Shown: one piece after another, positions 1 to 64,000 of the stretch
Numbering within the stretch: the stretch's first letter is position 1
How the letters are laid out: every line of letters begins with the position of its first letter
Assembly: GCA_023379805.1 (NCBI GenBank)
Contig: JAMCPI010000012.1
Span: 1-64,000 of the forward strand
Reading direction: 5' to 3'
Length of the DNA stretch: 64,000 bases
Origin: Nitrososphaerota archaeon
Lineage (GTDB): Archaea > Thermoproteota > Nitrososphaeria > Nitrososphaerales > JACPRH01
Translations under genes and position numbers: made by a program
Notes under the pieces: generated by a model
Told to the model about the DNA's origin: nothing
Seen by the model: the letters and a program-made list of their open reading frames with translations, nothing else
The model's database searches: none

Positions 1-525
1 TCACAAGTTGCCTTGATGCTTACAATATCGAGCATGATCGGGATATTAATCGCAGTTCCAATAGCACTTTTGTTACCTATTTTTTACTTTAGACTTTACA
101 TTGGTATTTTGATTGTGACAATGGGCGTCATTATAGTTTCAAAGTATAACAGCCGTAGCAAGTTTTCTTGGAAGAAGATCATGGGACTTGGGAGTTTGGC
201 TGCGTTCAATAAAGGATTATCCGGTGGAGGATACGGTCCCATTATAGTTTCTGGACAAATGTTGTCAGGTATAGATACGAAGAACTCTATTGGTATTACT
301 GCATTATCCGAAGGAGCTACGTGTTTTATCGGCGTTATTACCTATTTCGTTCTCGGGACCCACATTGATTGGGTATTAGCACCATATCTACTGATTGGCT
401 CATCAATTTCTGTCCCGATTTCAGTGTATTCGGTCAAAAAAATACCGTTAAAGCGTCTCACTTTGATTATAGGACTGGCTACAATTATACTTGGCACATT
501 CTCGCTTATCCAATTATTCCGATAA
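1..525 (+). CDS. TauE/SafE-family sulfite/anion exporter, C-terminal part
   Basis: The reading frame is open from the first base of the window, so the N-terminus lies outside. The visible 170 or so residues hold about four hydrophobic segments, and a Gly-rich stretch (NKGLSGGGYGPI) between two of them is typical of the TauE/SafE family, which moves sulfite, sulfonates or other small organic anions across the membrane. The ATG at 16 is probably internal. Family assignment is by pattern; the substrate cannot be read. Confidence 0.75.
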   Translation, partial: SQVALMLTISSMIGILIAVPIALLLPIFYFRLYIGILIVTMGVIIVSKYNSRSKFSWKKIMGLGSLAAFNKGLSGGGYGPIIVSGQMLSGIDTKNSIGITALSEGATCFIGVITYFVLGTHIDWVLAPYLLIGSSISVPISVYSVKKIPLKRLTLIIGLATIILGTFSLIQLFR

Positions 526-701
526 TTCGATTTACAGTTCAAGCCTTGGTACACAACTTGTTGAATCATTAGAGATTAAGAAAAAGCTTGGTGATGCGTA
601 TATGTGCTTGAAAGAAAGATTCCAAAAATGATCCAACCTGCAAACAAGAATTCGACAGATTCATTAGCCTAGTGCTCAAAGATGTCTCGCTAAATATACC
701 C

Positions 702-2018
702 TCATTTTTGCCGAGCAAATCCTATGCCATAATATTGGACATTAGCGGGGAGTCGTTTCGGGTCTACGATTCTTCTTCCATCTACTACAATCAAGCCTTT
801 TCTTTTGTACAGGTCGGGGTTTCGGAACTCAGCCCATTCTGTAGCTACTATACAAGCGCAGCAGTCGGTTAGCGCTTCTTTTGCAGTGGTCGCAAACTCA
901 ACCTTTTCCCCAAGTACTTTCCTTGCATTATCCGTAGCCTTTGGATCATACAAAACCACCTTGGCTTTCTCTTTGATTAGAAGCTCAACCAACTTCAGTG
1001 CCCTCGACTCTCTAATATCATCAGTACCCTCCTTAAATGCCACACCCAGCACCGCAATTTTTCTGCTTGCAAGTCTACTAAGTGCTCTCTTGACTAGCAT
1101 AACCGCTACAGCCGGTTGCATTTCGTTTACAAATTCTGTAGTCTTGAGAAGTTGAGGTTTTATACCTACACTCTCCGCCTTCTTAATTAGGGCTGTAACA
1201 TCCTTCTTGAAGCAGGAGCCGCCGTAACCTATACCTGCAGCGAGAAATCTACCTTCACCAATTCTAGAATCCATCTCTAACCCTTTCTTGACGCCCAAAT
1301 AATCAATCGAGAACGCGCTGCAAATATTTGCTATCTCATTTGAGAACGAAATATCTTTAGCCAAATACGCATTCCGAGCATATTTTATCATCTCTGCCGT
1401 CCTGAGATTCGTTCGAAGGATTTTTCCCTCAAACCCCCCATATAATTTAACCAACGTGTCTCCTGATTTAGGATCAGCCTCGCCGATTATTATACCTGTT
1501 TTACTTGGGTTAAGTAAATCAGATATTGCTTGGCCTTCTCTCAAAAATTCCGGATTCATGCATATACCAAAATTTCTAGAAGCCCTTAACCCAGAGTTCT
1601 CTTCAAGACGTGGAATAACTACCTCTTCAGTGGTTCCCGGTAGAACCGTACTTTTGACAACCACCGTATGTCTCCCTTTAACCCTCTTCAATGCTCTGCC
1701 AATAGATATCGAAGCGCTCTTCACAAAGGAGAGATCTATGCTACCATCATCTTTGTAAGGTGTTCCCACACAAATGAATGTACAATCTGAGTTTACAACA
1801 GAATCTTCCAAATTAGCAGAGGCTGAAAGCCTCCCTTCCTCAACAGATTCCCTCAACAGCTGATCCATCCCTTCTTCAAAGATGGGTGAGACGCCCTTGT
1901 TGATCTTCTCAATCTTGGATTCATCAATATCTACACATCTAACACGATGACCCTTTGCCGCAAAACAGACGGCAGTCGCAAGACCAACATAACCTGTACC
2001 CACGACAGTTATATTCAA
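702..2018 (-). CDS. UDP-glucose/UDP-sugar 6-dehydrogenase
   Basis: NAD-dependent four-electron oxidation of a UDP-sugar to the uronic acid, for surface glycans. The N-terminus has the Rossmann motif VVGTGYVGLA; the centre has the catalytic cysteine in GYGGSCFKKD; the C-terminal UDP-binding domain begins near VLGVAFKEGTDDIRESRA. I place the start at a TTG at 2018, directly before NITVVGTGYVGL; the frame stays open to 2081 but that extension (rich in Trp) does not fit the family. It diverges from a GT2 and a nucleotidyltransferase gene, which suggests a polysaccharide or protein-glycosylation locus. A second, more distant dehydrogenase of this superfamily is at 25.9 kb. Confidence 0.93.
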   Translation of the reverse strand: MNITVVGTGYVGLATAVCFAAKGHRVRCVDIDESKIEKINKGVSPIFEEGMDQLLRESVEEGRLSASANLEDSVVNSDCTFICVGTPYKDDGSIDLSFVKSASISIGRALKRVKGRHTVVVKSTVLPGTTEEVVIPRLEENSGLRASRNFGICMNPEFLREGQAISDLLNPSKTGIIIGEADPKSGDTLVKLYGGFEGKILRTNLRTAEMIKYARNAYLAKDISFSNEIANICSAFSIDYLGVKKGLEMDSRIGEGRFLAAGIGYGGSCFKKDVTALIKKAESVGIKPQLLKTTEFVNEMQPAVAVMLVKRALSRLASRKIAVLGVAFKEGTDDIRESRALKLVELLIKEKAKVVLYDPKATDNARKVLGEKVEFATTAKEALTDCCACIVATEWAEFRNPDLYKRKGLIVVDGRRIVDPKRLPANVQYYGIGFARQK

Positions 2019-2236
2019 AACCCATCTCCACCACTGACAACTCCCAACAACATAAATTATTCTACCAAACCAGAGCACCAAAATCTAACGAGACAAAAGT
2101 AGACCTACTCTCCACGGCCTTAAGCAGCTAGTGAGCTCAGAATTTAGCGGGTAAATTATTCAGCTAATTAGTGTGTGAGCGATGGTTCTTTAAACACTGA
2201 AAAGCATCTATCTGTTGCCGATTAGGAATAGGGAAA
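2019..2236. promoter_or_regulatory. Divergent intergenic region
   Basis: AT-rich space between the UDP-sugar dehydrogenase (minus) and the GT2 gene (plus). It should hold both promoters. I see no gene and no clear operator. Confidence 0.4.
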
Positions 2237-2884
2237 ATGCAAGTTAATGGAGTTTCAATTGTAACCACAACTTATAACGAGAAAGAAAATATAGCAAAGC
2301 TCATTCAGAGAATAAGGAGCGTGCTCGCCTCATTCCCACACGAAATCATAGTAGTGGATGACAATTCCCCTGACGACACATACGCGGTTGCGCGGCAATA
2401 CGCTGATAATGCATTGAAGAAAACAAAAGAAGGCCAAACAGCAGGTTTGCTCTACGGCATAAAAGCAGCGAAGTATCGAGTGATCATAACGATAGATGCG
2501 GATATAGAGAACCCGCCAGAGATAATACCCGACCTATTAGCGGAGTACGAGAAAAGTAATGACGATATTCTAGTGGCTTCAAGAGAATCATTGCCACGAC
2601 TCTCAGAGGTAATAGCATCAAAGACTTTAGGCCAAGCATTTAGTGTCTCAGATGTCTACTCAAACTACCGAATACTTCGCAACGAATGCTTCAAAGATGC
2701 AGAGCTCGAATTAGGAGAGACCTTTGGTGCCGAACTGCTCCTAATTGCGAAGAAGCGAGGTTACAAGATAAGTGATTACAAATATGCCCCACCCGAGCGA
2801 AGGCAGCATCCACGCATCGGCGGAAGGATCCGAGCTGAGTTTAGAATACTTTGTGCCACGATAAAAGTGGCAACCAGATTGTGA
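2237..2884 (+). CDS. GT2 glycosyltransferase, dolichyl-phosphate mannosyltransferase-like
   Basis: Transfers a sugar from a nucleotide-sugar, probably to a lipid phosphate. It begins with the GT-A motif VSIVTTTYNEKENI, has the nucleotide-binding VVDDNSPDDT and the DAD metal site (IDADIENPPE). At 215 residues it holds only the catalytic domain, with no C-terminal membrane segment. A nucleotidyltransferase gene starts 19 bases after its stop, so the two are probably co-transcribed. Confidence 0.85.
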   Translation: MQVNGVSIVTTTYNEKENIAKLIQRIRSVLASFPHEIIVVDDNSPDDTYAVARQYADNALKKTKEGQTAGLLYGIKAAKYRVIITIDADIENPPEIIPDLLAEYEKSNDDILVASRESLPRLSEVIASKTLGQAFSVSDVYSNYRILRNECFKDAELELGETFGAELLLIAKKRGYKISDYKYAPPERRQHPRIGGRIRAEFRILCATIKVATRL

Positions 2885-2902
2885 AAAGCAATATTAACAG
2901 TC

Positions 2903-3691
2903 ATGCCTTCACCTGCAAGTGGCGATACTCTTTTGAAAGCGATTGTTCTCGTAGGCGGTAAAGGCGAACGCGCCAAGCCTTTCAGCGAAGTAAGCCCTAA
3001 AGTAATGATACCGGTCAACGGAAGACCAGTAATAGATTACGTTGTTAGGCATCTCGTATCCTTCAACTTTATCGATGAAGCTATTATGGTATGCAGCGGC
3101 AATGAAGACCACACCACCCAAGTGAAAAGCTACTTTGAAGGAAAAGAAAAACTGTTCAATAACAAAATAAGGTTCATCGATGAATCATTAGGTGGAACTG
3201 GCGGAGCGGTGCTAAGCGCCAAACCCTTTCTTAAAGACCAGAATGAGTTTCTAGTCTGGTTCGGAGACAACCTCATCCCACTAGATATTGACGCTCTCCA
3301 CAGCCACTACAAAGCGAGAAGCTGTATAGGCTGCGTCACCGTCTCATCCACAAGAAAAACCGAGACAGGCTTCGTCGAAGTAGCACCAGACGGCAAAATC
3401 CTGAAGTTCAAAGAAAAACCCACAATCAAACTAACCGAACCTGAATGCCTCGGCATCTACCTCTTCAACACAAAAATCCTCAACTACATAGAAAAAGCCG
3501 CAGAACAACAACAGCAGCAGAAAAAGAACAGCGTCAACCTCTCCTACGACGTCCTCGAAAAACTCCCCTCACATGAAAAGCTGCACAGCTACGACATAGG
3601 ACAAACAGACTGGATAGACGCAGAATCCCCAACCAAACTAGCCCGAAACACAGACCGAGTAAAAGCAATCATAGAAAAAATGAGCCGTTAA
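2903..3691 (+). CDS. Sugar-phosphate nucleotidyltransferase
   Basis: Makes an NDP-sugar from NTP and sugar-1-phosphate. The signature VLVGGKGERAKPFSEVSPK near residues 14-32 matches the GxGxR...K nucleotide-binding loop, and the later WFGDNLIP takes the place of the metal-binding region. The specificity (glucose, mannose or GlcNAc) cannot be decided. A Gln run (EQQQQQKK) sits in a surface loop around residue 200. The start could also be the TTG about ten codons downstream, closer to the motif. Probably in an operon with the preceding GT2. Confidence 0.88.
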   Translation: MPSPASGDTLLKAIVLVGGKGERAKPFSEVSPKVMIPVNGRPVIDYVVRHLVSFNFIDEAIMVCSGNEDHTTQVKSYFEGKEKLFNNKIRFIDESLGGTGGAVLSAKPFLKDQNEFLVWFGDNLIPLDIDALHSHYKARSCIGCVTVSSTRKTETGFVEVAPDGKILKFKEKPTIKLTEPECLGIYLFNTKILNYIEKAAEQQQQQKKNSVNLSYDVLEKLPSHEKLHSYDIGQTDWIDAESPTKLARNTDRVKAIIEKMSR

Positions 3692-3749
3692 CCACCTGCT
3701 TTTTACGATGATAGTGGAACCCTTATACTGTCATATTCCACAGAACCGC

Positions 3750-4412
3750 TCAGCTAGGGGTTATGTGATTCTTGATGTATTGGGCGCGGATGCCTTGAAG
3801 CGTGGAGAATGCTAGGAAGCACGCTAGCAGAATGTGAGATATAGAGATGAGGGTGAGACTGTTGCTTGCGAAACCGAATTCTAGGAGCCGCGTGTTATTC
3901 TCGTTTGCGAACAATATGGTTAAGCTGACAAGCACGATTAACGGGATACACATTAGCAAATTCCTTGGTTCAATAGATACTGCTGAGCGGAAATCGCCGT
4001 TCCTAATCGCGATTAAAGCAGCTAGAAGCAACATACCGACCTCCAGGATAGCATCATTTCTGCCCTGAACACCAAGACTAAGACCGAACTCAGTTTCATC
4101 AATCGGAAGGAGAAGCGGAACTGTCCCAACAAAGAAATCGCCAATAAGAAAATGTTGCGCAACCCCAGCTAGATAAGGCAGCGACCGTTTACCACGAACG
4201 ACAAACGCGATCAAGAAGACGGGTGCCCAAACAATAATTGAATGAGTAAATGTATGGTGAGCAAAACCTAACCCGAGAAAATATATGTCAAAGTCAGGAA
4301 TAACCCCAATTAAAAGCGCAAGATACGTAGGAACCTTGATCTTGAAAGCACTTCCTACAAGATTGCATATGACGTAGCTCCAAGCCATATGACCAAGGAT
4401 ATACAATAACAC
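3750..4412 (-). CDS. YdjM/DUF457-type membrane-bound metal-dependent hydrolase
   Basis: Integral membrane protein of 220 residues with several hydrophobic segments. IPDFDIY and HHTFTHSIIVW match the acidic and histidine motifs of the YdjM family, annotated as inner-membrane metal-dependent hydrolases; the physiological substrate is unknown. The GTG at 4412 gives an N-terminus (LLYILGHMAW) that fits the family. Confidence 0.75.
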   Translation of the reverse strand: MLLYILGHMAWSYVICNLVGSAFKIKVPTYLALLIGVIPDFDIYFLGLGFAHHTFTHSIIVWAPVFLIAFVVRGKRSLPYLAGVAQHFLIGDFFVGTVPLLLPIDETEFGLSLGVQGRNDAILEVGMLLLAALIAIRNGDFRSAVSIEPRNLLMCIPLIVLVSLTILFANENNTRLLEFGFASNSLTLISISHILLACFLAFSTLQGIRAQYIKNHITPS

Positions 4413-4528
4413 ACGCGTGCCGTGAGAACCCTAATAGAGTTTATTCACAGGAGAAACTGCTCCAAATTTCTCTGGAAGAACCCGTAAAACATAAGTACAG
4501 AACATAAAGATAGTCTGCTTGATAATAT

Positions 4529-4780
4529 TTGTCCAGCGACAAAAACATTGGCTTCCTGCTCCTCGCTATTGGGGCAGTCGGCATATTGGTCTACGGTTGG
4601 CTCATCTTCGTCGCTGCACCTCTACTCATGCTCCAAATAACCGCCTTCGTGGCAGTGGCTGCAGTACTGGGTATCATCACATGGATAGGCTACACAATGG
4701 CCACTACACCACCGCCCGAACCGGTAACAGTAACAGAAACCACCGAAACAGGTACAATCCCCGAGGCTAAGAGCAAGTAA
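4529..4780 (+). CDS. Small two-helix membrane protein
   Basis: 83 residues from a TTG start. There are two hydrophobic segments (IGFLLLAIGAVGILVYGWLIF as the first, and a second around residues 35-58) and a Thr/Glu/Pro-rich tail. I recognise the type as a small protein seen in TACK archaea but know no function. It is the last gene before the viral region. Confidence 0.65.
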   Translation: MSSDKNIGFLLLAIGAVGILVYGWLIFVAAPLLMLQITAFVAVAAVLGIITWIGYTMATTPPPEPVTVTETTETGTIPEAKSK

Positions 4781-4939
4781 AAACTTGCGCTGCGGCGAGC
4801 CTGCGAAGCGGCTGCGGCGTAGGTTACTACCTGCAAAGCCAAATCTGAATTTTGGCAACTTATCAACCGATTCCAAAATCCTTCTACGCGTCAAACAGAA
4901 GGAGCCATCATACCAGAGAATAGTCTGTTGATTACTACC
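4781..4939. other. Junction between host genes and provirus
   Basis: Non-coding space between the small membrane gene and the first viral gene on the minus strand. The left provirus boundary should lie here. I find no tRNA fragment and no repeat longer than about ten bases shared with the right-hand side (22.67-23.1 kb). Confidence 0.35.
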
Positions 4940-5125
4940 TTATTGAGTTGTTGACTTGCGCTCCGCGATGACTTCTTTAAGATAATTGTTCATGAAACTG
5001 CTGAACGTGGGCATCCGGCTTCGATTATCAATGCATCTGCGACACTCATCTCTCCAACGCTCTTCAAACCACCGAGCAACATCAATATCAACATGGAACT
5101 GCATACGCGTCTTAGACGGCGGCAT
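4940..5125 (-). CDS. Small viral protein, possible ribbon-helix-helix DNA binder
   Basis: I start this at the ATG at 5125, which overlaps the stop of the upstream gene as TGATG and is preceded by a GAGG ribosome-binding motif, so it is translationally coupled. The 61 residues contain a strand-like RMQFHVDID followed by two helices, reminiscent of ribbon-helix-helix proteins, but the match is weak. It is the last gene of the viral minus-strand operon. Confidence 0.6.
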   Translation of the reverse strand: MPPSKTRMQFHVDIDVARWFEERWRDECRRCIDNRSRMPTFSSFMNNYLKEVIAERKSTTQ

Positions 5126-5607
5126 CACTTCCTCACCAGCCATATCTCTGCGCCGCATCTATCACAAGTCATAATCCTTACAGAATATGGCATCTCAGGC
5201 AATGATCTGAAATTAAGGTAACCGTTATTCCGCATCCCATCTTCGTTAACTCCTTCGAACGCCGCTGGATCTCTCGGTTTGAAGTGATATCCTGTTTTAC
5301 CTCGCTGTCTCTGCCTAGTCACTCCATCGCTATCTAACACCTCAACGATGTCAGTTTGATCCGCTATGAACTCCCAGTGGCGACCGCAACCGGCGGGGCA
5401 ACCAAGCCCCCAAAAAGGCTCACCGCCCATCTCAAGTATCTGGTTACCTTGACTGTCGGTTCCGCTGTAGATTGGATGCTCGACAAGTCTGCTGACCTGT
5501 AGATGTGTAACCGGGTCGATAGATGTCTCCTTGATAAGATTCGTTTTGATATTCTTTAGATGCTGGTTTTCAGGTAATGGTATATTCACACTGTATTTGT
5601 TTGGCAT
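5125..5607 (-). CDS. Viral hypothetical protein with zinc-ribbon cysteines
   Basis: 160 residues. Two cysteine pairs, GLGCPAGCG near residue 75 and CDRCG at the C-terminus, could bind zinc. The gene sits 4 bases after the large tail protein in the same operon. No family recognised; a tail-tip or base-plate accessory role is a guess from position. Confidence 0.6.
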   Translation of the reverse strand: MPNKYSVNIPLPENQHLKNIKTNLIKETSIDPVTHLQVSRLVEHPIYSGTDSQGNQILEMGGEPFWGLGCPAGCGRHWEFIADQTDIVEVLDSDGVTRQRQRGKTGYHFKPRDPAAFEGVNEDGMRNNGYLNFRSLPEMPYSVRIMTCDRCGAEIWLVRK

Positions 5608-5611
5608 TTAG

Positions 5612-7603
5612 TTAGCTGAAGCCTCCTCCATCAACATACGTTTCAATCGCCTCTATCACGTCAGGTACTCCATCCGAGTCGTTGTCTATCGCTGGATTTC
5701 TGCTGTCCTGTCCCCACCACGTTCTTTTAGTTCCCTCTTGACCACCGAACCCGACTACAACCTGCGAGATATCTCCGTTATGATCAGTAGTTAGAGTTAG
5801 TGAAGTAACACTCAAACCACTCTCCAACTGGAGAAAATCTACGACGCCGGCAACATCCGATTTGAATAACATTATGTATAGCTTATTGATGTTGCCGAGG
5901 CCAGTGTATTGGTTGGTGTCGTTGCTGAACTCATAGGTCGTAGCTCCGTCCGGCGAGCCTGCATAGTATATCTCTATCTTCAAACGACACTGTGATATAC
6001 CGTCGGTGCTACTGTCCCTACCATCGTCCGGAGGCATTTTTATAGCGAACCCGATGTGTTGTTGAACACCGTAGTTTGATGAATAAGTTATTGCTGGTGC
6101 TGTTGAAGCGTTGTACGCGGTTTTTGTTTGTCCCCTTGTACCTTTGGTGAACACACCTAGTAGGTAGTTAAATGAATTACTTGGGTAGATTTGACCACCA
6201 TATGTGCCGTCGAGATAGTAAAATTGCCCCATTTCAGTCCAGCTGTTCTGAACCTCCGGGTTCCACCTAATGGTTTCTATGTATACAGAACCGTTCCACG
6301 AGTGCAGTTTAACACCTGCCATACTGTTCAAAAGCGTATCAGGGACTCGAACCTCGAATGTTACCCACTGACCATCGCAAACCCCGCCTTGATCAAGATA
6401 CCAAGTGCCTGTTGTTGTTCCATACATGAATACGCTTCTGATATGGTTCCAGCCGGTAGGAGTCCCCACGTTTGAGAAAGATGTTTTTGGGACAACGAAT
6501 ATCCGCCAACCTGTGAAGTTGTCAGAGAAACTATATCTGTAACAGTCGGTTCTGCTAGCATACACCTGATTTGAGAACCACAGGTTGATTGTCGCTCCTG
6601 AATTAGTGCCATACCATTGAAACACAATGAATTCACGTACAGAGTAGTCTTGATCTGCCCCGTAATCATGATAAATATACCATTCTGAACCTGCCCCGGT
6701 GGGAATTACAATCTTCAAGCTATCTGTTCCAACGGCTTTAGTTACAGCGTCATTAGTTAATGTGGGCGCACCGATCGAGCCGACACCACCCACAGTGCCA
6801 GTCCAATATGCTGTTTGACTGTCGTTCCATAATTCAGCCCAGTTAGAGTGAGCTGTATAGGAGTTATCGTTGTCAAGTATTACTTGGAAGCTAAACATTT
6901 TGTTTACTTTATCAAGCTGCCAGTTCCAAACAGGCTCACCAAGTGGGTTGTCTTGAGAAACACTAGTGCTGTAATCGATAGGGTGAAGCCAGACGTTCGC
7001 CGGAGAAAGAACCGAAATCTGAGCAATGTTACCGTGCAGAGCTGAGCCATCCATTGCTGAAACGCAGAGCCACGGGTTACCGTATGTGTAAGTCTTGTTT
7101 TGTCGCCATTGATTATTTGTCTGAACGTTCGGAAGACACAGTCGGTTCCACTTGTAGGCGGAGAAGTTTCTCTGTATGAAGGTTAGAGCGGTTTCGCCTT
7201 TCAGTGTCGCGTAATTGTATAGCTGGGTTGAAGTTGTTGAACTGATACCGGTTAGTTCTTGTATGACAATTGAGAAAATGCGGTGACCTGGTGTGCCCGG
7301 TTCGTAAGCAACGTTAACATCAATTACATGAACCACTATACTGATGTTGTGAGGCGGCTCTGTGATCGTTAAGACGACTTCTGTATTATTCTTCGCTACA
7401 GTCTGGAAGTAATTTGCATTACTGTTCGCCCAAGTCACGTTATCTTCAGTGCAGAGCAAACTCCATTTTCTGACGGTGCCAACAACACCGATCTTGCGCT
7501 TGTATGCTCCGCTCTCCCAGACATCGCTTGTCGAATAGACTATCTCCGTCTTCTCCTCCAGCTTCGATACATTGAGGGTTTTGTCGTCAAGCGTTACAGT
7601 CAT
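5612..7603 (-). CDS. Large distal tail protein / receptor-binding candidate
   Basis: 663 residues and the largest protein after the tape measure in gene order, so a tail-tip or fibre protein is likely. The first 120 residues look like a beta-rich tail attachment domain. The middle (residues 260-520) is rich in Trp, Tyr, Gly and Asn and resembles jelly-roll carbohydrate-binding modules. The C-terminus has DNDSDGVPDVIE, a calcium-binding thrombospondin type 3-like motif. Binding of host surface glycan is inferred from this mix. Confidence 0.7.
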   Translation of the reverse strand: MTVTLDDKTLNVSKLEEKTEIVYSTSDVWESGAYKRKIGVVGTVRKWSLLCTEDNVTWANSNANYFQTVAKNNTEVVLTITEPPHNISIVVHVIDVNVAYEPGTPGHRIFSIVIQELTGISSTTSTQLYNYATLKGETALTFIQRNFSAYKWNRLCLPNVQTNNQWRQNKTYTYGNPWLCVSAMDGSALHGNIAQISVLSPANVWLHPIDYSTSVSQDNPLGEPVWNWQLDKVNKMFSFQVILDNDNSYTAHSNWAELWNDSQTAYWTGTVGGVGSIGAPTLTNDAVTKAVGTDSLKIVIPTGAGSEWYIYHDYGADQDYSVREFIVFQWYGTNSGATINLWFSNQVYASRTDCYRYSFSDNFTGWRIFVVPKTSFSNVGTPTGWNHIRSVFMYGTTTGTWYLDQGGVCDGQWVTFEVRVPDTLLNSMAGVKLHSWNGSVYIETIRWNPEVQNSWTEMGQFYYLDGTYGGQIYPSNSFNYLLGVFTKGTRGQTKTAYNASTAPAITYSSNYGVQQHIGFAIKMPPDDGRDSSTDGISQCRLKIEIYYAGSPDGATTYEFSNDTNQYTGLGNINKLYIMLFKSDVAGVVDFLQLESGLSVTSLTLTTDHNGDISQVVVGFGGQEGTKRTWWGQDSRNPAIDNDSDGVPDVIEAIETYVDGGGFS

Positions 7604-7611
7604 CTTCTCAT

Positions 7612-7884
7612 CTATGCCTCCAAGTCGATGTCTAGAAACTGAGCGGGATTGATTGGTGTAGGAGGCGGGTTGCCTTCCCGTATCTCATTCACTAACGCCT
7701 TCACTGCGTCTATCAAGTCCTGCTTTGTCGGCTGTCTGCCAAGTGTTTCCTGGACTTTCATCAGTTTTTCATCAATGCTTTTCTGAGGTATCTGCGCGGT
7801 GAACAACTGATTCTGCTGATCGTATTGTACTGTGATTGTTGTTTCGTTGTTTCCTGTTGTTGTTATCTGCTTTAGCTTTATCAT
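7612..7884 (-). CDS. Small viral tail-region protein
   Basis: 90 residues, with a beta-rich first half and a helical second half (residues 35-70). It ends 8 bases before the large tail protein and abuts the preceding structural gene. No recognisable family; conserved position suggests a tail-tip component or chaperone. Confidence 0.6.
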   Translation of the reverse strand: MIKLKQITTTGNNETTITVQYDQQNQLFTAQIPQKSIDEKLMKVQETLGRQPTKQDLIDAVKALVNEIREGNPPPTPINPAQFLDIDLEA

Positions 7885-9030
7885 CTATCTCAAATCTACT
7901 CCAATGCTTGTGATGCAAACGCCGATTCCGGTGAGGTAGAACTGTGCGACAGCAGGCTGAACCATCTCAAATGTGTAGTTGAAGCTGGTTCTGTCCGCTC
8001 CTGTTGATGTAGAAAAGAAGTCCGCGGCATCTCCAAAGGTAACTCCGCGTTTCCTGCCGAGTTTAATGGACTTGGTAGGATTTTCGAATAAGGGCTCAGC
8101 CATCAGATAGACTGTTGAGCCTTGTGGAAAACCAAAATTAACTGGTTCACTGTCTGTCCCGAAAAGCCATGGACATAGTATTGCAGTTGCTCTAACGCGA
8201 CCGGTTTGATCGGTTCCGTACCCGTTGTAGATTTTGATCTTGATGTTGTGGAAGGTGTTCTCGGCGAAGTTGCAGGTGTAGCGGCCATATGCTCCTTCGC
8301 CGAAGGTTGGATTATCAGTATTCTCATAGTCGCTTTCACTTGATGCCCAGTCAACTTGAACACCGTCGATGAAGAGTTTGCAGTTGAAGAAACTCGCCTC
8401 ATTGCTCTCCCCGGTGTTCTTCATTTTTGTAGTGCGGCTGTTCTGATGCTCAGCGTAAACTGTGACGATACAGGTGTATTTCCTCAGATCTCCCAGTATT
8501 GTAGTTCTTTTAGCTGGAACTGGGATGTTCAGCGTCACAAGTGTCTGCTCAGTAACCGTTGTGATGCTGGTGTTGCCGCTGTCTTGGTCGAAAGCCGTAT
8601 CATCAGGCAAATCAAACGAACCCATTATGATTGGATCAATGTGGATATGCATACTTGTGTCTCCAGCTGATGTTAAACTGGTTTGGATCTTGAAGGTGTA
8701 TGTTCCAGCTGCGAGAATAAGCAGGACACCTCTCGAACCAACACTGTAATCGCCAGCGTACGGTTGTTGAACTGTTCCACGAAGGGTAACAAGCGGGACA
8801 TCGTCAAGCAGGACACGAGCCCCACCCTTACCTATGAGACCGCTTCCGGGAACACCGATTTTCGCTGTGAAATAGACTCCTATTAGCGTTTGAGATTTGA
8901 GTGTGACTGTTTTTGTCTTCTGAGTAGCCCAGTCATGAACATCATTAGCTGATACCGCCGTGTCACTGTACAGCGTCGCCTCGCTCTCAACTTTTCGTAT
9001 TGTCTCCATAGTTAGCCCCATCTCAATCAC
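7885..9030 (-). CDS. Viral tail structural protein
   Basis: 381 residues, mainly beta-strand, Gly/Thr-rich, with no hydrophobic segment. It overlaps the tape-measure stop by one base and precedes the distal tail protein, which is the usual place of distal-tail or tail-hub proteins. The start may be the ATG a few codons in (MGLTMETI). No enzymatic motif was seen. Confidence 0.65.
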   Translation of the reverse strand: MIEMGLTMETIRKVESEATLYSDTAVSANDVHDWATQKTKTVTLKSQTLIGVYFTAKIGVPGSGLIGKGGARVLLDDVPLVTLRGTVQQPYAGDYSVGSRGVLLILAAGTYTFKIQTSLTSAGDTSMHIHIDPIIMGSFDLPDDTAFDQDSGNTSITTVTEQTLVTLNIPVPAKRTTILGDLRKYTCIVTVYAEHQNSRTTKMKNTGESNEASFFNCKLFIDGVQVDWASSESDYENTDNPTFGEGAYGRYTCNFAENTFHNIKIKIYNGYGTDQTGRVRATAILCPWLFGTDSEPVNFGFPQGSTVYLMAEPLFENPTKSIKLGRKRGVTFGDAADFFSTSTGADRTSFNYTFEMVQPAVAQFYLTGIGVCITSIGVDLR

Positions 9031-10202
9031 TACCTCTTCCTGATCATCTTCGTCGCTGAGGCTCCTGATGATGTGTTTTCAAAGACAACGCTCCGTAACT
9101 CCTCGAACATCCGTTTAACAGCGAATTCAGCGGTCTCCTTATCCACAGACCCCTGAACCACGATGAGCGGCCCCGTAATGTGAATACCGCTGGTCGTATT
9201 ACCGTTGAGCGGCACAACCGCTTCAGGACCACTCTCACCAATCAGTGCAAGTGTTGGCTCCGTCACTATGCCGCCTTCACCTAGAGCTGGGATATGCGCT
9301 AACTCGTCGAGACGTTTTACACCCGGCACCAACCCGACCGTTGAGTTGTAGGCAGCAATCAGCAGGTTTACACCATCTATCGCCTTGTTCAGCAACCAGA
9401 TCGCCGCGTTCATTTGTCCTTTCAAGACCTCTCCGATAACGGCGCCTAGTCCTTTGAAGAAGTCAATTACGCGGCCGCCGATATCCAGCAGTGTGTTGAA
9501 GCCTCCTTGCAACCGGTTAAACACATCTTCGCTGAAGTCTCGGATGCCGCCGAAATTTGTCTGCCACGCCTCATAAAGCAGAACTGCAGCTGCAACAATC
9601 GCCATAATCACCAGAACAATAGGATGGGCTGCAATGAGGCTGAAGGCACCTGTTGCCGCAGACGCGACTTTAGGCATAACTGACGTGAAGGTGCCGCCGA
9701 GGAGACCGGTAACTGAACCCAGATTATCGAACAGTGTAATGGTTGCAGGCATAACCTCGATAGCGGCGTGCATCATAGCCTCGTTAACCTGTTTCTGCTT
9801 CTCCGCTAACTGATCCTCAGCAATCCTAGCCCGATCCGTTGCCTGCTCAGCGTCACGGCGAGCACTCGCATACTCCTCACTATCCTCCCCGTATTTCGCC
9901 ATGACTTGCCGCGCCTTCTCCCAAGCGTCCGCCTCAGCGTTCTTCGCGCCCTGCAAGCTGACCGCGGCTCTATCTGCTCTGAACTGGGCGTTGTCAACCC
10001 GGTCATACATGTCGTAGAGAGCAAAGCCGCTTGTGGCGAGACCGGACATCTTAATCGTCAAATCGGCGAAGCTAACCGAGGTCGTCTCACTTGCTTTAGT
10101 GGCCTGTTCGAAACTGTTCTCAGCAGTGCTACCTACATTTTGGAGCGTGGATGATGCGTCATCAACTGCCTTGATCGTCGCGGTGATGTCGAAGTTACCC
10201 AC
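9030..10202 (-). CDS. Short tail tape-measure protein
   Basis: Sets tail length and is ejected with the DNA. Residues 1-160 are helical with coiled-coil character, there is a strongly hydrophobic segment around 185-215 (IVLVIMAIVAAAVLLYEAW), and the C-terminal ALGEGGIVTEPTLALIGESG motif is a hallmark of tape-measure proteins. At 390 residues and about 0.15 nm per residue it predicts a tail of only about 60 nm (inference). It follows the tail completion gene with an 8-base overlap. Confidence 0.88.
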   Translation of the reverse strand: MGNFDITATIKAVDDASSTLQNVGSTAENSFEQATKASETTSVSFADLTIKMSGLATSGFALYDMYDRVDNAQFRADRAAVSLQGAKNAEADAWEKARQVMAKYGEDSEEYASARRDAEQATDRARIAEDQLAEKQKQVNEAMMHAAIEVMPATITLFDNLGSVTGLLGGTFTSVMPKVASAATGAFSLIAAHPIVLVIMAIVAAAVLLYEAWQTNFGGIRDFSEDVFNRLQGGFNTLLDIGGRVIDFFKGLGAVIGEVLKGQMNAAIWLLNKAIDGVNLLIAAYNSTVGLVPGVKRLDELAHIPALGEGGIVTEPTLALIGESGPEAVVPLNGNTTSGIHITGPLIVVQGSVDKETAEFAVKRMFEELRSVVFENTSSGASATKMIRKR

Positions 10203-10518
10203 TGCTGAACGCCTCCTTCGCTTTCGCTAGAAGTACCCTTAGGAAAACAGGGTTGGTCTCATCAACCGCAGGACGCAGAAAAGGTCTCCGATCCTCAACA
10301 TAACCTGCGTAGGGGGCTCGAACCTGAACTTCTCCGCCAACCGCCACAATGCTGCTTCTAAGGAACCCGGTTCTCACAGGAGCGTTTTGCCTAGCTTTTC
10401 CAGCCAATAGCTGCGCCGCTTCACCAGACGCCTCAGCGATAACTCGACGAACAGTTTCACCGCTGAGCCGCGTCATACGGATAAACCGCTCCGCGTCAAA
10501 GCTAACTCTAAGCTGCAT
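10195..10518 (-). CDS. HK97 gp10-like tail completion protein
   Basis: 107 residues. The pattern A-P-V-R-T-G-F-L-R-S-S-I followed by a Y-A-x-Y-V-E segment and a C-terminal P-F-L-R-P-A-x-D is characteristic of the HK97 gp10 / minor tail family that helps close the neck-tail junction. It overlaps both neighbours (11 and 8 bases), showing tight coupling. Its place between the chaperone genes and the tape measure is slightly unusual, since gp10 homologues more often precede the tube. Confidence 0.75.
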   Translation of the reverse strand: MQLRVSFDAERFIRMTRLSGETVRRVIAEASGEAAQLLAGKARQNAPVRTGFLRSSIVAVGGEVQVRAPYAGYVEDRRPFLRPAVDETNPVFLRVLLAKAKEAFSSG

Positions 10519-10678
10519 GCTCCTTCATCCTCTTCAAAGTCCGCTCCACTACGACGTGATCAAAGACGATGTCGTAGATTGAGCCGTTGTGGAGAAGTGT
10601 TGAGGGTCTGATGCCGAGTGTCACCGCCAAGTCACCTACTGCCTTCCCGAGGTTCGTCCTCGCGAAAGGAGGCTGCAT
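10508..10678 (-). CDS. Second tail assembly chaperone ORF, overlapping the first
   Basis: A 56-residue ORF starting at an ATG 47 bases inside the end of the upstream gene, in a different frame, with a strong AAGGAGG motif about 10 bases before it. It ends inside the start of the gp10-like gene. In many tailed phages the gene before the tape measure has a second ORF made by frameshifting (G/GT type). Here position fits that role but the ORF has its own start and Shine-Dalgarno sequence. Confidence 0.65.
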   Translation of the reverse strand: MQPPFARTNLGKAVGDLAVTLGIRPSTLLHNGSIYDIVFDHVVVERTLKRMKEHAA

Positions 10679-10943
10679 CTTTATTCGCCTCCTTCACAGC
10701 TTCATTCAAATGATTAAGCAAGGCGATGAAGACTTCGCCGGCATCCTCTTCACTAGGCTTCGGATTCACTACAGTAAAGACACGGTCGAAGCACCGCTTC
10801 ATCTCCATCTCTATCTTGTCGGACTCCTCAGGTGTCGTGGGCACCTTTCGCGCTAGAAGCCTGTATCGCTGGATCTGGGCTTGAAGCCACGGCGGCAGAA
10901 CCTTGATCTTGTATTGCTGTCCATCAATTTCAATGGTTTTCAC
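10632..10943 (-). CDS. Tail assembly chaperone, first ORF
   Basis: 103 residues, helical, opening with IEIDGQQYKIKVLPPWLQ, a beta-hairpin-then-helix start common to tail assembly chaperones. Placed directly after the tail tube and before the tape measure, as for lambda G. The assignment rests on size, position and the overlapping partner ORF. Confidence 0.65.
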   Translation of the reverse strand: MKTIEIDGQQYKIKVLPPWLQAQIQRYRLLARKVPTTPEESDKIEMEMKRCFDRVFTVVNPKPSEEDAGEVFIALLNHLNEAVKEANKDAASFREDEPREGSR

Positions 10944-10956
10944 TTGCTTAGATCAC

Positions 10957-11874
10957 CTAGTATGTTACATCCTCATCGTTCTGGAGTTCGATTTTGACGA
11001 TATCAGTACCGACTTTGACGCCTGTGAACTTCAGATCCTCGACGATTCGCTCCTGCTTATCTACGTAAGCGTCGCCCGCATCGTATTCTATACTGTCAAC
11101 AGTGACCTGCAGGTAGTAGTTGTAGCCGCCGCTGATAACGCCGCCCTGCCACTTTGCGATGAGCTTTACTTGTGTCCCGTTCAGAAAGTTAGTTAGATGC
11201 GTAGTATTCAAAAACCTGATACTCATGGCACCGCTGATTTCCAGAGCACCCGTCTCTATTCGTGGAAGCGTACGTGACGTAATCGTGTGGTGGTTGCTCT
11301 TCAGATTGTTTTTAATTGAAAGCTTGAAAGATTCAGGAGTAGCGGCGGAGCCGGCGAGCGTGAACGTATTGGTCAATACCGCATAGGCTTGGGTGTTGAA
11401 CGTAGGCGATCCGACTGTTCCAGTTGTTTCATTTGCACCGATACCTTTTACCTTGATCTTGAGGAACTCATCGGGCTGGCATTCAAGGTCAAGCTGATCT
11501 ACGCCGTAGCCTGATACTATCTTCTCAGTTACATCGTGGAGCCCTACTCTGGCTGTGATGCTCGGCAGGCTCCCCAAAGCGTTGTGCGTAAAGGTGTGTA
11601 GAGCAACACCTGCTGTCGGGTTAGTCTTGTTCTCATCGCCGAGGAGTGCCTTCAGAATCAGCCCTACATTCTTGTAGTTAACGTACTGGCTCCAACCTCC
11701 AGTCACCTTCTTAGGGCCTCCAATACTCATCGACAATGCACGTGACTCAACTGTCAGGCTTCGAATAGGCTGGTTGGCGAATGTAAGATCCTCGTCTATG
11801 CAGGGGATCGCATAACTGCCCGCTACCGGCGTGTCGTAAGTTGACTCTTTACCTATATTCACATATCTTGTCAA
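10957..11874 (-). CDS. Major tail tube protein
   Basis: 305 residues, starting TRYVNIGKESTYDTPVAGSY, a form typical of phage tail tube proteins. It is beta-rich and contains LPRIETGALEISG, a tube-fold pattern. It lies between the tail terminator-like gene and the chaperones. It should form the hexameric rings of the tail stacked around the tape measure. Confidence 0.83.
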   Translation of the reverse strand: MTRYVNIGKESTYDTPVAGSYAIPCIDEDLTFANQPIRSLTVESRALSMSIGGPKKVTGGWSQYVNYKNVGLILKALLGDENKTNPTAGVALHTFTHNALGSLPSITARVGLHDVTEKIVSGYGVDQLDLECQPDEFLKIKVKGIGANETTGTVGSPTFNTQAYAVLTNTFTLAGSAATPESFKLSIKNNLKSNHHTITSRTLPRIETGALEISGAMSIRFLNTTHLTNFLNGTQVKLIAKWQGGVISGGYNYYLQVTVDSIEYDAGDAYVDKQERIVEDLKFTGVKVGTDIVKIELQNDEDVTY

Positions 11875-12149
11875 GTGTTATCCACCTCTTGCTGCGCATC
11901 TAACTTGGCTGTTTTTCGCCGGTGTTCGACCGGCTTATCTGGAGGGTTGTCCGCATGGAAGCAGGAGCCGAGCTGTTTGTGTCGGCGTAGGAAGAATATC
12001 TGGCGCTCGATGCGAACTGCTCCCTCTTTGCTGCCGAGGACATTCAAACCTAGCACCTCCCGGACATGCTCGTTCTGCTGATACGGCGAAGGGCCAAGCG
12101 GCTTTCCACCATACGTCTCAGCTAAATCGGGCTTCATCCACCTCCCCAT
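11871..12149 (-). CDS. Small viral neck-region protein
   Basis: 92 residues, basic and without recognised motifs apart from CFHADN and several His. It overlaps the tail tube start by four bases and directly follows the terminator-like gene. Function not recognised. Confidence 0.55.
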   Translation of the reverse strand: MGRWMKPDLAETYGGKPLGPSPYQQNEHVREVLGLNVLGSKEGAVRIERQIFFLRRHKQLGSCFHADNPPDKPVEHRRKTAKLDAQQEVDNT

Positions 12150-12608
12150 TTAGCTCATCCACCTCCTCGCAACATAATTCAACGCAATCAGGCGCCGAGC
12201 GTAATTCTTTGAAGGAACATCGAAGACCTGAACCGCATAGGGTGTCTTGCCTTCATCATCCACCAAGCCGCCAAGCGTCTTATCCGCCAGCAGAACCGTT
12301 TCTACAGACTCAATCTTATCGTAAACCGACTTCTCCGCATCATCTTCCACTGCGGCCTGATCCACTATGCCTATCTCGAACCGCAAATCATACAGTATCT
12401 GACTGACATTGCTGTGCCCAGTCGCGTCCCTACCGTTGAACTGCACATAGCCGAATGGAGTGGGAAGTCCTGACAGGTTCACAGGGCGGCCGAAATGCCA
12501 CTTCATCATGCCTGCAGAGCCTGGGCCTCCAGCCTGCTCAGCGTCCTTCATCGATGCATCCGCATTCAGCGAATCGATAATTTTCTGCACAATCTGCCTG
12601 TAGGTCAA
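12150..12608 (-). CDS. Tail terminator-like protein
   Basis: 152 residues with an N-terminal helix, a beta core (FGYVQFNGRDATG; YDLRFEIGIVD) and a C-terminal strand. Size and position two genes before the tube agree with tail terminator proteins, which cap the growing tube. Assignment is by context. Confidence 0.55.
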   Translation of the reverse strand: MTYRQIVQKIIDSLNADASMKDAEQAGGPGSAGMMKWHFGRPVNLSGLPTPFGYVQFNGRDATGHSNVSQILYDLRFEIGIVDQAAVEDDAEKSVYDKIESVETVLLADKTLGGLVDDEGKTPYAVQVFDVPSKNYARRLIALNYVARRWMS

Positions 12609-12611
12609 CTG

Positions 12612-12971
12612 CTACTCAGCAATCCTCCTAACGTTAATCATGCTGCGAGCGAGGATACTCTTGCCTCCGTAGGTACCGCTCCACTCAACCATGTAGGGGC
12701 CTGTGCCGTAGGTCGCTGAGACGAAGCTGTAATCCGTGTAGTATTCGCCCTGAGCATCCTTAGTCGGCGTGATAGTATCTTTCAGGGTCACGGATGAGTC
12801 GTAAATCTTCAGAGTCGGAGAAGACGGATCAACCAAGCCGTCATTAACATGCTCAAACCGAGCTTGAAGACGCGCCGTATTGTCAAGATCAACGTAGCGA
12901 GGATTCTCGACTGTTACCGTGAAGACGCCGGATGACACCTTCACAGGGCTGTTCCAACTGATGTTTCCCAT
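12612..12971 (-). CDS. Ig-like viral head/neck protein
   Basis: 119 residues, nearly all beta, with spacing of hydrophobic residues like an Ig or BppU-type domain (PTLKIYDSS; YMVEWSGTYGG). Between the connector and terminator-like genes, so a neck or capsid-decoration protein is possible. Overlaps the connector stop by one base. Confidence 0.55.
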   Translation of the reverse strand: MGNISWNSPVKVSSGVFTVTVENPRYVDLDNTARLQARFEHVNDGLVDPSSPTLKIYDSSVTLKDTITPTKDAQGEYYTDYSFVSATYGTGPYMVEWSGTYGGKSILARSMINVRRIAE

Positions 12972-13369
12972 CAGCTGACCCTCGCTATGCTGCCGCGCTC
13001 ATCGCGTACAAACGACTTCACAGTCTTGAGCGCGGTTTTCAGAAAGTTCTGTTTGAAATGAGTATCAATGAACTCCTGAAGCCTCTCCTTCGCTTCACGA
13101 ACAAATGGATGATCTTTCGCCTCATCAACAGATGAGCGCCGCATTCTGAAGACCCCGGCAACCCACTCATTCTCAATATCTGCCAACTCGTCAATCAGCG
13201 CTGGAGATATAATGGCGGGATCGACGTGTTTCTTGACGATTAGGTTGATGCGCTTATTCACGGCGCTCTGAATATTCTGGATCTCAGTGTCGCTGGCTGT
13301 GTTGCTGCTAGGTGTTGCAAGCCACTCTTTGACGCCGGCGAGCGTACCCCAGACCATTGCTAACGCCAC
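12971..13369 (-). CDS. Head-tail connector-like protein
   Basis: 132 residues, mostly helical. The region SSNTASDTEIQNIQSAVNKR resembles the first helices of gp6-type connector proteins, which bind beneath the portal. Position after the capsid genes fits. It overlaps the stop of the glycosyltransferase gene by 10 bases. Confidence 0.6.
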   Translation of the reverse strand: MALAMVWGTLAGVKEWLATPSSNTASDTEIQNIQSAVNKRINLIVKKHVDPAIISPALIDELADIENEWVAGVFRMRRSSVDEAKDHPFVREAKERLQEFIDTHFKQNFLKTALKTVKSFVRDERGSIARVS

Positions 13370-14037
13370 TTCTCCCTGAGCATCTGCTCCTTGCAGACGT
13401 TGCCAGCTTCATCTCGCTCTTTCGAACGATAACCGAGATGCAGGTTGACTACACCGAAGCCGTTGAAAAAGAGGCTGTCAGGGCTCGGCGCAGGCGCAGG
13501 ATTCGCCTTCAAGTCACAAATAACCTGGTCGCCGTGAAGTATCCGGAACCAATGATCATACTTCAAGTCGCTGCAGGCAACGAAGATACGGGGTCTCCAG
13601 TCCCAAGCTCCTCTCCAGTGAAGCACTCTGACGTAACCGATGGTGCTGCACTTCATGCTGGTGAACTGGTCTCGGTAGAGGCTGAGGCAATTACCGAACA
13701 GTATCTCATCCCCGTCTAAAACAAGCAGAATATCGCCGGGCCTGTTGGCTGTGAAGAGTTTGTTGCGCTTCTCGCCTTGAGTCATCCGGCTGTACTGCTG
13801 AAGCTTAATCTTGCCTAGACCAAAAAACTCCTCTACCTCTTGAATGCGTTGGAGCGTTTCGTCGGTCGAGTTGTCTTCAGGGCTGGGCCAACCTTCGTAT
13901 GCGCCGTCCATAATCAGGATCTTATCGACATGCGGGTAGACCGAGATGAGTGACTGCCTGATTGTCTCCGCTTCGTTAAGGATGCTGTAGCAAGCAACAA
14001 TTTTTCTTTCGTCAAAAAAAGTTGGGGGAGCAGCCAT
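13360..14037 (-). CDS. Virus-encoded GT2-like glycosyltransferase
   Basis: 225 residues from the ATG at 14037, just after the capsid stop. IVACYSILNEAETIRQSL is the GT-A nucleotide-binding start, and LLVLDGDEILFGN carries the DxD metal site. A conserved-looking W-R-x-R-I-F and an H-W-F-R-I segment follow. The gene sits inside the head operon, so glycosylation of capsid or tail proteins is the most natural inference; modification of host surface sugars is the alternative. Confidence 0.83.
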   Translation of the reverse strand: MAAPPTFFDERKIVACYSILNEAETIRQSLISVYPHVDKILIMDGAYEGWPSPEDNSTDETLQRIQEVEEFFGLGKIKLQQYSRMTQGEKRNKLFTANRPGDILLVLDGDEILFGNCLSLYRDQFTSMKCSTIGYVRVLHWRGAWDWRPRIFVACSDLKYDHWFRILHGDQVICDLKANPAPAPSPDSLFFNGFGVVNLHLGYRSKERDEAGNVCKEQMLREKWR

Positions 14038-14045
14038 TTCTATCA

Positions 14046-16313
14046 CTATGCTGTTATGATTTTGACGAGGCTGTCCGGCTCGACTGCTTTGCAGGCCATG
14101 TCCCAAACTGCTTTGATGACGGTCTGATTCTTCCTGATGTCGTCAAAGGTCTTAATCTGCATATCTCGGCTTACACCTAGGCCGAAGGTGACGCCTTTCT
14201 TGTACACCGCAGCGTGATATGTGGTTGTGGTACCTGAACCTGTGCCTGTAGGAACTTTCGTGCTCCGCCTGACCTCTACGCCGTAGACGCTCGGAATTAC
14301 ACCTGTGATCTGAGTCTTCTCGCCGAAGATATGCGCCTGTCTCACGTCGGAATGCTTCAGTAACGCGTCGAACTGGACTGGGTGAAGCACCGCCACCAGA
14401 TCCGATGGGTCGTAGCCTTTGTTAGTGATGTTCTTGATTGCAGATGCGATTCGCGCCGGTGCAAAGGTCATCGCCGAAGTAATGTTGCCCTCTGCGCCCA
14501 CCGATTCATCTCCGTAAAGTGTCGCCGCAGGCGTCGCCGTGTTCGCTTCAGTGAGTATCAGGTTGTCTTCATCGTAGAGTTCGCTTAGCCGGAATGTTTC
14601 CGTGACTGCTTGAATGATGTTGCCGATTGACTTTGCCTCAAGCTCGTAGGATACGTTGAGCTGGAGTCCACGCGGTGAAGGTACCGCGTCCACCGTGGAT
14701 AGTGTCGGTGAAACCTCGGTGGGCTCGGTGTTCTCGGTCAACGCGCCTGCTGCAGCAACCTTTACTGTGCCGAACCGAACTCTGTCCGCCCCTTTTGGAA
14801 CGGTTACGAACTGTATCGTGTCTCTGAGCTGTGATGCAAGCGCAGAAGGAATAATCCTCAGTGGTGGTGCTCCAGTAACGCCGAGTGCAACGCCGGTTGT
14901 TCCTGTGCTGATTGCCTCTGTAACCTTCTTGACGCTAGGCTCGAAGCTCCGAAGCCAATTCAGCCGCTCATCAACGCCGTTAGGTAGATCGATGATTGGG
15001 ACTGTCCAGGTGAATCCGATTGGTTTGGCGAGCCCGGATTCGGCAAGTAGTGCTTGAGCAATCTTGAGATACTTCTCAGCCTCAGCCTCCCAAGGTTCCT
15101 TAGCCTTCTCGCCGTTTACGGACTGCTCCGTTGAAGATACCTTTGCACTTGGTCCCTGCTTCTCCCTATCCCTAAGGGATCCAGCGTGTTCCTTGAAGGC
15201 GGCAACAATGCTCTCGCGCTCCTTCGCCAAGGCTGCGTCAAGATCCTTCGAAGTCACGTATGCTGGCGGTTGCTGTTGTTGTGACTGTTCCTTCTTCTCT
15301 ACTGCTGGCTGCTCTTCCTTTTTCTCCTCTGTTTTCTGCTCCTTTTCACTCATCTTCTTTTTTTCTTCCTTTTCCGTTTTGTCGGTTGTTGACTCTTCGC
15401 TCGCCCCGCCCACATCCATCTCCTTGGCGTGGTGGAGAAGATGCTGCCTAGCCTTCGCCTTGACATCCGCAGGAAGATCAGTTTGATCGAGTCGCTGCAA
15501 CGCGTTACGTAGATGTGGAAGATCTACTTCGCCCGATGTATTGTGATGCGGTAGATGCCTGCTCATCCTCGGCACAGTTTTTCCCGACTTGTCCTTCTCA
15601 CCATCCGGGTAAACGGCGGCGAAAGCGGTGTCGGGCAGGTCGTTGATGTACGCTGCATCCCACTCACGCTCAGCCACAATAGATGTAGCCGATGCGGGTT
15701 GAGTCTCATTGGCCACATCCTCATGCTTCTGGGTTTCAGAGGCGGTTTGGATGTGGCTCTCCTCGGTCTTTTCAGGCTGAGGAGCTGCCCCTTCGCCGGC
15801 TTGAACCGGTGAAGACTGGGTTGATGAGACATGTTCTATAACCTCTACAGAAGTTTCAGGTATTCCAGGTGCACAGGTGAGGCTTGCCTCGTAGAAATCC
15901 AGCTCACGAGGAACGCTGTAACCATCAAAACGGTCAAACCGCGAGGGATGTGCACCTAGACTGACGTTGTTGACGCCTCCAGATTTCACAAGAGCGGATT
16001 TACTTTCATCTGTAACCTCAGCATCATACTCAAGACGCATCAACTCATCGTTCCAGTGTAGGTGAGCAGTCCCGATCTGCGGGAGAGTGTAGTTATGCTC
16101 CCAGTACAATGGAACCGTTTTGCCGTCACCGCGCTTCAACTCTTCAGGAAGGTAGAGGTTCTTGTTGCGACTGATACGCGGCGGAGCTAAGACGCCTCGT
16201 ATTCGAGTCGCCTTCTCCGCAACCAACTGTTCAGTAATCTGCGTAGGAAACAACGACGTATACACTGTGTTGTCATTGTTCTGGTTCTCGTTAGCGTCGG
16301 GTTTCCCAGACAT
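14046..16313 (-). CDS. Fused prohead protease, scaffold and HK97-fold major capsid protein
   Basis: 755 residues in one frame. Residues 30-150 are a prohead protease of the HK97/XkdF type; His73 (YWEHN), Ser118 (NNVSLG) and Glu142 (FYEASL) are spaced like the known H-S-E triad. A following LPHHNTSGEVDLPHLRNAL segment is common in such proteases. Residues 290-400 are Lys/Glu/Gln-rich and helical (scaffold or delta domain). Residues 410-755 are the capsid fold (P-domain RADRVRFG-like beta, TTYHAAVYKKGVTFGLG near the end). Met321 could be an independent start: it follows a GGAAG motif and an A7 run. The start codon abuts the portal stop. Confidence 0.88.
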   Translation of the reverse strand: MSGKPDANENQNNDNTVYTSLFPTQITEQLVAEKATRIRGVLAPPRISRNKNLYLPEELKRGDGKTVPLYWEHNYTLPQIGTAHLHWNDELMRLEYDAEVTDESKSALVKSGGVNNVSLGAHPSRFDRFDGYSVPRELDFYEASLTCAPGIPETSVEVIEHVSSTQSSPVQAGEGAAPQPEKTEESHIQTASETQKHEDVANETQPASATSIVAEREWDAAYINDLPDTAFAAVYPDGEKDKSGKTVPRMSRHLPHHNTSGEVDLPHLRNALQRLDQTDLPADVKAKARQHLLHHAKEMDVGGASEESTTDKTEKEEKKKMSEKEQKTEEKKEEQPAVEKKEQSQQQQPPAYVTSKDLDAALAKERESIVAAFKEHAGSLRDREKQGPSAKVSSTEQSVNGEKAKEPWEAEAEKYLKIAQALLAESGLAKPIGFTWTVPIIDLPNGVDERLNWLRSFEPSVKKVTEAISTGTTGVALGVTGAPPLRIIPSALASQLRDTIQFVTVPKGADRVRFGTVKVAAAGALTENTEPTEVSPTLSTVDAVPSPRGLQLNVSYELEAKSIGNIIQAVTETFRLSELYDEDNLILTEANTATPAATLYGDESVGAEGNITSAMTFAPARIASAIKNITNKGYDPSDLVAVLHPVQFDALLKHSDVRQAHIFGEKTQITGVIPSVYGVEVRRSTKVPTGTGSGTTTTYHAAVYKKGVTFGLGVSRDMQIKTFDDIRKNQTVIKAVWDMACKAVEPDSLVKIITA
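15358..15364 (-). other. A7 run at the protease/capsid junction (possible slippage site)
   Basis: On the coding strand seven A residues lie just before the ATG at 15353. One extra A would end the protease frame at a TGA that overlaps this ATG (ATGAGTGA), the ordinary arrangement of two coupled genes. As written the frames are fused. This could be real fusion, transcript or ribosome slippage, or a base-count error. Confidence 0.5.
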
Positions 16314-17513
16314 CTACTCCTTTTCCTCCATCGTAGATGTCGTTGCTGGTGTCTGAGGTTCCCAGATTTCGAAGCCGAACTTCTGAAGGTTCTTCCGATA
16401 CTCATCTGGGCGGATGCCTCCGAGTTTGAAGGCTTCACTTAACGCCTCGAAGGTCAGCTCAGGCGAGTCAGGGGTTCCCCAGTGCAGCTTCACTCCGCTT
16501 CTACCGGGGTCGACTCCGCGAGCCTCAAGCAGAGGCTTCACCACCAGCCGTTCATAGCGGCGTTTCAGGAAGCGTTGAAGCATCACCCGGAACGCTTCAG
16601 CAATCTCTAATGCGGCGTTAGCAGAAGCTTCGGTGAAACCTGTTGTAGTTAGGAGACGCGGAAGCGGCGTTTCAAGCCCAAGATAGGTTTGGTTGAGAAG
16701 CCACTCCAGCATATAGTCAAATCTGCCTTGGCTTGACACGCTTAGCTCCTTGAAATCGACCTTAGCGTTTGTAGCGAAATCCTCCCCGGGCTTAGAGCCC
16801 TGTATTTGCGGCTTGATTATTCGCTCAAACTTCTCATCGCTAACATCGAACTGTATCAGGAACCGAGGCGGATACTTGTGGATAAGCCGCCGCATATCAT
16901 TCTCAATCTGAGCCTTAATGTCAAGCAGAGCCGGAACAGTATCACCGCAAGAATCCACCCTTGTATTAGCAAGCGGCGAAAGCATCCCGACGCCGAAGGC
17001 GGAGCGGTCAACCGGGTTCCACGCAAAATGCAGAATATCCTTCGAGCTAAGCGGCGTCTCTGCGCCGCCTATCCGCTGAATGATATCGACTACCTGACCA
17101 GTTTCCGTCCGTCGAATCTTAATGATGCTTGAAAGCTCCACTAACAGCGATGTAAGCTCAGGTGGGCTAGCCCAACTCTTAGGCTTCTCAGTGAAACTGT
17201 TCCCAGCATAAAGAATCTCGGTGCAGACCTGCTGCAGCCACTCGTCAACCGCCGCATCTTCGTTAAACTCCTCTACAACACTCAGCGCCTTAGCAGTATC
17301 AGCGGTCACGTAGAAGCCGCTGCCAATCGTCTGCGCCACAAGATTATCAACAGACGCCTTAACCGATGAATCGCAGAGGTAATAATCTCGCAGAGCAGCG
17401 AACGTAACCTCAGGATGCTCACCCACAGTAGGCTGCCAAACAGTTACGACCTTCGCCCGCTCCGTGACAGCTGAAGCCAACCTACCCTTCAGAGCAACAA
17501 GAACAGACGACAA
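16314..17513 (-). CDS. Portal protein
   Basis: 399 residues. Forms the dodecameric ring through which DNA is packaged. The early YLCDSSVKASVDNLVAQTIG and the KDILHFAWNPVD block (the usual 'H-x-R/W-x-N' wing motif) are typical of portals, and the C-terminal third is a long helix-rich stem/crown (ANAALEIAEAFRVMLQRFLK). The start is a TTG at 17513, with a TATA box 28-37 bases upstream, so the transcript is nearly leaderless. First gene of the long minus-strand operon. Confidence 0.87.
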   Translation of the reverse strand: MSSVLVALKGRLASAVTERAKVVTVWQPTVGEHPEVTFAALRDYYLCDSSVKASVDNLVAQTIGSGFYVTADTAKALSVVEEFNEDAAVDEWLQQVCTEILYAGNSFTEKPKSWASPPELTSLLVELSSIIKIRRTETGQVVDIIQRIGGAETPLSSKDILHFAWNPVDRSAFGVGMLSPLANTRVDSCGDTVPALLDIKAQIENDMRRLIHKYPPRFLIQFDVSDEKFERIIKPQIQGSKPGEDFATNAKVDFKELSVSSQGRFDYMLEWLLNQTYLGLETPLPRLLTTTGFTEASANAALEIAEAFRVMLQRFLKRRYERLVVKPLLEARGVDPGRSGVKLHWGTPDSPELTFEALSEAFKLGGIRPDEYRKNLQKFGFEIWEPQTPATTSTMEEKE

Positions 17514-17540
17514 ACGTTAACCAATAAAGAAGTACGCGGC

Positions 17541-17550
17541 GAAATATAAA
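17541..17550 (-). promoter_or_regulatory. TATA box of the viral morphogenesis operon
   Basis: Reads TTTATATTTC on the minus strand, centred about 33 bases before the portal start, as expected for an archaeal promoter with a very short leader. Confidence 0.6.
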
Positions 17551-17600
17551 AAACAGCACGATAATTAATAAAAATATTAGTTAGTTAATTAATTAAGAAG
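17551..17600. promoter_or_regulatory. AT-rich repeat tract, possible operator
   Basis: Built from repeated TTAGTTA and TTAATTAA units, partly palindromic, continuing into the end of the ribbon-helix-helix gene. It lies just upstream of the operon TATA box, a natural binding place for that regulator. Binding is inferred. Confidence 0.4.
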
Positions 17601-17795
17601 TTAACTAGTTAATAGTTTAATTAACTCCTTACTCTTTGCTTCATCATCCAAGACTGACTTCAAAGCCCTCTCCACAATCAGCTCAACTGGAACACCATAG
17701 GTCGCAGAAAGAATCTTCAGTCGCCTATGCGTATCTCTATCCACGACAACGTGACGCGGCCTACCTGATACCAAGCTCACCTGGAATAACACCAC
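17601..17795 (-). CDS. Ribbon-helix-helix regulator
   Basis: 64 residues. HVVVDRDTHRRLKILSATYG followed by PVELIVERALKSVLDD is the strand-helix-helix pattern of MetJ/Arc/CopG-type DNA-binding proteins. It is immediately upstream of the late operon promoter, in the same direction, and near a divergent AbrB-like gene. Role as a lysogeny or late-gene repressor is inferred. Confidence 0.75.
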   Translation of the reverse strand: MVLFQVSLVSGRPRHVVVDRDTHRRLKILSATYGVPVELIVERALKSVLDDEAKSKELIKLLTS

Positions 17796-17886
17796 ACAGC
17801 CAAGTAAAACCTGACCGAGCGATTCTCCACAAAAAGGGAACTTGCATAACTACACTCCATAATATGGAAAAAAAATCTATAAGCCA

Positions 17887-18054
17887 TTGATTGATCATAA
17901 AGAGCTAACAAAAATAGATAAATCAGAAGGATTAACAGATAAGTTTAAATTTATTACAGAAAGTTATGGAGAAAAACAATGTTACGGCATAAACAATTCA
18001 AAACCATCTAAATTGAAGAATATAAGTTATGTGGTCGAGAGATCTATTATCTGA
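17887..18054 (+). CDS. Possible small AT-rich ORF
   Basis: 55 codons from a TTG. The product is Lys/Ile/Ser-rich and hydrophilic. An ATG followed by an A8 run lies just upstream in another frame; one more A would join them and give a better N-terminus. No known family. AT content is higher than in the flanking genes. Confidence 0.3.
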   Translation: MIDHKELTKIDKSEGLTDKFKFITESYGEKQCYGINNSKPSKLKNISYVVERSII

Positions 18055-18112
18055 TCGTTGTATGATATGTTCACGCAGGTGTGTCTGGAGTGTGTAAAAG
18101 AATCGGCGGCGC

Positions 18113-18253
18113 CTATGTGAATTCAACGGTCTCGCCGTCAGCTAGATGAATGTCGTACTTCTTTACGAGACTTTTCGCATAGGTGTTGTAGTCGTCGATA
18201 TCTGTTTTGCTCCCAATACTTCGAGCCTTATCCCAGAGCCGCCAGAGCTGCAT
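18113..18253 (-). CDS. Small viral hypothetical protein
   Basis: 46 residues from the ATG at 18253; the frame is open about 20 codons further up (to 18320) but without a standard start. Codon use is normal and the product is amphipathic helical (WRLWDKARSIG; YAKSLVKKYDIHLADGE). A TATA-like AATATAAGG lies upstream on this strand near 18325. Unknown function. Confidence 0.5.
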   Translation of the reverse strand: MQLWRLWDKARSIGSKTDIDDYNTYAKSLVKKYDIHLADGETVEFT

Positions 18254-18462
18254 CCACTCCTCGACGGAGACCTTGAGTCTCAGGCCTTGAATCCTAGGTC
18301 TCAGGGTTGGTCGCCCTTATATTTTAGACTCAATATTCTCCACGGCCTGATCCTTATCCGTAGAAACGGTTGCTGTATTTAACCATTAGTGTATCACTTT
18401 GGTTAATCAAAAAGGTATATCCCTATAGTAATCGAATACGGTTATACAATCCGTGTTACTAA

Positions 18463-18768
18463 GTCGATGCTCAGGCAGACAGAACCACAGGAAAGGGATC
18501 AGGAATAACAAGGAAAGGCATCGGCACCATCATCGGGCGAAAAACAGCCAGCGGTGGAAGAACATACACGAGAGCATGGATATACGTACCTACAGAGGTT
18601 TTCAGGGACACCAGCTTCCCACTAGACGTTGGTGATCCCTGCCGAATCGAGATCGACACCGAACAGAAACGACTCATAGTCTCACCTATCCCACCGGATG
18701 AAGCTAAGCGCGAAGGCTGGGTCAAACGGCAAAGAGCACCAGATCGCTCATCCAAGGGAACCCATTGA
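18463..18768 (+). CDS. AbrB/SpoVT-like DNA-binding protein without a standard start
   Basis: Open frame of 101 codons. Residues KGIGTIIGRKTASGG and RAWIYVPTEVFRD, then FPLDVGDPCRIEIDTEQKRL, follow the swapped-hairpin AbrB pattern. No ATG, GTG or TTG occurs before the domain; an ATG at 18468 is one frame off. A frame slip, a rare start (GTC, ATA or ATC) or a sequence error could explain this. Divergent from the RHH regulator, so it may form the other half of a switch. Confidence 0.6.
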   Translation, partial: VDAQADRTTGKGSGITRKGIGTIIGRKTASGGRTYTRAWIYVPTEVFRDTSFPLDVGDPCRIEIDTEQKRLIVSPIPPDEAKREGWVKRQRAPDRSSKGTH

Positions 18769-18915
18769 GAACATTGGACAAGTGATATGTTCTCCTGAGC
18801 CTCTGTTCCCTCTATCCTTCAATATCTATATCTCTCTGTAGTCTGTTCTGCTAATAACTATAATCAATGACAACTTATCTTAAATGTTTCGTGAACTCTC
18901 CCTTGTTTGGGTACA

Positions 18916-19191
18916 ATGTCCATATCAAACTCGTCGCCACCACTGGATATCGACTACCTGCTAAGGGACTTGTTCGAAGATTACCAACGGCTATCAAAAA
19001 TCCTTAGGAATACCGATCCTGACAATAGATCCTTCGTCAAACTGTATGACGCTAAAACGAAGGTAGGTGCACTGATTCGGGATCTCCTGAAGTTACGGGG
19101 CATTAATGTTTCAGAGGATGATTTAGTCAAGATACTTGAGAAAATTCCAGGGAAGACCGCTAAGAAGGTAAGAGTGATACTGGATGAGTAA
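18916..19191 (+). CDS. Small helical protein, terminase small subunit candidate
   Basis: 91 residues from the ATG at 18916 (a TTG lies three codons earlier). All-helical and charged, ending in a KTAKKVRVILDE tail. First gene of the plus-strand packaging operon and overlapping the next by 8 bases. Small terminase subunits sit in this place, but I see no clear helix-turn-helix, so it is a candidate only. Confidence 0.6.
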   Translation: MSISNSSPPLDIDYLLRDLFEDYQRLSKILRNTDPDNRSFVKLYDAKTKVGALIRDLLKLRGINVSEDDLVKILEKIPGKTAKKVRVILDE

Positions 19192-19618
19192 TCGAAGTAG
19201 TATGGATTATGATAACATCTCCTCTGTGCTTCAGAGGCTTAAGAAGCATTCACCAATAGTGATTGAATGGTTAGACGCCTCGGAGAGTGATGTTTACGAT
19301 GTAAATCTGGCGACGTTGCCGAATACTGCCGTAGGGACTCACATCAAGGAGATTGGATGGTTCATCAAGGTTCAAAGCGATGCGACTTGGGGCATGCCCC
19401 ATCTGCTCTACTACTTCAGAATGACAGATCGACGCTACCGAATTTCAAGTATTCCTTTGCCTTTGGTGAAGCGTGTTGTGCCTCTTGAGGAAAAAATAGC
19501 CAGAAAACATGGATTAATTTCCCCCGAAATCCCGGTTTCGCCGCGCTCCCAGCGTCGAATAGAATGTTTCAAAGGCGGTGTGAAGTACCCGCGCTCAAGG
19601 GGTGGTAAGAGTTGCTAA
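19184..19618 (+). CDS. Viral hypothetical protein
   Basis: 144 residues with a beta-rich core (HIKEIGWFIKVQSD; LLYYFRMTDRRYRISS) and a basic C-terminus. Overlaps genes on both sides. No family recognised; it could be a small-subunit partner of the terminase or a head-opening regulator. Confidence 0.6.
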   Translation: MSNRSSMDYDNISSVLQRLKKHSPIVIEWLDASESDVYDVNLATLPNTAVGTHIKEIGWFIKVQSDATWGMPHLLYYFRMTDRRYRISSIPLPLVKRVVPLEEKIARKHGLISPEIPVSPRSQRRIECFKGGVKYPRSRGGKSC

Positions 19619-19833
19619 AGAAGCCTAGACAAACGTTGAAGACTGAGCATGCGGAATTTAGTATGCTTGAGCGTGACTATCGTGGCCTGATTTCAATTGT
19701 CCTCACGCTTGGCTTGGTTATACTGCTTTGGAAAGGAGATTATCAATCCGCATCGGTGCTAGGACCATTAGCCGGTACTAGTGTCGGCTGGTACTTTTCA
19801 AAACAGAGAGAAGGCGAGAACTCTGAGAGTTGA
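19612..19833 (+). CDS. Small viral membrane protein, holin-like
   Basis: 73 residues from a TTG overlapping the previous stop. One or two hydrophobic segments (residues 24-41, and a Gly/Ala stretch near LGPLAGTSVGWYF), with a charged C-terminus. The SVGWYF-then-charge ending resembles small holin-like proteins. Lysis function not shown. A further 38-codon frame from a GTG near 19780 runs to 19891 but is not convincing. Confidence 0.55.
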   Translation: MLKKPRQTLKTEHAEFSMLERDYRGLISIVLTLGLVILLWKGDYQSASVLGPLAGTSVGWYFSKQREGENSES

Positions 19834-19894
19834 TCCTTACACACCTACTGGTCAGGTTAGCGATCTGATTGAGACGGAAAAAAGTTGGTAAATT

Positions 19895-21145
19895 ATGGCG
19901 GAAGAAAAGCTGAAGGTGATTAAGGAAGATCCTGTCGCTTTCGCCAAGTTTATCTTGGATTTCCATCCGTTCCCGTATCAGGAAAGTATCCTCAGCAACG
20001 ATTCCGAGCGATTAATCGCAGTTTGCGGCCGACAAATAGGAAAGTCCACTACTGCAGCAGCTAAACTAGTCCACTTCGCTGTGACACATCCCAAGACAAC
20101 GTCGATTATTGTTTCAGCTACGTTACGTCAATCAATGGAGATGTTCAGCAAAGTCAGAATGTTCACCGACTCATCTATAGTGAAGCGAAGCATAACTCGT
20201 ATGACACGAACTCAAATCTTCTTCAATAATGGTAGCCGAATTATTTGCTTGCCCTGTGGCCGCTACGGCTCGACACTCCGCGGTTTAACAGTTCATTTCG
20301 CGGTCGTTGATGAAGCGGCGTTCATTTACCCAGAGGTAATTGAGTCGGTAATATTTCCTATGCTTGCGACAACGCATGGCAGAATTTGGCTACTGACTAC
20401 TCCTTGGGATCGAGCCCATATCACTTACAAGGCATTTACGTCTTGGCCGAAAGATTCGGTATATCACTTCCCATCATCAATCAACCCGTTAATCACTCCG
20501 GCCTTCCTAGATGAGCAGTTGAACCTGATAGGTCAGGAACGGTACAATCAAGAGTACCTGGCTCAGTTCGTAGATGATTCTCGCTCATATTTTCCAATGA
20601 CACTGATACGTCCTTGCATAGGCGAAACTCCAATCAGTTCAGACTGTTGCTTCGCAGGATACGATCCAGGAGGCAAAGAGAGCTATGCAGCTGCGGTAGC
20701 TGTAAACAAGCGACAAGACAAACTTGTTGTAAGGCGGATCTGGAGCGCTAAAGGGTTGAGTTACACCGAGGCAACATTGAAAGTAGCTGAGATGTGTAAA
20801 CTCCTAAACGCAGAAAACCTGTACGTCGACCAAACGGGTCTCGGGCAACCAGTTGTTGAGCACATCAAGGATCTTGGAATAAGTGTTGACGGCTTGGTTC
20901 TGACCGATAAGCGAAGAGAGGAGTTATTCACAAACTTGAAGCTACTACTTGAACAGCGAAAAATCATTTTACCAGACAACTTGGAACTAATCAAATCCCT
21001 AAACTGCATCGAATACGAGCGGACACGAGTCGGAGGCTTCCGCTTCACTCATCGACAAGGCACTTACGATGATCTAGCATTCGCACTAGCATTAGCATGC
21101 TGGGCAGTCAAGATGCAACCAAGCGGAGCGATTGTAAAGCTGTGA
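19895..21145 (+). CDS. terL: Terminase large subunit
   Basis: 416 residues. DNA-packaging motor and nuclease. Walker A is CGRQIGKST with Lys50; Walker B is FAVVDEAAF near residues 136-144; the coupling motif is LLTTPWD. The RNase H-like nuclease domain has acidic residues in FAGYDPGG (about 256), LYVDQTGLG (about 311) and TYDDLAFA (about 391). All main catalytic positions are present, so it is probably functional. It confirms a tailed (Caudoviricetes) virus. Confidence 0.95.
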   Translation: MAEEKLKVIKEDPVAFAKFILDFHPFPYQESILSNDSERLIAVCGRQIGKSTTAAAKLVHFAVTHPKTTSIIVSATLRQSMEMFSKVRMFTDSSIVKRSITRMTRTQIFFNNGSRIICLPCGRYGSTLRGLTVHFAVVDEAAFIYPEVIESVIFPMLATTHGRIWLLTTPWDRAHITYKAFTSWPKDSVYHFPSSINPLITPAFLDEQLNLIGQERYNQEYLAQFVDDSRSYFPMTLIRPCIGETPISSDCCFAGYDPGGKESYAAAVAVNKRQDKLVVRRIWSAKGLSYTEATLKVAEMCKLLNAENLYVDQTGLGQPVVEHIKDLGISVDGLVLTDKRREELFTNLKLLLEQRKIILPDNLELIKSLNCIEYERTRVGGFRFTHRQGTYDDLAFALALACWAVKMQPSGAIVKL

Positions 21146-21152
21146 TGGATGA

Positions 21153-22667
21153 ATGGTCAAGATTGTTCTTCAACTCCCAGTTCTTCTGAAGAAGCGGTCT
21201 AAGGCGACTTTCAAGGTTAACCAAGGGTTCAAGAGTACATCAGAGGTGACTGATCGAACAATTGCGGTCGGCGAAGCGTTTGGAGTCGGGGTGGATGAGG
21301 AGCAGGTCCACCAAGTTTACCGGAACTTCGAAGTCAATGTAAAACCGGGTGATATCATATACATAACAGGCGAAAGCGGATCAGGAAAATCGACCCTGCT
21401 AAAGGTGCTAGCTAAGCAGCTTCGAGAGCCATTAGCTGCTATCGAGTTCGGAAAAGTATTGTGCGACTGGGAAATGCAGATCAATGGAGATGAGATTCTA
21501 GTTAATGGTGTTGGTCGAGATGTAAACGAAGCTCTTCACTACCTAAGTATCGCCGGGCTAAATGATGCATTCCTCTTCGTTCGCCGGTTCCGGGAACTAA
21601 GTGACGGGCAGAAGTACCGATACAGAATTGCGAAGATGCTCGCAGGAGGCGCGTCCGCTTGGGTTTTTGATGAATTCGCCGCAACACTCGACAGAGAGAC
21701 TGCTAAGATTGTCAGCTTCTGTCTCCAAAAGGTCGCTCGTACTAGCGGCAAAACCGTAGTAATTGCCACTACCCATGAGGATCTATTCATTGACCTAAAA
21801 CCATCTGTCTTCATCAGAAAGGGATGGGGTGAAGACGTACATGTTGATTATCACCCAAATGTTATGGGCAATCTGTGCAGCATCGCGCAGAATGTACGAA
21901 TTAAGAAAGGATCCTACCGAGATTACAAGGATTTATCGCAACTACATTACCGCGCAGGGAAACCTTTCTGCGCCAAAAGAGTATTCAAAGCTGAGATAGC
22001 GGGAAGAGTAATAGGCGTAATAATCTACAGTACTCCCTTGCTTTCAGTCGCAGGACGCAATCAGTTTCTAGGACATACGGCCACGCCTGAAGAAGTGAAC
22101 CGCGATTTCTTAACGATCAGTCGCGTCATTCTTCATCCAAAATTCCGCGGCATAGGCCTCGGCATACGCCTAGTTCAAGAAACCCTACCGCTCGCAGACT
22201 CAAAATACGTTGAGGCAATCGCTGTAATGGCGCGTTACAACCCATTCTTCAGCAAAGCAGGCATGACTGAGATTCCTATCCAACCGACACTGGCAAACCA
22301 TTGCATAAAAACGCTGGAATCCCTAAGACCCTTCGGCTTCAACCCCGTCTTCTGCAGCAGTCTACACTACAATACTCGCATCATTACAAACCTCACAAAA
22401 CAGGAATACTATAGCCTCATCAGCATACTCTCACACCAAGCTCGCTTACTAATATCAAGACGAATGCACCACAACCAAAAAACACCATCAACAGAAGAAA
22501 TCCAAAGCAAACTATCAGCGAACAGAAACCTCGCGTCTCAAAGCATCAAAACCATAGCAATAACCGCCCAACCTAAGAAATACTATATCTGGCCCTGCAA
22601 CAAAACAAATGGCTCAATACAAGAAACAGCAGTCCAACCATTCCTAAACACAACTCCCACAATATAA
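21153..22667 (+). CDS. ABC-type ATPase fused to a GNAT/Mom-like domain
   Basis: 504 residues. Residues 45-225 form an ABC ATPase: Walker A TGESGSGKST (about 73-82), signature LSDGQ (about 150), Walker B AWVFDEFAATLD and the H-loop TTHEDL. No membrane segment, so not a transporter. Residues 250-385 are GNAT-like: YRAGKPFCAKRVF, GVIIYSTPL, then ISRVILHPKFRGIGLGIRLV with the acetyl-CoA loop. This ATPase-GNAT pairing occurs in phages, and the GNAT half recalls Mom DNA-modification enzymes (from memory). It begins 7 bases after the terminase stop, so it is co-expressed with packaging. Confidence 0.83.
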   Translation: MVKIVLQLPVLLKKRSKATFKVNQGFKSTSEVTDRTIAVGEAFGVGVDEEQVHQVYRNFEVNVKPGDIIYITGESGSGKSTLLKVLAKQLREPLAAIEFGKVLCDWEMQINGDEILVNGVGRDVNEALHYLSIAGLNDAFLFVRRFRELSDGQKYRYRIAKMLAGGASAWVFDEFAATLDRETAKIVSFCLQKVARTSGKTVVIATTHEDLFIDLKPSVFIRKGWGEDVHVDYHPNVMGNLCSIAQNVRIKKGSYRDYKDLSQLHYRAGKPFCAKRVFKAEIAGRVIGVIIYSTPLLSVAGRNQFLGHTATPEEVNRDFLTISRVILHPKFRGIGLGIRLVQETLPLADSKYVEAIAVMARYNPFFSKAGMTEIPIQPTLANHCIKTLESLRPFGFNPVFCSSLHYNTRIITNLTKQEYYSLISILSHQARLLISRRMHHNQKTPSTEEIQSKLSANRNLASQSIKTIAITAQPKKYYIWPCNKTNGSIQETAVQPFLNTTPTI

Positions 22668-22777
22668 AACAAGAAAACACTGGGGAGTAGTCTTGCAAGC
22701 CTGCATCATGCATCTCTGCAACTTCTGCAGCCTAAGGTACTCTACCTGATGCAGATTCATCAGGAATAACAATCGTT

Positions 22778-22846
22778 TCCTACACACTTTTCCTGGCTTT
22801 ATATATCCCTCCCTCGGCCAACGGCAGCAGTGGCGCCGGCGCACGA
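22778..22846 (+). repeat. Dispersed promoter-like repeat, copy A
   Basis: About 69 bases matching, in inverse orientation, the copy at 55554-55625. The best 51 bases (22796-22846) have one mismatch. It contains a consensus TATA box (TTTATATA), then a C/T-rich stretch, then a GC palindrome (GCGCCGGCGC). About 29 bases after the TATA centre a GTG at 22830 opens a 38-codon frame to 22946. Could be a mobile promoter, an element end or a small RNA promoter. Confidence 0.75.
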
Positions 22847-22917
22847 AAGGCCTCCTTTAACCAAAAAACAATACAATCAATACCTAAGATTGATGGAGCG
22901 CCCGCTATTACTACCTA

Positions 22918-23058
22918 TCAGCACAGAAATTCTTGGATCTGGTTGATGTAGTCGGTGAGCCAGATTCCTTTCTTTACAGGAATCTTTCGTCCGAACTGCA
23001 GGTTGAGTTCTTCGATGATGTCTATGTCGAGAAACAAAAACCTCAACGTCAATCTCAC
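22918..23058 (-). CDS. Possible small ORF at the right provirus flank
   Basis: 46 codons from a GTG with an upstream GGAAGG motif. The product has an acidic helix (DIDIIEELNLQFGRK) and a C-terminal helix (LTDYINQIQEFL), and looks like the tail of a larger, truncated protein. Not recognised. It overlaps the plus-strand frame from 22830, so at most one is real. Confidence 0.35.
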   Translation of the reverse strand: MRLTLRFLFLDIDIIEELNLQFGRKIPVKKGIWLTDYINQIQEFLC

Positions 23059-23309
23059 CCCTTCCAAAAATTATAGAAAAACCCGCAAGGAAAATCGGAG
23101 AACCCTAAATAAAATATAGAAAACACTCAGAGATGCTGCATATCCCATTATAAGCCAGCTAGCGGCTAAGAATCTGAGACTGGAGAGAGCCAAGTGCAGC
23201 GAAACCAAAATTTGTGGTTCTTCACTGCCACAAAAAAAGGCGCTCCCCAGTCCCACAACACACCCGAACCGAACCTAACACAAGCAGTTACCAGAAGGAG
23301 AAAGGAAGG

Positions 23310-23660
23310 TTGAGTCGTCCAATCTGCAGCAGCTTCAACGAGGGGAAGTTGACCCCCACCTGCTACGGATGCGGCTACCTATGGGACTGCCACCCCCGAA
23401 TAGAAGGCGAAAACGCGGACACCGCCCTGATCAAAATGAACTACCGGCTGTGGCGATGGAAGCTAACCGCACTCAGCTTCCTACTATTCAACCTAGCCCT
23501 CTCCGCCGCACTACTCCTGATATGGAGCGGCTCAGCGATGAACCCCCAGTACCTGTTCTGCGCCGAAACAAACCGCTACGGCGAATTCTGGCTAGAACTA
23601 GCAATGATCACCGGAACCCCGTTCGCAATGGGCTGGCTATGGTGGAGAGCAAAACAATGA
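23310..23660 (+). CDS. Two-helix membrane protein with a cysteine cluster
   Basis: 116 residues from a TTG that follows a GGAGAAAGGAAGG motif; the frame is open to 23214. N-terminal CYGCGYLWDC could bind metal, followed by two membrane segments (LTALSFLLFNLALSAALLLI and a second near residues 90-110). Its stop overlaps the next start (ATGA). Unknown function; it may be the first gene right of the provirus or its last. Confidence 0.65.
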   Translation: MSRPICSSFNEGKLTPTCYGCGYLWDCHPRIEGENADTALIKMNYRLWRWKLTALSFLLFNLALSAALLLIWSGSAMNPQYLFCAETNRYGEFWLELAMITGTPFAMGWLWWRAKQ

Positions 23661-23944
23661 TTAGGAGAAACCTGTTCACAAAAGAGTTCGAGGCCGTAAA
23701 CACCTACACCTACCAAACAGAACACATACAGATCACCCTCACCCAGCAAATCAAACTCCTCCTACAAAACAAAGTCGCAATAGGCCAACGCACCTACAAC
23801 GGCTGGAAAGGCCACCTACCCTTCTACCTATACCGCTGCCCAAAATGCGGCAACCACCACATAGACTACCCACACGGCTTCAAAAACCAACAACACCTAA
23901 ACTGCGAAAAACAACAAACAACCACCACCCAACCCACAATTTAA
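23657..23944 (+). CDS. Small zinc-ribbon-like protein
   Basis: 95 residues, coupled by ATGA overlap to the membrane protein. CPKCGNHHIDYPHG gives a Cys pair with nearby His, and a further Cys (HLNC) follows 19 residues after the pair, so a one-metal site is possible. The C-terminus is a Gln/Thr-rich tail. Codon third positions are mostly C or A, as in the genes to the right. Confidence 0.65.
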   Translation: MIRRNLFTKEFEAVNTYTYQTEHIQITLTQQIKLLLQNKVAIGQRTYNGWKGHLPFYLYRCPKCGNHHIDYPHGFKNQQHLNCEKQQTTTTQPTI

Positions 23945-24082
23945 CCACCCACCCAATAACCAAGCCTTGGCTCCCGTAACAACGACACGCAACAACATGG
24001 TCTAGCAATATGGAGCAGAAATATAGATCATAACTGCATCGCGTTTATTAAAAGAATCCAGACAAGAAAAGTCAGATAAGAT

Positions 24083-24565
24083 ATGACTGGTCGATTATAC
24101 AGAAGGAACCGAAAGGCAGTAGCACCCGTACTCGCAACACTACTCATGATAGCAGTAGCCGTAGCAATGTCAGTAATCATATTCATGTGGAGCCAAGGCT
24201 TCCTATCACAAACCTCACAATCAACAGGCAGCCAACAAGGCGCACAAAACCAAGCAGCACAATCAAGTATTGCAATAGAACAGGTTACATTTAGCGGTCC
24301 AACAGCAACGGTCTATTTCAGAAATGTTGGTGCTGTAGCAATAACCCCCGCATTACTTACCGCTTCTGGGATAAATAGCAATAATGGCTTCAAAACATCT
24401 GCTACAAACTCGTCAGCTATTACCGCTGGCGGAAGTACGCTCAATAAAGGTGCGGGCGGCAGTTACGCAATGACTCTGACTAACTTAACTCCCGGTGACG
24501 TAGTGACATTCAAAATAACTACAACTGCTGGAACCTTCGCTCAAGGCTCATACACAGTGCAGTAG
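24083..24565 (+). CDS. Archaeal type IV pilin
   Basis: 160 residues. The N-terminus RRNRKAVAPVLATLLMIAVA is the class III-type prepilin signal with the hydrophobic helix directly after the cleavage site, typical of the archaeal pilin N-terminal family. The rest is Ser/Thr/Gln-rich and beta (NVGAVAITPALLTASG). It is assembled into surface filaments after cleavage by a prepilin peptidase. Monocistronic; a terminator-like hairpin follows. Confidence 0.87.
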   Translation: MTGRLYRRNRKAVAPVLATLLMIAVAVAMSVIIFMWSQGFLSQTSQSTGSQQGAQNQAAQSSIAIEQVTFSGPTATVYFRNVGAVAITPALLTASGINSNNGFKTSATNSSAITAGGSTLNKGAGGSYAMTLTNLTPGDVVTFKITTTAGTFAQGSYTVQ

Positions 24566-24609
24566 AGTTACATCGCACCGTTCCTATTTTTTCATTCACT
24601 CAAAATTAC

Positions 24610-24652
24610 CCTGAGGTCAGCTGATACGCGGCTCCTCAGGTCTGCATTTTTT
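24610..24652 (+). terminator. Hairpin terminator after the pilin
   Basis: CCTGAGG at 24610-24616 pairs with CCTCAGG at 24634-24640, followed by a T6 run at 24647-24652. It lies between convergent genes and may serve both. Confidence 0.6.
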
Positions 24653-24691
24653 AACAATGTTTGTATTCACAACTAATCTACGTTTACTCGA

Positions 24692-25177
24692 TTATAGTAT
24701 TGGGAAACCGATTGCTCGGGCGACTACAGCGGCTCTAGTGGACTCTTTCCTAGTTAGGGTGATTGAGGAGAAAAAGATGTCTTCGCCTCTGGTGTGCAGG
24801 GCGAGGCTGCTCATCATCACAGACAACGACTTTACCCGGTGAGCCTGATCATCTATCTTCCTGTATCTCTGGAAGGAATCTGTGATCTTATTATGCTCAC
24901 TGCAGAACTGCGCGACGGTCTGCTTAGCCTTCGGCGACTTTCTCAGATATAGAGGGAACAGTATCTGCTCCTCAACGTTAAAGTGCAGCAGCACAGTCCT
25001 CTCGAAAAGCTCCAGCCGAGCCGCACTCGACTGCCGCTGATTCTGCATTGATGAACCTATCGAGTTCATCATCATCATTTCGTTTAACATGAACTTGATG
25101 AAGCTTTCTTCAAGAAGATTCGTACGCTTAAACAACACGTGATGAATCTTCTTCGACCTATCCAAGAGAATAGTCAA
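24692..25177 (-). CDS. Hemerythrin-like HHE-domain protein
   Basis: 161 residues, four-helix bundle. HFNVEEQILFPLYL and SEHNKITDSF carry the H...E and H motifs of hemerythrin domains, and LALHTRGEDIFF supplies the last His/Glu/Asp set. It should hold a di-iron centre that binds oxygen or nitric oxide, or senses oxidative stress. A Met run (EMMMMNS) is an odd local feature. Confidence 0.78.
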   Translation of the reverse strand: MTILLDRSKKIHHVLFKRTNLLEESFIKFMLNEMMMMNSIGSSMQNQRQSSAARLELFERTVLLHFNVEEQILFPLYLRKSPKAKQTVAQFCSEHNKITDSFQRYRKIDDQAHRVKSLSVMMSSLALHTRGEDIFFSSITLTRKESTRAAVVARAIGFPIL

Positions 25178-25439
25178 GGGCTAAACTAGTCTCGTCAACC
25201 ACACCTCAGTCTAGTTTAATAAGGATTACCGTAATGATTAAAAAAAACACACCTTGTCACCCCAAAAAAGGGTGAAACCACCACAAAAATAGCCGAAAAA
25301 AGGTTTAAAACGAATCCCGGTAAAGAAGGAAAAACAACAACAACGACAAACAACACCCAGGCAACCTCGAAATATGTAGAAAAGTTCCTCAGAACGAATT
25401 TAACCACCAAAAACGTACGTTATAATTGGTGAACCTAGA
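25178..25439. other. Intergenic region
   Basis: AT-rich and A-rich on the plus strand. It should hold the hemerythrin and membrane-protein promoters. No gene seen. Confidence 0.4.
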
Positions 25440-25721
25440 ATGTTCGGCCTACAAATATTCACCTCAGCCGACACCTCATTCTGGTGGCTACTGCTAGTAC
25501 TACTCATCATCGGCCTAGTAATAATAGTCGCCATCGACGTCCTAGTCGCATTCCCAATCGCAAGCCTAGCCGCAATCGCAATCTACCTCCTAACAGGCAG
25601 CCTAGTAACCGCCGGCATAGTATTCCTAATCACCGCCCTAGTAAGCGTCGCAGTAGGAAGCGCCTTCGACGTAGGACACAGACACCGCCACCGCCACGTA
25701 CACATACACGAAGAAGATTAA
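25440..25721 (+). CDS. Small membrane protein with a histidine-rich tail
   Basis: 93 residues with three closely packed hydrophobic segments and a C-terminal GHRHRHRHVHIHEED. The alternating His tail could bind nickel, zinc or copper at the cytoplasmic face. Function unknown; metal binding is inferred from composition. Confidence 0.68.
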   Translation: MFGLQIFTSADTSFWWLLLVLLIIGLVIIVAIDVLVAFPIASLAAIAIYLLTGSLVTAGIVFLITALVSVAVGSAFDVGHRHRHRHVHIHEED

Positions 25722-25868
25722 CAAACAAACAAGATGACTAACTAAAACAGAATAAAGAGATCCACATACCGGCGGCAAGAGCGCCCACCCTACCTAATCT
25801 ATCTGCAAAAACCTAGCCTAACTGCGGAGTGTTAATATAATCACAAACACCAGCCCACACCAAACCCC

Positions 25869-27107
25869 TTGAACCCTCAAACCACAACGACAAAAGCAAA
25901 GACACAGAAAACTAAGACAAAGAAGAAGGAGAAAATAGCAGTAATCGGCCTAGGCAAAGCCGGACTACCATTAGCCGCCGTCATAGCAGACTCAGGCTTC
26001 ACAGTAACCGGCATCGATATTGACGCGGAGAGATGCCGCCGCATCAACAAAGGCGAAAACCCGCTCGGCGAAGAACCCGGCCTAGACGAGCTAATCCAGA
26101 AGCACGGCGGCAAAAACCTCACCGCCTCAACCGACTACCGAGACGCCTCACAATGCACCCTATTCACCGTAATCGTCCCCTTATTCCTAGACAAAGACAA
26201 CACCCCAGACTTCTCAGCACTATCAACAGCCTTCAAAGGCGTAGCCCAAGTCCTGAAGCGAGACGACACCGTGGTGCTCGAAACCACAGTCTCCCCGACA
26301 ACAACAGAAACACTGGTTCGAAACTGGCTTGAAGAGGGAAGCCGCCTGAAACTAGGAGACTTCAACCTAGCCTTCTCACCTGAACGAATCATGACTGGAT
26401 TCAGCATCTCCCGGCTGCGAGAGTTCCCGAAAATAATCGGCGGAGTCGACGAGAAAAGCGGGGAACAAGCCTATCAACTCTACAGGCAGTTTATCCCAAA
26501 CCTGAAAAAGGTCTCATCAGCCCGAGCCGCAGAGTTCATCAAAGTAATAGAGGGCTGCTACAGAGACGTAAACGTCGCGTTAGCGAACGAGCTCTTCCAG
26601 ATAGCGGACAGCCTCAACATCGACTTCTACGAAGCCCGAGAAGCCGCCAACCACAAATACTGCGACATCCACCTTCCCTCAACCGGCGTAGGCGGCCACT
26701 GCATCCCAGTCTACCCCTGGTTCCTAATCAAAGAAATGGAGCGAAAAGAAAAATACGATAGCACCAAACTGCTCAGAACAGCCCGCGAAACCAACGACGA
26801 AATGATCAATTTCTGGGCAGGCAAAATCACACAGAAATGCTTAGAGCTAAACAAACCTTTAGCGAAAATAAAAATCTGCATCAACGGACTAACCTACAGA
26901 AAAGGAGTCAAAGAAACCTACCACAGCAGAAACCTCGCCCTAACCCAACACCTAACAAAGAAAGGCCTAAACACATACGCATACGACGAACTACTAACCC
27001 CGAAGGAAATCGAGAAGTTCGGCTTGAAACCACTCCAGCCCAGCAAAGCAGACATCATCTTCGACTCATTCAACCTAACGATAAACACCCAAACACCTCG
27101 CAAATAA
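25869..27107 (+). CDS. UDP-N-acetyl-mannosaminuronate-type nucleotide-sugar dehydrogenase
   Basis: 412 residues. After a Lys/Thr-rich N-terminus from a TTG, KIAVIGLGKAGLPLAAVIAD is the Rossmann motif, EFIKVIEGCYRDVNVALANE the central helix, and GVGGHCIPVYPWFL the catalytic cysteine site of the WecC/UDP-GlcNAc-ManNAc branch. Followed by a flippase gene, so it likely supplies an acidic sugar for a surface glycan. Differs from the 0.7-2.0 kb enzyme, which has GGSCFKKD. Confidence 0.9.
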   Translation: MNPQTTTTKAKTQKTKTKKKEKIAVIGLGKAGLPLAAVIADSGFTVTGIDIDAERCRRINKGENPLGEEPGLDELIQKHGGKNLTASTDYRDASQCTLFTVIVPLFLDKDNTPDFSALSTAFKGVAQVLKRDDTVVLETTVSPTTTETLVRNWLEEGSRLKLGDFNLAFSPERIMTGFSISRLREFPKIIGGVDEKSGEQAYQLYRQFIPNLKKVSSARAAEFIKVIEGCYRDVNVALANELFQIADSLNIDFYEAREAANHKYCDIHLPSTGVGGHCIPVYPWFLIKEMERKEKYDSTKLLRTARETNDEMINFWAGKITQKCLELNKPLAKIKICINGLTYRKGVKETYHSRNLALTQHLTKKGLNTYAYDELLTPKEIEKFGLKPLQPSKADIIFDSFNLTINTQTPRK

Positions 27108-27296
27108 GTAAATAAATGAGCGAAAAGAATCTTCTCTGCAAGATAAGCATAGCATTACCGCCTTCCTAGAATGCTGGTGCTCCAAGATTCCCCTAATCAT
27201 ATCAGCATCTTCTATATAATTGACAAACAACTGCTCTGATGACGTCGTCGTAGTCGGTTAGTAGTTAGTTAGTTAGTAACTAGGTGTTAGCGGAAG

Positions 27297-28787
27297 ATGC
27301 CCCCTATTCGAATGAGATACGCTGGCTTGCTCGGATTCATCGTCCGTATAGTGAGCATCTTCACAGGCTTTCTCTTCATAATAATCGTAACGCGCCGTCT
27401 CCCGGAAGCAGATTTCGGAACCTGGGTCTGGATCACGAGGCTAATCGGCTACGCAGTATTTCCCACCGCCGCTATCAGCTTCTGGGCTACACGGTTCGTA
27501 GCTAGAGACTTCAAAGCCGCTAAAACAAGTATTCTGATGGCTCTTCTAGTATCCGCAGGGGCTACCCTAATCTATCTCGCAATCTCCCCCTTCGCTGCAA
27601 ACGCAGCAAACGCGCCACTAATCTTCTTCCTGCTTGCAGCCATCCAAATACCGTTCGCATACATTGTAGAGAACCTCAACGCCATAGCCAACGGATCTAG
27701 GCCTGAAATCGTAAGCTACGGCACACTAGCCTACGAGGGGGTAAAGGTGGCTTTGGCCTTCCTCTTCATGGCTATACTGGGCCGCACCCTGACAAGCGCA
27801 ATCATAGCCGTCGCCGCCTCACAATTCATCAGCATACTCGTACTCCTCTGGTTCCTGAAAGGTCACCTGTCAGGAAGCTTTGACAAACAACTGGCTTGGC
27901 GCTGGCTCAAAGTAGCCTGGATTCCCCTTTACAACGGCTTCTCATCCGTCTTCATACCCACCTTCGACGCCTCGATAATCATTGGTCTCACAGGCTCAAG
28001 CCTGATACTGGCGAACTACGGTGCAGCATACGTGATGTTCTCCATCGTCGCCTCCTCAGCTGCACTGGCCTCAGCCCTATACCCGAGGCTACTGCAAGGC
28101 GGCGATCATAAGGATGTTACCAGCGTCATAAACCTGACCACTCTCTTCGCAATCCCCGTAGCGGCAGGAATGTTCATCATCGCTCGACCCGCACTATACC
28201 TGCTAAACCCAGTATACGCAGACGCCGTATCAGTAGCCCGCATCATCATCCTATACACCTTCATCGCCGTAATAAACACAATATTCGACTTCTGCATCTT
28301 AGGCACCGAAAAGGTAGAGCTAAACGTCAACTCAAACCTCAAAGACTTTGTCAAAAGCAAGCTCTTCATGCTTCCAACAATCAACCTCATATGCGGCGTC
28401 ACATACATAACCTCACTAGCCATCGTAATGCGCGTCACAACATCAATGAACCTCTCACCAGTTGACAACGCATACTACTGGGCACTAACCCAGCTCATCA
28501 CCATACTCCCACTATTCACACTAAAAGCGATACTAGCCAAAAAAGCCGTAAACTTCAAAGTACCTTGGCGCCCCATCGCACTATACCTAGCAGCCTCTGC
28601 AGTAATGGTCGTAACCCTCCAACTCATAAAATTCGACATCCCCTACACACCAAACATCTACATATTCGTCTACCAGGCCGCAAAGCTAGCTGCAGCAGGC
28701 ATCATCATCTACTTCACAATCCTCTACACCTTCGACCACTACTTCAGAAACCTCGTCAAAACAATCTGGAGCAACTTCAGACCCTAA
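27297..28787 (+). CDS. Polysaccharide flippase (Wzx/MATE-like)
   Basis: 496 residues with 12-14 predicted membrane helices. The N-terminal GFIVRIVSIFTGFLFIIIVT and RRLPEADFGTWVW are typical of O-antigen and polysaccharide flippases of the MOP superfamily. Moves a lipid-linked glycan across the membrane. Acts with the preceding dehydrogenase. The leader holds a GTTAGTTAGTTAGT tract. Confidence 0.87.
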   Translation: MPPIRMRYAGLLGFIVRIVSIFTGFLFIIIVTRRLPEADFGTWVWITRLIGYAVFPTAAISFWATRFVARDFKAAKTSILMALLVSAGATLIYLAISPFAANAANAPLIFFLLAAIQIPFAYIVENLNAIANGSRPEIVSYGTLAYEGVKVALAFLFMAILGRTLTSAIIAVAASQFISILVLLWFLKGHLSGSFDKQLAWRWLKVAWIPLYNGFSSVFIPTFDASIIIGLTGSSLILANYGAAYVMFSIVASSAALASALYPRLLQGGDHKDVTSVINLTTLFAIPVAAGMFIIARPALYLLNPVYADAVSVARIIILYTFIAVINTIFDFCILGTEKVELNVNSNLKDFVKSKLFMLPTINLICGVTYITSLAIVMRVTTSMNLSPVDNAYYWALTQLITILPLFTLKAILAKKAVNFKVPWRPIALYLAASAVMVVTLQLIKFDIPYTPNIYIFVYQAAKLAAAGIIIYFTILYTFDHYFRNLVKTIWSNFRP

Positions 28788-28852
28788 GAAAAAAGAAACA
28801 CCGAAAAACAAACAAACAAAGACACCGCACTTACCTGCTAGAAAATTACAGG

Positions 28853-28956
28853 CGCCCTGGCCGGGAAACTCAGACAGCCGGCACCCCGACCATCTTTTGA
28901 ACCCGGGTCGCAGGAGTGACAGTCCCGCATACTGGGCCGAACTATACTACCAGGGC
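28853..28956 (-). tRNA. tRNA-Asp (GTC) with a T-loop intron
   Basis: The acceptor stem is GCCCTGG/CCAGGGC with G73 discriminator. The anticodon stem-loop CGGGA-CTGTCAC-TCCTG gives anticodon GTC. The T-stem CCGGG/CCCGG is interrupted: after TTCAAA come 29 extra bases before T-CCCGG. Removing them gives a normal 75-base tRNA. Such non-canonical introns are cut by the archaeal splicing endonuclease; they are known in Thermoproteota. Confidence 0.93.
28867..28895 (-). other. 29-base intron in the T-loop of tRNA-Asp
   Basis: Lies between positions 59 and 60 of the mature tRNA; the exact cut may shift by one base because of A and T runs at the borders. It contains the GCCGGC palindrome. Confidence 0.8.
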
Positions 28957-29005
28957 ACCGGTTAATCCCGATTAAGGCTATCTAATTAAATCTTTACCGA
29001 GAAGC

Positions 29006-29242
29006 GTGAGAAAAAGTTTAATCTACGAAAAGCTCTCCAAACAACCCAGTTTGAAGAAGCCTGTTGTTGACAGAAACATCTGCGAAGGATACGCAGTCTG
29101 CGTCGGAATAGCCCCCGAAGTCTTCGAAATGGATAAAGAAAACAAATCCGTAGTAAAAAACCCGCAAGGCGCCGACGAACAAACCATCCAAGACGCAATC
29201 AACGGCTGCCCAGTACAAGCCATCTCCTGGGCCAAAGAATAG
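29006..29242 (+). CDS. Monocluster ferredoxin, [3Fe-4S] type
   Basis: 78 residues from a GTG. The motif is ICEGYAVC (Cys26, Tyr29, Cys32) and later NGCPVQAI (Cys68). The second cysteine of the usual CxxCxxC is Tyr, leaving three ligands, which predicts a [3Fe-4S] cluster. Small electron carrier for oxidoreductases. The promoter region is shared with the divergent tRNA-Asp. Confidence 0.85.
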   Translation: MRKSLIYEKLSKQPSLKKPVVDRNICEGYAVCVGIAPEVFEMDKENKSVVKNPQGADEQTIQDAINGCPVQAISWAKE

Positions 29243-29374
29243 CCCGAAAAACTCTCCTCCACTTCTAATCATCATCATCGACCGTGATACATACCCAGAA
29301 GATCCGCCAGCCGAACGTACAGAGTCTCCTCAGCTTATGGTAAGAAAGAAAATAAAAAAGGGAAGAGGCACCTC

Positions 29375-32300
29375 TTACAGGCGCCTTCCCATAGCTAAGA
29401 GAGCTGCTGCACCCAAACCTAGTATCGCTGTTGCGACTGCAGCGTAGGTGATATCGGCGGGAACGCCTGCTGACCCCGTTGAGGTAACAGTTATGGTTGC
29501 TGCGGCAACCGGGATTGGCAGAGTCGTTGTAGTTGTCGTGGTTGCGGCCGCCGATCTAGTCGAAGTTACTGTTGTGGCTACGACCGTGCTGACCCGCGTA
29601 GCTACAACCGTAGCTGTTGAAACTGCTGTCGTAGTGGACGTTACGGTTGTCAACGATACCGCTGTTGTAGTCGCGATTGTTGTTGCAGTGATGGTCTCGA
29701 CCGCTGTCGCATTAGCAGTAACCACTGTGATTAGCGTGTTGTTCTTCGTCATGGTTACAGTGCTATTGGCTTGGGCGGGGATAGCGGCGGAGGAGGTGTT
29801 GGTGTTTGTTGTTGCTGTTGCTGCTGCTGAAGCCTTGAACGTTATGGTCGATTTTGCAGTGGCACCGCTGGAGGAGTCTGTCACCGCGACTGTGTATGTT
29901 CCGAAGGGTGTTGCTGTTGAGTTTGTTGCTGGCCAAGCCAGTACTGTGACATTGTATGCTCCTGCTGCGTTGGTGCTGCCCTGCTCAATACCTAGTAAGT
30001 CACTGTTGGGCTTTAGCACCTTGATCGTGACTGTGGAACTAGCTGAAGCGTTGCCTGTTACGATGAGTTTTTCATTCAATTCATACGCCGCCTTGTTCGG
30101 CAGCACAGTAGGCGGAGTGGCTTCGCGTGCAGGTGGAGCTGGTCCCGCAGGTGGATTAAACACTTGAGGCGGAGGAACAAATATCTCGCTGGGCGGTGGT
30201 GGCGGTGGAGGTGGTGGAGGCGGAGGTATCGCAGTGTAGGTTCCCTCTACCGGAGTAGCCAGTCCTGCCTTGACTGTAACCGTAACACTGGATTGCGCAG
30301 TATAACCTGGTACCGAACCAAATGATACGGTATGCGACCCGGCGGCTATCGGCCTGCTTACCGGAGCTGCGCCCCAAGAGGCGCCATCAACAAAGACCTC
30401 TCCGGTAACAGGAGTTGTGGTGACTGAGAGGGTTCCTGTGGTTGGTGCAACTGTAACGCTGAACTTGTATGTTACCTGAGATTTGCCGCTGCTCGACAAT
30501 GTGTAGCTTGTGCTGTTGCTGTAAATTGCTGTTCCGTCTGACCCTGTAACCTGTAGGTTCCGTATTCCTGAAGAGTGATCTCCAACTTCCTTGAAGGAGA
30601 TGGTGTTGCTACCTGAAACCACATAGTTCGTGATATCTAGCGTGAAGTTCTTGTACGCCTCATGATTCTTACTAGTGTCATTAGCGGGAAGAGTGGCTGC
30701 AACATGGTTATTGACCAGGATAGTAACCTCCTCTTTGCTGTCGTAGTCATAGCCTTGGAAGCTTAACATGTATGGGCCGCTGGGATGCGAAATTACACGA
30801 TCGTATGTTCCTGTTACCGTTTTCTCTTGTCCTACTGCTATTGTGACCGGGATGCTAGCTGGCTTTGTGTAGTTAGGCACTGGGCCGAATGATACCACGT
30901 ATGCTCCTGCAGTGACTGATTTGTTTACTGGGGCTTTGCCCCATGATGTGCCGTTTACAAGTACTTCCCCGTCAACAGGAGCAGTTTTGACTGAGAGTGT
31001 TCCGTTGGTAAGCCGGGTGTAGTTTCCCGTTACAGAGATATTGTCTCCTACATCAATGGAGACGTTCACGTTAGCTGGTGTAATGTAGCCTGACACTGCA
31101 CCAAAGGATACAGTGTATGTTCCGGCGGTAATCGGCCTGTTATTTATTGGGGCTGTTCCCCATGATGTGCCGTTTACGAAGACTTTTCCGTTAACCGGCG
31201 CGGTTTTGACGGAGAGTGTCCCATTGGTAGCTGGAGGTACCAGTGTGTATATTCCTTTGACCGGTGCAGTCTGGTTCGTATTCACCGTGACCTGAATGTC
31301 TTCAGGCGTTGTGTAATTTGGCACCGGGCCGAAGGAGACTGTATGTGAACCAGTAACTATGGCCTTGCTTACCGGAGCTTTACCCCAAGGATCTCCGTCC
31401 ACGAAGACTGTCCCATTCACAGGAGTGGTGGAGACAGACAGATTCCCCTTGGTTGAAGGCATCAAGGTGTATGTTCCTGTTACTGATTTCTCTTGTCCTA
31501 CTGCTATTGTGACTGGAATGTTAGCTGGCTTTGTGTAGTTAGGCATTGAGCCGAACGACACTGTATGTGTTCCGTTGCTTATGGTCTTGCTTACTGGAGC
31601 TGTGCCCCAAGAAGCTCCGTCCACCAAGACGGATCCGTTCACAGGGGTGGTTGTGACCGTGAGTTTTCCTACATTGTTGAAATCAGCCGTTATTTTCGCT
31701 GCTCCTTTGCTGTTTACGCTCAGGATCTTTTTGCTGTCATCATATTTCCAGCTTTGCGCTCCAAGCACTATTGCAGGTGCCTTTGAAGTGAATACCTTGG
31801 TGGTTACCTGCACCGTGTCTCTTGAAGTTACGGTGAAGCTGAGCGTGTCGCTTCCATAGCTTATTGAGTTGATGGATGATGCTGCTGAGCCGTACTGCAG
31901 TGAAGGTGAAAGTGCTAGCCAAATATCTGAGCGGATGTCCTTCTTTACGTAGATTATGGGATTGCTGAAGGCAACGACGGTCCCGTTTGAGTTCAACACC
32001 TCGAATCTGAAGTAGTTGGACTTGTCTGGTAGTGAAGGGGTCAAGGTGGCATTATAGGAGTTTAGTCCCTGCAGCGATACCGTGTCGATTGTTGTTCCGT
32101 TCCGTACTAATTTGAGTGTTTTAGCTACGAAGGGGATGTTTTGCAGAGTTATTGTGAGTGATGCTTTGCTTCTGCTCCAGTCCACGTATATCGGGAACTT
32201 TCCTGCCGGTATCTGCTGGTTCTCAGCTGAGAAGAACAGCGACATCATTGGTCTCACGTAACCTGCTTCCACGAAGCTCCTTCCCTGAGCCATAGCCTCA

Positions 32301-33745
32301 ACGGTTGTGGCCGGAGAGTTATCACCCGCATATACGAACTGTGTGGGGGCGGTTGTAGCCGATACCTGCACGTCCTGCGGGCTCATAGGGTGCTGCTCAG
32401 CTATGGCCATTGCAAGAACGCCCCTGTTGAGGTAGTAATCCCAGATGTCCATTACAAAACCGGAGTTACGCCTGTTGTGCGTTGAGAAAACTGATATGCC
32501 GTCAACAGCCCAGAGATTTAGAGCAGCGCTGCGGTAGGCATCGCTCTCATCGGGCTTCGAAATGAACACGTAGTCGCCTCTGCTGTGAATATTGTTTATT
32601 GTCTGTCGAACACCTGAATAACCGCCTTCATTTGGTTGGAAGAAAGTATCGGTGTTGAAGTATAGGAGTGCGCTTGCAAGATCCAGCTTCTCACCAGGCA
32701 CCATGCGGAGAGCAGCGGTATCATACGACTTGACTACTGTGGAGAGTTTGGAGTATGTCTGCTCATCTGTATCTTTGCTTGTAAGCACCACCCCATCCAC
32801 GTAAAACTCTGATACAGCCTTATTCCTGCTGTAAGCATCGATGTGAATGCCGTCTATCTTCAGGTTGTACGCCTTGATAGACCCATAGTACTGAACAGCT
32901 AGGTCGGTGATGTTGATGTTGAAGTAGTTCCACGTCCAAAACTTCAAGGATCTTTGGCTGTTTAATACAACGTAGTAATCGTTCGCGCTGTTGATGAAGG
33001 GTGTTTCGCTTGAAAGGGGCTCTGAAGCGGTGTCCTGCAGCACCAGAAACATCCTGGGTACAGTGGTGGCTGAGTCGTAGTGGTTGAAGTCGATCTCCAC
33101 CACTATTAGCGAGTCTGGTGATTTGGTGGTGTTTTTCAGAGAGACCGGGTACACGCTGAAAGCTAGGTTCAGGTCAGCCGCCACCGGTGCGACCTCCCAC
33201 AACATGTCTTGGAATGCTCCGGAGTAGCCGAAGGTGCTTCCTGAAACGCTTGCCCTAGCATGTAGGGAGTAGTTTCCGTCTCGCTGCTGCGCCGAGCTCT
33301 GCTCAGCCAGATAACTGCCAGGGACTGATGAAGAGGTGCTCTCCTTAACCCAAGGGCTCCATTTCTCAAAGCCTCCGTTGTAAGGCTCCCAGTCTGTTAT
33401 CGTCAGCAGATCGTGATCCATGTTGAAGAGAACTGAGTCGTACCCGTTCTGGCCGTAGTTTGAGAGGTATTGATGATAGTATGGGCTGACATCCCCTTTG
33501 TCTGCGGCGTTTACATGCACCATTGACTTGTAGATGTTTGGGCCGAATAGGCTGTTCATCGGTGCTGGGGTTGAGGTTACCGCTGAAGCCGGTTGGATCA
33601 TTAGGTTGGGTGTTATTCCTGATAGGAGAAGCATGGCTGTAGCTAGAAGAGTTAAACTGATCTGCCCCGCTCTCTTTACTGTACGTTTTGTAAATATAGA
33701 ACATTTATCTATAAAACTTACGAAAGATTTACATGTTAGTGACAT
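29375..33745 (-). CDS. Giant PHP-like and PEGA-repeat surface protein
   Basis: 1456 residues. A signal peptide (LTLLATAMLLLSGI) is followed by a PHP-type metallohydrolase-like domain: MVHVNAADKG and a later NMDHDLL give the H...H...D/DHD pattern (about residues 60-150). Residues 150-640 contain beta-sandwich regions. Five PEGA domains follow (four in tandem, about 690-1000; one about 1105-1165), with a sugar-binding-like domain between the fourth and fifth. Then a run of 12 prolines, another beta domain, a Thr/Val-rich stalk (about 1300-1430) and a C-terminal membrane anchor. The stalk is a likely O-glycosylation site. Cell-surface hydrolase or S-layer accessory. Confidence 0.82.
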   Translation of the reverse strand: MSLTCKSFVSFIDKCSIFTKRTVKRAGQISLTLLATAMLLLSGITPNLMIQPASAVTSTPAPMNSLFGPNIYKSMVHVNAADKGDVSPYYHQYLSNYGQNGYDSVLFNMDHDLLTITDWEPYNGGFEKWSPWVKESTSSSVPGSYLAEQSSAQQRDGNYSLHARASVSGSTFGYSGAFQDMLWEVAPVAADLNLAFSVYPVSLKNTTKSPDSLIVVEIDFNHYDSATTVPRMFLVLQDTASEPLSSETPFINSANDYYVVLNSQRSLKFWTWNYFNINITDLAVQYYGSIKAYNLKIDGIHIDAYSRNKAVSEFYVDGVVLTSKDTDEQTYSKLSTVVKSYDTAALRMVPGEKLDLASALLYFNTDTFFQPNEGGYSGVRQTINNIHSRGDYVFISKPDESDAYRSAALNLWAVDGISVFSTHNRRNSGFVMDIWDYYLNRGVLAMAIAEQHPMSPQDVQVSATTAPTQFVYAGDNSPATTVEAMAQGRSFVEAGYVRPMMSLFFSAENQQIPAGKFPIYVDWSRSKASLTITLQNIPFVAKTLKLVRNGTTIDTVSLQGLNSYNATLTPSLPDKSNYFRFEVLNSNGTVVAFSNPIIYVKKDIRSDIWLALSPSLQYGSAASSINSISYGSDTLSFTVTSRDTVQVTTKVFTSKAPAIVLGAQSWKYDDSKKILSVNSKGAAKITADFNNVGKLTVTTTPVNGSVLVDGASWGTAPVSKTISNGTHTVSFGSMPNYTKPANIPVTIAVGQEKSVTGTYTLMPSTKGNLSVSTTPVNGTVFVDGDPWGKAPVSKAIVTGSHTVSFGPVPNYTTPEDIQVTVNTNQTAPVKGIYTLVPPATNGTLSVKTAPVNGKVFVNGTSWGTAPINNRPITAGTYTVSFGAVSGYITPANVNVSIDVGDNISVTGNYTRLTNGTLSVKTAPVDGEVLVNGTSWGKAPVNKSVTAGAYVVSFGPVPNYTKPASIPVTIAVGQEKTVTGTYDRVISHPSGPYMLSFQGYDYDSKEEVTILVNNHVAATLPANDTSKNHEAYKNFTLDITNYVVSGSNTISFKEVGDHSSGIRNLQVTGSDGTAIYSNSTSYTLSSSGKSQVTYKFSVTVAPTTGTLSVTTTPVTGEVFVDGASWGAAPVSRPIAAGSHTVSFGSVPGYTAQSSVTVTVKAGLATPVEGTYTAIPPPPPPPPPPPPSEIFVPPPQVFNPPAGPAPPAREATPPTVLPNKAAYELNEKLIVTGNASASSTVTIKVLKPNSDLLGIEQGSTNAAGAYNVTVLAWPATNSTATPFGTYTVAVTDSSSGATAKSTITFKASAAATATTNTNTSSAAIPAQANSTVTMTKNNTLITVVTANATAVETITATTIATTTAVSLTTVTSTTTAVSTATVVATRVSTVVATTVTSTRSAAATTTTTTTLPIPVAAATITVTSTGSAGVPADITYAAVATAILGLGAAALLAMGRRL
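30235..31690 (-). repeat. PEGA-domain repeats
   Basis: Five copies of a roughly 70-residue unit with the core V-F-V-D/N-G-x-x-W-G-x-A-P-V followed by H-T-V-S-F-G. The nucleotide copies differ enough to be old. An insert of about 110 residues lies between copies four and five. Confidence 0.8.
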
Positions 33746-33912
33746 GTTTGCTCAAGATTATATATCATAACTGCTTAATAGGCTTTTATTATTTAGAAGT
33801 TCAGTCGAGCCGCTACCACAATAAAAAAGCAGCCACCAAGACACTAAATGAAGATAAGTAAACCTAAGCAGAGCTAAAGATTAATGCCAGCGAGTTTCTC
33901 TATACCTCCACT

Positions 33913-35142
33913 TTGAAAGCTGAACCCGTCAAGGTGTCGCCAAGCACTTACTGGGTGGGCGCTAACGACACAGAGAAACGTCTCTTCGAAGGACTCTGGG
34001 CTATCCCTGAAGGCATCTCATACAACTCCTACATCATAAAAGGCACCGAGAAAACCGTGTTAATCGACTCAGTACTAGGTGCCTATCAAGAAGAGCATCT
34101 TGAAAAGATTCGAAAAGTAACTAACCCCGCAGACATAGACTATATAGTGGTTAACCACATGGAGCACGACCACTCCGAAGCGCTGCCAAAAGTCCTGGAG
34201 GCCGCGCCCAAAGCTACCCTAATCTACACCCCAATGGCTCACCAGATGTACAAAGCTTTCTTCCAAAAGGAACCTAAGAACCTAATCATCATCAGAAACG
34301 ACGAAACCACAGTAAATCTAGGCGGCAAAACCCTCCGCTTCATCCGAACACCCTTCCTGCACTGGCCTGAAACAATCTGCACCTACCTCCAAGAAGAGAA
34401 GACGCTCTTCACCTGCGACCTATTCGGCACCTTCCGCCGCCTCCCAGAAAACAAGGTCATCGACACAGACATCAAGGAATTAGACAGATACTTCCCAAGC
34501 TCCTCAAAGAAGTACTTCGCAGGAGTCATGACACGCTACCGCGACTACGTCCTAAAAACCATGGAAAAATTCAATCAACTAAAAATCGAAATCAAAGTAA
34601 TCGCGCCGGGCCACGGCCCAATCTACACCGCCGCCAATGTTAAACAGGTAATGGATCTCTGGGCTTCCTGCAGCCGACCTGACTACACACGAAAAACCGT
34701 GATCGCGGTCGGATCCATGTACGGAACAACACTCAGATTCATCCAAGCCTTAACAAAAGGAGTAGAGGACGCAGGAGGCGAAGCGGAAGTAATCGACGTA
34801 ATCAACGACGAACCCGCGAAAGCCCTCGCCGCAATCCTCGACGCACCAGCACTCATCATCGGAACAGCCACCTACGAATACAACCTGTTCCCCCAAATCC
34901 AATACCTACTCTACCTCCTAGAAGTGAAAAACCTTACCAACCTAACCGTCGGAGTCTTCGGCAGCTACGCTTGGGGCGCCGGAGGCGCCAAACACCTAGT
35001 TGAGCGTCTCGACCAACTAGGCTTCCACAGAATTGGCGAAGCCGTAGAAGTAAGAGGCGCACCCACACAGGAAGACCTCGAACGCGCCAGATCACTAGCC
35101 AAAGCAGTAACCGAAAACGCATTCCACGAAAAAGGGATCTAA
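33913..35142 (+). CDS. fprA: Flavodiiron protein (FprA-type oxygen/NO reductase)
   Basis: 409 residues from a TTG. The metallo-beta-lactamase domain has HMEHDHSE (HxExDH; about residues 81-87) for the di-iron site, and the flavodoxin domain begins near residue 258 (VGSMYGTTLRFI). Reduces oxygen to water, or NO, using electrons from F420H2 or ferredoxin/rubredoxin. No rubredoxin domain is attached. It points to an anaerobe that meets oxygen. A terminator-like hairpin follows. Confidence 0.93.
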   Translation: MKAEPVKVSPSTYWVGANDTEKRLFEGLWAIPEGISYNSYIIKGTEKTVLIDSVLGAYQEEHLEKIRKVTNPADIDYIVVNHMEHDHSEALPKVLEAAPKATLIYTPMAHQMYKAFFQKEPKNLIIIRNDETTVNLGGKTLRFIRTPFLHWPETICTYLQEEKTLFTCDLFGTFRRLPENKVIDTDIKELDRYFPSSSKKYFAGVMTRYRDYVLKTMEKFNQLKIEIKVIAPGHGPIYTAANVKQVMDLWASCSRPDYTRKTVIAVGSMYGTTLRFIQALTKGVEDAGGEAEVIDVINDEPAKALAAILDAPALIIGTATYEYNLFPQIQYLLYLLEVKNLTNLTVGVFGSYAWGAGGAKHLVERLDQLGFHRIGEAVEVRGAPTQEDLERARSLAKAVTENAFHEKGI

Positions 35143-35177
35143 GCCAAGTCAACCGATACGAGCACCGAAGAAAAAAG

Positions 35178-35220
35178 AAAAGTTGCTGCTAGTAAGCAGG
35201 TTAACGTTTCAACTTTTTTT
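35178..35220 (+). terminator. Hairpin terminator after the flavodiiron gene
   Basis: AAAAGTTG pairs with CAACTTTT, with an inner CTGCT/AGCAG stem, then a T run to 35220. Confidence 0.6.
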
Positions 35221-35262
35221 AGCCGCGAGACATACACTGATAACTTAGCGTGGTCACGATAG

Positions 35263-36060
35263 ATGACTCGTTACCGGCTTCCCCGCGGGATGCGATACTC
35301 GACACTGAATGAGCGGGAGCAGTTCTACCGCAAGGAGTTTGATGTTGAAAAGGTGTGTGACTGGCTTACCTGGAGTCCTCAAAGAATGGTCTTCGCAGCA
35401 GTCATCGGAAGACACACACAAATCTATCCGGCAAAATATCGGGACGACGCATCCACTACAATAATCATCAGAAGATACCGAAACCTGGAGGAGGTTCAAG
35501 AAAGGCTTGTCGAGCTTACACCTGAATCAGCCTACTATGATCGAAACCTGTATGACAGCAACGGTAAACAAATAGGTCAGGAACTGGCCTTCGACCTTGA
35601 TCCCGAGAATATTGTCTGCCCAGTTCACGGCTCCCTTGAAGAGAAGATGAAGCGGCATCAGGGACTTGCTTTCTGTAAACTTGAGCTTCAACTGGTGAAG
35701 AACGAAGCTATACGACTGTATGAAACGCTTCAGAAACAGTTCTCAGCGGTAAAAATTGTCTACTCGGGAAGAGGCTACCACATCCACATACTAGACAAAG
35801 AAGTCTTCAGGATGAGCTACAATGAAAGACAACGGCTCGCACAGAAAATTAAGGCCGCGAACTTCCCAATAGATGAATGGGTAACAACCGGCGGCGTCCG
35901 GCTAATCCGCCTCCCCTACAGCCTACACGGAATGGTTTCACGAATAGCAACTCCAGTCACCATCGGCGAGATGAAGCGCTTTGATCCAATCACAGACCCA
36001 CGCTGTATACCAAAGTTCCTAAAAGACCAGACGACCAGAAGCCGCGGAAAAGCAACCTAG
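35263..36060 (+). CDS. PriS-like (archaeo-eukaryotic primase small subunit family) protein
   Basis: 265 residues, shorter than usual PriS (about 330-360). ELAFDLDPEN (about 108-117) carries the first two catalytic Asp as DxD; CPVHG and AFC may be the zinc stem; YSGRGYHIHI and RLIRLPYSLHG are the nucleotide-binding motifs. In PriS a third Asp normally sits in the V-T-x-D segment before RLIRLP; here it reads VTTGGVRLIRLP, so that Asp looks missing. A PriL subunit is not seen nearby. Either the cellular primase or a diverged paralogue. Confidence 0.8.
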   Translation: MTRYRLPRGMRYSTLNEREQFYRKEFDVEKVCDWLTWSPQRMVFAAVIGRHTQIYPAKYRDDASTTIIIRRYRNLEEVQERLVELTPESAYYDRNLYDSNGKQIGQELAFDLDPENIVCPVHGSLEEKMKRHQGLAFCKLELQLVKNEAIRLYETLQKQFSAVKIVYSGRGYHIHILDKEVFRMSYNERQRLAQKIKAANFPIDEWVTTGGVRLIRLPYSLHGMVSRIATPVTIGEMKRFDPITDPRCIPKFLKDQTTRSRGKAT

Positions 36061-36182
36061 CTGGCTGACCTGTTAGCTACCTCTTCGACATCCTTTTCCT
36101 TGCTCGCATAGTAGTAGTACTTCTTTTTCTTAGCCTGTTCAGCCCTCTTTTTCTTATCTTCGCCCCTTCTCTCCTTACTCAT
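36057..36182 (-). CDS. Small Lys-rich protein
   Basis: 41 residues from the ATG at 36182, very basic and with a KKKKYYYYASKEK core. It overlaps the PriS-like stop by four bases, convergently. A short, highly charged protein of this kind occurs in archaea as a possible ribosome or nucleoid factor, but I do not recognise this one. Confidence 0.45.
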   Translation of the reverse strand: MSKERRGEDKKKRAEQAKKKKYYYYASKEKDVEEVANRSAS

Positions 36183-36249
36183 CCAAGTACCACAATTAGT
36201 AATATCTTCATTACCGTTAAATACTTTCAAGGAGCTCTTTAACCAAAAG

Positions 36250-37956
36250 ATGAACGATTTCAATTTCCGCGTCGGCGGCGCAGCCGGCCAAGGTGTCCAG
36301 ACGATTGGATACGTTTTAGCTAAAACCTTGGCTAGAGGAAACCTCTCAATACATCTCTCACAGGATTACGAATCACGAATTAGAGGCGGCCACAACTTTA
36401 CAGACATCCGAGTATCAGAGGAACCTTTGTACGGCTCAACCGAGCGGGTTGATCTCCTGATAGCGCTGAACGGCGAAACCTTGGAAAAGCATCAGGCCGC
36501 TTTAAGCAGCAAAGGCGTCGCAATCTTCGACGCAGAGAACAACGGACTAGACGCGAGTAAACCTTACGAGTTCAATGTGCCTTTCGAACGTATCGCCGTA
36601 GAGACTGCCGGAAACAAAATTTTCAGCAACACCACCGCAACAGGCGCTGCCCTCAGCCTAGTCGGGTACGATCTTGATTATCTCCGAGAAGTCCTGATCG
36701 AAACCTTCAAAGCTAAGAGCATCAAGGTGGCTGAGGACAACATCAGGGCCGCTGAAGCCGGCTACAGATATGTGGAGAAGAATTTCAAGGGTGAAACGGC
36801 GCTTAAACTGAAGCCTGTTAAGGGTCAGCGGAGGATGCTGATTAACGGGAACGAATCTCTTTCACTCGGCGCCTTAGCCGCAGGCTGCAAGTTCATGAGC
36901 GGCTACCCGATGACCCCTTCAACAGGTATTCTTCAGTATCTGATGAATCAGCGCATTATAGCTGAGCAGGGTGAGGATGAGATTGCTGCCATTAACATGG
37001 CGATCGGCGCAGGCTTCACCGGCGTCAGATCTATGGTGGCCACGTCAGGCGGCGGCTTCTCCCTCATGGTTGAGGCGCTGGGTCTAGCAGCTATGACTGA
37101 GACCCCTGTGGTTATTGTGCTGGGGCAGCGGCCCGGGCCCGCTACAGGTTTTCCCACCAGGACGGCGCAGAGCGAGTTGGAGTTTGTTATGCATGCAGCG
37201 CAGGGAGAGTTCGCTCGGGCGGTGCTGGCCCCGAGGGACGCTGAAGATGTATTCTACCTGATAGCTAAAGCGTTCAACATCGCGGAGAGATATCAGATTC
37301 CCGTCATCGTCCTCACAGATCAGTTTCTAGCGGACTCATACTGGACTATTCCGCCGTTCGAGTTCTCAACTATTCAGATAGATAGAGGAGCGCTTCTAAC
37401 AGAGGAGGAGGCTACGAAGATCAAGGATTACGCCAGATACCGTTTCACAGAATCCGGCATCTCCCCAAGAGCTCTACCGGGCTACAAAGATGTGCTGGTG
37501 GTGGCTGATAGCGACGAGCATACTGAGCAGGGCCACATAACGGAGTCAGCGGAAATCCGTGTCAAAATGGCTGACAAACGGGTGTGGAAGACCCGTGGAC
37601 TGGAGAAGGAGTTCACACCTCTCTCTTACGGCCCAGAGGAAGCTAAGACTGTTCTACTAGGCTGGGGCTCAACCTACGGCGCCCTCAGAGAAGCAGTTGA
37701 CAGGCTAAACCAGAAGAGCCGCAGGGTTCGAATGGTTCATCTTAACGCGATATGGCCTTTCCCCACCGAGGCCGTACAAGAGATGTTGAAGGATTCGGAG
37801 AAACGGATCATGGTGGAGGGTAACGCTATCGGTCAGCTGGCCCGAGTCATCCGCACGGAGACCGGTGTAGAGATGACCGGTAAGATTCTCAGGTACGATG
37901 GGCGGCCGATAACTGCAGATTATGTTGTTCGAAGCTTCGGGGAGGCAGTCAAATAA
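36250..37956 (+). CDS. korA: 2-oxoacid:ferredoxin oxidoreductase, gamma-alpha fusion subunit
   Basis: 568 residues. The N-terminal gamma domain opens with FRVGGAAGQGVQTIGYVLAK, then ESRIRGGHNF. The alpha domain starts near residue 200 (NGNESLSLGALAAGCKFMSGYPMTPST), with VVIVLGQRPGPATGFPTRT further on. With the next gene it converts 2-oxoglutarate (or another 2-oxoacid) and CoA to acyl-CoA, reducing ferredoxin. Substrate is not decided by sequence. The stop abuts the beta-subunit ATG. Confidence 0.93.
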   Translation: MNDFNFRVGGAAGQGVQTIGYVLAKTLARGNLSIHLSQDYESRIRGGHNFTDIRVSEEPLYGSTERVDLLIALNGETLEKHQAALSSKGVAIFDAENNGLDASKPYEFNVPFERIAVETAGNKIFSNTTATGAALSLVGYDLDYLREVLIETFKAKSIKVAEDNIRAAEAGYRYVEKNFKGETALKLKPVKGQRRMLINGNESLSLGALAAGCKFMSGYPMTPSTGILQYLMNQRIIAEQGEDEIAAINMAIGAGFTGVRSMVATSGGGFSLMVEALGLAAMTETPVVIVLGQRPGPATGFPTRTAQSELEFVMHAAQGEFARAVLAPRDAEDVFYLIAKAFNIAERYQIPVIVLTDQFLADSYWTIPPFEFSTIQIDRGALLTEEEATKIKDYARYRFTESGISPRALPGYKDVLVVADSDEHTEQGHITESAEIRVKMADKRVWKTRGLEKEFTPLSYGPEEAKTVLLGWGSTYGALREAVDRLNQKSRRVRMVHLNAIWPFPTEAVQEMLKDSEKRIMVEGNAIGQLARVIRTETGVEMTGKILRYDGRPITADYVVRSFGEAVK

Positions 37957-38817
37957 ATGACCGTGACTATCGAAGATTACCATGGCGAGGAGACTGCTTG
38001 GTGTCAAGGCTGCGGAAACTTCGGGATACTCTCAGCTTTGAAGAAGGCGCTTGTCGAACTTCAGATTCCTCCTTACGAGGTGCTCATCGTCTCCGGGATA
38101 GGGCAGGCCGGTAAACTACCTCACTACATGAAGTGCAACACATTCAACGGCCTCCACGGCCGCACCCTACCAGTAGCCACCGCAGCGAAGCTCGTTAACA
38201 ACCACCTAAACGTCTTCGCAGTAGGCGGAGACGGGGACGGCTACGCTGAAGGCGGAAACCACTTCATGCACACGATTCGGAGGAACCCCAACATAAAATA
38301 CCTGGTACACAACAACCAGATCTACGCCTTAACAAAGGGGCAGGCTTCACCTACAAGCGACGTGGGCTTCGTCACAAAAACAACACCCGGCGGCGTAACC
38401 GCCAAACAGTTGAATCCCATCGCATTAGCCGTCACTCTCGGAGCCACCTTTGTCGCCAGAAGCTTCAGCGGAGACATCCCGCATCTAGTTCAAACAATAA
38501 AGGCTGCAGTGCAACACCGGGGCTTCGCATACATCGACATACTCCAACCCTGCGTAACCTTCAACCACCTAAACACATACAGCTGGTATCTGAAACGCAT
38601 CTACAAACTCGAAAACGAGCATCACAACACTTCAGACATCGAAGCCGCCTACAGGAAAGCTCATGAGTGGGGGGACCGCATCCCAATAGGCATCTTCTAT
38701 CAAAACCAGCAGCAACCAACCTATGAAGAACAGTTCCCAGTCATCAAAGAACAACCGCTCGTCAAACAGCCCATTGACCCCAAACAGTATGAGAAGCTAA
38801 TCCAAGACTTCCTATAA
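37957..38817 (+). CDS. korB: 2-oxoacid:ferredoxin oxidoreductase, beta subunit
   Basis: 286 residues. CQGCGNFGI near the N-terminus gives cluster cysteines, and GGDGDGYAEGGNHF (GDG...N) is the thiamine-diphosphate/Mg site, followed by NNQIYALTKGQASPTS. Partner of the upstream gamma-alpha subunit. No delta ferredoxin subunit is linked; the ferredoxin at 29.0 kb could be an acceptor but nothing proves it. Confidence 0.93.
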   Translation: MTVTIEDYHGEETAWCQGCGNFGILSALKKALVELQIPPYEVLIVSGIGQAGKLPHYMKCNTFNGLHGRTLPVATAAKLVNNHLNVFAVGGDGDGYAEGGNHFMHTIRRNPNIKYLVHNNQIYALTKGQASPTSDVGFVTKTTPGGVTAKQLNPIALAVTLGATFVARSFSGDIPHLVQTIKAAVQHRGFAYIDILQPCVTFNHLNTYSWYLKRIYKLENEHHNTSDIEAAYRKAHEWGDRIPIGIFYQNQQQPTYEEQFPVIKEQPLVKQPIDPKQYEKLIQDFL

Positions 38818-39141
38818 CCGCACAAATATGTAGGCCGCAGTTTGGTGTTAATGTTTCACAATACTTTCCTTGAAGTGGAGCGCGAGCAATTTGTTCGCGT
38901 GCGATTAACTTGTTTTAGGAAGATGTCGTTCAGGCTCGCAGAGAGGACACATGTCATATATGGTTCCGCTGGTTCCTTTGAGGGGACATCTGCTGCTCCC
39001 ATATTTGTCACACAGGAATCTGGGTGTTGCCATCTAATCGTCTTCAGACTAATAGAGCAGTGAAGGCGAGATTTAAGACTTCTTGAAAAACTGTTGAGGC
39101 AGATATAGAGATTTTGTTGAGATGTTTGTTTACTTGCTTGC
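38818..39141. other. Intergenic region
   Basis: Contains a 73-codon plus-strand frame from 38842 that has no family features and biased composition. I see no convincing gene. Confidence 0.4.
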
Positions 39142-39306
39142 TTACTGATCGCTGCAGTCCCTAACGTAGCCGCAGTTCAAACAGACCAGCTTACAGTGCA
39201 CCGCAGTCATGCTGCTTCCACAGATATCGCATCTCTCAACACTGTTTTCCCGCTGCTCAGCGCAACCATTATCATCATGCTCTACCGCGAGACCAGTCAT
39301 TCCCAT
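39142..39306 (-). CDS. Small zinc-ribbon protein
   Basis: 54 residues. CDICGSSM ... VCLNCGYVRDCSD is a two-CxxC zinc ribbon with the RDCSD ending seen in many small archaeal zinc-finger proteins. A GGAG motif precedes the ATG. Function unknown. Confidence 0.75.
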   Translation of the reverse strand: MGMTGLAVEHDDNGCAEQRENSVERCDICGSSMTAVHCKLVCLNCGYVRDCSDQ

Positions 39307-39392
39307 CAAATCTCCACACTTTCTATTACATCAAAATATGATTTAGCCGTAACTCCCACCCAACTTTAACATGCTTGTCAAACTTTGCTTAA

Positions 39393-39482
39393 CAACTCTA
39401 CACCAGCCCATTCAAGCAAGAACTCACCCAGCAATACTACCGCGACATACAAGCATTCGAAGCACACATAACGAAAAAGTAG
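39393..39482 (+). pseudogene. Orphan C-terminal gene fragment
   Basis: An open frame of 29 codons with sensible codon use (FKQELTQQYYRDIQAFEAHI) ends at a TAG, but no start or upstream portion is present. Probably debris of a deleted gene. Confidence 0.25.
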
Positions 39483-39766
39483 CCTAGGTCAATGCAGACA
39501 CCAGTTTTTCATCTATTCTGAGAAGTAACACTTGATTTGAGAAGGTGCGGGCATGCCGGTTTCAGAACCCAATTGGTATCAAGTCTTTTTCGATTATTTT
39601 CGGATTTGACACCTTCTGGTGCATGAACGGTCAGGACTCGAAACATCTGGAAATATAAAAAAATCGCTCCAACCGTTATTGTTAAGTTGTTTGGCCTAGC
39701 CTAAAAGATGTCGTTGCTGACTCTCTTCTCTTCTCTTATCGCAATTTACTAAAAATGACTAATCCT
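39483..39766. other. Intergenic region before the signalling genes
   Basis: Contains an AGAAGGTG/CACCTTCT inverted pair about 60 bases apart and AT-rich sequence. No gene seen. Confidence 0.35.
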
Positions 39767-40420
39767 TCAGATTTGATCTGAAGGCTCTTTTTTCCAATCT
39801 TGGATGCGTTCTCTGATGTATTTTAGTATTGCTTCAGCTCCTTCTTGTTCGAATATGGTTCGAAGTTTTTCTGCAAAAACAGTTGGGTCTCGGAGCGATT
39901 CTTCGCCGCCCATGTGGTAGATAGTTGCAGATGTGGCGGATTCTCCTAGCACAGCATTCAAGCTTTGGGTGATGAATTCTTGGAAATCAATTTTGTTAGC
40001 CTCTAAAAAGTTCGCAACCTTCTCCCATGTCATTGCTTGCTCTTCCTGCTGCTTCTGAAGCTGCTCGTCGATGACTTTTAGTAGTTCTGAAGATTTAACT
40101 GGTTTTTCAATGTAAGCATCAGCTTCTAGGTTCACTGATGCGATTGCATTTTCCACGGTCGCATTTCCTGTTAACATAATTCTGCGCGTCTCAGGCGCAG
40201 ATTTCTGCATATGTGCAAGTATCTGCGTACCCTGCATGTCGGGGAGAACAATATCGATTATGGATATGTTGTATGTTTCTACCTTTAGCTTCTCAATCGC
40301 GTCTCTACCTGTTTTTGCTGTATCTACTTCGAATCCTTTGGACATAAGTATTGCTGTCCACATATTCAGTATGTCTTCATCGTCGTCGATTATCAGGATT
40401 CTTGCTTTCTCAAACTGCAA
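39767..40420 (-). CDS. Response regulator
   Basis: 217 residues. REC domain with the acidic cluster DDDED at residues 12-16, the phospho-acceptor Asp56 (IIDIVLPDMQG) and the conserved Lys in YIEKPVK. The C-terminal 100 residues are helical (FLEANKIDFQEFITQSL; a DUF-like output region), with no DNA-binding motif seen. Lies 2 bases after the kinase stop; they should be partners. Confidence 0.87.
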   Translation of the reverse strand: MQFEKARILIIDDDEDILNMWTAILMSKGFEVDTAKTGRDAIEKLKVETYNISIIDIVLPDMQGTQILAHMQKSAPETRRIMLTGNATVENAIASVNLEADAYIEKPVKSSELLKVIDEQLQKQQEEQAMTWEKVANFLEANKIDFQEFITQSLNAVLGESATSATIYHMGGEESLRDPTVFAEKLRTIFEQEGAEAILKYIRERIQDWKKEPSDQI

Positions 40421-40422
40421 AT

Positions 40423-42849
40423 TTATTCAACTCCTTCTTCTGGGCGAGATCTTGGCAGCTGAACTGTGACGGTTGTGCCTTTCTTCTCTTCACTTTCTAA
40501 GGTGATTAGACCTCCTTGGGTTTCGACTATCTTCTTAGCTGTATAGAGGCCAAGTCCAGTACCCTTGGCCTTTGTGGTAAAGAATGGTGTAAAGATTTTT
40601 TCAAGTTTTTCTTTAGGTATACCTACGCCTGTGTCCTTGATTCTCACCTCGATGAAATTATCTTTGAGGGCAGTAGAAATGTTTAGTTCACCGCCTTCAA
40701 GCATAGATTGCAATGCGTTCATTACCAGGTTGGTGAAAGCACGGTTCAACTGATCCCCATCTAACAAAGTTGCAGGTATTTCGCCATAGCTTGTGGTCAA
40801 CCTTATGTTTTTGGCTATGATAATCTTGTTTAGCGTTTCCTGTAGCAAAGAGTTGATATTTCTTATGTTTAACTTGGGTGTTGGAAGCTCGGTGAAGTCC
40901 CTCAAGTTCCTTACAACTTTAGCTGCATATTCTACATTTCGATCTATTAACTCCAGAAATTTTAATATATCTCCTTGAGGCATACTCCTAATGTTTTCTG
41001 AAGCGGTCAGAATAGCTTGAAGCGGGTTGCGTAGATCATGGCCAATACTTCTTGTCACATCCATCATAGTTTTAATCCTGTCTGCCTCAGCCTGCTTTCG
41101 CTCGGTTATATCTACAAAAATATATTCGAGCGCCGTCTTTCCTTTGTATGAGACAGGCGTAGCGTGAACAATGACTGGTATTTCCGCATCGCTTTTAGTT
41201 TTCAAGATAAACTCGTTTTGAACAATATCTTCTCCGTTTAGCCTTTTTACTACATTTTCTCTTGCTTGACGCCGGTATTCCGGCGAAAGTAGTTTTTCGA
41301 TCGGGTCGAATGAGGGAGAAGTCATTTCGTCAAACGTCCATCCCAATCTCTCACACATAGCCTTATTGACATATTTGTAGATACCTTCTTGATAGATGGC
41401 CACAAAGTTCGGTGAATTCTCAACCATCGCCCGATACTTCTCCTCGCTCTCGCGAAGAGCGTCTTCCGCGCGCTTTCGCTCAGTGATGTTTTCAAACACA
41501 ACAACAAAGTATTCTTTTTCCTGACTGTAAACAGAAATGGACAGCCAAGCCCTTAGCGAATTGAATTCGATCTCGAACGTCTCCGGCTGGCCGGATAACG
41601 TCACACGACCTAAGATATCAAGCAACTCCGGTTGTACCTCTTTGATGAATGGAGCTACCTCTGTGACTTTTTTACCCACTACATTTTCCAATTCAGTTAG
41701 CCGTCCAAAAGCATTGTTGACACTGAGGAAAACAAAATCTATTGGACGCCCCTCATCATTGAAAAGCATCTTGCAGTATGCAAACCCGTTTAGCATGTTT
41801 TCGAACAGCAAGCGGTAACGCTTCTCGCTTTCTTGCAGCTCATCTTCCAAGCGCTTATGCTCGGTGATGTCTCTACTGGCACCGATAACAGATGTTATTT
41901 TCCCCGCCGAGTCCCTAACTGGGTTGAGACTAGTATTGATCCACAACTCTTTTCCTACAACAATAATTTTGGATTCCTTAGTTAGGCTTTGATTGGTTTG
42001 GAATACATTTTTCACACTTCTTGCGTATAGCGACGCTAGTTCTTTTGGGAAGAGATCAAAAATTGATTTACCTATTATCTCTTCAGGTTTTCTTCCAATG
42101 GCTACGGCTGCAGCTTGGTTTATGGATAAAACATTACATTCCTCGTCAAGCATATAAATTAAGTCGGACGCGTTTTCAATTAGGATTCGATACTTCTCTT
42201 CACTTTCGCGTAGCCTTTTATCAGCAAGTTTGCGTTCACTTATATCTCGGAAGATCCCTTGAACCACACGTTTTCCGTGCAGTGTCATACTCTTTGTGCT
42301 TATTGACACAGGGATGATTAAACCGTCTTTTCTTAGGATCTCAGCCTCGAGATCTGAGCCACCAGTATCTTGAAATGTCCTGAAACGCTGCTTATAATAG
42401 TCCGCATCATCTGGCGAGTGTAACTGGGTCTGGTGGAGACCGATTATTTCTGCTTTTGCTCGCCCAAGCATTCGCTCAGCAGCGTGATTGGCATCTAAGA
42501 TGAAACCAGTTTTGGCATCTGCGACAAGAATGGCGTCGTTAGATTCCTCAACAAGCATTCTGTATTTTTCCCCAGAATCTTTGAGTTCTTCTTCTATCTT
42601 TCTTACCTGAGTAACATCCTGAACTGTTGCGATGAAGAAGGTTTTACCTGAAGTATCCACATATTTCGCGGGCGAGACCAAGCCTAGGAATCGCTCACCA
42701 TTCTTCTTTTTGAATAGCAATTCCCAGTCTTTTTTGACGCCCAGTAACGTTTGTTTAAAAGCAAAATCGATATTTGTAATTTCGTCCTCCGCCCAGTATT
42801 GGAAAGGGGCTTTGCTACCGACCAACTCTTCCATTTTGAAACCGGTCAT
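40423..42849 (-). CDS. Multi-PAS sensor histidine kinase
   Basis: 808 residues as open. Begins in the middle of a PAS domain (MTGFKMEELVG), then four more PAS/PAC units, each ending in a D-I-T/S-E-R/H-K-like linker. The kinase core has the H-box SIGHDLRNPLQAIL, the N-box FTNLVMNALQSM and the G-boxes DTGVGIPKEKL and GTGLGLYTAKKIV. Soluble, without membrane segments; senses a cytoplasmic signal. The lost N-terminal half of the first PAS is in the next entry. Confidence 0.88.
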   Translation of the reverse strand: MTGFKMEELVGSKAPFQYWAEDEITNIDFAFKQTLLGVKKDWELLFKKKNGERFLGLVSPAKYVDTSGKTFFIATVQDVTQVRKIEEELKDSGEKYRMLVEESNDAILVADAKTGFILDANHAAERMLGRAKAEIIGLHQTQLHSPDDADYYKQRFRTFQDTGGSDLEAEILRKDGLIIPVSISTKSMTLHGKRVVQGIFRDISERKLADKRLRESEEKYRILIENASDLIYMLDEECNVLSINQAAAVAIGRKPEEIIGKSIFDLFPKELASLYARSVKNVFQTNQSLTKESKIIVVGKELWINTSLNPVRDSAGKITSVIGASRDITEHKRLEDELQESEKRYRLLFENMLNGFAYCKMLFNDEGRPIDFVFLSVNNAFGRLTELENVVGKKVTEVAPFIKEVQPELLDILGRVTLSGQPETFEIEFNSLRAWLSISVYSQEKEYFVVVFENITERKRAEDALRESEEKYRAMVENSPNFVAIYQEGIYKYVNKAMCERLGWTFDEMTSPSFDPIEKLLSPEYRRQARENVVKRLNGEDIVQNEFILKTKSDAEIPVIVHATPVSYKGKTALEYIFVDITERKQAEADRIKTMMDVTRSIGHDLRNPLQAILTASENIRSMPQGDILKFLELIDRNVEYAAKVVRNLRDFTELPTPKLNIRNINSLLQETLNKIIIAKNIRLTTSYGEIPATLLDGDQLNRAFTNLVMNALQSMLEGGELNISTALKDNFIEVRIKDTGVGIPKEKLEKIFTPFFTTKAKGTGLGLYTAKKIVETQGGLITLESEEKKGTTVTVQLPRSRPEEGVE

Positions 42850-43005
42850 CTCACAGAACTAGCGTCGCTATACGCTCTGTCTCCCTTCTTGATCGATAAC
42901 TGCAATACCAACATTAAGACTGTCAATTACCGCTTCAAAGAACTGCTCTTGCTTCAAAGGTTCATCACCAAGTTTGAATGTGTGACGATAGGTGATATTG
43001 AGCAT
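42850..43005 (-). pseudogene. Broken N-terminal PAS half of the histidine kinase
   Basis: In line with the kinase frame lies an ATG at 43005 and a sequence ending FFEAVIDSLNVGIAVIDQEG, the start of a PAS domain. Two TAG codons (near 42875 and 42866) then interrupt it before FCEMTGF. In between, the +1 frame reads VYSDAS, the expected PAS residues, so two compensating shifts, rather than point mutations, best explain the break. Confidence 0.7.
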
Positions 43006-43655
43006 TACATATTGGTTGCGGCATCACATTAATAGAGCAATTGCGGTTAGTGAAATAGCCCTTATCGCTCAATTCGAATCTCCTTCTTTGTTTATTTTGG
43101 CTCAAGTTTTTTTTGGATTGTATCAAAAATATCTTCTGAATGATTTATCTCTACTGAGTTTTGTTTCAGAACCGAAAGCATGCGGCATGGATCGGGTCTT
43201 TCTCCGATGCTTATTATATTCGATCAGTTATTGGTTGGAAAACACGATTCTCTGACTCGTATCGCTATTATTGTTCTTTATCTGGGTAAGTGGAACGTTT
43301 TGAAACAATAAGGCAGTTTGCTACACCCAAAATGGTCCTAATAAATTTAGGGTTATCCATTAGTATATAGCAAAATACGCAATGACTTGCTGTAATAAAG
43401 TTTTTCATTACAAAGATCATCTCAAAACCCCTCTTAAACTGTAGAGCAGAGCCTGCTGATAGGAACATTTAGTCAAGGATGCAGTAACTCACATTTTTCC
43501 ATAACTGTAGTCAGCAGACAACGAATCTAAGTCGTCTTGTGCTGAAATTGGTCTAAAACATCATGATCTATCCGATTCCAGATACAAAAACATAATATAC
43601 GGAAATCACTGCCCTCTACAAGTCTAGTGGAAACTGACAATTTCGAACTTGGCTT
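43006..43655. other. AT-rich region upstream of the kinase
   Basis: Low-complexity AT-rich sequence with a 29-codon minus-strand frame (43092-43181; QNSVEINHSEDIFDTIQKKL) that ends before a GGAG-led TTG. Likely degraded gene remains and the promoters of two divergent genes. No complete gene. Confidence 0.35.
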
Positions 43656-44807
43656 ATGGCAAGTGAGTGGGTGATAATACTGGGCGAAGACATGGATGAG
43701 AAGGAGATTACTCGAATGACAGTTTTGATAGAGGCAATGATGAATTTTGGTGTTGAAAACATTTCAGTTCTCGCGAGATCAACCGGTATTCCAAAAGAGA
43801 CTGTGCGATACAAGGTCCGCACTCAGTTTCCACGGCATGGGCTTAACCCACAAGTGAGCATAAACTGTGAGAAAATCGGTTTATCGAGAAAGATAGTAAC
43901 GCTCACTTTTTCAAAGCGATGTGCTAATCGAGCATCAACCGCTCTTGAACAGATGTCGAAGCATCTGTATGCAACTTATCTGGGTAAGACACAAGGTAGC
44001 CGCATCTATACTTTAATGCTGACTGTCCCGTTTAATGTCTGGAAAGAATACGGAGACTTTATTATGGCGCTTTCGGAAAAAGGAATTGTAGAATCGCTCG
44101 ACTTTAAAGATATTTCTTGGTATCGACATGTTCCTTTGCGAACTGATCTTTATGACTTTCGTAAAGGTGAGTGGGCGTTTGAATGGTCAAAAGTAAATGA
44201 ATTTGCACGCCTGCTTCCCACACCAACCCCTTCACATCTTTATGAATCAATGACGCTGAGCGCCGTTGAAAAACCCGATCACATCGATCTGGCAATCCTT
44301 TCAGAGATACAGAAAAATGCTACTCTACCTATTACCAAGATCGCCTCGAACATAGGCGTCAAAGAAGACGTCGCATCTTATCACTACACCGAGCATGTGA
44401 AAAAGAGGGGGTTGATATCTCAATACATCATGGGGTGGGTTGGAGCTGGTAGCAAGTATAATAACGAAACTGTTACGCAAATGCTATTCACTCTTCACGA
44501 AGCTGATGAGGAAGAAGCAGCTAGGGTTCGCTTGACATTTAACAAGATCCCATTCTCTTGGATGGAACTATTTGGGAAGAACGGTAATTACCATGTCTTT
44601 GCAAGTATCCCAACTAGTCATTTTAACTCCACGATGCATTATATTGATATTAACACAATGTGTTTGGAGGACAATTTAGAGGCTAATATTATGGATCCTT
44701 ACTGGTCAGCCGGCTTTCCACTTCCTCTAGAGATGTTCGATAAAAAGAAGGGCTGGGTCTTCAATAAGGCTCGAGTATTGAGTGATTTCGAAAGCTTTTT
44801 CAGATAA
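43656..44807 (+). CDS. Double winged-helix transcriptional regulator
   Basis: 383 residues. Two helix-turn-helix regions: VSVLARSTGIPKETVRYKVR type near residues 30-60 and LPITKIASNIGVKEDVASYH near 220-245. Between and after them lie Lrp/AsnC-like ligand regions. Its length and tandem arrangement fit archaeal Lrp-like regulators. Divergent from the two-component pair. DNA targets unknown. Confidence 0.75.
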   Translation: MASEWVIILGEDMDEKEITRMTVLIEAMMNFGVENISVLARSTGIPKETVRYKVRTQFPRHGLNPQVSINCEKIGLSRKIVTLTFSKRCANRASTALEQMSKHLYATYLGKTQGSRIYTLMLTVPFNVWKEYGDFIMALSEKGIVESLDFKDISWYRHVPLRTDLYDFRKGEWAFEWSKVNEFARLLPTPTPSHLYESMTLSAVEKPDHIDLAILSEIQKNATLPITKIASNIGVKEDVASYHYTEHVKKRGLISQYIMGWVGAGSKYNNETVTQMLFTLHEADEEEAARVRLTFNKIPFSWMELFGKNGNYHVFASIPTSHFNSTMHYIDINTMCLEDNLEANIMDPYWSAGFPLPLEMFDKKKGWVFNKARVLSDFESFFR

Positions 44808-44970
44808 GTATTTATACCCTACCGCAAGAACTACCTACATAAATTATATCCATGGATGGATGTTCTATAGATAGAATGTTCTGGTAATCAACAACTTTTA
44901 CCCTAGTTGTTTGTGAATTCTTGGAAAAAAGTCTATATCTCATCACTTGCTAGCGAATGCTAGGTTAAGT

Positions 44971-45519
44971 ATGAACCGAAAGATGCCAGTCGCAATAGCA
45001 CTGGGAGTAATCATTACAATGGCTGCCATATCGTTCAGTGCATACAGCGGGACTGCAGTATCAGAAGGATTGAAGGTCACCGGCTGGGTCAAAGTAGAGG
45101 TTGTTAGAGATGGAACAATAATCTACACACATGACGGGCACAACCTAATTACCAACGCAGGCAAAGACTTCATCGCTCACCGAATAGGAAGCACCGATAC
45201 TGTTGGCGCAAACGGAGCCAACTACATCGCGCTAACAACCACCGCCATCACACCAGCTGCAACAGACACCACATTAAGCGGCGAAATCACCACAAACGGG
45301 CTCGCACGAGCACAGGGAACATACAGCCACACAAACGGCACCAACACCTATACAATTACCAAGCAATTCACCGCCTCAGGAACCTTTACTGGTGTTCAAG
45401 GCGCCGGACTATTCACAGCCAGCTCAAGCGGAACAATGATGTCAGAAAACACATTCTCCTCTGTGAACCTAATCAGCGGAGACCAAATCACGATAACGTG
45501 GACAATCACCATCTCATAG
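44971..45519 (+). CDS. Secreted surface protein
   Basis: 182 residues from the ATG at 44971 (frame open to 44947). A signal peptide (VAIALGVIITMAAISFSAYSG) is followed by a beta-rich domain with TNAGKDFIAHRIG and FTGVQGAGLFTA, a pattern found in archaeal exported proteins and some viral fibre-like proteins. Short distance to the giant adhesin suggests co-function at the cell surface. Confidence 0.65.
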   Translation: MNRKMPVAIALGVIITMAAISFSAYSGTAVSEGLKVTGWVKVEVVRDGTIIYTHDGHNLITNAGKDFIAHRIGSTDTVGANGANYIALTTTAITPAATDTTLSGEITTNGLARAQGTYSHTNGTNTYTITKQFTASGTFTGVQGAGLFTASSSGTMMSENTFSSVNLISGDQITITWTITIS

Positions 45520-45697
45520 ACGCCGTGAAAAAGCCACAGGAAAAACTCACGATGTAACTCCCGGTAAAACAAGAGCCGGGGGTCTCGATTATTTTCCAGT
45601 ATTATATTGCTCTACAATATCATGTCGAATGCAAGACACTGCTATCCAAAACGTCTGGAATCGATCTGTTCACACAGGCCTACCAGAGGCATCAGGA

Positions 45698-48600
45698 ATG
45701 AAGAGATACGCGAGAATTACGGCGCTTGTAGCGCTAATCCTTATCATAGATGCTTCTATTGCTCCTAATGCATCAGCGGCAACCGTAACTGATCGTACGG
45801 CAATGGTTGACAGCAGTTCGATATCAATTGGTACTTCGTCAACAACTTTAGCCACGTTAAGCACAAGTCTGCCCACAGGAACCAATCTAGTGGTGGTAGT
45901 TGTCCAGCTAAGTTCATCTTCAACGGCCACCATCAACGCGGGCAGCCTGATTCTGCAAAGAGGCGGAACCACCCTGAGATCCAACACCTACGCTATGGCT
46001 CTAGCCAGTACATCTCCAAATAACCAAAAATGGTGGGCTGCAGTATACCTAGATTCTGGCGCCCCTGCAAACTCATCCTACACCGTCAGCGCCACGGCTT
46101 CAGCGACAGGAATCAGAGCAGATACGAAAATCTTGGTTCTGGGTGGCGTATCAGGTACTCAAGTTATAGGTTCATCCACCCTGATAGGCACCTCAGCCAC
46201 CACATTAGCTACTTTAGCCACTTCTTTGTCTGCTGGAGACAATATACTTCTTTCTGTAGTAGAAACAAACAATCAAGCTACGTCTGCAAGAAGCATCGCA
46301 GCTGGAGGTCTTGCGCTTAAGAGAAGCACCACTACCCTGACCTCTAACCAGTTTGCCATAAATTACGCTGCCTCAACCACAACTACGGCTCGTTATCAGA
46401 CTCAAATGTTGCCTTATCTGGACGCAGGTGCTTCTGCCTCACCAACTTACTCAGTGACTGCGGCCGCGTCAAGCACCAGCAGCCTTTACGGGTTAGCAAC
46501 TATTGTCGCTATTAGCCGCGATGCAACGCTTGCAGCAGCCTTCACTGATAGCGCAAGTGTTTCTATTTTGACAACAGACACAACAATTGGATCACTCTCC
46601 TCAACTTTTTCATCGGGTGGGTCGGTGATAGTTATTGGCGCAGAGCAGTTCGATAACACTGCAACAGGTACTAGAACATCAGCTGCAGGGAATAACCGGC
46701 TTCAACAAAACTCAAACACCACCACGCAGACGTCGAACCAATTCACGTTAAACTTTCCAGCAAATGCTGGGAACGATGATGGGAAAGGGTTTGCATTACT
46801 GAACAGATTCACCGGTGTTCCATCATCTCCAACATACACTGTGCTGGCGAAAAACTCTGCAACAGGAGTAAACGGTGAAACAAAGCTATTAGCAATCAGA
46901 GCCGGCTTACTTTACTCACAAGATGTTTCTGATGGCTTCACAACAAGTGATGCTTCAGATAGACAGTATATTGCTCCAAGATCCGCTTCGGACGGGATTA
47001 CGGTCTCTGATGCAGTGTCGGGTGTGAGGAATGTTCCTAGGTCAGCGGCAGATTCTGTTAACGCCTCAGGAGCACTTTCTCGTGGGGCAACTCTGCAGCG
47101 ATCTTGGAACGACGCGTTCTCAATTGCTGATGTCGCAGATAGATTCGTCTCAGCAACACGTCAGCTACTTGACTCATTCGCATCATCAGATTCGATTCTG
47201 CGGATAGTTAACTTCCCACGAAACGCTTTAGAAAGCTTTACAGTTTCAGAGTCAAGCGTACGTTCACTTATTCTCTATCGTATATCTACAGAAACCACGT
47301 CAATTACTGATACAAGCGCTAGGGCACTGGTCCTTACTCGAGGCATAAATGAGTCAATAAGCTCCAGCGACTCGGTTTCTCGGCTCTACCAAGGGATAAG
47401 AAGTTTCACAGAAACAATCACCGCAACGGATTCTTTGGATAGAAGTTTTGTTGGGGCACGAGACATCGCTGAAACCGTAAACATATCCGACTCCGTGTCA
47501 AGATTTCTTCAACTGTCACGCAGCCTAGTTGATACCCAAAGCGTTACAGATGCTCTGACAAGAGTTCTTGCTCTAACAAGAAACATTGGGGAATCAACAG
47601 CATACACAGATGTTGTTGACAGAATCTACACAGGAACAAGAAGCGCTGCGGATTCATCTCTGATAACCGATCAAGTGGTCCGCATAACCAGTCTCAGCAG
47701 AGCTGCTGCAGACGCGATGGGGTTATCTGACTCGATGGAAAGATCTTTAAGTGAAGTTCGCGCTGCGAGCGAATTAACAGGTATATCTGAAAACATCGTG
47801 GGCTTACCGAACTTTATTAGAGTCACCGCAGATGTTTCAGCAATTACAGATACATTATCAAGAGCTACAACGATAGTTAGAAGCGTAAATGAAGCTCAGT
47901 ACTTCACAGAATCCGTAAACCGTTACCTACTGATTATACGCGCGGCTTCAGACATATCAACACTCACCGATACTATTCAACAAGTCGTGAACCTTCAAAG
48001 AAGCATAACTGAGACGCCACAAATATCTGACACTTTGTCGCGGTTGGTGGCGTTTCCTCGCGCAATGGCAGACACGTACAGTGTTTCCGATGTCGCCGCA
48101 TCATTTGTCGGTTTTGTCAGAGTAGTTAGTGATGACTTGGTTCAAGTTTCTGACGCTATATCGTCTGCTTCTAGTTTTGTGAGGTCTGCCACTGAGACCT
48201 ATTCGGTTAGCGACTCTTTGGATTCATTAAGCAGTCTTGTTAGACGCCTTACTGATTCATCAACTGTAACTGCCGCTACTTTCACCCTAAGTGGCTTTGC
48301 TAGAGAAATCAGTAATGATGCTGTTCAAGTCTCCAGCACCTTTTCATCGGCTTCGATATTTGTTAGATCTGCTACTGAGACTTACATGGTTAGTGATGCA
48401 CTAGACTCGTTAGGAATCTTTGTTAGGGACGTGACTGATTTTGCAACTATATCTGATGCCGCGTCTTCGTTAAACATCTTCGCAAGAGGCGTCAACAATG
48501 AGATGATACAGGCTTCGGATGCCATAACCTCTATAGCGGGTTTCACAAGAGCCGCAGTTGAGTCTTATTCTGTTACTGACCCTGTAGGTTCGTTGAGCAG

Positions 48601-51436
48601 CTTCTCAAGGAACCTTGTTGAATCTCCAGCCGTATCTGCTACTTCCTCATCATTAGCCAGCTATGCTAGAGGTCTTTCTGATGGTCTTTCATCCATCTCT
48701 GACTCTATTCAATCTATGAGTAACCTCGCTAGAGGAATCGGTGATGATGCAGTTCAGTTTGTTGACTCATTATTGTCTGGTTCTAACTACATACGTGCTA
48801 TTAGTGATTCTTCAACTGTTTCTGAATTTGTGTCCTCTATGAGCAGTTTCACAAGAGCAGTTAGCAACGAAGCAATCCAAGTCTCGGATACGATATCATC
48901 AGCTTCGGGATTCGCTAGGTCCGTACAAGAGTCATATTCAGTTAGCGACGCTCTGAGTTCTTTGAATAATCGAGTTAGAAGTATCGCTGACTCTTCTGCA
49001 GTGTCTGAAGTCACGTCTTCGTTGAGCAGTTTTGCTAGAGAAATCAGCGGTGACATGGTTCAAGCTTCAGATGCTGTAACCTCCATATCCGGTTTCACTA
49101 GATCAGCAATAGAGTCTTACTCGGTTAGTGACGCTGTAGGCTCGTTAAGCAGCTTCACTAGAAGCCTCATTGAATCCCAATTTGTTTCTGACTCCATCTC
49201 TTCACTAGGCAGATTTGCTAGGAGTCTCTCTGACAGTCTTTCGCCTATTTCTGACTCTATGGAGTCAAGAAGTGTCTTTGTCAGGAGTATCAGTGATGAT
49301 GTTGTTCAAGTCTCCAGCACCGTATCGTACGCTTCAAACCTTGTTAGGTCTGCAATAGAATCGTATTCAGTCAGCGACTCTATAAGTTCATTGAGTGATT
49401 TCGCTAGAGGCATATCTGACTCTTCGGCAGTTACAGATGCTGTGCAAAGGATGTCGACCTACGCTAGGTTATCCATCGAAAATCTAGCGGTTGACGACCC
49501 TTCTTCTATGTTTACCTTTATAGCTAGAAGCCTTTCTGAATTCACCAGTATATTTGACGTACCAGCAAGAGCAGTAAACGCAACACGCATATCATTAGAC
49601 TACCAGTACGTAACGGCTGAATTAACGCGAACTGCCATGGTGTTCAGAAGCATAAGCGACGCATCGAGCATCGCAACTGATACATTCGCTAATTTGGCAA
49701 ACTCGATCAAACAGGTTACGATATCGGAGATCCTCATCATTTATGACGCGGCTGATAAGATACCATCCTACGTGAGGACGCTCACTGAAGTCGAGCGGCT
49801 AACAGACAGCGTGGATCGAATAGCCAGCCTGCAGAGGTCCTTGACTGATGTACCGCAGATAGCTGAAGCGCTAGAAAGGTTCACTAGGATTAGCAGATCC
49901 ATTGCCGAGTCGCCTATGATCGCAGATACAGTGAACCATATTCGATCTGTTGAAAGAATGCTCATTGACACATCCGGTTGGAGCGACTCTCTCACAAGAA
50001 TGTATAATGGAGCAAGAAGCATATCTGAAGATTCCCAAATCACAGATGCGCTAAACAAACTCGGATCAAGCGTGGAGAACATCGTAAAACCCGTCTCAGT
50101 CCTGAGGATTTTGGGTGATACTTTCACAGTATCTGAAGAAATATCGAACAATGCGATTTATTTGCGAGGAATTCTAGATCAGCTTGCAAACAGTGAGGAG
50201 TTGGTGAGAAATATAGGCGCTAACATCTCGCTCCTCAACTCACTAAACTTCAGCGATGCGACCAATAAAGTGATATCAACTTTCACCGAAATTTCTGAGC
50301 AAATTAACTTGTCTGATTCCATGCTACGCGCCTACTCAGCCTCTAGAGCGCTGGTTGACAGCTTATCCATTAACATAGTTCAGGACCGCATAGCTACATT
50401 CACAAGAACGATGATGGACAATCTGAACATAATCGTAAGTACACTGCATGTGATATTTACCCCATTAGGAAAAGCCGTTTCGGTTGCGGCAATAATATAC
50501 TCACCAGAATCTATAAGCGTGAAGGCACCTCTAGTCATTGATGCGACGCATGCGACAAATGCGCTTGTAACAATTACAGGTACGGACAAAGCGGCTGAAT
50601 TCATAATCAGACAAGTAATCGATAACAGCATGCCTGTGGCACCGCCCGGCAAAGTATTGGTTGGAAAACCCGTGGAAATATCCACTGACAATACCGCTGT
50701 ATTCACCGCTAAAGTCAGATTATACTACACAGACGATGAACTGCAAAGACGAGGTGTTCAAGCATCGGGGCTTTCACTGTACTTCTTCAACGAGAGTTCG
50801 AAGCAATGGACAGTTGTCCCAAGCACAGTAAACGAAACCGGGCACTACGTGGAGGCAAGCGTGAATCACCTGAGTCTTTGGGCTATAATGAACAAACCAG
50901 TAACCGCAGGACATTTCGACATTTCCCTTAGCATAGGAAATGTCAAACCAAGCTTCAACAAACTTTCGCTGTTACCTCACTCAGAGTTATCCACCACCAT
51001 CACCCTAACTAACATGGGCATCTTCGCAAACAACGTAACTGTAAGACACTTGCTCACAGACACTCAAAGTCGTATCGTCTGGTCAGGAACACAGACGGTA
51101 TCTGTCGCAGAGGATCAAACCGTATCACTACCGATAACCATCACAGTCAATGCTCCAGGAAAATACCGCTTAACTTCTGAAATTACAGCAGGCTGTGACC
51201 CGTCAGAACCAACGAGCCACTCCTTCGATAAATACAGCTTAACCTCCGAAGTTAGTGCAAGCTGTGCATCGTCAGAGCCGTTAAGTCGCACCTTTGATGT
51301 TAGTATCGTCGATGTATACGGCTTTATTGTAACGATTCTTCTAACGATTCTAAGTGTCGTTGCGGTTGGAGTATTCTCGGCGCGTCGCCATTCACCAAGT
51401 CATCGTCAAAGGGCAAGATTCGATTATCCGCTTTAG
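45698..51436 (+). CDS. Giant repeat adhesin / S-layer-associated surface protein
   Basis: 1912 residues from the ATG at 45698; the frame is open to 45629 without signal-peptide character. Signal peptide (ITALVALILIIDASIAP), three tandem beta domains of about 130 residues (to about residue 405), a long array of about 57 units of 20-21 residues (about residues 405-1580), a PGF-pre-PGF-like domain (VLVGKPVEIS...LSLWAIM), a CARDB-like beta domain, a twofold 23-residue duplication and a C-terminal membrane anchor (FIVTILLTILSVVAVGVF). Probably a fibre projecting from the cell. Confidence 0.82.
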   Translation: MKRYARITALVALILIIDASIAPNASAATVTDRTAMVDSSSISIGTSSTTLATLSTSLPTGTNLVVVVVQLSSSSTATINAGSLILQRGGTTLRSNTYAMALASTSPNNQKWWAAVYLDSGAPANSSYTVSATASATGIRADTKILVLGGVSGTQVIGSSTLIGTSATTLATLATSLSAGDNILLSVVETNNQATSARSIAAGGLALKRSTTTLTSNQFAINYAASTTTTARYQTQMLPYLDAGASASPTYSVTAAASSTSSLYGLATIVAISRDATLAAAFTDSASVSILTTDTTIGSLSSTFSSGGSVIVIGAEQFDNTATGTRTSAAGNNRLQQNSNTTTQTSNQFTLNFPANAGNDDGKGFALLNRFTGVPSSPTYTVLAKNSATGVNGETKLLAIRAGLLYSQDVSDGFTTSDASDRQYIAPRSASDGITVSDAVSGVRNVPRSAADSVNASGALSRGATLQRSWNDAFSIADVADRFVSATRQLLDSFASSDSILRIVNFPRNALESFTVSESSVRSLILYRISTETTSITDTSARALVLTRGINESISSSDSVSRLYQGIRSFTETITATDSLDRSFVGARDIAETVNISDSVSRFLQLSRSLVDTQSVTDALTRVLALTRNIGESTAYTDVVDRIYTGTRSAADSSLITDQVVRITSLSRAAADAMGLSDSMERSLSEVRAASELTGISENIVGLPNFIRVTADVSAITDTLSRATTIVRSVNEAQYFTESVNRYLLIIRAASDISTLTDTIQQVVNLQRSITETPQISDTLSRLVAFPRAMADTYSVSDVAASFVGFVRVVSDDLVQVSDAISSASSFVRSATETYSVSDSLDSLSSLVRRLTDSSTVTAATFTLSGFAREISNDAVQVSSTFSSASIFVRSATETYMVSDALDSLGIFVRDVTDFATISDAASSLNIFARGVNNEMIQASDAITSIAGFTRAAVESYSVTDPVGSLSSFSRNLVESPAVSATSSSLASYARGLSDGLSSISDSIQSMSNLARGIGDDAVQFVDSLLSGSNYIRAISDSSTVSEFVSSMSSFTRAVSNEAIQVSDTISSASGFARSVQESYSVSDALSSLNNRVRSIADSSAVSEVTSSLSSFAREISGDMVQASDAVTSISGFTRSAIESYSVSDAVGSLSSFTRSLIESQFVSDSISSLGRFARSLSDSLSPISDSMESRSVFVRSISDDVVQVSSTVSYASNLVRSAIESYSVSDSISSLSDFARGISDSSAVTDAVQRMSTYARLSIENLAVDDPSSMFTFIARSLSEFTSIFDVPARAVNATRISLDYQYVTAELTRTAMVFRSISDASSIATDTFANLANSIKQVTISEILIIYDAADKIPSYVRTLTEVERLTDSVDRIASLQRSLTDVPQIAEALERFTRISRSIAESPMIADTVNHIRSVERMLIDTSGWSDSLTRMYNGARSISEDSQITDALNKLGSSVENIVKPVSVLRILGDTFTVSEEISNNAIYLRGILDQLANSEELVRNIGANISLLNSLNFSDATNKVISTFTEISEQINLSDSMLRAYSASRALVDSLSINIVQDRIATFTRTMMDNLNIIVSTLHVIFTPLGKAVSVAAIIYSPESISVKAPLVIDATHATNALVTITGTDKAAEFIIRQVIDNSMPVAPPGKVLVGKPVEISTDNTAVFTAKVRLYYTDDELQRRGVQASGLSLYFFNESSKQWTVVPSTVNETGHYVEASVNHLSLWAIMNKPVTAGHFDISLSIGNVKPSFNKLSLLPHSELSTTITLTNMGIFANNVTVRHLLTDTQSRIVWSGTQTVSVAEDQTVSLPITITVNAPGKYRLTSEITAGCDPSEPTSHSFDKYSLTSEVSASCASSEPLSRTFDVSIVDVYGFIVTILLTILSVVAVGVFSARRHSPSHRQRARFDYPL
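46912..50440 (+). repeat. Array of about 57 repeats of 20-21 residues
   Basis: Each unit follows R-x-x-x-(D/E)-x4-(V/I)-S/T-D-x-(I/L/V)-x-S/R-x-hydrophobic; examples are RSITETPQISDTLSRLVAFP and RAMADTYSVSDVAASFVGFV. The conserved Arg and the Ser/Thr-Asp pair repeat in register. The DNA is not identical between copies, so the array is not a recent expansion. Some middle units (48.1-49.4 kb) are closer to each other and form a higher-order repeat of about two units. Confidence 0.85.
51155..51300 (+). repeat. Tandem 23-residue duplication
   Basis: KYRLTSEITAGCDPSEPT and KYSLTSEVSASCASSEPL are adjacent, diverged copies near the adhesin C-terminus, each with one Cys that could pair. Confidence 0.7.
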
Positions 51437-51735
51437 GGGAATGTTGGGCGACTTTTGTAATTCTGGAAATACAGTACAAATGGCTTCTTAACCAGCCGAT
51501 AAAAGTGATTGCGGGAATAAATCTGATATTCTTCAGCGCTTTTTCCTCGAATTACCACTATTTTATTGAGATTTGCAAGGTTTCTGTTTCCTAGCTTAGG
51601 TTAGCTTGGGTTAGAAGGAATGTCTTAATCTGGTAAACATCGAAAATTTTAGAAATAAATCTTGTATTACAGCCTCAAAATGCTTATACATCGATCACAT
51701 TAGTATCAGCTGTTTACTGTGTCGCCTGTTAATCA
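51437..51735. other. Intergenic region
   Basis: Contains tandem GGTTAG-like motifs (TTAGGTTAGCTTGGGTTAG near 51598) and AT-rich stretches. No gene seen. Confidence 0.4.
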
Positions 51736-52026
51736 TTATTGAGGTGCTTGGCTGGTACTTTTAGACTCGGTTTGCCCAGTTTTAGTCTTCTTGCGAGAGT
51801 GTCTTGTAATGCTTTCTGTCTTAGGTTTCCCACTTTTTGGCTTGATTATATCGAGAAGCAGCTGAGCTATAGAGATAGCTGCGAGAACCATCCCAGCGTA
51901 GAAGCTGAGCGCAGTGATGATTGCCAGAAGTGAAAGGCCCTGTGATACAAACGTCAAGATAGCGAATGTAATAAACCAAAAAACGCCAAATAAAGCCCAA
52001 GCGTTGACAAGTGTTTGGTGCTTCAT
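51736..52026 (-). CDS. Small membrane protein with Lys/Ser tail
   Basis: 96 residues from the ATG at 52026, which overlaps the stop of the upstream gene (ATGA). Two membrane helices (LFGVFWFITFAILTFVSQGL and a second), then a basic, Ser/Thr-rich tail. Coupled with its neighbour; unknown function. Confidence 0.6.
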   Translation of the reverse strand: MKHQTLVNAWALFGVFWFITFAILTFVSQGLSLLAIITALSFYAGMVLAAISIAQLLLDIIKPKSGKPKTESITRHSRKKTKTGQTESKSTSQAPQ

Positions 52027-52376
52027 TTGTTCATTCTTCTCCTTATCCAAATAGCTAGGCTGATAGCGACTACTGCAGCGTAGCCAATGTAATATGGTGT
52101 TAGGTCTCCAACTGCCCCAACATATACCGGTATGAGACCCCACCGCATCACAACAATACTAAGCTGATCCGAGAGATTAAGTAACTCAACAGTTCCATGC
52201 GTAGTTCTTCCACTCTGACTTATTTCAGCAATTGTTGAGAGCACGGACGGCGCGTAACCTAGTATGAAATACCAGAATACAATATGGATGAGATTAGCTA
52301 GCGCGAATATACCGATGGCTTGAGCGAATAGCGCATTTCTAATTTTTTTCCGTTCAGCCATACGCAATACTGCCAC
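52023..52376 (-). CDS. Membrane protein with two helices
   Basis: 117 residues (a later ATG at 52358 is also possible). Hydrophobic segments near residues 17-40 and 93-110 flank an extracytoplasmic loop (SQSGRTTHGTVELLN). Pairs with the downstream membrane protein. Confidence 0.6.
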   Translation of the reverse strand: MAVLRMAERKKIRNALFAQAIGIFALANLIHIVFWYFILGYAPSVLSTIAEISQSGRTTHGTVELLNLSDQLSIVVMRWGLIPVYVGAVGDLTPYYIGYAAVVAISLAIWIRRRMNK

Positions 52377-52535
52377 TGTAGCTGCTTATATCTTTAGAAC
52401 CCCAAATTAGCCGTGATACAAAGAACAACGCTCTATTCTGGAATATTTTGATGATATTCAAACCACTTTTATCCGAGAAATAGAAACCTCTCACTAATAC
52501 GAGTTTAATGTGATGACTCATTTTGAAGTAATATA

Positions 52536-52789
52536 ATGTCAAACGAAGATCAAACTAAAACAATGCGGAATTATGCGAGCATGTTCAACGCTGCTTATTT
52601 TGCTGATAAGCAAGAAGTGAGGAAAACAGAAGTTTGTTTGGATCATTATATCGGTTGGTGAGAGAGCTTGAATCTGTCTCAGATAATTGCCTTAAATCAA
52701 TTGATGAGCGCGATATAAATACGGTTACAGCTGGTTTGGAGGCAACCGGTATACATCCAAATATTGAAGTGACTGAAACCAGTAGATGA
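52536..52789 (+). pseudogene. Frameshifted small gene
   Basis: Starts with a good N-terminus (MSNEDQTKTMRNYASMF) and, after a one- or two-base shift near 52615-52635, continues as ENRSLFGSLYRLVRELESVS to a TGA at 52789. Joined, about 84 residues. No family recognised. The shift region contains an A4 run. Either decay or a base error. Confidence 0.5.
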
Positions 52790-52813
52790 TACAACATTAA
52801 GGTTAGGCGATGC

Positions 52814-53028
52814 TTGTTTGCAGGATGCGAAAATGGTATGCGCAAACGGTTGAAACCTGTAGATGTTCCTTGTATTGTAACTTACGCTATTGCCCAACAT
52901 TTGTTGCAAAATAATCCGGGAAAAGAGTTTACATCTGTCCTTCTTCTTACCTCGAAGAAGGTACTGAAACATCTACCATATACTATCTGTACGAGTGCGA
53001 GGAGAGGTTTTTCAACCTCGAAAAATGA
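52814..53028 (+). pseudogene. Frameshifted small cysteine-containing gene
   Basis: The first half (RCLFAGCENGMRKRL, PCIVTYAIAQHLLQNNPGK) and second half (RVYICPSSYLEEGTETS, YYLYECEERFF) lie in different frames joined at the A run near 52921. The joined product has paired cysteines suggestive of a zinc site. Second consecutive small gene with a broken frame here. Confidence 0.45.
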
Positions 53029-53058
53029 TCAAGGCTGAGAAAGATACGAAAACAACTT

Positions 53059-53385
53059 TTAAAGACTGAGTAATGATGCGTTATTTGTAATGATGTACCA
53101 GAACTCAAGTATGAGATTAACCAGATGCCTATGACGTAACTTGTATTGGTTATACTTGCTCTTCGTCCTTTTCGAAACCCTTAGAACTGTTGCGATCGAT
53201 ATTGGGGTGAACTTGTATTGGCGGAACATGTTGGCATATGCTCTGATGATGAGTTTGTCACTAATACCTACATCCCACAGACCAATACCGCAGCAATTAC
53301 CGTTATCTTTCTTGTAAGCGACAAATCCGAACAGGTGTAAGATAAGACATGAATTCATAAAAGTTATGAGATTTCGGTAATACAA
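53059..53385 (-). CDS. Hypothetical protein
   Basis: 108 codons without a recognised family; the middle (SDKLIIRAYANMFRQYKFTP) looks folded. AT-rich neighbourhood. It could be a degraded remnant. Confidence 0.35.
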   Translation of the reverse strand: MYYRNLITFMNSCLILHLFGFVAYKKDNGNCCGIGLWDVGISDKLIIRAYANMFRQYKFTPISIATVLRVSKRTKSKYNQYKLRHRHLVNLILEFWYIITNNASLLSL

Positions 53386-53408
53386 TCACTAATATTGTTT
53401 AAAATCTG

Positions 53409-53514
53409 CGGGCCTGCCGGGATTTGAACCCGGGGCATCCGGATTAAAAGTGTCGCCGAGTAGAGGTGGTTATCCTCTTCTCGCCGGCGCTCTTCCTAGC
53501 TGAGCTACAGGCCC
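53409..53514 (-). tRNA. tRNA-Lys (TTT) with an intron in the anticodon stem
   Basis: Acceptor GGGCCTG/CAGGCCC, G73, D-arm GCTC/GAGC, T-arm CCGGG-TTCAAAT-CCCGG. The anticodon stem is CCGGA/TCCGG and the loop CTTTTAA, giving anticodon TTT, only once 32 bases after CCGG are removed. The mature tRNA is 74 bases. A TATA-like element lies about 35-40 bases upstream. Confidence 0.93.
53452..53483 (-). other. 32-base non-canonical intron of tRNA-Lys
   Basis: Lies between tRNA positions 30 and 31, not at the standard 37/38. It folds as a hairpin: GAGAAGAGG pairs with CCTCTACTC (one A-A mismatch) around a seven-base loop. Confidence 0.85.
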
Positions 53515-53589
53515 ACTCAGAACGTGGTTACCCATCAGTCTATGTCTATATTACAGTTTTCTCGATTCCACCCATTGATTGTGGCTAAG

Positions 53590-55182
53590 CTAGTTAACGG
53601 GGTTTTGCTGTGTCTTCGGCGGTGCGTTCAGAGTTGCTGGGGCTGTCAGGTCTTGTATCCATGTGCCTGTTTCTACGCTGCTCCAGTAGAACCATCCGAT
53701 CATTCCTTTGGTTTGGAACAGGGCTATGCTGTTCTTTATCCATTGCTGGTCGATGTCCCCTGGGCTGTTTCCGGATATGCCTCCGAACTCTCCTATTTCG
53801 AACAGCTGCTTCGGATACTTCTGCTGTGCCTGTTCGATCCATGTAGGGTCAGGTGTGCACGGGGATCCCGGGGGCCCGGCTATGTTGCTCCAGTAGTTTT
53901 GGAGTGTTTGCGGATCCGACCAGCAGGCGGCGTATGTGCCTGTTCTAGAGCTGGTTCGGTATACTGCGCGGTACCAGTGTAGTGAGCTGACGATTTTCGG
54001 GTCGCTCCACGGCTTGAATCTCACGTAATACTCGAAGGACGGTGCCTCTTCAGCGAATATGATGCGGTTGTCCCCATCGTTTCTCAGAGCTTGGGTTGTT
54101 TCAGCTATTCGTTGATACCAACCGTCATGTAATATGCTGCTTTCATACTGTGAGGTGTAGGCGCAGTAGGTGGGTTCATTCATGATGTCAAACCCGATTA
54201 CTCGCGGGTTGCTACGTGTCATCTCAGAGATTTTCAGCCACAGGTTCGTTAGATGCGCGTGTCCAGATGCACCGCTTGTCAAGTATGAGGTGGTGTAGAA
54301 GCCTGTGCTGAAGTCGCTTTCATATGTTCCGGGTGGACCGCAGTACTGGGCGCCTAGGAAGCGTTTCAGGCTCTGGGCATGCGCGGGAATTTTAGCATCA
54401 GCGTGAAGTTTAACCACGACGTTTACGTTGTTCTGCGTCAAGTTGCCGATCTGCCACATCATCAGCTGCAGCTCAGTGTAGTTGTAGGTGTATACTGAAG
54501 GACTCAAGCTGTTCTCTAGGGCACCCCACTCCTTCACAAGCTTCACAGTGTTGAAGCCCGCTTTCCTTATGTTGAGCGCATCAACCGTATAGTTGCCTGA
54601 CTGGAAGCTCTCAGGAATATCCCCGTAGTTGACACCGATCATCGTAAACTTGCGCCCAGACGTATCCACCAGCTGCCCGTCAACAATGTCGACAGTGTAA
54701 ACAGTTCTCCCCGACCAAGGCGTTGTAACAGTTGTCGTGGTGGTCCGGGTCTCAATTATGGTTGTGGTCTTAACCTTGGTTGCGGTGCTGGTCTTGGTAA
54801 TTGTTGATGTCGTCGGGATCGTTGTTGTGGTTGTTTTTGTGCTAGTTTTGGTGAAGGGCGCTGTCTTAGTTGAGGTTGAGGTTGTGGTTGCAGTGCTGGT
54901 CGCAGTGATGACTGTAGTGGTTGTAGATGTAGCCTGAGCCGGGAGCTGAGTTGGCGTAGCGGTGACCGTGAGAGTTGTCGTAGTCGCGCTTGAATCGATC
55001 TTCACCATCGTACCGTTTTCGATCCGAGTAACCGAAGTAGTTGACATAGAAGTAACCGTCACAACTGAGGTATCAGCCGCTGCGTCCGTAGTTGCCGCAG
55101 TACCTGCCTGATAGCCGATCACTGAAGCCAATACCACTACCGTGACAAATGCAGACACCAAAGGCAAGCCTTGCTTAACCAA
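53590..55182 (-). CDS. Secreted GH5 glycoside hydrolase with a Thr-rich stalk
   Basis: 530 residues. Signal or anchor segment (VSAFVTVVVLASVIGYQAG), a Thr/Ser/Val-rich stalk (about 35-165) made of TxTTTVTxT-like runs, then a GH5/cellulase catalytic domain. DIMNEPTY (Glu about 336) is the acid/base and FEIGEFGG (Glu about 460) the nucleophile. Probably attached to the cell wall and hydrolyses beta-glucan or mannan. The stalk resembles that of the 29.4-33.7 kb protein. Confidence 0.85.
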   Translation of the reverse strand: MVKQGLPLVSAFVTVVVLASVIGYQAGTAATTDAAADTSVVTVTSMSTTSVTRIENGTMVKIDSSATTTTLTVTATPTQLPAQATSTTTTVITATSTATTTSTSTKTAPFTKTSTKTTTTTIPTTSTITKTSTATKVKTTTIIETRTTTTTVTTPWSGRTVYTVDIVDGQLVDTSGRKFTMIGVNYGDIPESFQSGNYTVDALNIRKAGFNTVKLVKEWGALENSLSPSVYTYNYTELQLMMWQIGNLTQNNVNVVVKLHADAKIPAHAQSLKRFLGAQYCGPPGTYESDFSTGFYTTSYLTSGASGHAHLTNLWLKISEMTRSNPRVIGFDIMNEPTYCAYTSQYESSILHDGWYQRIAETTQALRNDGDNRIIFAEEAPSFEYYVRFKPWSDPKIVSSLHWYRAVYRTSSRTGTYAACWSDPQTLQNYWSNIAGPPGSPCTPDPTWIEQAQQKYPKQLFEIGEFGGISGNSPGDIDQQWIKNSIALFQTKGMIGWFYWSSVETGTWIQDLTAPATLNAPPKTQQNPVN

Positions 55183-55553
55183 TTTATCATACTATAAGTG
55201 GAAAGTTGGAGATAAGCCTTGACCAAAATAACCCAAATCAACCCAATAAATATCTGGCATCCACGACTAGAAAAGAAAGAACAATACCCACCGCCAAAAT
55301 AATGATGCTTATTCACAAGACATCCTAACAAACCCTCCATGAGACAATGAGATTACGCATGCAACACCAGATCTGCAGAGAACATATCCAAGATCATCAA
55401 TCTGCCACCAGCAGAACAAGAGCGGAAACAGCGAAAAGCCAAGCCAAGATGTCAGAACCACCTCCAACATATTCAAGCTGATAGAACCAGTTCGAAATCT
55501 TCTATCTACCCATTTTGTTCCATAACTCCACTTCACAGTGTAGACTCATGCAC
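55183..55553. other. Intergenic region
   Basis: AT-rich at first. Holds the GH5 promoter. No gene seen. Confidence 0.4.
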
Positions 55554-55625
55554 TCGTGCGCCGGCGCCACTGCTGCCATTGGCCGAGGGAGGGATATATA
55601 AAGCGAGAAAAAGTGCGCAAGAATC
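55554..55625 (-). repeat. Dispersed promoter-like repeat, copy B
   Basis: Inverse copy of 22778-22846. On the minus strand it gives TTTATATA, the C/T-rich stretch, then ATGGCAGCAGTGG and the GCGCCGGCGC palindrome. The ATG here (ACG in copy A) opens a 25-codon frame on the minus strand. Homology stops just past the palindrome. Confidence 0.75.
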
Positions 55626-55849
55626 CAGCTGCAGTTCTAAGCGATCTGCTTGGACGACTGCTCTTGGCTTGCTGTGTTTGCCAAAAGACTTTGTTCTGTT
55701 TGCAAGACTATTCCCGAAGTTTTTCCTGTGATTTTATGTTAGTATTGTGTGTGCTGCTGGCTAGAGTACTGTTTGCTGTATCAGATTTGTTGGGTTTATA
55801 CAAGGCTTGACAGTAGATCCCAAAGGTATTTTGGTTAGGTTGATGTGGG
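55626..55849. other. Leader of the Ig-like gene
   Basis: T/G-rich on the plus strand with a frame lacking family features. No gene seen. Confidence 0.35.
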
Positions 55850-56662
55850 TTGAAGGGTTTGAAGTCTTCATCTGCTAGGTGGGTTTTGGTTGCTGCCGGG
55901 CTCTGCTTGTTATTGGGCGTCGCTGTTGTTCTGTTCCTCGCGGTGGGTGGCGCTGGGCGTGGACCTATTTCTTCTAACGGTGCTGATGGGGTTTCTGGTG
56001 AACCATTGATTAAGCTTCAGGTTAGGTCAGATAGGTCTCTTTATGGTGTAGGTGATGCTTTGCATGTTGAGGGGACTGTGGCCGCGGCTGCAAATGCAGG
56101 TGGCTTGGTGGAGATTGGGGTTGTTGATCCTGAGGGGCGGTTGTGGGCTTTTGATACTGTGAAGTTGAGTGGTGCGGCTGGCAACGCTTCGGCTTTTTCA
56201 GCTAGTTTTCGCGCAGTTAAAGAAGAAGATCAGGCCGGCGTTTATCTTATTCAAGCAAGGTTCGGCGGGGTTAAGGCGAATGCGTCCTTCCTCGTTTCGA
56301 CTTCTAACGGTTTAACAGCGGAGGTTCATGGTCTCAATCTGCAGGGTGATGGCGGTATCGGAGGCGAGGTTCGGAGCAGGAGGGTAGGCGATACGTTGAT
56401 GGTCACGGGTTCTGTTACTAATCTTGCGAAGGTATCCAGCGATCTGTCGTTTGTAGTTGAGCTGCGGAATGCGAGTAGCAGCCTAGTTGAGTCCGGTTAC
56501 GTCGGTACCACTGTTCCGGATGGTGGCGAGAAGGCTCTAACGGTTGGCTGGCCAGCTAAATCTGAAGGCATCTACACCATCTATGCATATGTGCAGAATG
56601 ATGCTCAGAGCCGACGCATCATCTCAAATATCGCTACTCTCACAATCCGAGTCCAAAACTAA
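55850..56662 (+). CDS. Secreted Ig-like (CARDB/A2M-like) surface protein
   Basis: 270 residues from a TTG. One N-terminal membrane segment (WVLVAAGLCLLLGVAVVLFL) followed by two beta domains; LKVQVRSDRSLYGVGD-like and PDGGEKALTVGWPAKSEG are typical of MG2/CARDB folds. Probably anchored and facing outside. Function unknown. G/T-rich coding strand compared with neighbours. Confidence 0.65.
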   Translation: MKGLKSSSARWVLVAAGLCLLLGVAVVLFLAVGGAGRGPISSNGADGVSGEPLIKLQVRSDRSLYGVGDALHVEGTVAAAANAGGLVEIGVVDPEGRLWAFDTVKLSGAAGNASAFSASFRAVKEEDQAGVYLIQARFGGVKANASFLVSTSNGLTAEVHGLNLQGDGGIGGEVRSRRVGDTLMVTGSVTNLAKVSSDLSFVVELRNASSSLVESGYVGTTVPDGGEKALTVGWPAKSEGIYTIYAYVQNDAQSRRIISNIATLTIRVQN

Positions 56663-56676
56663 GTTAGGTAGAATGG

Positions 56677-57927
56677 CTAGGTTCTGTTGGGGGTTGCCTC
56701 GACTGCTGCTGCAATGGTTTCGAATTGTCTTGTGAGTTCCCGAGTTATTATGAAGTGTTCTGAAACGTTTAGGCGCGCTAGGTCGCCCATTGCTTCAGCT
56801 ACGTCAGGGTTTTTCAAGAGGTAGAGGACGCGCGCCGCTGCTTCTTCGATGGTGTTGGCGAGGTAGCCTGTGATACCGTCTAGGATTTGATGCTTGATTC
56901 CCGTTGCCGGGCGACCGACCACTGGGACGCCTTTCCATGATGCTTCTGTGACGGTTAATCCGAAGCCTTCTTTCTTTGACAGTTGAAGCGCTACTTCCGA
57001 TGCTCGTTGGATCGCGTTGACTTCGTGCGCTCCTACACCTTCCAAGTTTGAAAGTATGTGTATGTCTCGATCCTCTCCGGCATGCGCGATTGTTTTTCGA
57101 TACCAGGCTTCGCCTTCAGGATCATCTGATGCGAAGGCTCCTACGAGAAGAAGCTGAACATCTGGACGATGCTGCTTAACAAGCCGGTAAACATCTATTG
57201 CGCCTAACGGATCTTTCCACGGATCGAAGCGCCCCACCTGAGAGATTATCGGCCGCTCAAGATCAATGTTGTATCTTCGAATAATAGATTCGACTTCGTT
57301 TTCGTCGAGAGGCCGATTCTTCAAGCTAAGCGGGTCAATGGACGGCGGAATTAAGTAACAGGGGCGGTAGCTGATGTCCGGCTGAATATACTCCGGAAGG
57401 TGAAAGATTAACGCATTGTATTTCTGAATGATTTTTTTCACATACTGCCAGACCTCTGGATTAGGGTCGCTAAGATCTATGTGGCACCGCCAGAGCCAGA
57501 CTGGAATACCTGTCAAGAACTCTATAAGTGGAAGCGGCTGCGGATCGTTGATGAAGGCAACGTCATAGCCTGATCCGATTTTGTTTGAGTTAGTGTTGTT
57601 GCATCCAAGATAAAACTCCTCCGCGGATCCGCTGAGGTCGAACTCGCCGCCTTGTAGACCGTTATGAAGCCCTTTAGTGACGTCGAAGAAGGCTGGCGGG
57701 CACTCAAGAACATACCAGAGCATGTCTACTCCAAGCTGCTGCGCCAGAGGTATCTGGGACATCAGAAGCTCGGCAACCCCTCCGCCTAGACTCGTCGAGT
57801 TCACATTCAAAATTCTGAGGCCATCAAGCTTCTCAGCCGCTTCTCTCAACTCCTGCATCTGCGGCTTCCCGACCACCATCTCATAATCGTTGGGAGAAGG
57901 GCCTAGTGGAACCTTAAGAAAACCCAT
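56677..57927 (-). CDS. treT: Trehalose glycosyltransferring synthase (TreT-like GT4)
   Basis: 416 residues. The N-terminal ILNVNSTSLGGGVAELL is the GT4/TreT donor loop; later SQVGRFDPWKDPLGAI and EGFGLTVTEASWKGVPVVG carry the E-x7-E donor-site motif. TreT makes trehalose from NDP-glucose and glucose. Next to an N-acetyl-beta-lysine-type gene set, so a compatible-solute cluster is plausible. Confidence 0.9.
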   Translation of the reverse strand: MGFLKVPLGPSPNDYEMVVGKPQMQELREAAEKLDGLRILNVNSTSLGGGVAELLMSQIPLAQQLGVDMLWYVLECPPAFFDVTKGLHNGLQGGEFDLSGSAEEFYLGCNNTNSNKIGSGYDVAFINDPQPLPLIEFLTGIPVWLWRCHIDLSDPNPEVWQYVKKIIQKYNALIFHLPEYIQPDISYRPCYLIPPSIDPLSLKNRPLDENEVESIIRRYNIDLERPIISQVGRFDPWKDPLGAIDVYRLVKQHRPDVQLLLVGAFASDDPEGEAWYRKTIAHAGEDRDIHILSNLEGVGAHEVNAIQRASEVALQLSKKEGFGLTVTEASWKGVPVVGRPATGIKHQILDGITGYLANTIEEAAARVLYLLKNPDVAEAMGDLARLNVSEHFIITRELTRQFETIAAAVEATPNRT

Positions 57928-58073
57928 TCAAACCTAGATAGTGAGTGATGCTCTTCAATAAAAAATTACGTGGTTCGGTTCCGCCTCGTCACAGAGTTTC
58001 TGTTAAGCTGATTGGTGTCTACATATTCACGACTACAATATTCTAGTTCTGCGGTTTAACTGCTGTTCTTTGT

Positions 58074-58574
58074 TCACCTTTTGAGATGCTTCTGATAGAT
58101 CAGTAGCGCATCTCCGATTGAATAGAAGTCTTTGATCTCCGCTATTTTCTGGAAGCCGCTCTTTTCATAGAATCCGCGAGCCTTCTGATACACAGATCTT
58201 GAAGAGGTCTCTGCCAGTATCATTCGTCCTCCGCGGCCGGAGATGACCCTTTCAATCGATTCTAGAAGTTGTTTACCTACACCTTTCTGCTGGGAGTCCG
58301 GGTCAACAGCAATCCAGTACATGTCGTACACTCCATCTGTGAAAGGTCTTCTTCCAAAGCATATGTAGCCTATTGCCTGAGATGTTATATCGTCAACCGC
58401 TACATGTATCATGTAGTCGTCTCCGCCAGCTAAACATTGGTCTACAAGTTCAACTGCTACTGCAATCTCCTCATTGTTGAAAACTCCGACCTTCCTAATG
58501 ATATCTTCAATCCGCGGCCGGTGCACAGCTGAGAGCGGCATCTGCTCCACATGGAACTGAGGCATGACACTCAC
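58074..58574 (-). CDS. GNAT acetyltransferase
   Basis: 166 residues. VDPDSQQKGVGKQLLESIE is the acetyl-CoA loop (Q/RxxGxG/A). The last gene of a three-gene operon, 28 bases after the ATP-grasp stop. A GNAT beside lysine 2,3-aminomutase usually acetylates beta-lysine (AblB), but AblB is longer and this one has a short N-terminus, so it may be a different acceptor. Confidence 0.85.
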   Translation of the reverse strand: MSVMPQFHVEQMPLSAVHRPRIEDIIRKVGVFNNEEIAVAVELVDQCLAGGDDYMIHVAVDDITSQAIGYICFGRRPFTDGVYDMYWIAVDPDSQQKGVGKQLLESIERVISGRGGRMILAETSSRSVYQKARGFYEKSGFQKIAEIKDFYSIGDALLIYQKHLKR

Positions 58575-58602
58575 TTGATGCTGCCATCAACTTTTGTCTT
58601 GC

Positions 58603-59649
58603 TTAAGAGGTCTTCTGAAGTAAATGCGGCAGACCATACCGGTTCAAAGCATGATGGAGAATCGTGTTAATCAGCTCGTCGTAGGAGTAGCCGGCTGTCA
58701 TCGCGGCTTCAGGTAGGCATGAATGCGCTAAAGGATCCGGAATCATTCCGGGCAGCGGGTTAACATCCAAGATATGCAGGTGTCCGTGGTCGTCTAATCT
58801 TCCGTCCATGCGGCATATGTCTCTGCAACCCATTACATCGAATACTGATCGTGCTGTTTTTTCAATGTGAGCGTGAAGATCCGGTTCAAGCCGCGCTGGA
58901 CAAATGAACATCTCAATGGGCTTCTCAGGGGTGTCCCAGATCCATTTCGCTTCGTAGGAGTATATTCTGCTGGCCCCTTCGGGGAGCTGCCCAAAATCTA
59001 TCTCAACGATCGGGAGAACCTTAGGTGGATTATTTCCGAGCAAAGCTACCGTGAACTCTCGGCCGCTGATGTACTCCTCAACTATCGCGGGTTGATGATA
59101 ATTCTCAATAACCCATGATATTTGCTTTGAAAGATCTTTGCTGTTCCTAACAAGCGATTTGTCTCTTATGCCTTTGCTTGATCCTTCATGTAGCGGCTTC
59201 ACCATTAACGGAAAGTCGAGTTGAGCCGACACCCTATCGTTAGCTGAGTAGAATATCTGGTAGCGTGGAGTATGAATGCCGTGAAGCCTCAGCACATCAT
59301 TAGTCATCGCCTTGTTTAAGGCGATAGCCAGCGTTAGAGGACCTGAGCCTGTGTAAGGAATTTTCAGTCTCTCCAGCATCGCAGGGATGAAGGCTTCTCG
59401 ACAGTCGCCTCCCTCTCCCTCGGCAATGTTGAAGACTGCGTCCAAGTTAGATTCTTTGATTTTTGCGAAGGCTGTGCCATCCGCCTCTATGAGAATTACC
59501 TCATGCCCACCTTTTTTCCTCAAAGCGTCAGCTATTGCTGTGACTGTGGTCTCGTCATCAAACTCTGCGTAGTAATCTTCTGGCAGCCCTGATGCAGGTG
59601 GCGAAGACGGTGATGTTTTTCGGAGATTATATGTGAGGCCGATTCTCAA
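58603..59649 (-). CDS. ATP-grasp ligase, D-Ala-D-Ala ligase-like
   Basis: 348 residues. AVFNIAEGEGG (first substrate loop), KIPYTGSGPLTLAIALNK (substrate/Ser-Tyr region), PLMVKPLHEGSSKGI and VEEYISGREFTVALLG (ATP-grasp), and ILDVNPLPGMIPD (Mg site) are in order. Overlaps the aminomutase stop by four bases (ATGA), so made with it. Ligates two amino-acid-like substrates; archaea lack peptidoglycan, and an acceptor of beta-lysine is inferred. Confidence 0.88.
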   Translation of the reverse strand: MRIGLTYNLRKTSPSSPPASGLPEDYYAEFDDETTVTAIADALRKKGGHEVILIEADGTAFAKIKESNLDAVFNIAEGEGGDCREAFIPAMLERLKIPYTGSGPLTLAIALNKAMTNDVLRLHGIHTPRYQIFYSANDRVSAQLDFPLMVKPLHEGSSKGIRDKSLVRNSKDLSKQISWVIENYHQPAIVEEYISGREFTVALLGNNPPKVLPIVEIDFGQLPEGASRIYSYEAKWIWDTPEKPIEMFICPARLEPDLHAHIEKTARSVFDVMGCRDICRMDGRLDDHGHLHILDVNPLPGMIPDPLAHSCLPEAAMTAGYSYDELINTILHHALNRYGLPHLLQKTS

Positions 59650-60746
59650 TTAGCTAGGTGTCTCCCGATCTTGCCTGTCGTTACTTGGATGGGGATCGGG
59701 GCTTTACCCGAAGGTTGACTGTATTCGAACTTGAAATCTTGATAGTTGCGTAGAACAATTTTGTCTCTTCCGAGTTCTTCTATGAAGTTAGGCAGGATTG
59801 GAACCTTTCCACCTCCACCAGGCGTATCGACAACGAAGTGTGGCACGGCGAGGCCTGAGGTGTGACCAATTATCTCCTTCAGGATCGCAAGCCCGGTTTC
59901 GACGTGGGTCTTGAAGTGCTGTCCACCTGTGACATCGTCCATCTGGAATAGATAGTAAGGTTTCACTCTTATCCTGAGGAGCTTCTGCATCAGTTCTCTC
60001 ATTACCTTTGGATTATCGTTGACATTTTTTAGGAGGACCGTTTGGCTTCCGAGTGGGATACCTGCATCCGCCAAGAGACCGCATGCTCGAGCACTTGCAT
60101 CGTTTATCTCGCGAGGATGATTGAAGTGAATGTTCATGTAGAGCGGATGATACTTTTTCAGTGTTTTGCAGAGGTTTTCGGTTACCCGTTCAGGGAGAGT
60201 ACACGGGATACGCGTACCAATCCTGATAATTTCGAGGTGCGGAATACTTCTCAAACCGCTGAGAATAACGTCAAGCATTCTGTCGGAAAGCATCAGCGGA
60301 TCTCCACCTGATAAAATGACGTCTCTGACTTCAGGGTGCATCCTGATGTATTCTATCTGCCGCATAATGGCGCTTTGAGAAACGAATTTCCGTACATCCC
60401 CCACCTCACGCTTTCTTGTGCAGAACCTGCAGTACGTGGCACACTGGTTCGAGACCCTCATCAGCACTCTATCAGGGTAGCGATGCACCATCCATGGAAC
60501 AGGGCAGTCACGCTCCTCCGCAAGAGGATCCTCAGTTCCACCTGCACCACTCAGCTCATCAACACTGGGAATACATTGCCTCCATATTGGATCGTCAGGC
60601 TCTTCGATGAGGCTGAGATAATGCTCTGTAACACGCATTGGATATTTCTGGGCGACCGCCTCCAGTCTCGAGGCGTCGACATGAAATCTCCGAGAGATTT
60701 GAGCGGGCTTAGTTATTGGGACGAGTCTTATGCTGTCTTCGGCCAA
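59646..60746 (-). CDS. ablA: Lysine 2,3-aminomutase (radical SAM)
   Basis: 366 residues. The cluster motif is CATYCRFC (Cys102, 106, 109); the PLP lysine is Lys314 in DTPGGGGK. Asp270 (FQMDD) and Asp307 (VVDTP) match in spacing the two Asp (293 and 330) that bind the lysine epsilon-amino group in the clostridial enzyme, so lysine is probably the real substrate. Converts L-lysine to L-beta-lysine. Shorter N-terminus than the classic enzyme. First gene of the operon. Confidence 0.92.
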   Translation of the reverse strand: MAEDSIRLVPITKPAQISRRFHVDASRLEAVAQKYPMRVTEHYLSLIEEPDDPIWRQCIPSVDELSGAGGTEDPLAEERDCPVPWMVHRYPDRVLMRVSNQCATYCRFCTRKREVGDVRKFVSQSAIMRQIEYIRMHPEVRDVILSGGDPLMLSDRMLDVILSGLRSIPHLEIIRIGTRIPCTLPERVTENLCKTLKKYHPLYMNIHFNHPREINDASARACGLLADAGIPLGSQTVLLKNVNDNPKVMRELMQKLLRIRVKPYYLFQMDDVTGGQHFKTHVETGLAILKEIIGHTSGLAVPHFVVDTPGGGGKVPILPNFIEELGRDKIVLRNYQDFKFEYSQPSGKAPIPIQVTTGKIGRHLAN

Positions 60747-60854
60747 CCTATCCCGCTAGCCTTGGTTTTCGACGAGTTGTAATATATCAACCCGAGCTAC
60801 TACACCAGTATAGTCTATATCGAGGTAGAAAGGAGCTTTTTATTCTTTTCCTCA

Positions 60855-60862
60855 TCACAAAA
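60855..60862. repeat. Left target-site duplication of the IS
   Basis: TCACAAAA, repeated at 61588-61595 on the right side. Confidence 0.75.
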
Positions 60863-61587
60863 GATGTGATGTTGTTAGGATAAGCCATTGAGTAGCACCC
60901 AGTTGTAGGTGGCTGTGAACGCTTCTAGGAATCGGGTCGTGGATCGCATGGTTGAGCGGTAGGGGAAGTTGTTGTAGAAGCGTTTTAGCTTGGCCTTGAG
61001 GATGCCGAACCATCTTTCGATGCGGTTCCTCATACCAAAGGTTTCATGCCTTAGCTAACTGGTCTCATGCCTATACTCTAGGCCAAGCCTCTTGAATGCT
61101 TCAGGATACCATGGTCCCTTGTCAACAAGGAACAGCGGTTTATCACTCGTGCAATGCTGGAGAACCTGTTTGAGGAACAGCTCTGAGTCGAGAATGCTTC
61201 TAGCAAAGCTGCATCTGACTGCTAGGATTTCCTTAGAATCAACATCTCGGGCTGCCCAGATGAATATCTGCTGCCCAACCAGCTTAGTCTTGGTCTCATC
61301 CACAGCAACCGCTCTTCGACTCTTCTTCTCAGGCTCAGGGAAAGCCTTCCTCAACGCAATGAACGCATCCCTAACACTGACGTAAGAGATGCTTCCACCC
61401 ATCATCTCAGAAGCCTTTCGATACGACAGGCCTGCAAAGCACAACATAGCAGCCAATACCTTGCTCTCAGCAGGAACCTTATTCCTCTGAAACACACCTG
61501 ACTCCCTAACCCTACTAACCACCACCTCAAGAGCACACATAGGATTACAATACGCACAGAACCGTAAAACCCTATCCTAACAACATC
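60863..61587 (-). mobile_element. IS6-like insertion sequence
   Basis: About 725 bases. A 15-base inverted repeat (GATGTTGTTAGGATA) lies at 60868-60882 and inverted at 61573-61587; the left end has an additional GATGT. Flanking 8-base direct repeats TCACAAAA (60855-60862 and 61588-61595) match the usual 8-base target duplication of the IS6 group. One broken transposase inside. Confidence 0.83.
60875..61540 (-). pseudogene. Broken IS6-like DDE transposase
   Basis: 222 codons read through, with one TAG at 61055. The DDE parts are AVAVDETKTKL, FLVDKGPWY and GMRNRIERWFG (DxE/D...D...E type). The TAG lies in a roughly 20-base tandem duplication (AGGCATGAGACC then AGGCATGAAACC); removing it restores the frame, EYRHET-FGMRNR. 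Ends within the left inverted repeat. Confidence 0.8.
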
Positions 61588-61595
61588 TCACAAAA

Positions 61596-61931
61596 AATAC
61601 GAACATTTGACTCCACCTAAAGTCTTCCTATATCTCTCGGAGTAATTGCTACAATATGCATACCATGGATAAACGATGATTAAAATCTCTCCGATCAATT
61701 TTTAAAAAACACTCCCATGGATATGTTCACTGACTTGAGCATGAAGAATAATGCGCAGTTTAAGGCGAGCCGCAAATTGGGTTCACTACTATCTTAACTG
61801 AAGGCAACCTTAGCAGTCAATTAGTACGCCCTAAGTAACATTGTGGTGGGTGTGAAATTCATGGAAAAAATATTATATCGGTAAAAAGAAGGTGTGGTAC
61901 CGCGACCTAAAAATGATTTGAGAGGACAAGT
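61596..61931. other. Intergenic region
   Basis: No gene. A TATA-like AATATTATATCGG near 61868 precedes the ATP-grasp gene by about 60 bases. The IS lies between this gene and its probable relatives on the left. Confidence 0.4.
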
Positions 61932-62912
61932 TTGTCAAATTTCAATATCGCCATCTTGCATAATGATGTTCCCCCTGGATCAGATCCATCTGAAGATGTT
62001 CTAGACCAGGTGGAAGGTGTAGCGAAGTGTCTCTCAAACCTGAATATTAATTATACGATTGTTCCAGTAGGTGATGAGATAACAAAGCCAATTAACACTC
62101 TCGTTTCACAGCGACCGGACGCAGTCTTTAATCTCTGCGAAGGGGTCTACGGTCTGAGCGGCCTTGAAATGAACATGGCAGCTGTGCTGGAGCTTCTCAG
62201 GATACCGTACACCGGCTCGCCTTCTCTCTCACTTGGATTATGTCAACGGAAGGATCTTGCAAAGAGTGTCTTGTCGGCCAACGGAGTACCTACACCAAAG
62301 TACCTTGTTTTAACAGGTAACGAGGAGTATTCGCTACGTGGTCTCAAGTTCCCGCTTTTCGTAAAGCCAGTGCAGGAGGACGGCAGTATCGGGGTCACCG
62401 GAGAAAACGTGGTATGGAGCCGCCGCCAACTTACTGAGCGTGTCAACCACGTCACCAAGACCTACAAGCAACCTGCACTTGTTGAGGAGTTCATAGATGG
62501 GCGAGAGTTAAATGTCGCTTTGCTTGGCAATAACCCTCCTGTAGCGTTACCTCTCTCAGAAATTCTGTTCATAGGACAGGAGAAATTTGTAAGTTACAAC
62601 GCGAAATGGATAAAGGCGAGCCGCTCATACGAAGAGACAACGCCTGTCTGTCCCGCGAATCTCGATGCGGATACTTTGAAGAAGGTCGAAGAGGTTGCGA
62701 TATCTTCTTTCCGTCTCCTCCGTTGCCGTGACTACGCCCGCGTGGACATTCGACTATCAGGTAAGACACCGTATGTCCTTGAGGTTAACCCAAACCCTGA
62801 CATAGACCCTAATGCCGGTTACGCATGCTCCCTTCACGCTGCAGGACTGAGTCTCGAAGAGTTTGTAGAGCGAGTCGTCGGTTACGCGTTAAGCCGAAAA
62901 GATCACCCGTAA
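61932..62912 (+). CDS. Second ATP-grasp ligase, D-Ala-D-Ala ligase-like
   Basis: 326 residues from a TTG after a GAGAGG motif. AVFNLCEGVYGLSG, RIPYTGSPSLSLGLCQRK, PLFVKPVQEDGSIGV, VEEFIDGRELNVALLGNNPP and VLEVNPNPDIDP parallel the 58.6 kb enzyme motif by motif, so they are paralogues. Acts on a related pair of amino-acid substrates. Expressed in the other direction from the aminomutase operon, across an IS. Confidence 0.87.
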   Translation: MSNFNIAILHNDVPPGSDPSEDVLDQVEGVAKCLSNLNINYTIVPVGDEITKPINTLVSQRPDAVFNLCEGVYGLSGLEMNMAAVLELLRIPYTGSPSLSLGLCQRKDLAKSVLSANGVPTPKYLVLTGNEEYSLRGLKFPLFVKPVQEDGSIGVTGENVVWSRRQLTERVNHVTKTYKQPALVEEFIDGRELNVALLGNNPPVALPLSEILFIGQEKFVSYNAKWIKASRSYEETTPVCPANLDADTLKKVEEVAISSFRLLRCRDYARVDIRLSGKTPYVLEVNPNPDIDPNAGYACSLHAAGLSLEEFVERVVGYALSRKDHP

Positions 62913-63008
62913 CATCCGTTCGTTTCCATCATTAAATGGCGATAGCGTTCAAATGTTAACCGAATCTGCTAGGTAAGAGTATAATAGATTGGGCTATGTC
63001 TTTGGGAT

Positions 63009-63386
63009 ATGTCGGATCAAGCCTTGACTAACGTCTGTCTTCTTCACAGATGTACCGCTTGCTGTCGAGGCACTGAGATGCCTTTGACCCGAAGAGATAT
63101 TGAGAGAATTGTATCTCTAGGATATCACGAGGAGTTATTCGTTGTGGAGTGTGAAGGACTAAAACGTCTTAGAAACATTCAGGGAAGATGTTTCTTCCTT
63201 GGTGACTGCTGCAAAATCTACCATGATAGACCGGAGGGTTGCACACTCTACCCTACAGTATTTGATGAAGTGGAGAAGCGAGCTGTATTGGATGAAGACT
63301 GCCCGTACAGCAGAGAGTTCCGCATATCCTTCAAGAGGTCGAAGCAGATGTCACGGCTCTACGCAACTCTGACATCACCCGAATAA
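63009..63386 (+). CDS. YkgJ-family Zn/Fe-chelating domain protein
   Basis: 125 residues. CTACCRGTEMPLTRRDIERI, CCKIYHDRPEGCTLYP and a final DCPYS give the cysteine set of the YkgJ (UPF0153) family, proposed to bind zinc or an iron-sulfur cluster. Often near methyltransferase or radical-SAM genes; here downstream of an ATP-grasp gene. Exact role unknown. Confidence 0.82.
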   Translation: MSDQALTNVCLLHRCTACCRGTEMPLTRRDIERIVSLGYHEELFVVECEGLKRLRNIQGRCFFLGDCCKIYHDRPEGCTLYPTVFDEVEKRAVLDEDCPYSREFRISFKRSKQMSRLYATLTSPE

Positions 63387-63586
63387 ACTAAAGATATCTT
63401 GAATGAAGACGTGATTCCAAACCTACAGCGTACTCAGTCCTGCTCGCTAGTACCTGTTCATTTTATCTTCCTTAGTTAAGATTAGTCCCATCGCTAGACG
63501 CCTGTAACGCTCAATCCCATTGTTGTAGATTTGAGTATCCTTTTTTGGGCTCTGTTACCTTAAGGGGTACGCTCCCTCTCTGATGA
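63387..63586. other. Intergenic region with the left end of a second IS
   Basis: No gene seen. The left end of the next element should lie here, but its partner end is outside the window so the inverted repeat cannot be checked. Confidence 0.3.
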
Positions 63587-64000
63587 TTGTATTGGAATAT
63601 GTTCATCCGAGAGAGAACGTCCCTGTTAATTATTGTGTATGCTGTATATTTGGTCTTTGAGGGGTTGAGTCTTCGAGCCTGTTCGAGGGCTATTAGCCCC
63701 TTCGCTAGACGGAGTCACAAGTCTGTTTGGATGTGGATGCAGCAGTTAGCTCCGTTGGAGCAGCGGTTCAAGGCTCGTAGTAAGGTGAGGTTGTTTCTGA
63801 TTGATGAGACGATGGTTCAGGTTAGAGGTTACGATGGGTGGATCTGGGTTTGTTATGAGCCGTTTCAGAAAGAAGCGGTTTCTCGGGTTATGGTTTTCCT
63901 GGACTAGGAGCAGCTTGACTGCTGAGCTGTTTCTGAAGGAGATGGTGAAACGGTATGGTAAGCATTCAGTGTGGAGTGATGGTTTAAGCTGCTATCCTGA
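63587..64000 (+). pseudogene. DDE transposase, frameshifted and cut by the window end
   Basis: 106 codons to a TAG at 63905, with LFLIDETMVQVRGYDGW (first catalytic Asp) and an N-terminal HTH-like SLRACSRAISPFARRSHKSV. In the next frame the sequence continues as TAELFLKEMVKRYGKHSVW and SDGLSCYP, so a shift near 63895-63905 broke it. Different from the IS at 60.9 kb. Ends outside the window. Confidence 0.75.

Follow-up and report, generated by a model that had tools for sequence, protein, structure and literature searches.

Gene organization of the provirus head module

The window analyzed here, a stretch of 64,000 nucleotides, comprises bases 1-64000 of a 461-kb contig in a 2.34-Mb genome assembled in 17 contigs. 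It contains a head-tailed provirus of an uncultured Nitrososphaeria archaeon in which the prohead protease and the major capsid protein (MCP) are genuinely encoded by one gene. This gene occupies positions 14046..16313 of the minus strand and consists of an uninterrupted frame of 755 codons, read from an ATG at 16313 to a stop codon ending at 14046. Directly upstream lies the gene for the portal protein (16314..17513, minus strand; phrog_9232, 2.8e-8; PF04860, 1.1e-4), and the same module includes the tail tube protein (10957..11874, minus strand; PF18906, 1.9e-22) and the terminase large subunit (19895..21145, plus strand; PF03237, 9.5e-20; phrog_2, 3e-44), as in the fused protease-MCP genes of head-tailed proviruses of Thermoproteota. 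The gene directly downstream of the capsid region (13360..14037, minus strand, ATG at 14037) is glycosyltransferase-like; a gene of this type was seen by eye just 3′ of the capsid in three of the five relatives inspected (L028, 6601-7251; L032, 5372-6151; L029, 1284-2207), and its product might modify the capsid. Right after the terminase gene, a 504-aa protein (21153-22667, plus strand) combines an ABC-type ATPase half with an apparent acetyltransferase half.

Domain architecture of the fused protein

A preliminary description made from the DNA letters had read the frame as a protease, a scaffold-like region, and a capsid protein, and this reading is correct, with the three catalytic residues at the positions originally named. 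The prohead protease domain spans residues 36-165 (15819..16208, minus strand) with the catalytic residues H73, S118, and E142, and the N-terminal part of the protein was recognized as a head maturation protease (phrog_3270, 3e-7). Across nine aligned fused homologs, H73 and S118 are invariant and E142 is retained in eight; one member of the homolog alignment matched Peptidase_S78 of Pfam. The C-terminal part corresponds to the major head protein in PHROGs (phrog_267, 6.5e-14), and the profile of the family matched the MCP in PDB entry 5tjt (3e-12), delineating an HK97/T5-type MCP core at residues 480-755 (14049..14876, minus strand). The window protein itself fell below the cut-off in Pfam and had no match in NCBIfam, so that the domain assignment rests on the PHROGs and PDB profiles. 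AlphaFold2 modeling of the whole fused protein from six sequences gave a prediction too poor for use (pLDDT 41, pTM 0.27).

PDB entries 5tjt and 8ho3, which we take to be MCP precursors of the phage T5 type, match the core profile and carry an N-terminal scaffold stretch of similar length. In the T5-type precursor (458 aa), the core match starts near residue 220, and in the candidate free product of the window (435 aa), discussed below, near residue 202. Because of this similar offset, residues 321-479 (14877..15353, minus strand) were read, from their position, as a scaffold- or delta-domain-like stretch. In T5, the protease is encoded by a separate gene, unlike the fusion in the window.

Between the protease and the scaffold-like stretch, there is an accessory domain of about 85 residues (residues 215-305; 15399..15671, minus strand) that had no match in Pfam and is common to relatives. 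It was detected in the fused relatives L130, L131, and G006, in the split relative L121, in IMG/VR contigs L002-L006, and in a bacterial virus, Thermoanaerobacterium phage THSA-485A (53% identity); in several of these loci, it sits C-terminal to a protease. A search of viral contigs for close relatives of the provirus retrieved only such sharers of the accessory domain, and the capsid profile found no close relative among viral contigs.

Fused and split relatives

Protease-MCP fusion is already known in kind, from related archaeal proviruses. It has been published for the thaumarchaeal proviruses Nvie-Pro1, NCAV2-Pro1, and NitIsl-Pro1 (PMC6563490), which, like the window, encode the protease and an HK97-type MCP in one open reading frame (ORF), and both halves of the window protein are homologous to these Thermoproteota fusions. 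A tblastn search with the window protein matched Nvie-Pro1 (Pro-Nvie1, FR725450.1; 1e-23, 34% identity), which is annotated in GenBank as “protease/major capsid protein.” Nvie-Pro1 differs from the window in having no accessory domain, no A7 run, and a shorter linker. Its protease was termed chymotrypsin-like (PMC6563490); nevertheless, it aligns with the H/S/E protease of the window (row L015 of the alignment). The preliminary description also mentioned fused protease-capsid ORFs in some phages. In Pseudomonas phage MD8 (gp5) and MD8-like phages, protease, scaffold, and MCP are predicted to share one gene (PMC8508860), and the MD8 record (KX198612) is annotated “protease and major capsid protein.” MD8 shares this architecture with the window but infects bacteria, and a tblastn search of the phage collection with the window protein did not recover it.

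Relatives were collected by searches of the order, class, and phylum, and the fetched loci were classified with hidden Markov models. This set contains 19 fused relatives, one per genome, all from other Thermoproteota genomes, versus 12 split pairs in which both genes were seen; a further few loci, cut by contig ends or broken, fall outside these counts. The preliminary description had named relatives with always-split genes as a finding that would count against it; relatives are not always split, as both forms occur. Fusion is the commoner architecture among close homologs and is present in single-contig genomes. The closest relative (G017) is fused, with 50-51% identity overall and 65% in the capsid; four genomes of one genus, including one that is a single contig, encode fusions; and in another single-contig genome, the fused protein matches Nvie-Pro1. 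Among the split forms, the capsid gene of G586 starts with a GTG that overlaps the protease stop codon (GTGA) and is preceded by the Shine-Dalgarno (SD) sequence AAGGTGAG. In G074 (locus L121, contig C221), the capsid gene continues the frame of the protease gene after one stop codon, near position 2641, and a short leader. At another locus (L115, contig C14 of G691), the protease is distributed over two overlapping frames (ORFs 608-1204 and 958-1494), either through a frameshift in the gene or through an error of assembly. The fusion is therefore widespread in Thermoproteota proviruses, with fused and split forms in related lineages, and both fusion and fission probably happened more than once. 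We are highly confident that the fused protease-MCP architecture of the window is real.

A candidate internal start at the join

At the boundary between the linker and the scaffold-like stretch, the window contains an in-frame ATG (15351..15353, minus strand) with counterparts in relatives. Translation from this codon (MSEKEQKT...) would yield a free MCP of 435 aa with its scaffold-like stretch, close to the 458 aa of T5-type precursors. The GGAAG motif noted earlier just upstream of this ATG is literally present, but 12 nt separate the SD-like site AAGGAA (15366..15371, minus strand) from the ATG, and its score is no more than -4.0 kcal/mol, a value reached at 47% of codon positions in the fused ORF and no better than chance under synonymous shuffling (P = 0.91). 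Clear SD sites precede several other genes of the same provirus. In the closest relative, G017, the ATG is aligned with a TTG.

The case for a start at this position comes from other fused relatives, in which an in-frame start codon is located at the join or close to it. In G006, the join carries the strong SD sequence GGAGGTGAT, a spacing of 4 nt, and then ATGAGTGAG (-15.9 kcal/mol), and strong SD sequences also precede in-frame join starts in G450 (-12.0 kcal/mol) and G443/G471 (-11.5 kcal/mol). Outside the linkers, 118 in-frame ATGs were scored, and the best of them (-10.3 kcal/mol) falls short of these joins; synonymous shuffling gives the joins modest P values of 0.03-0.30. The SD at the join is weak in others of the fused relatives, and no strong internal SD was found in the fused Nvie-Pro1, G103, and G002; a scan of the MD8 gp5 linker for an internal start with an SD likewise produced nothing striking (best score about -6.6). 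In a six-member alignment, the linker between residues 273 and 329 has a single invariant column, the junction methionine, which is also retained in four related proviruses from a single genus. In seven of nine lineages, the junction start is followed by S, T, or A, against a background of 27% (p = 0.002, with start sites picked by eye); the junction methionines were partly chosen with the SD in view, which makes the combined p of 3e-4 optimistic. Searches of the freely accessible literature returned no earlier description of internal starts in protease-MCP fusions. For the window itself, whether the nested in-frame start is used appears, from its sequence and those of its relatives, to be an even call.

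The A7 run at the join

The homopolymer that had drawn attention to this locus was confirmed. The plus-strand T7 at 15358-15364 corresponds to an A7 run in the mRNA (minus strand; codons GAA AAA AAG), which includes the in-frame heptamer A_AAA_AAG and ends 4 nt upstream of the ATG at 15353-15351, itself in frame with the protease (...EEKKK-MSEKEQ...). It is also correct that one extra A would produce two overlapping genes: with A8, or after a -1 slip, the protease frame reads ...EEK-KEDE-stop and ends at a TGA (15346..15348, minus strand) inside the overlap ATGAGTGA with the ATG. However, any start coded ATG AGT GA. contains this -1 TGA, so the proximity to a two-gene layout is weak evidence; the fused gene of G006, which has no A-run, likewise carries the -1-frame TGA within ATG AGT GA.

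When the linker was recoded synonymously in a simulation with the codon usage of the gene, A7 or a longer run appeared in 41% of the sequences (P = 0.41), and the 64-kb window includes eight A or T runs of exactly 7 and three of exactly 8. The A7 is absent from the ORF in 18 of the 19 fused relatives, including G017. The only exception (L105, contig C7 of G179) is a distant relative with a 779-codon frame and a longer linker, in which A7 runs occur at codons 216 and 329 and not at the join start codon; the linker of this protein has in-frame A_AAA_AAC and A_AAA_AAG, probably by chance. Most likely, the A7 of the window is an incidental product of the Lys/Glu-rich linker; alternatively, it may be a scar left where an indel merged two genes that once overlapped.

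Expression of the fused gene: weighing the alternatives

The explanation we favor for the locus as a whole, and consider fairly probable from these comparisons, is a polyprotein plus a free MCP made from two in-frame starts, with no slippage. Ribosomes would pass the A7 without shifting and produce a protease-linker-scaffold-MCP polyprotein, by which the protease would enter the procapsid as an N-terminal extension on capsid subunits; maturation would then remove the protease together with the scaffold stretch. Initiation at the ATG at 15353 would additionally give a free MCP, still joined to its scaffold stretch, and this short product would be the bulk capsid protein. Hence, the ratio of fusion to free MCP would be set by two starts and not by slippage.

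Programmed slippage, either ribosomal (-1 on A_AAA_AAG) or transcriptional (on A7), would instead yield, in addition to the fusion, a protease of 322 residues on its own, and had been proposed in the preliminary description as a way to fix the protease:capsid ratio. There is precedent in archaea, where A-AAA-AAT is a known site of -1 frameshifting, which has also been reported in archaeal tailed viruses (PMC8211752); the window heptamer is in the right frame with a -1 stop five codons on, and the distant fused relative L105 also contains in-frame slippery heptamers. The proposal nevertheless finds no support in the comparisons: the run is missing in all but one of the fused relatives and is expected by chance, and the RNA 3′ of it is less structured than shuffled sequences (z = +2.3), the 93 nt downstream folding worse than 200 of 200 shuffles. 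Of the sequence features of a frameshift site, the slippery heptamer in the zero frame is present; downstream structure and conservation are missing. A protease-only product also has no evident need, given that the fusion already carries the protease. We therefore rejected slippage on the A7, which is very improbable. An error in base count, offered earlier as the simple alternative, would mean that the true run is A8 and that two genes overlap at ATGAGTGA, much as they do in the split G586 of another lineage; homopolymers are, moreover, the usual place for indel errors. Yet the closest homologs are fused with no run at all, the frames of long window ORFs stay open at four other A/T runs of 7, and an MSE start written ATG AGT GAA brings the -1 TGA automatically. 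Since published protease-MCP fusions exist, in thaumarchaeal proviruses as well as in MD8, and the fused form is the commoner one among close homologs, including those in single-contig genomes, such an error is not needed to explain the frame and is improbable.

The simplest rival to two starts is a polyprotein cut only by its own protease. Here, the fusion would be the sole product, the protease domain would trim itself and the scaffold off every MCP inside the procapsid, and the ATG would be an unused relic of two once separate genes, for which the GTGA overlap in the split sibling G586 suggests a possible source. The poor SD of the window and the fusions with no strong internal SD (Nvie-Pro1, G103, G002) fit this scheme; it leaves unexplained the join SDs of G006, G450, and G443/G471 and the retained junction methionine, and one protease per capsid subunit would probably be a large load inside the shell. 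We regard it as rather unlikely, albeit a more serious contender than slippage or a base-count error.

Implications

The favored arrangement of two in-frame starts has counterparts in known systems. In herpesviruses, UL26/UL26.5 give a long protease-bearing product and an in-frame shorter one with the same C-terminus (PMC12474303), and the nested genes C/Nu3 of phage lambda are described in a secondary account as following the same logic (PMC8508860, citing Shaw and Murialdo 1980). In both cases, only the scaffold is made as the nested product, and the MCP comes from a gene of its own, whereas the candidate nested product in the window is scaffold plus MCP.

The striking layout “one base from two genes” has an ordinary explanation. 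The idea of a nested start at the join is partly new and is drawn from the relatives. Extended to Thermoproteota fusions in general, it would make the fused protease-MCP gene a two-start gene, in which a minority fusion delivers the protease and the majority product is free scaffold-MCP from a conserved join codon; we put this forward tentatively, as a possibility somewhat short of even. If true, the nested start would be a simple means of dosing the maturation protease into the capsid. It would amount to Gag-Pol-like dosing brought about by nested initiation, in which the shorter product is the capsid protein itself.
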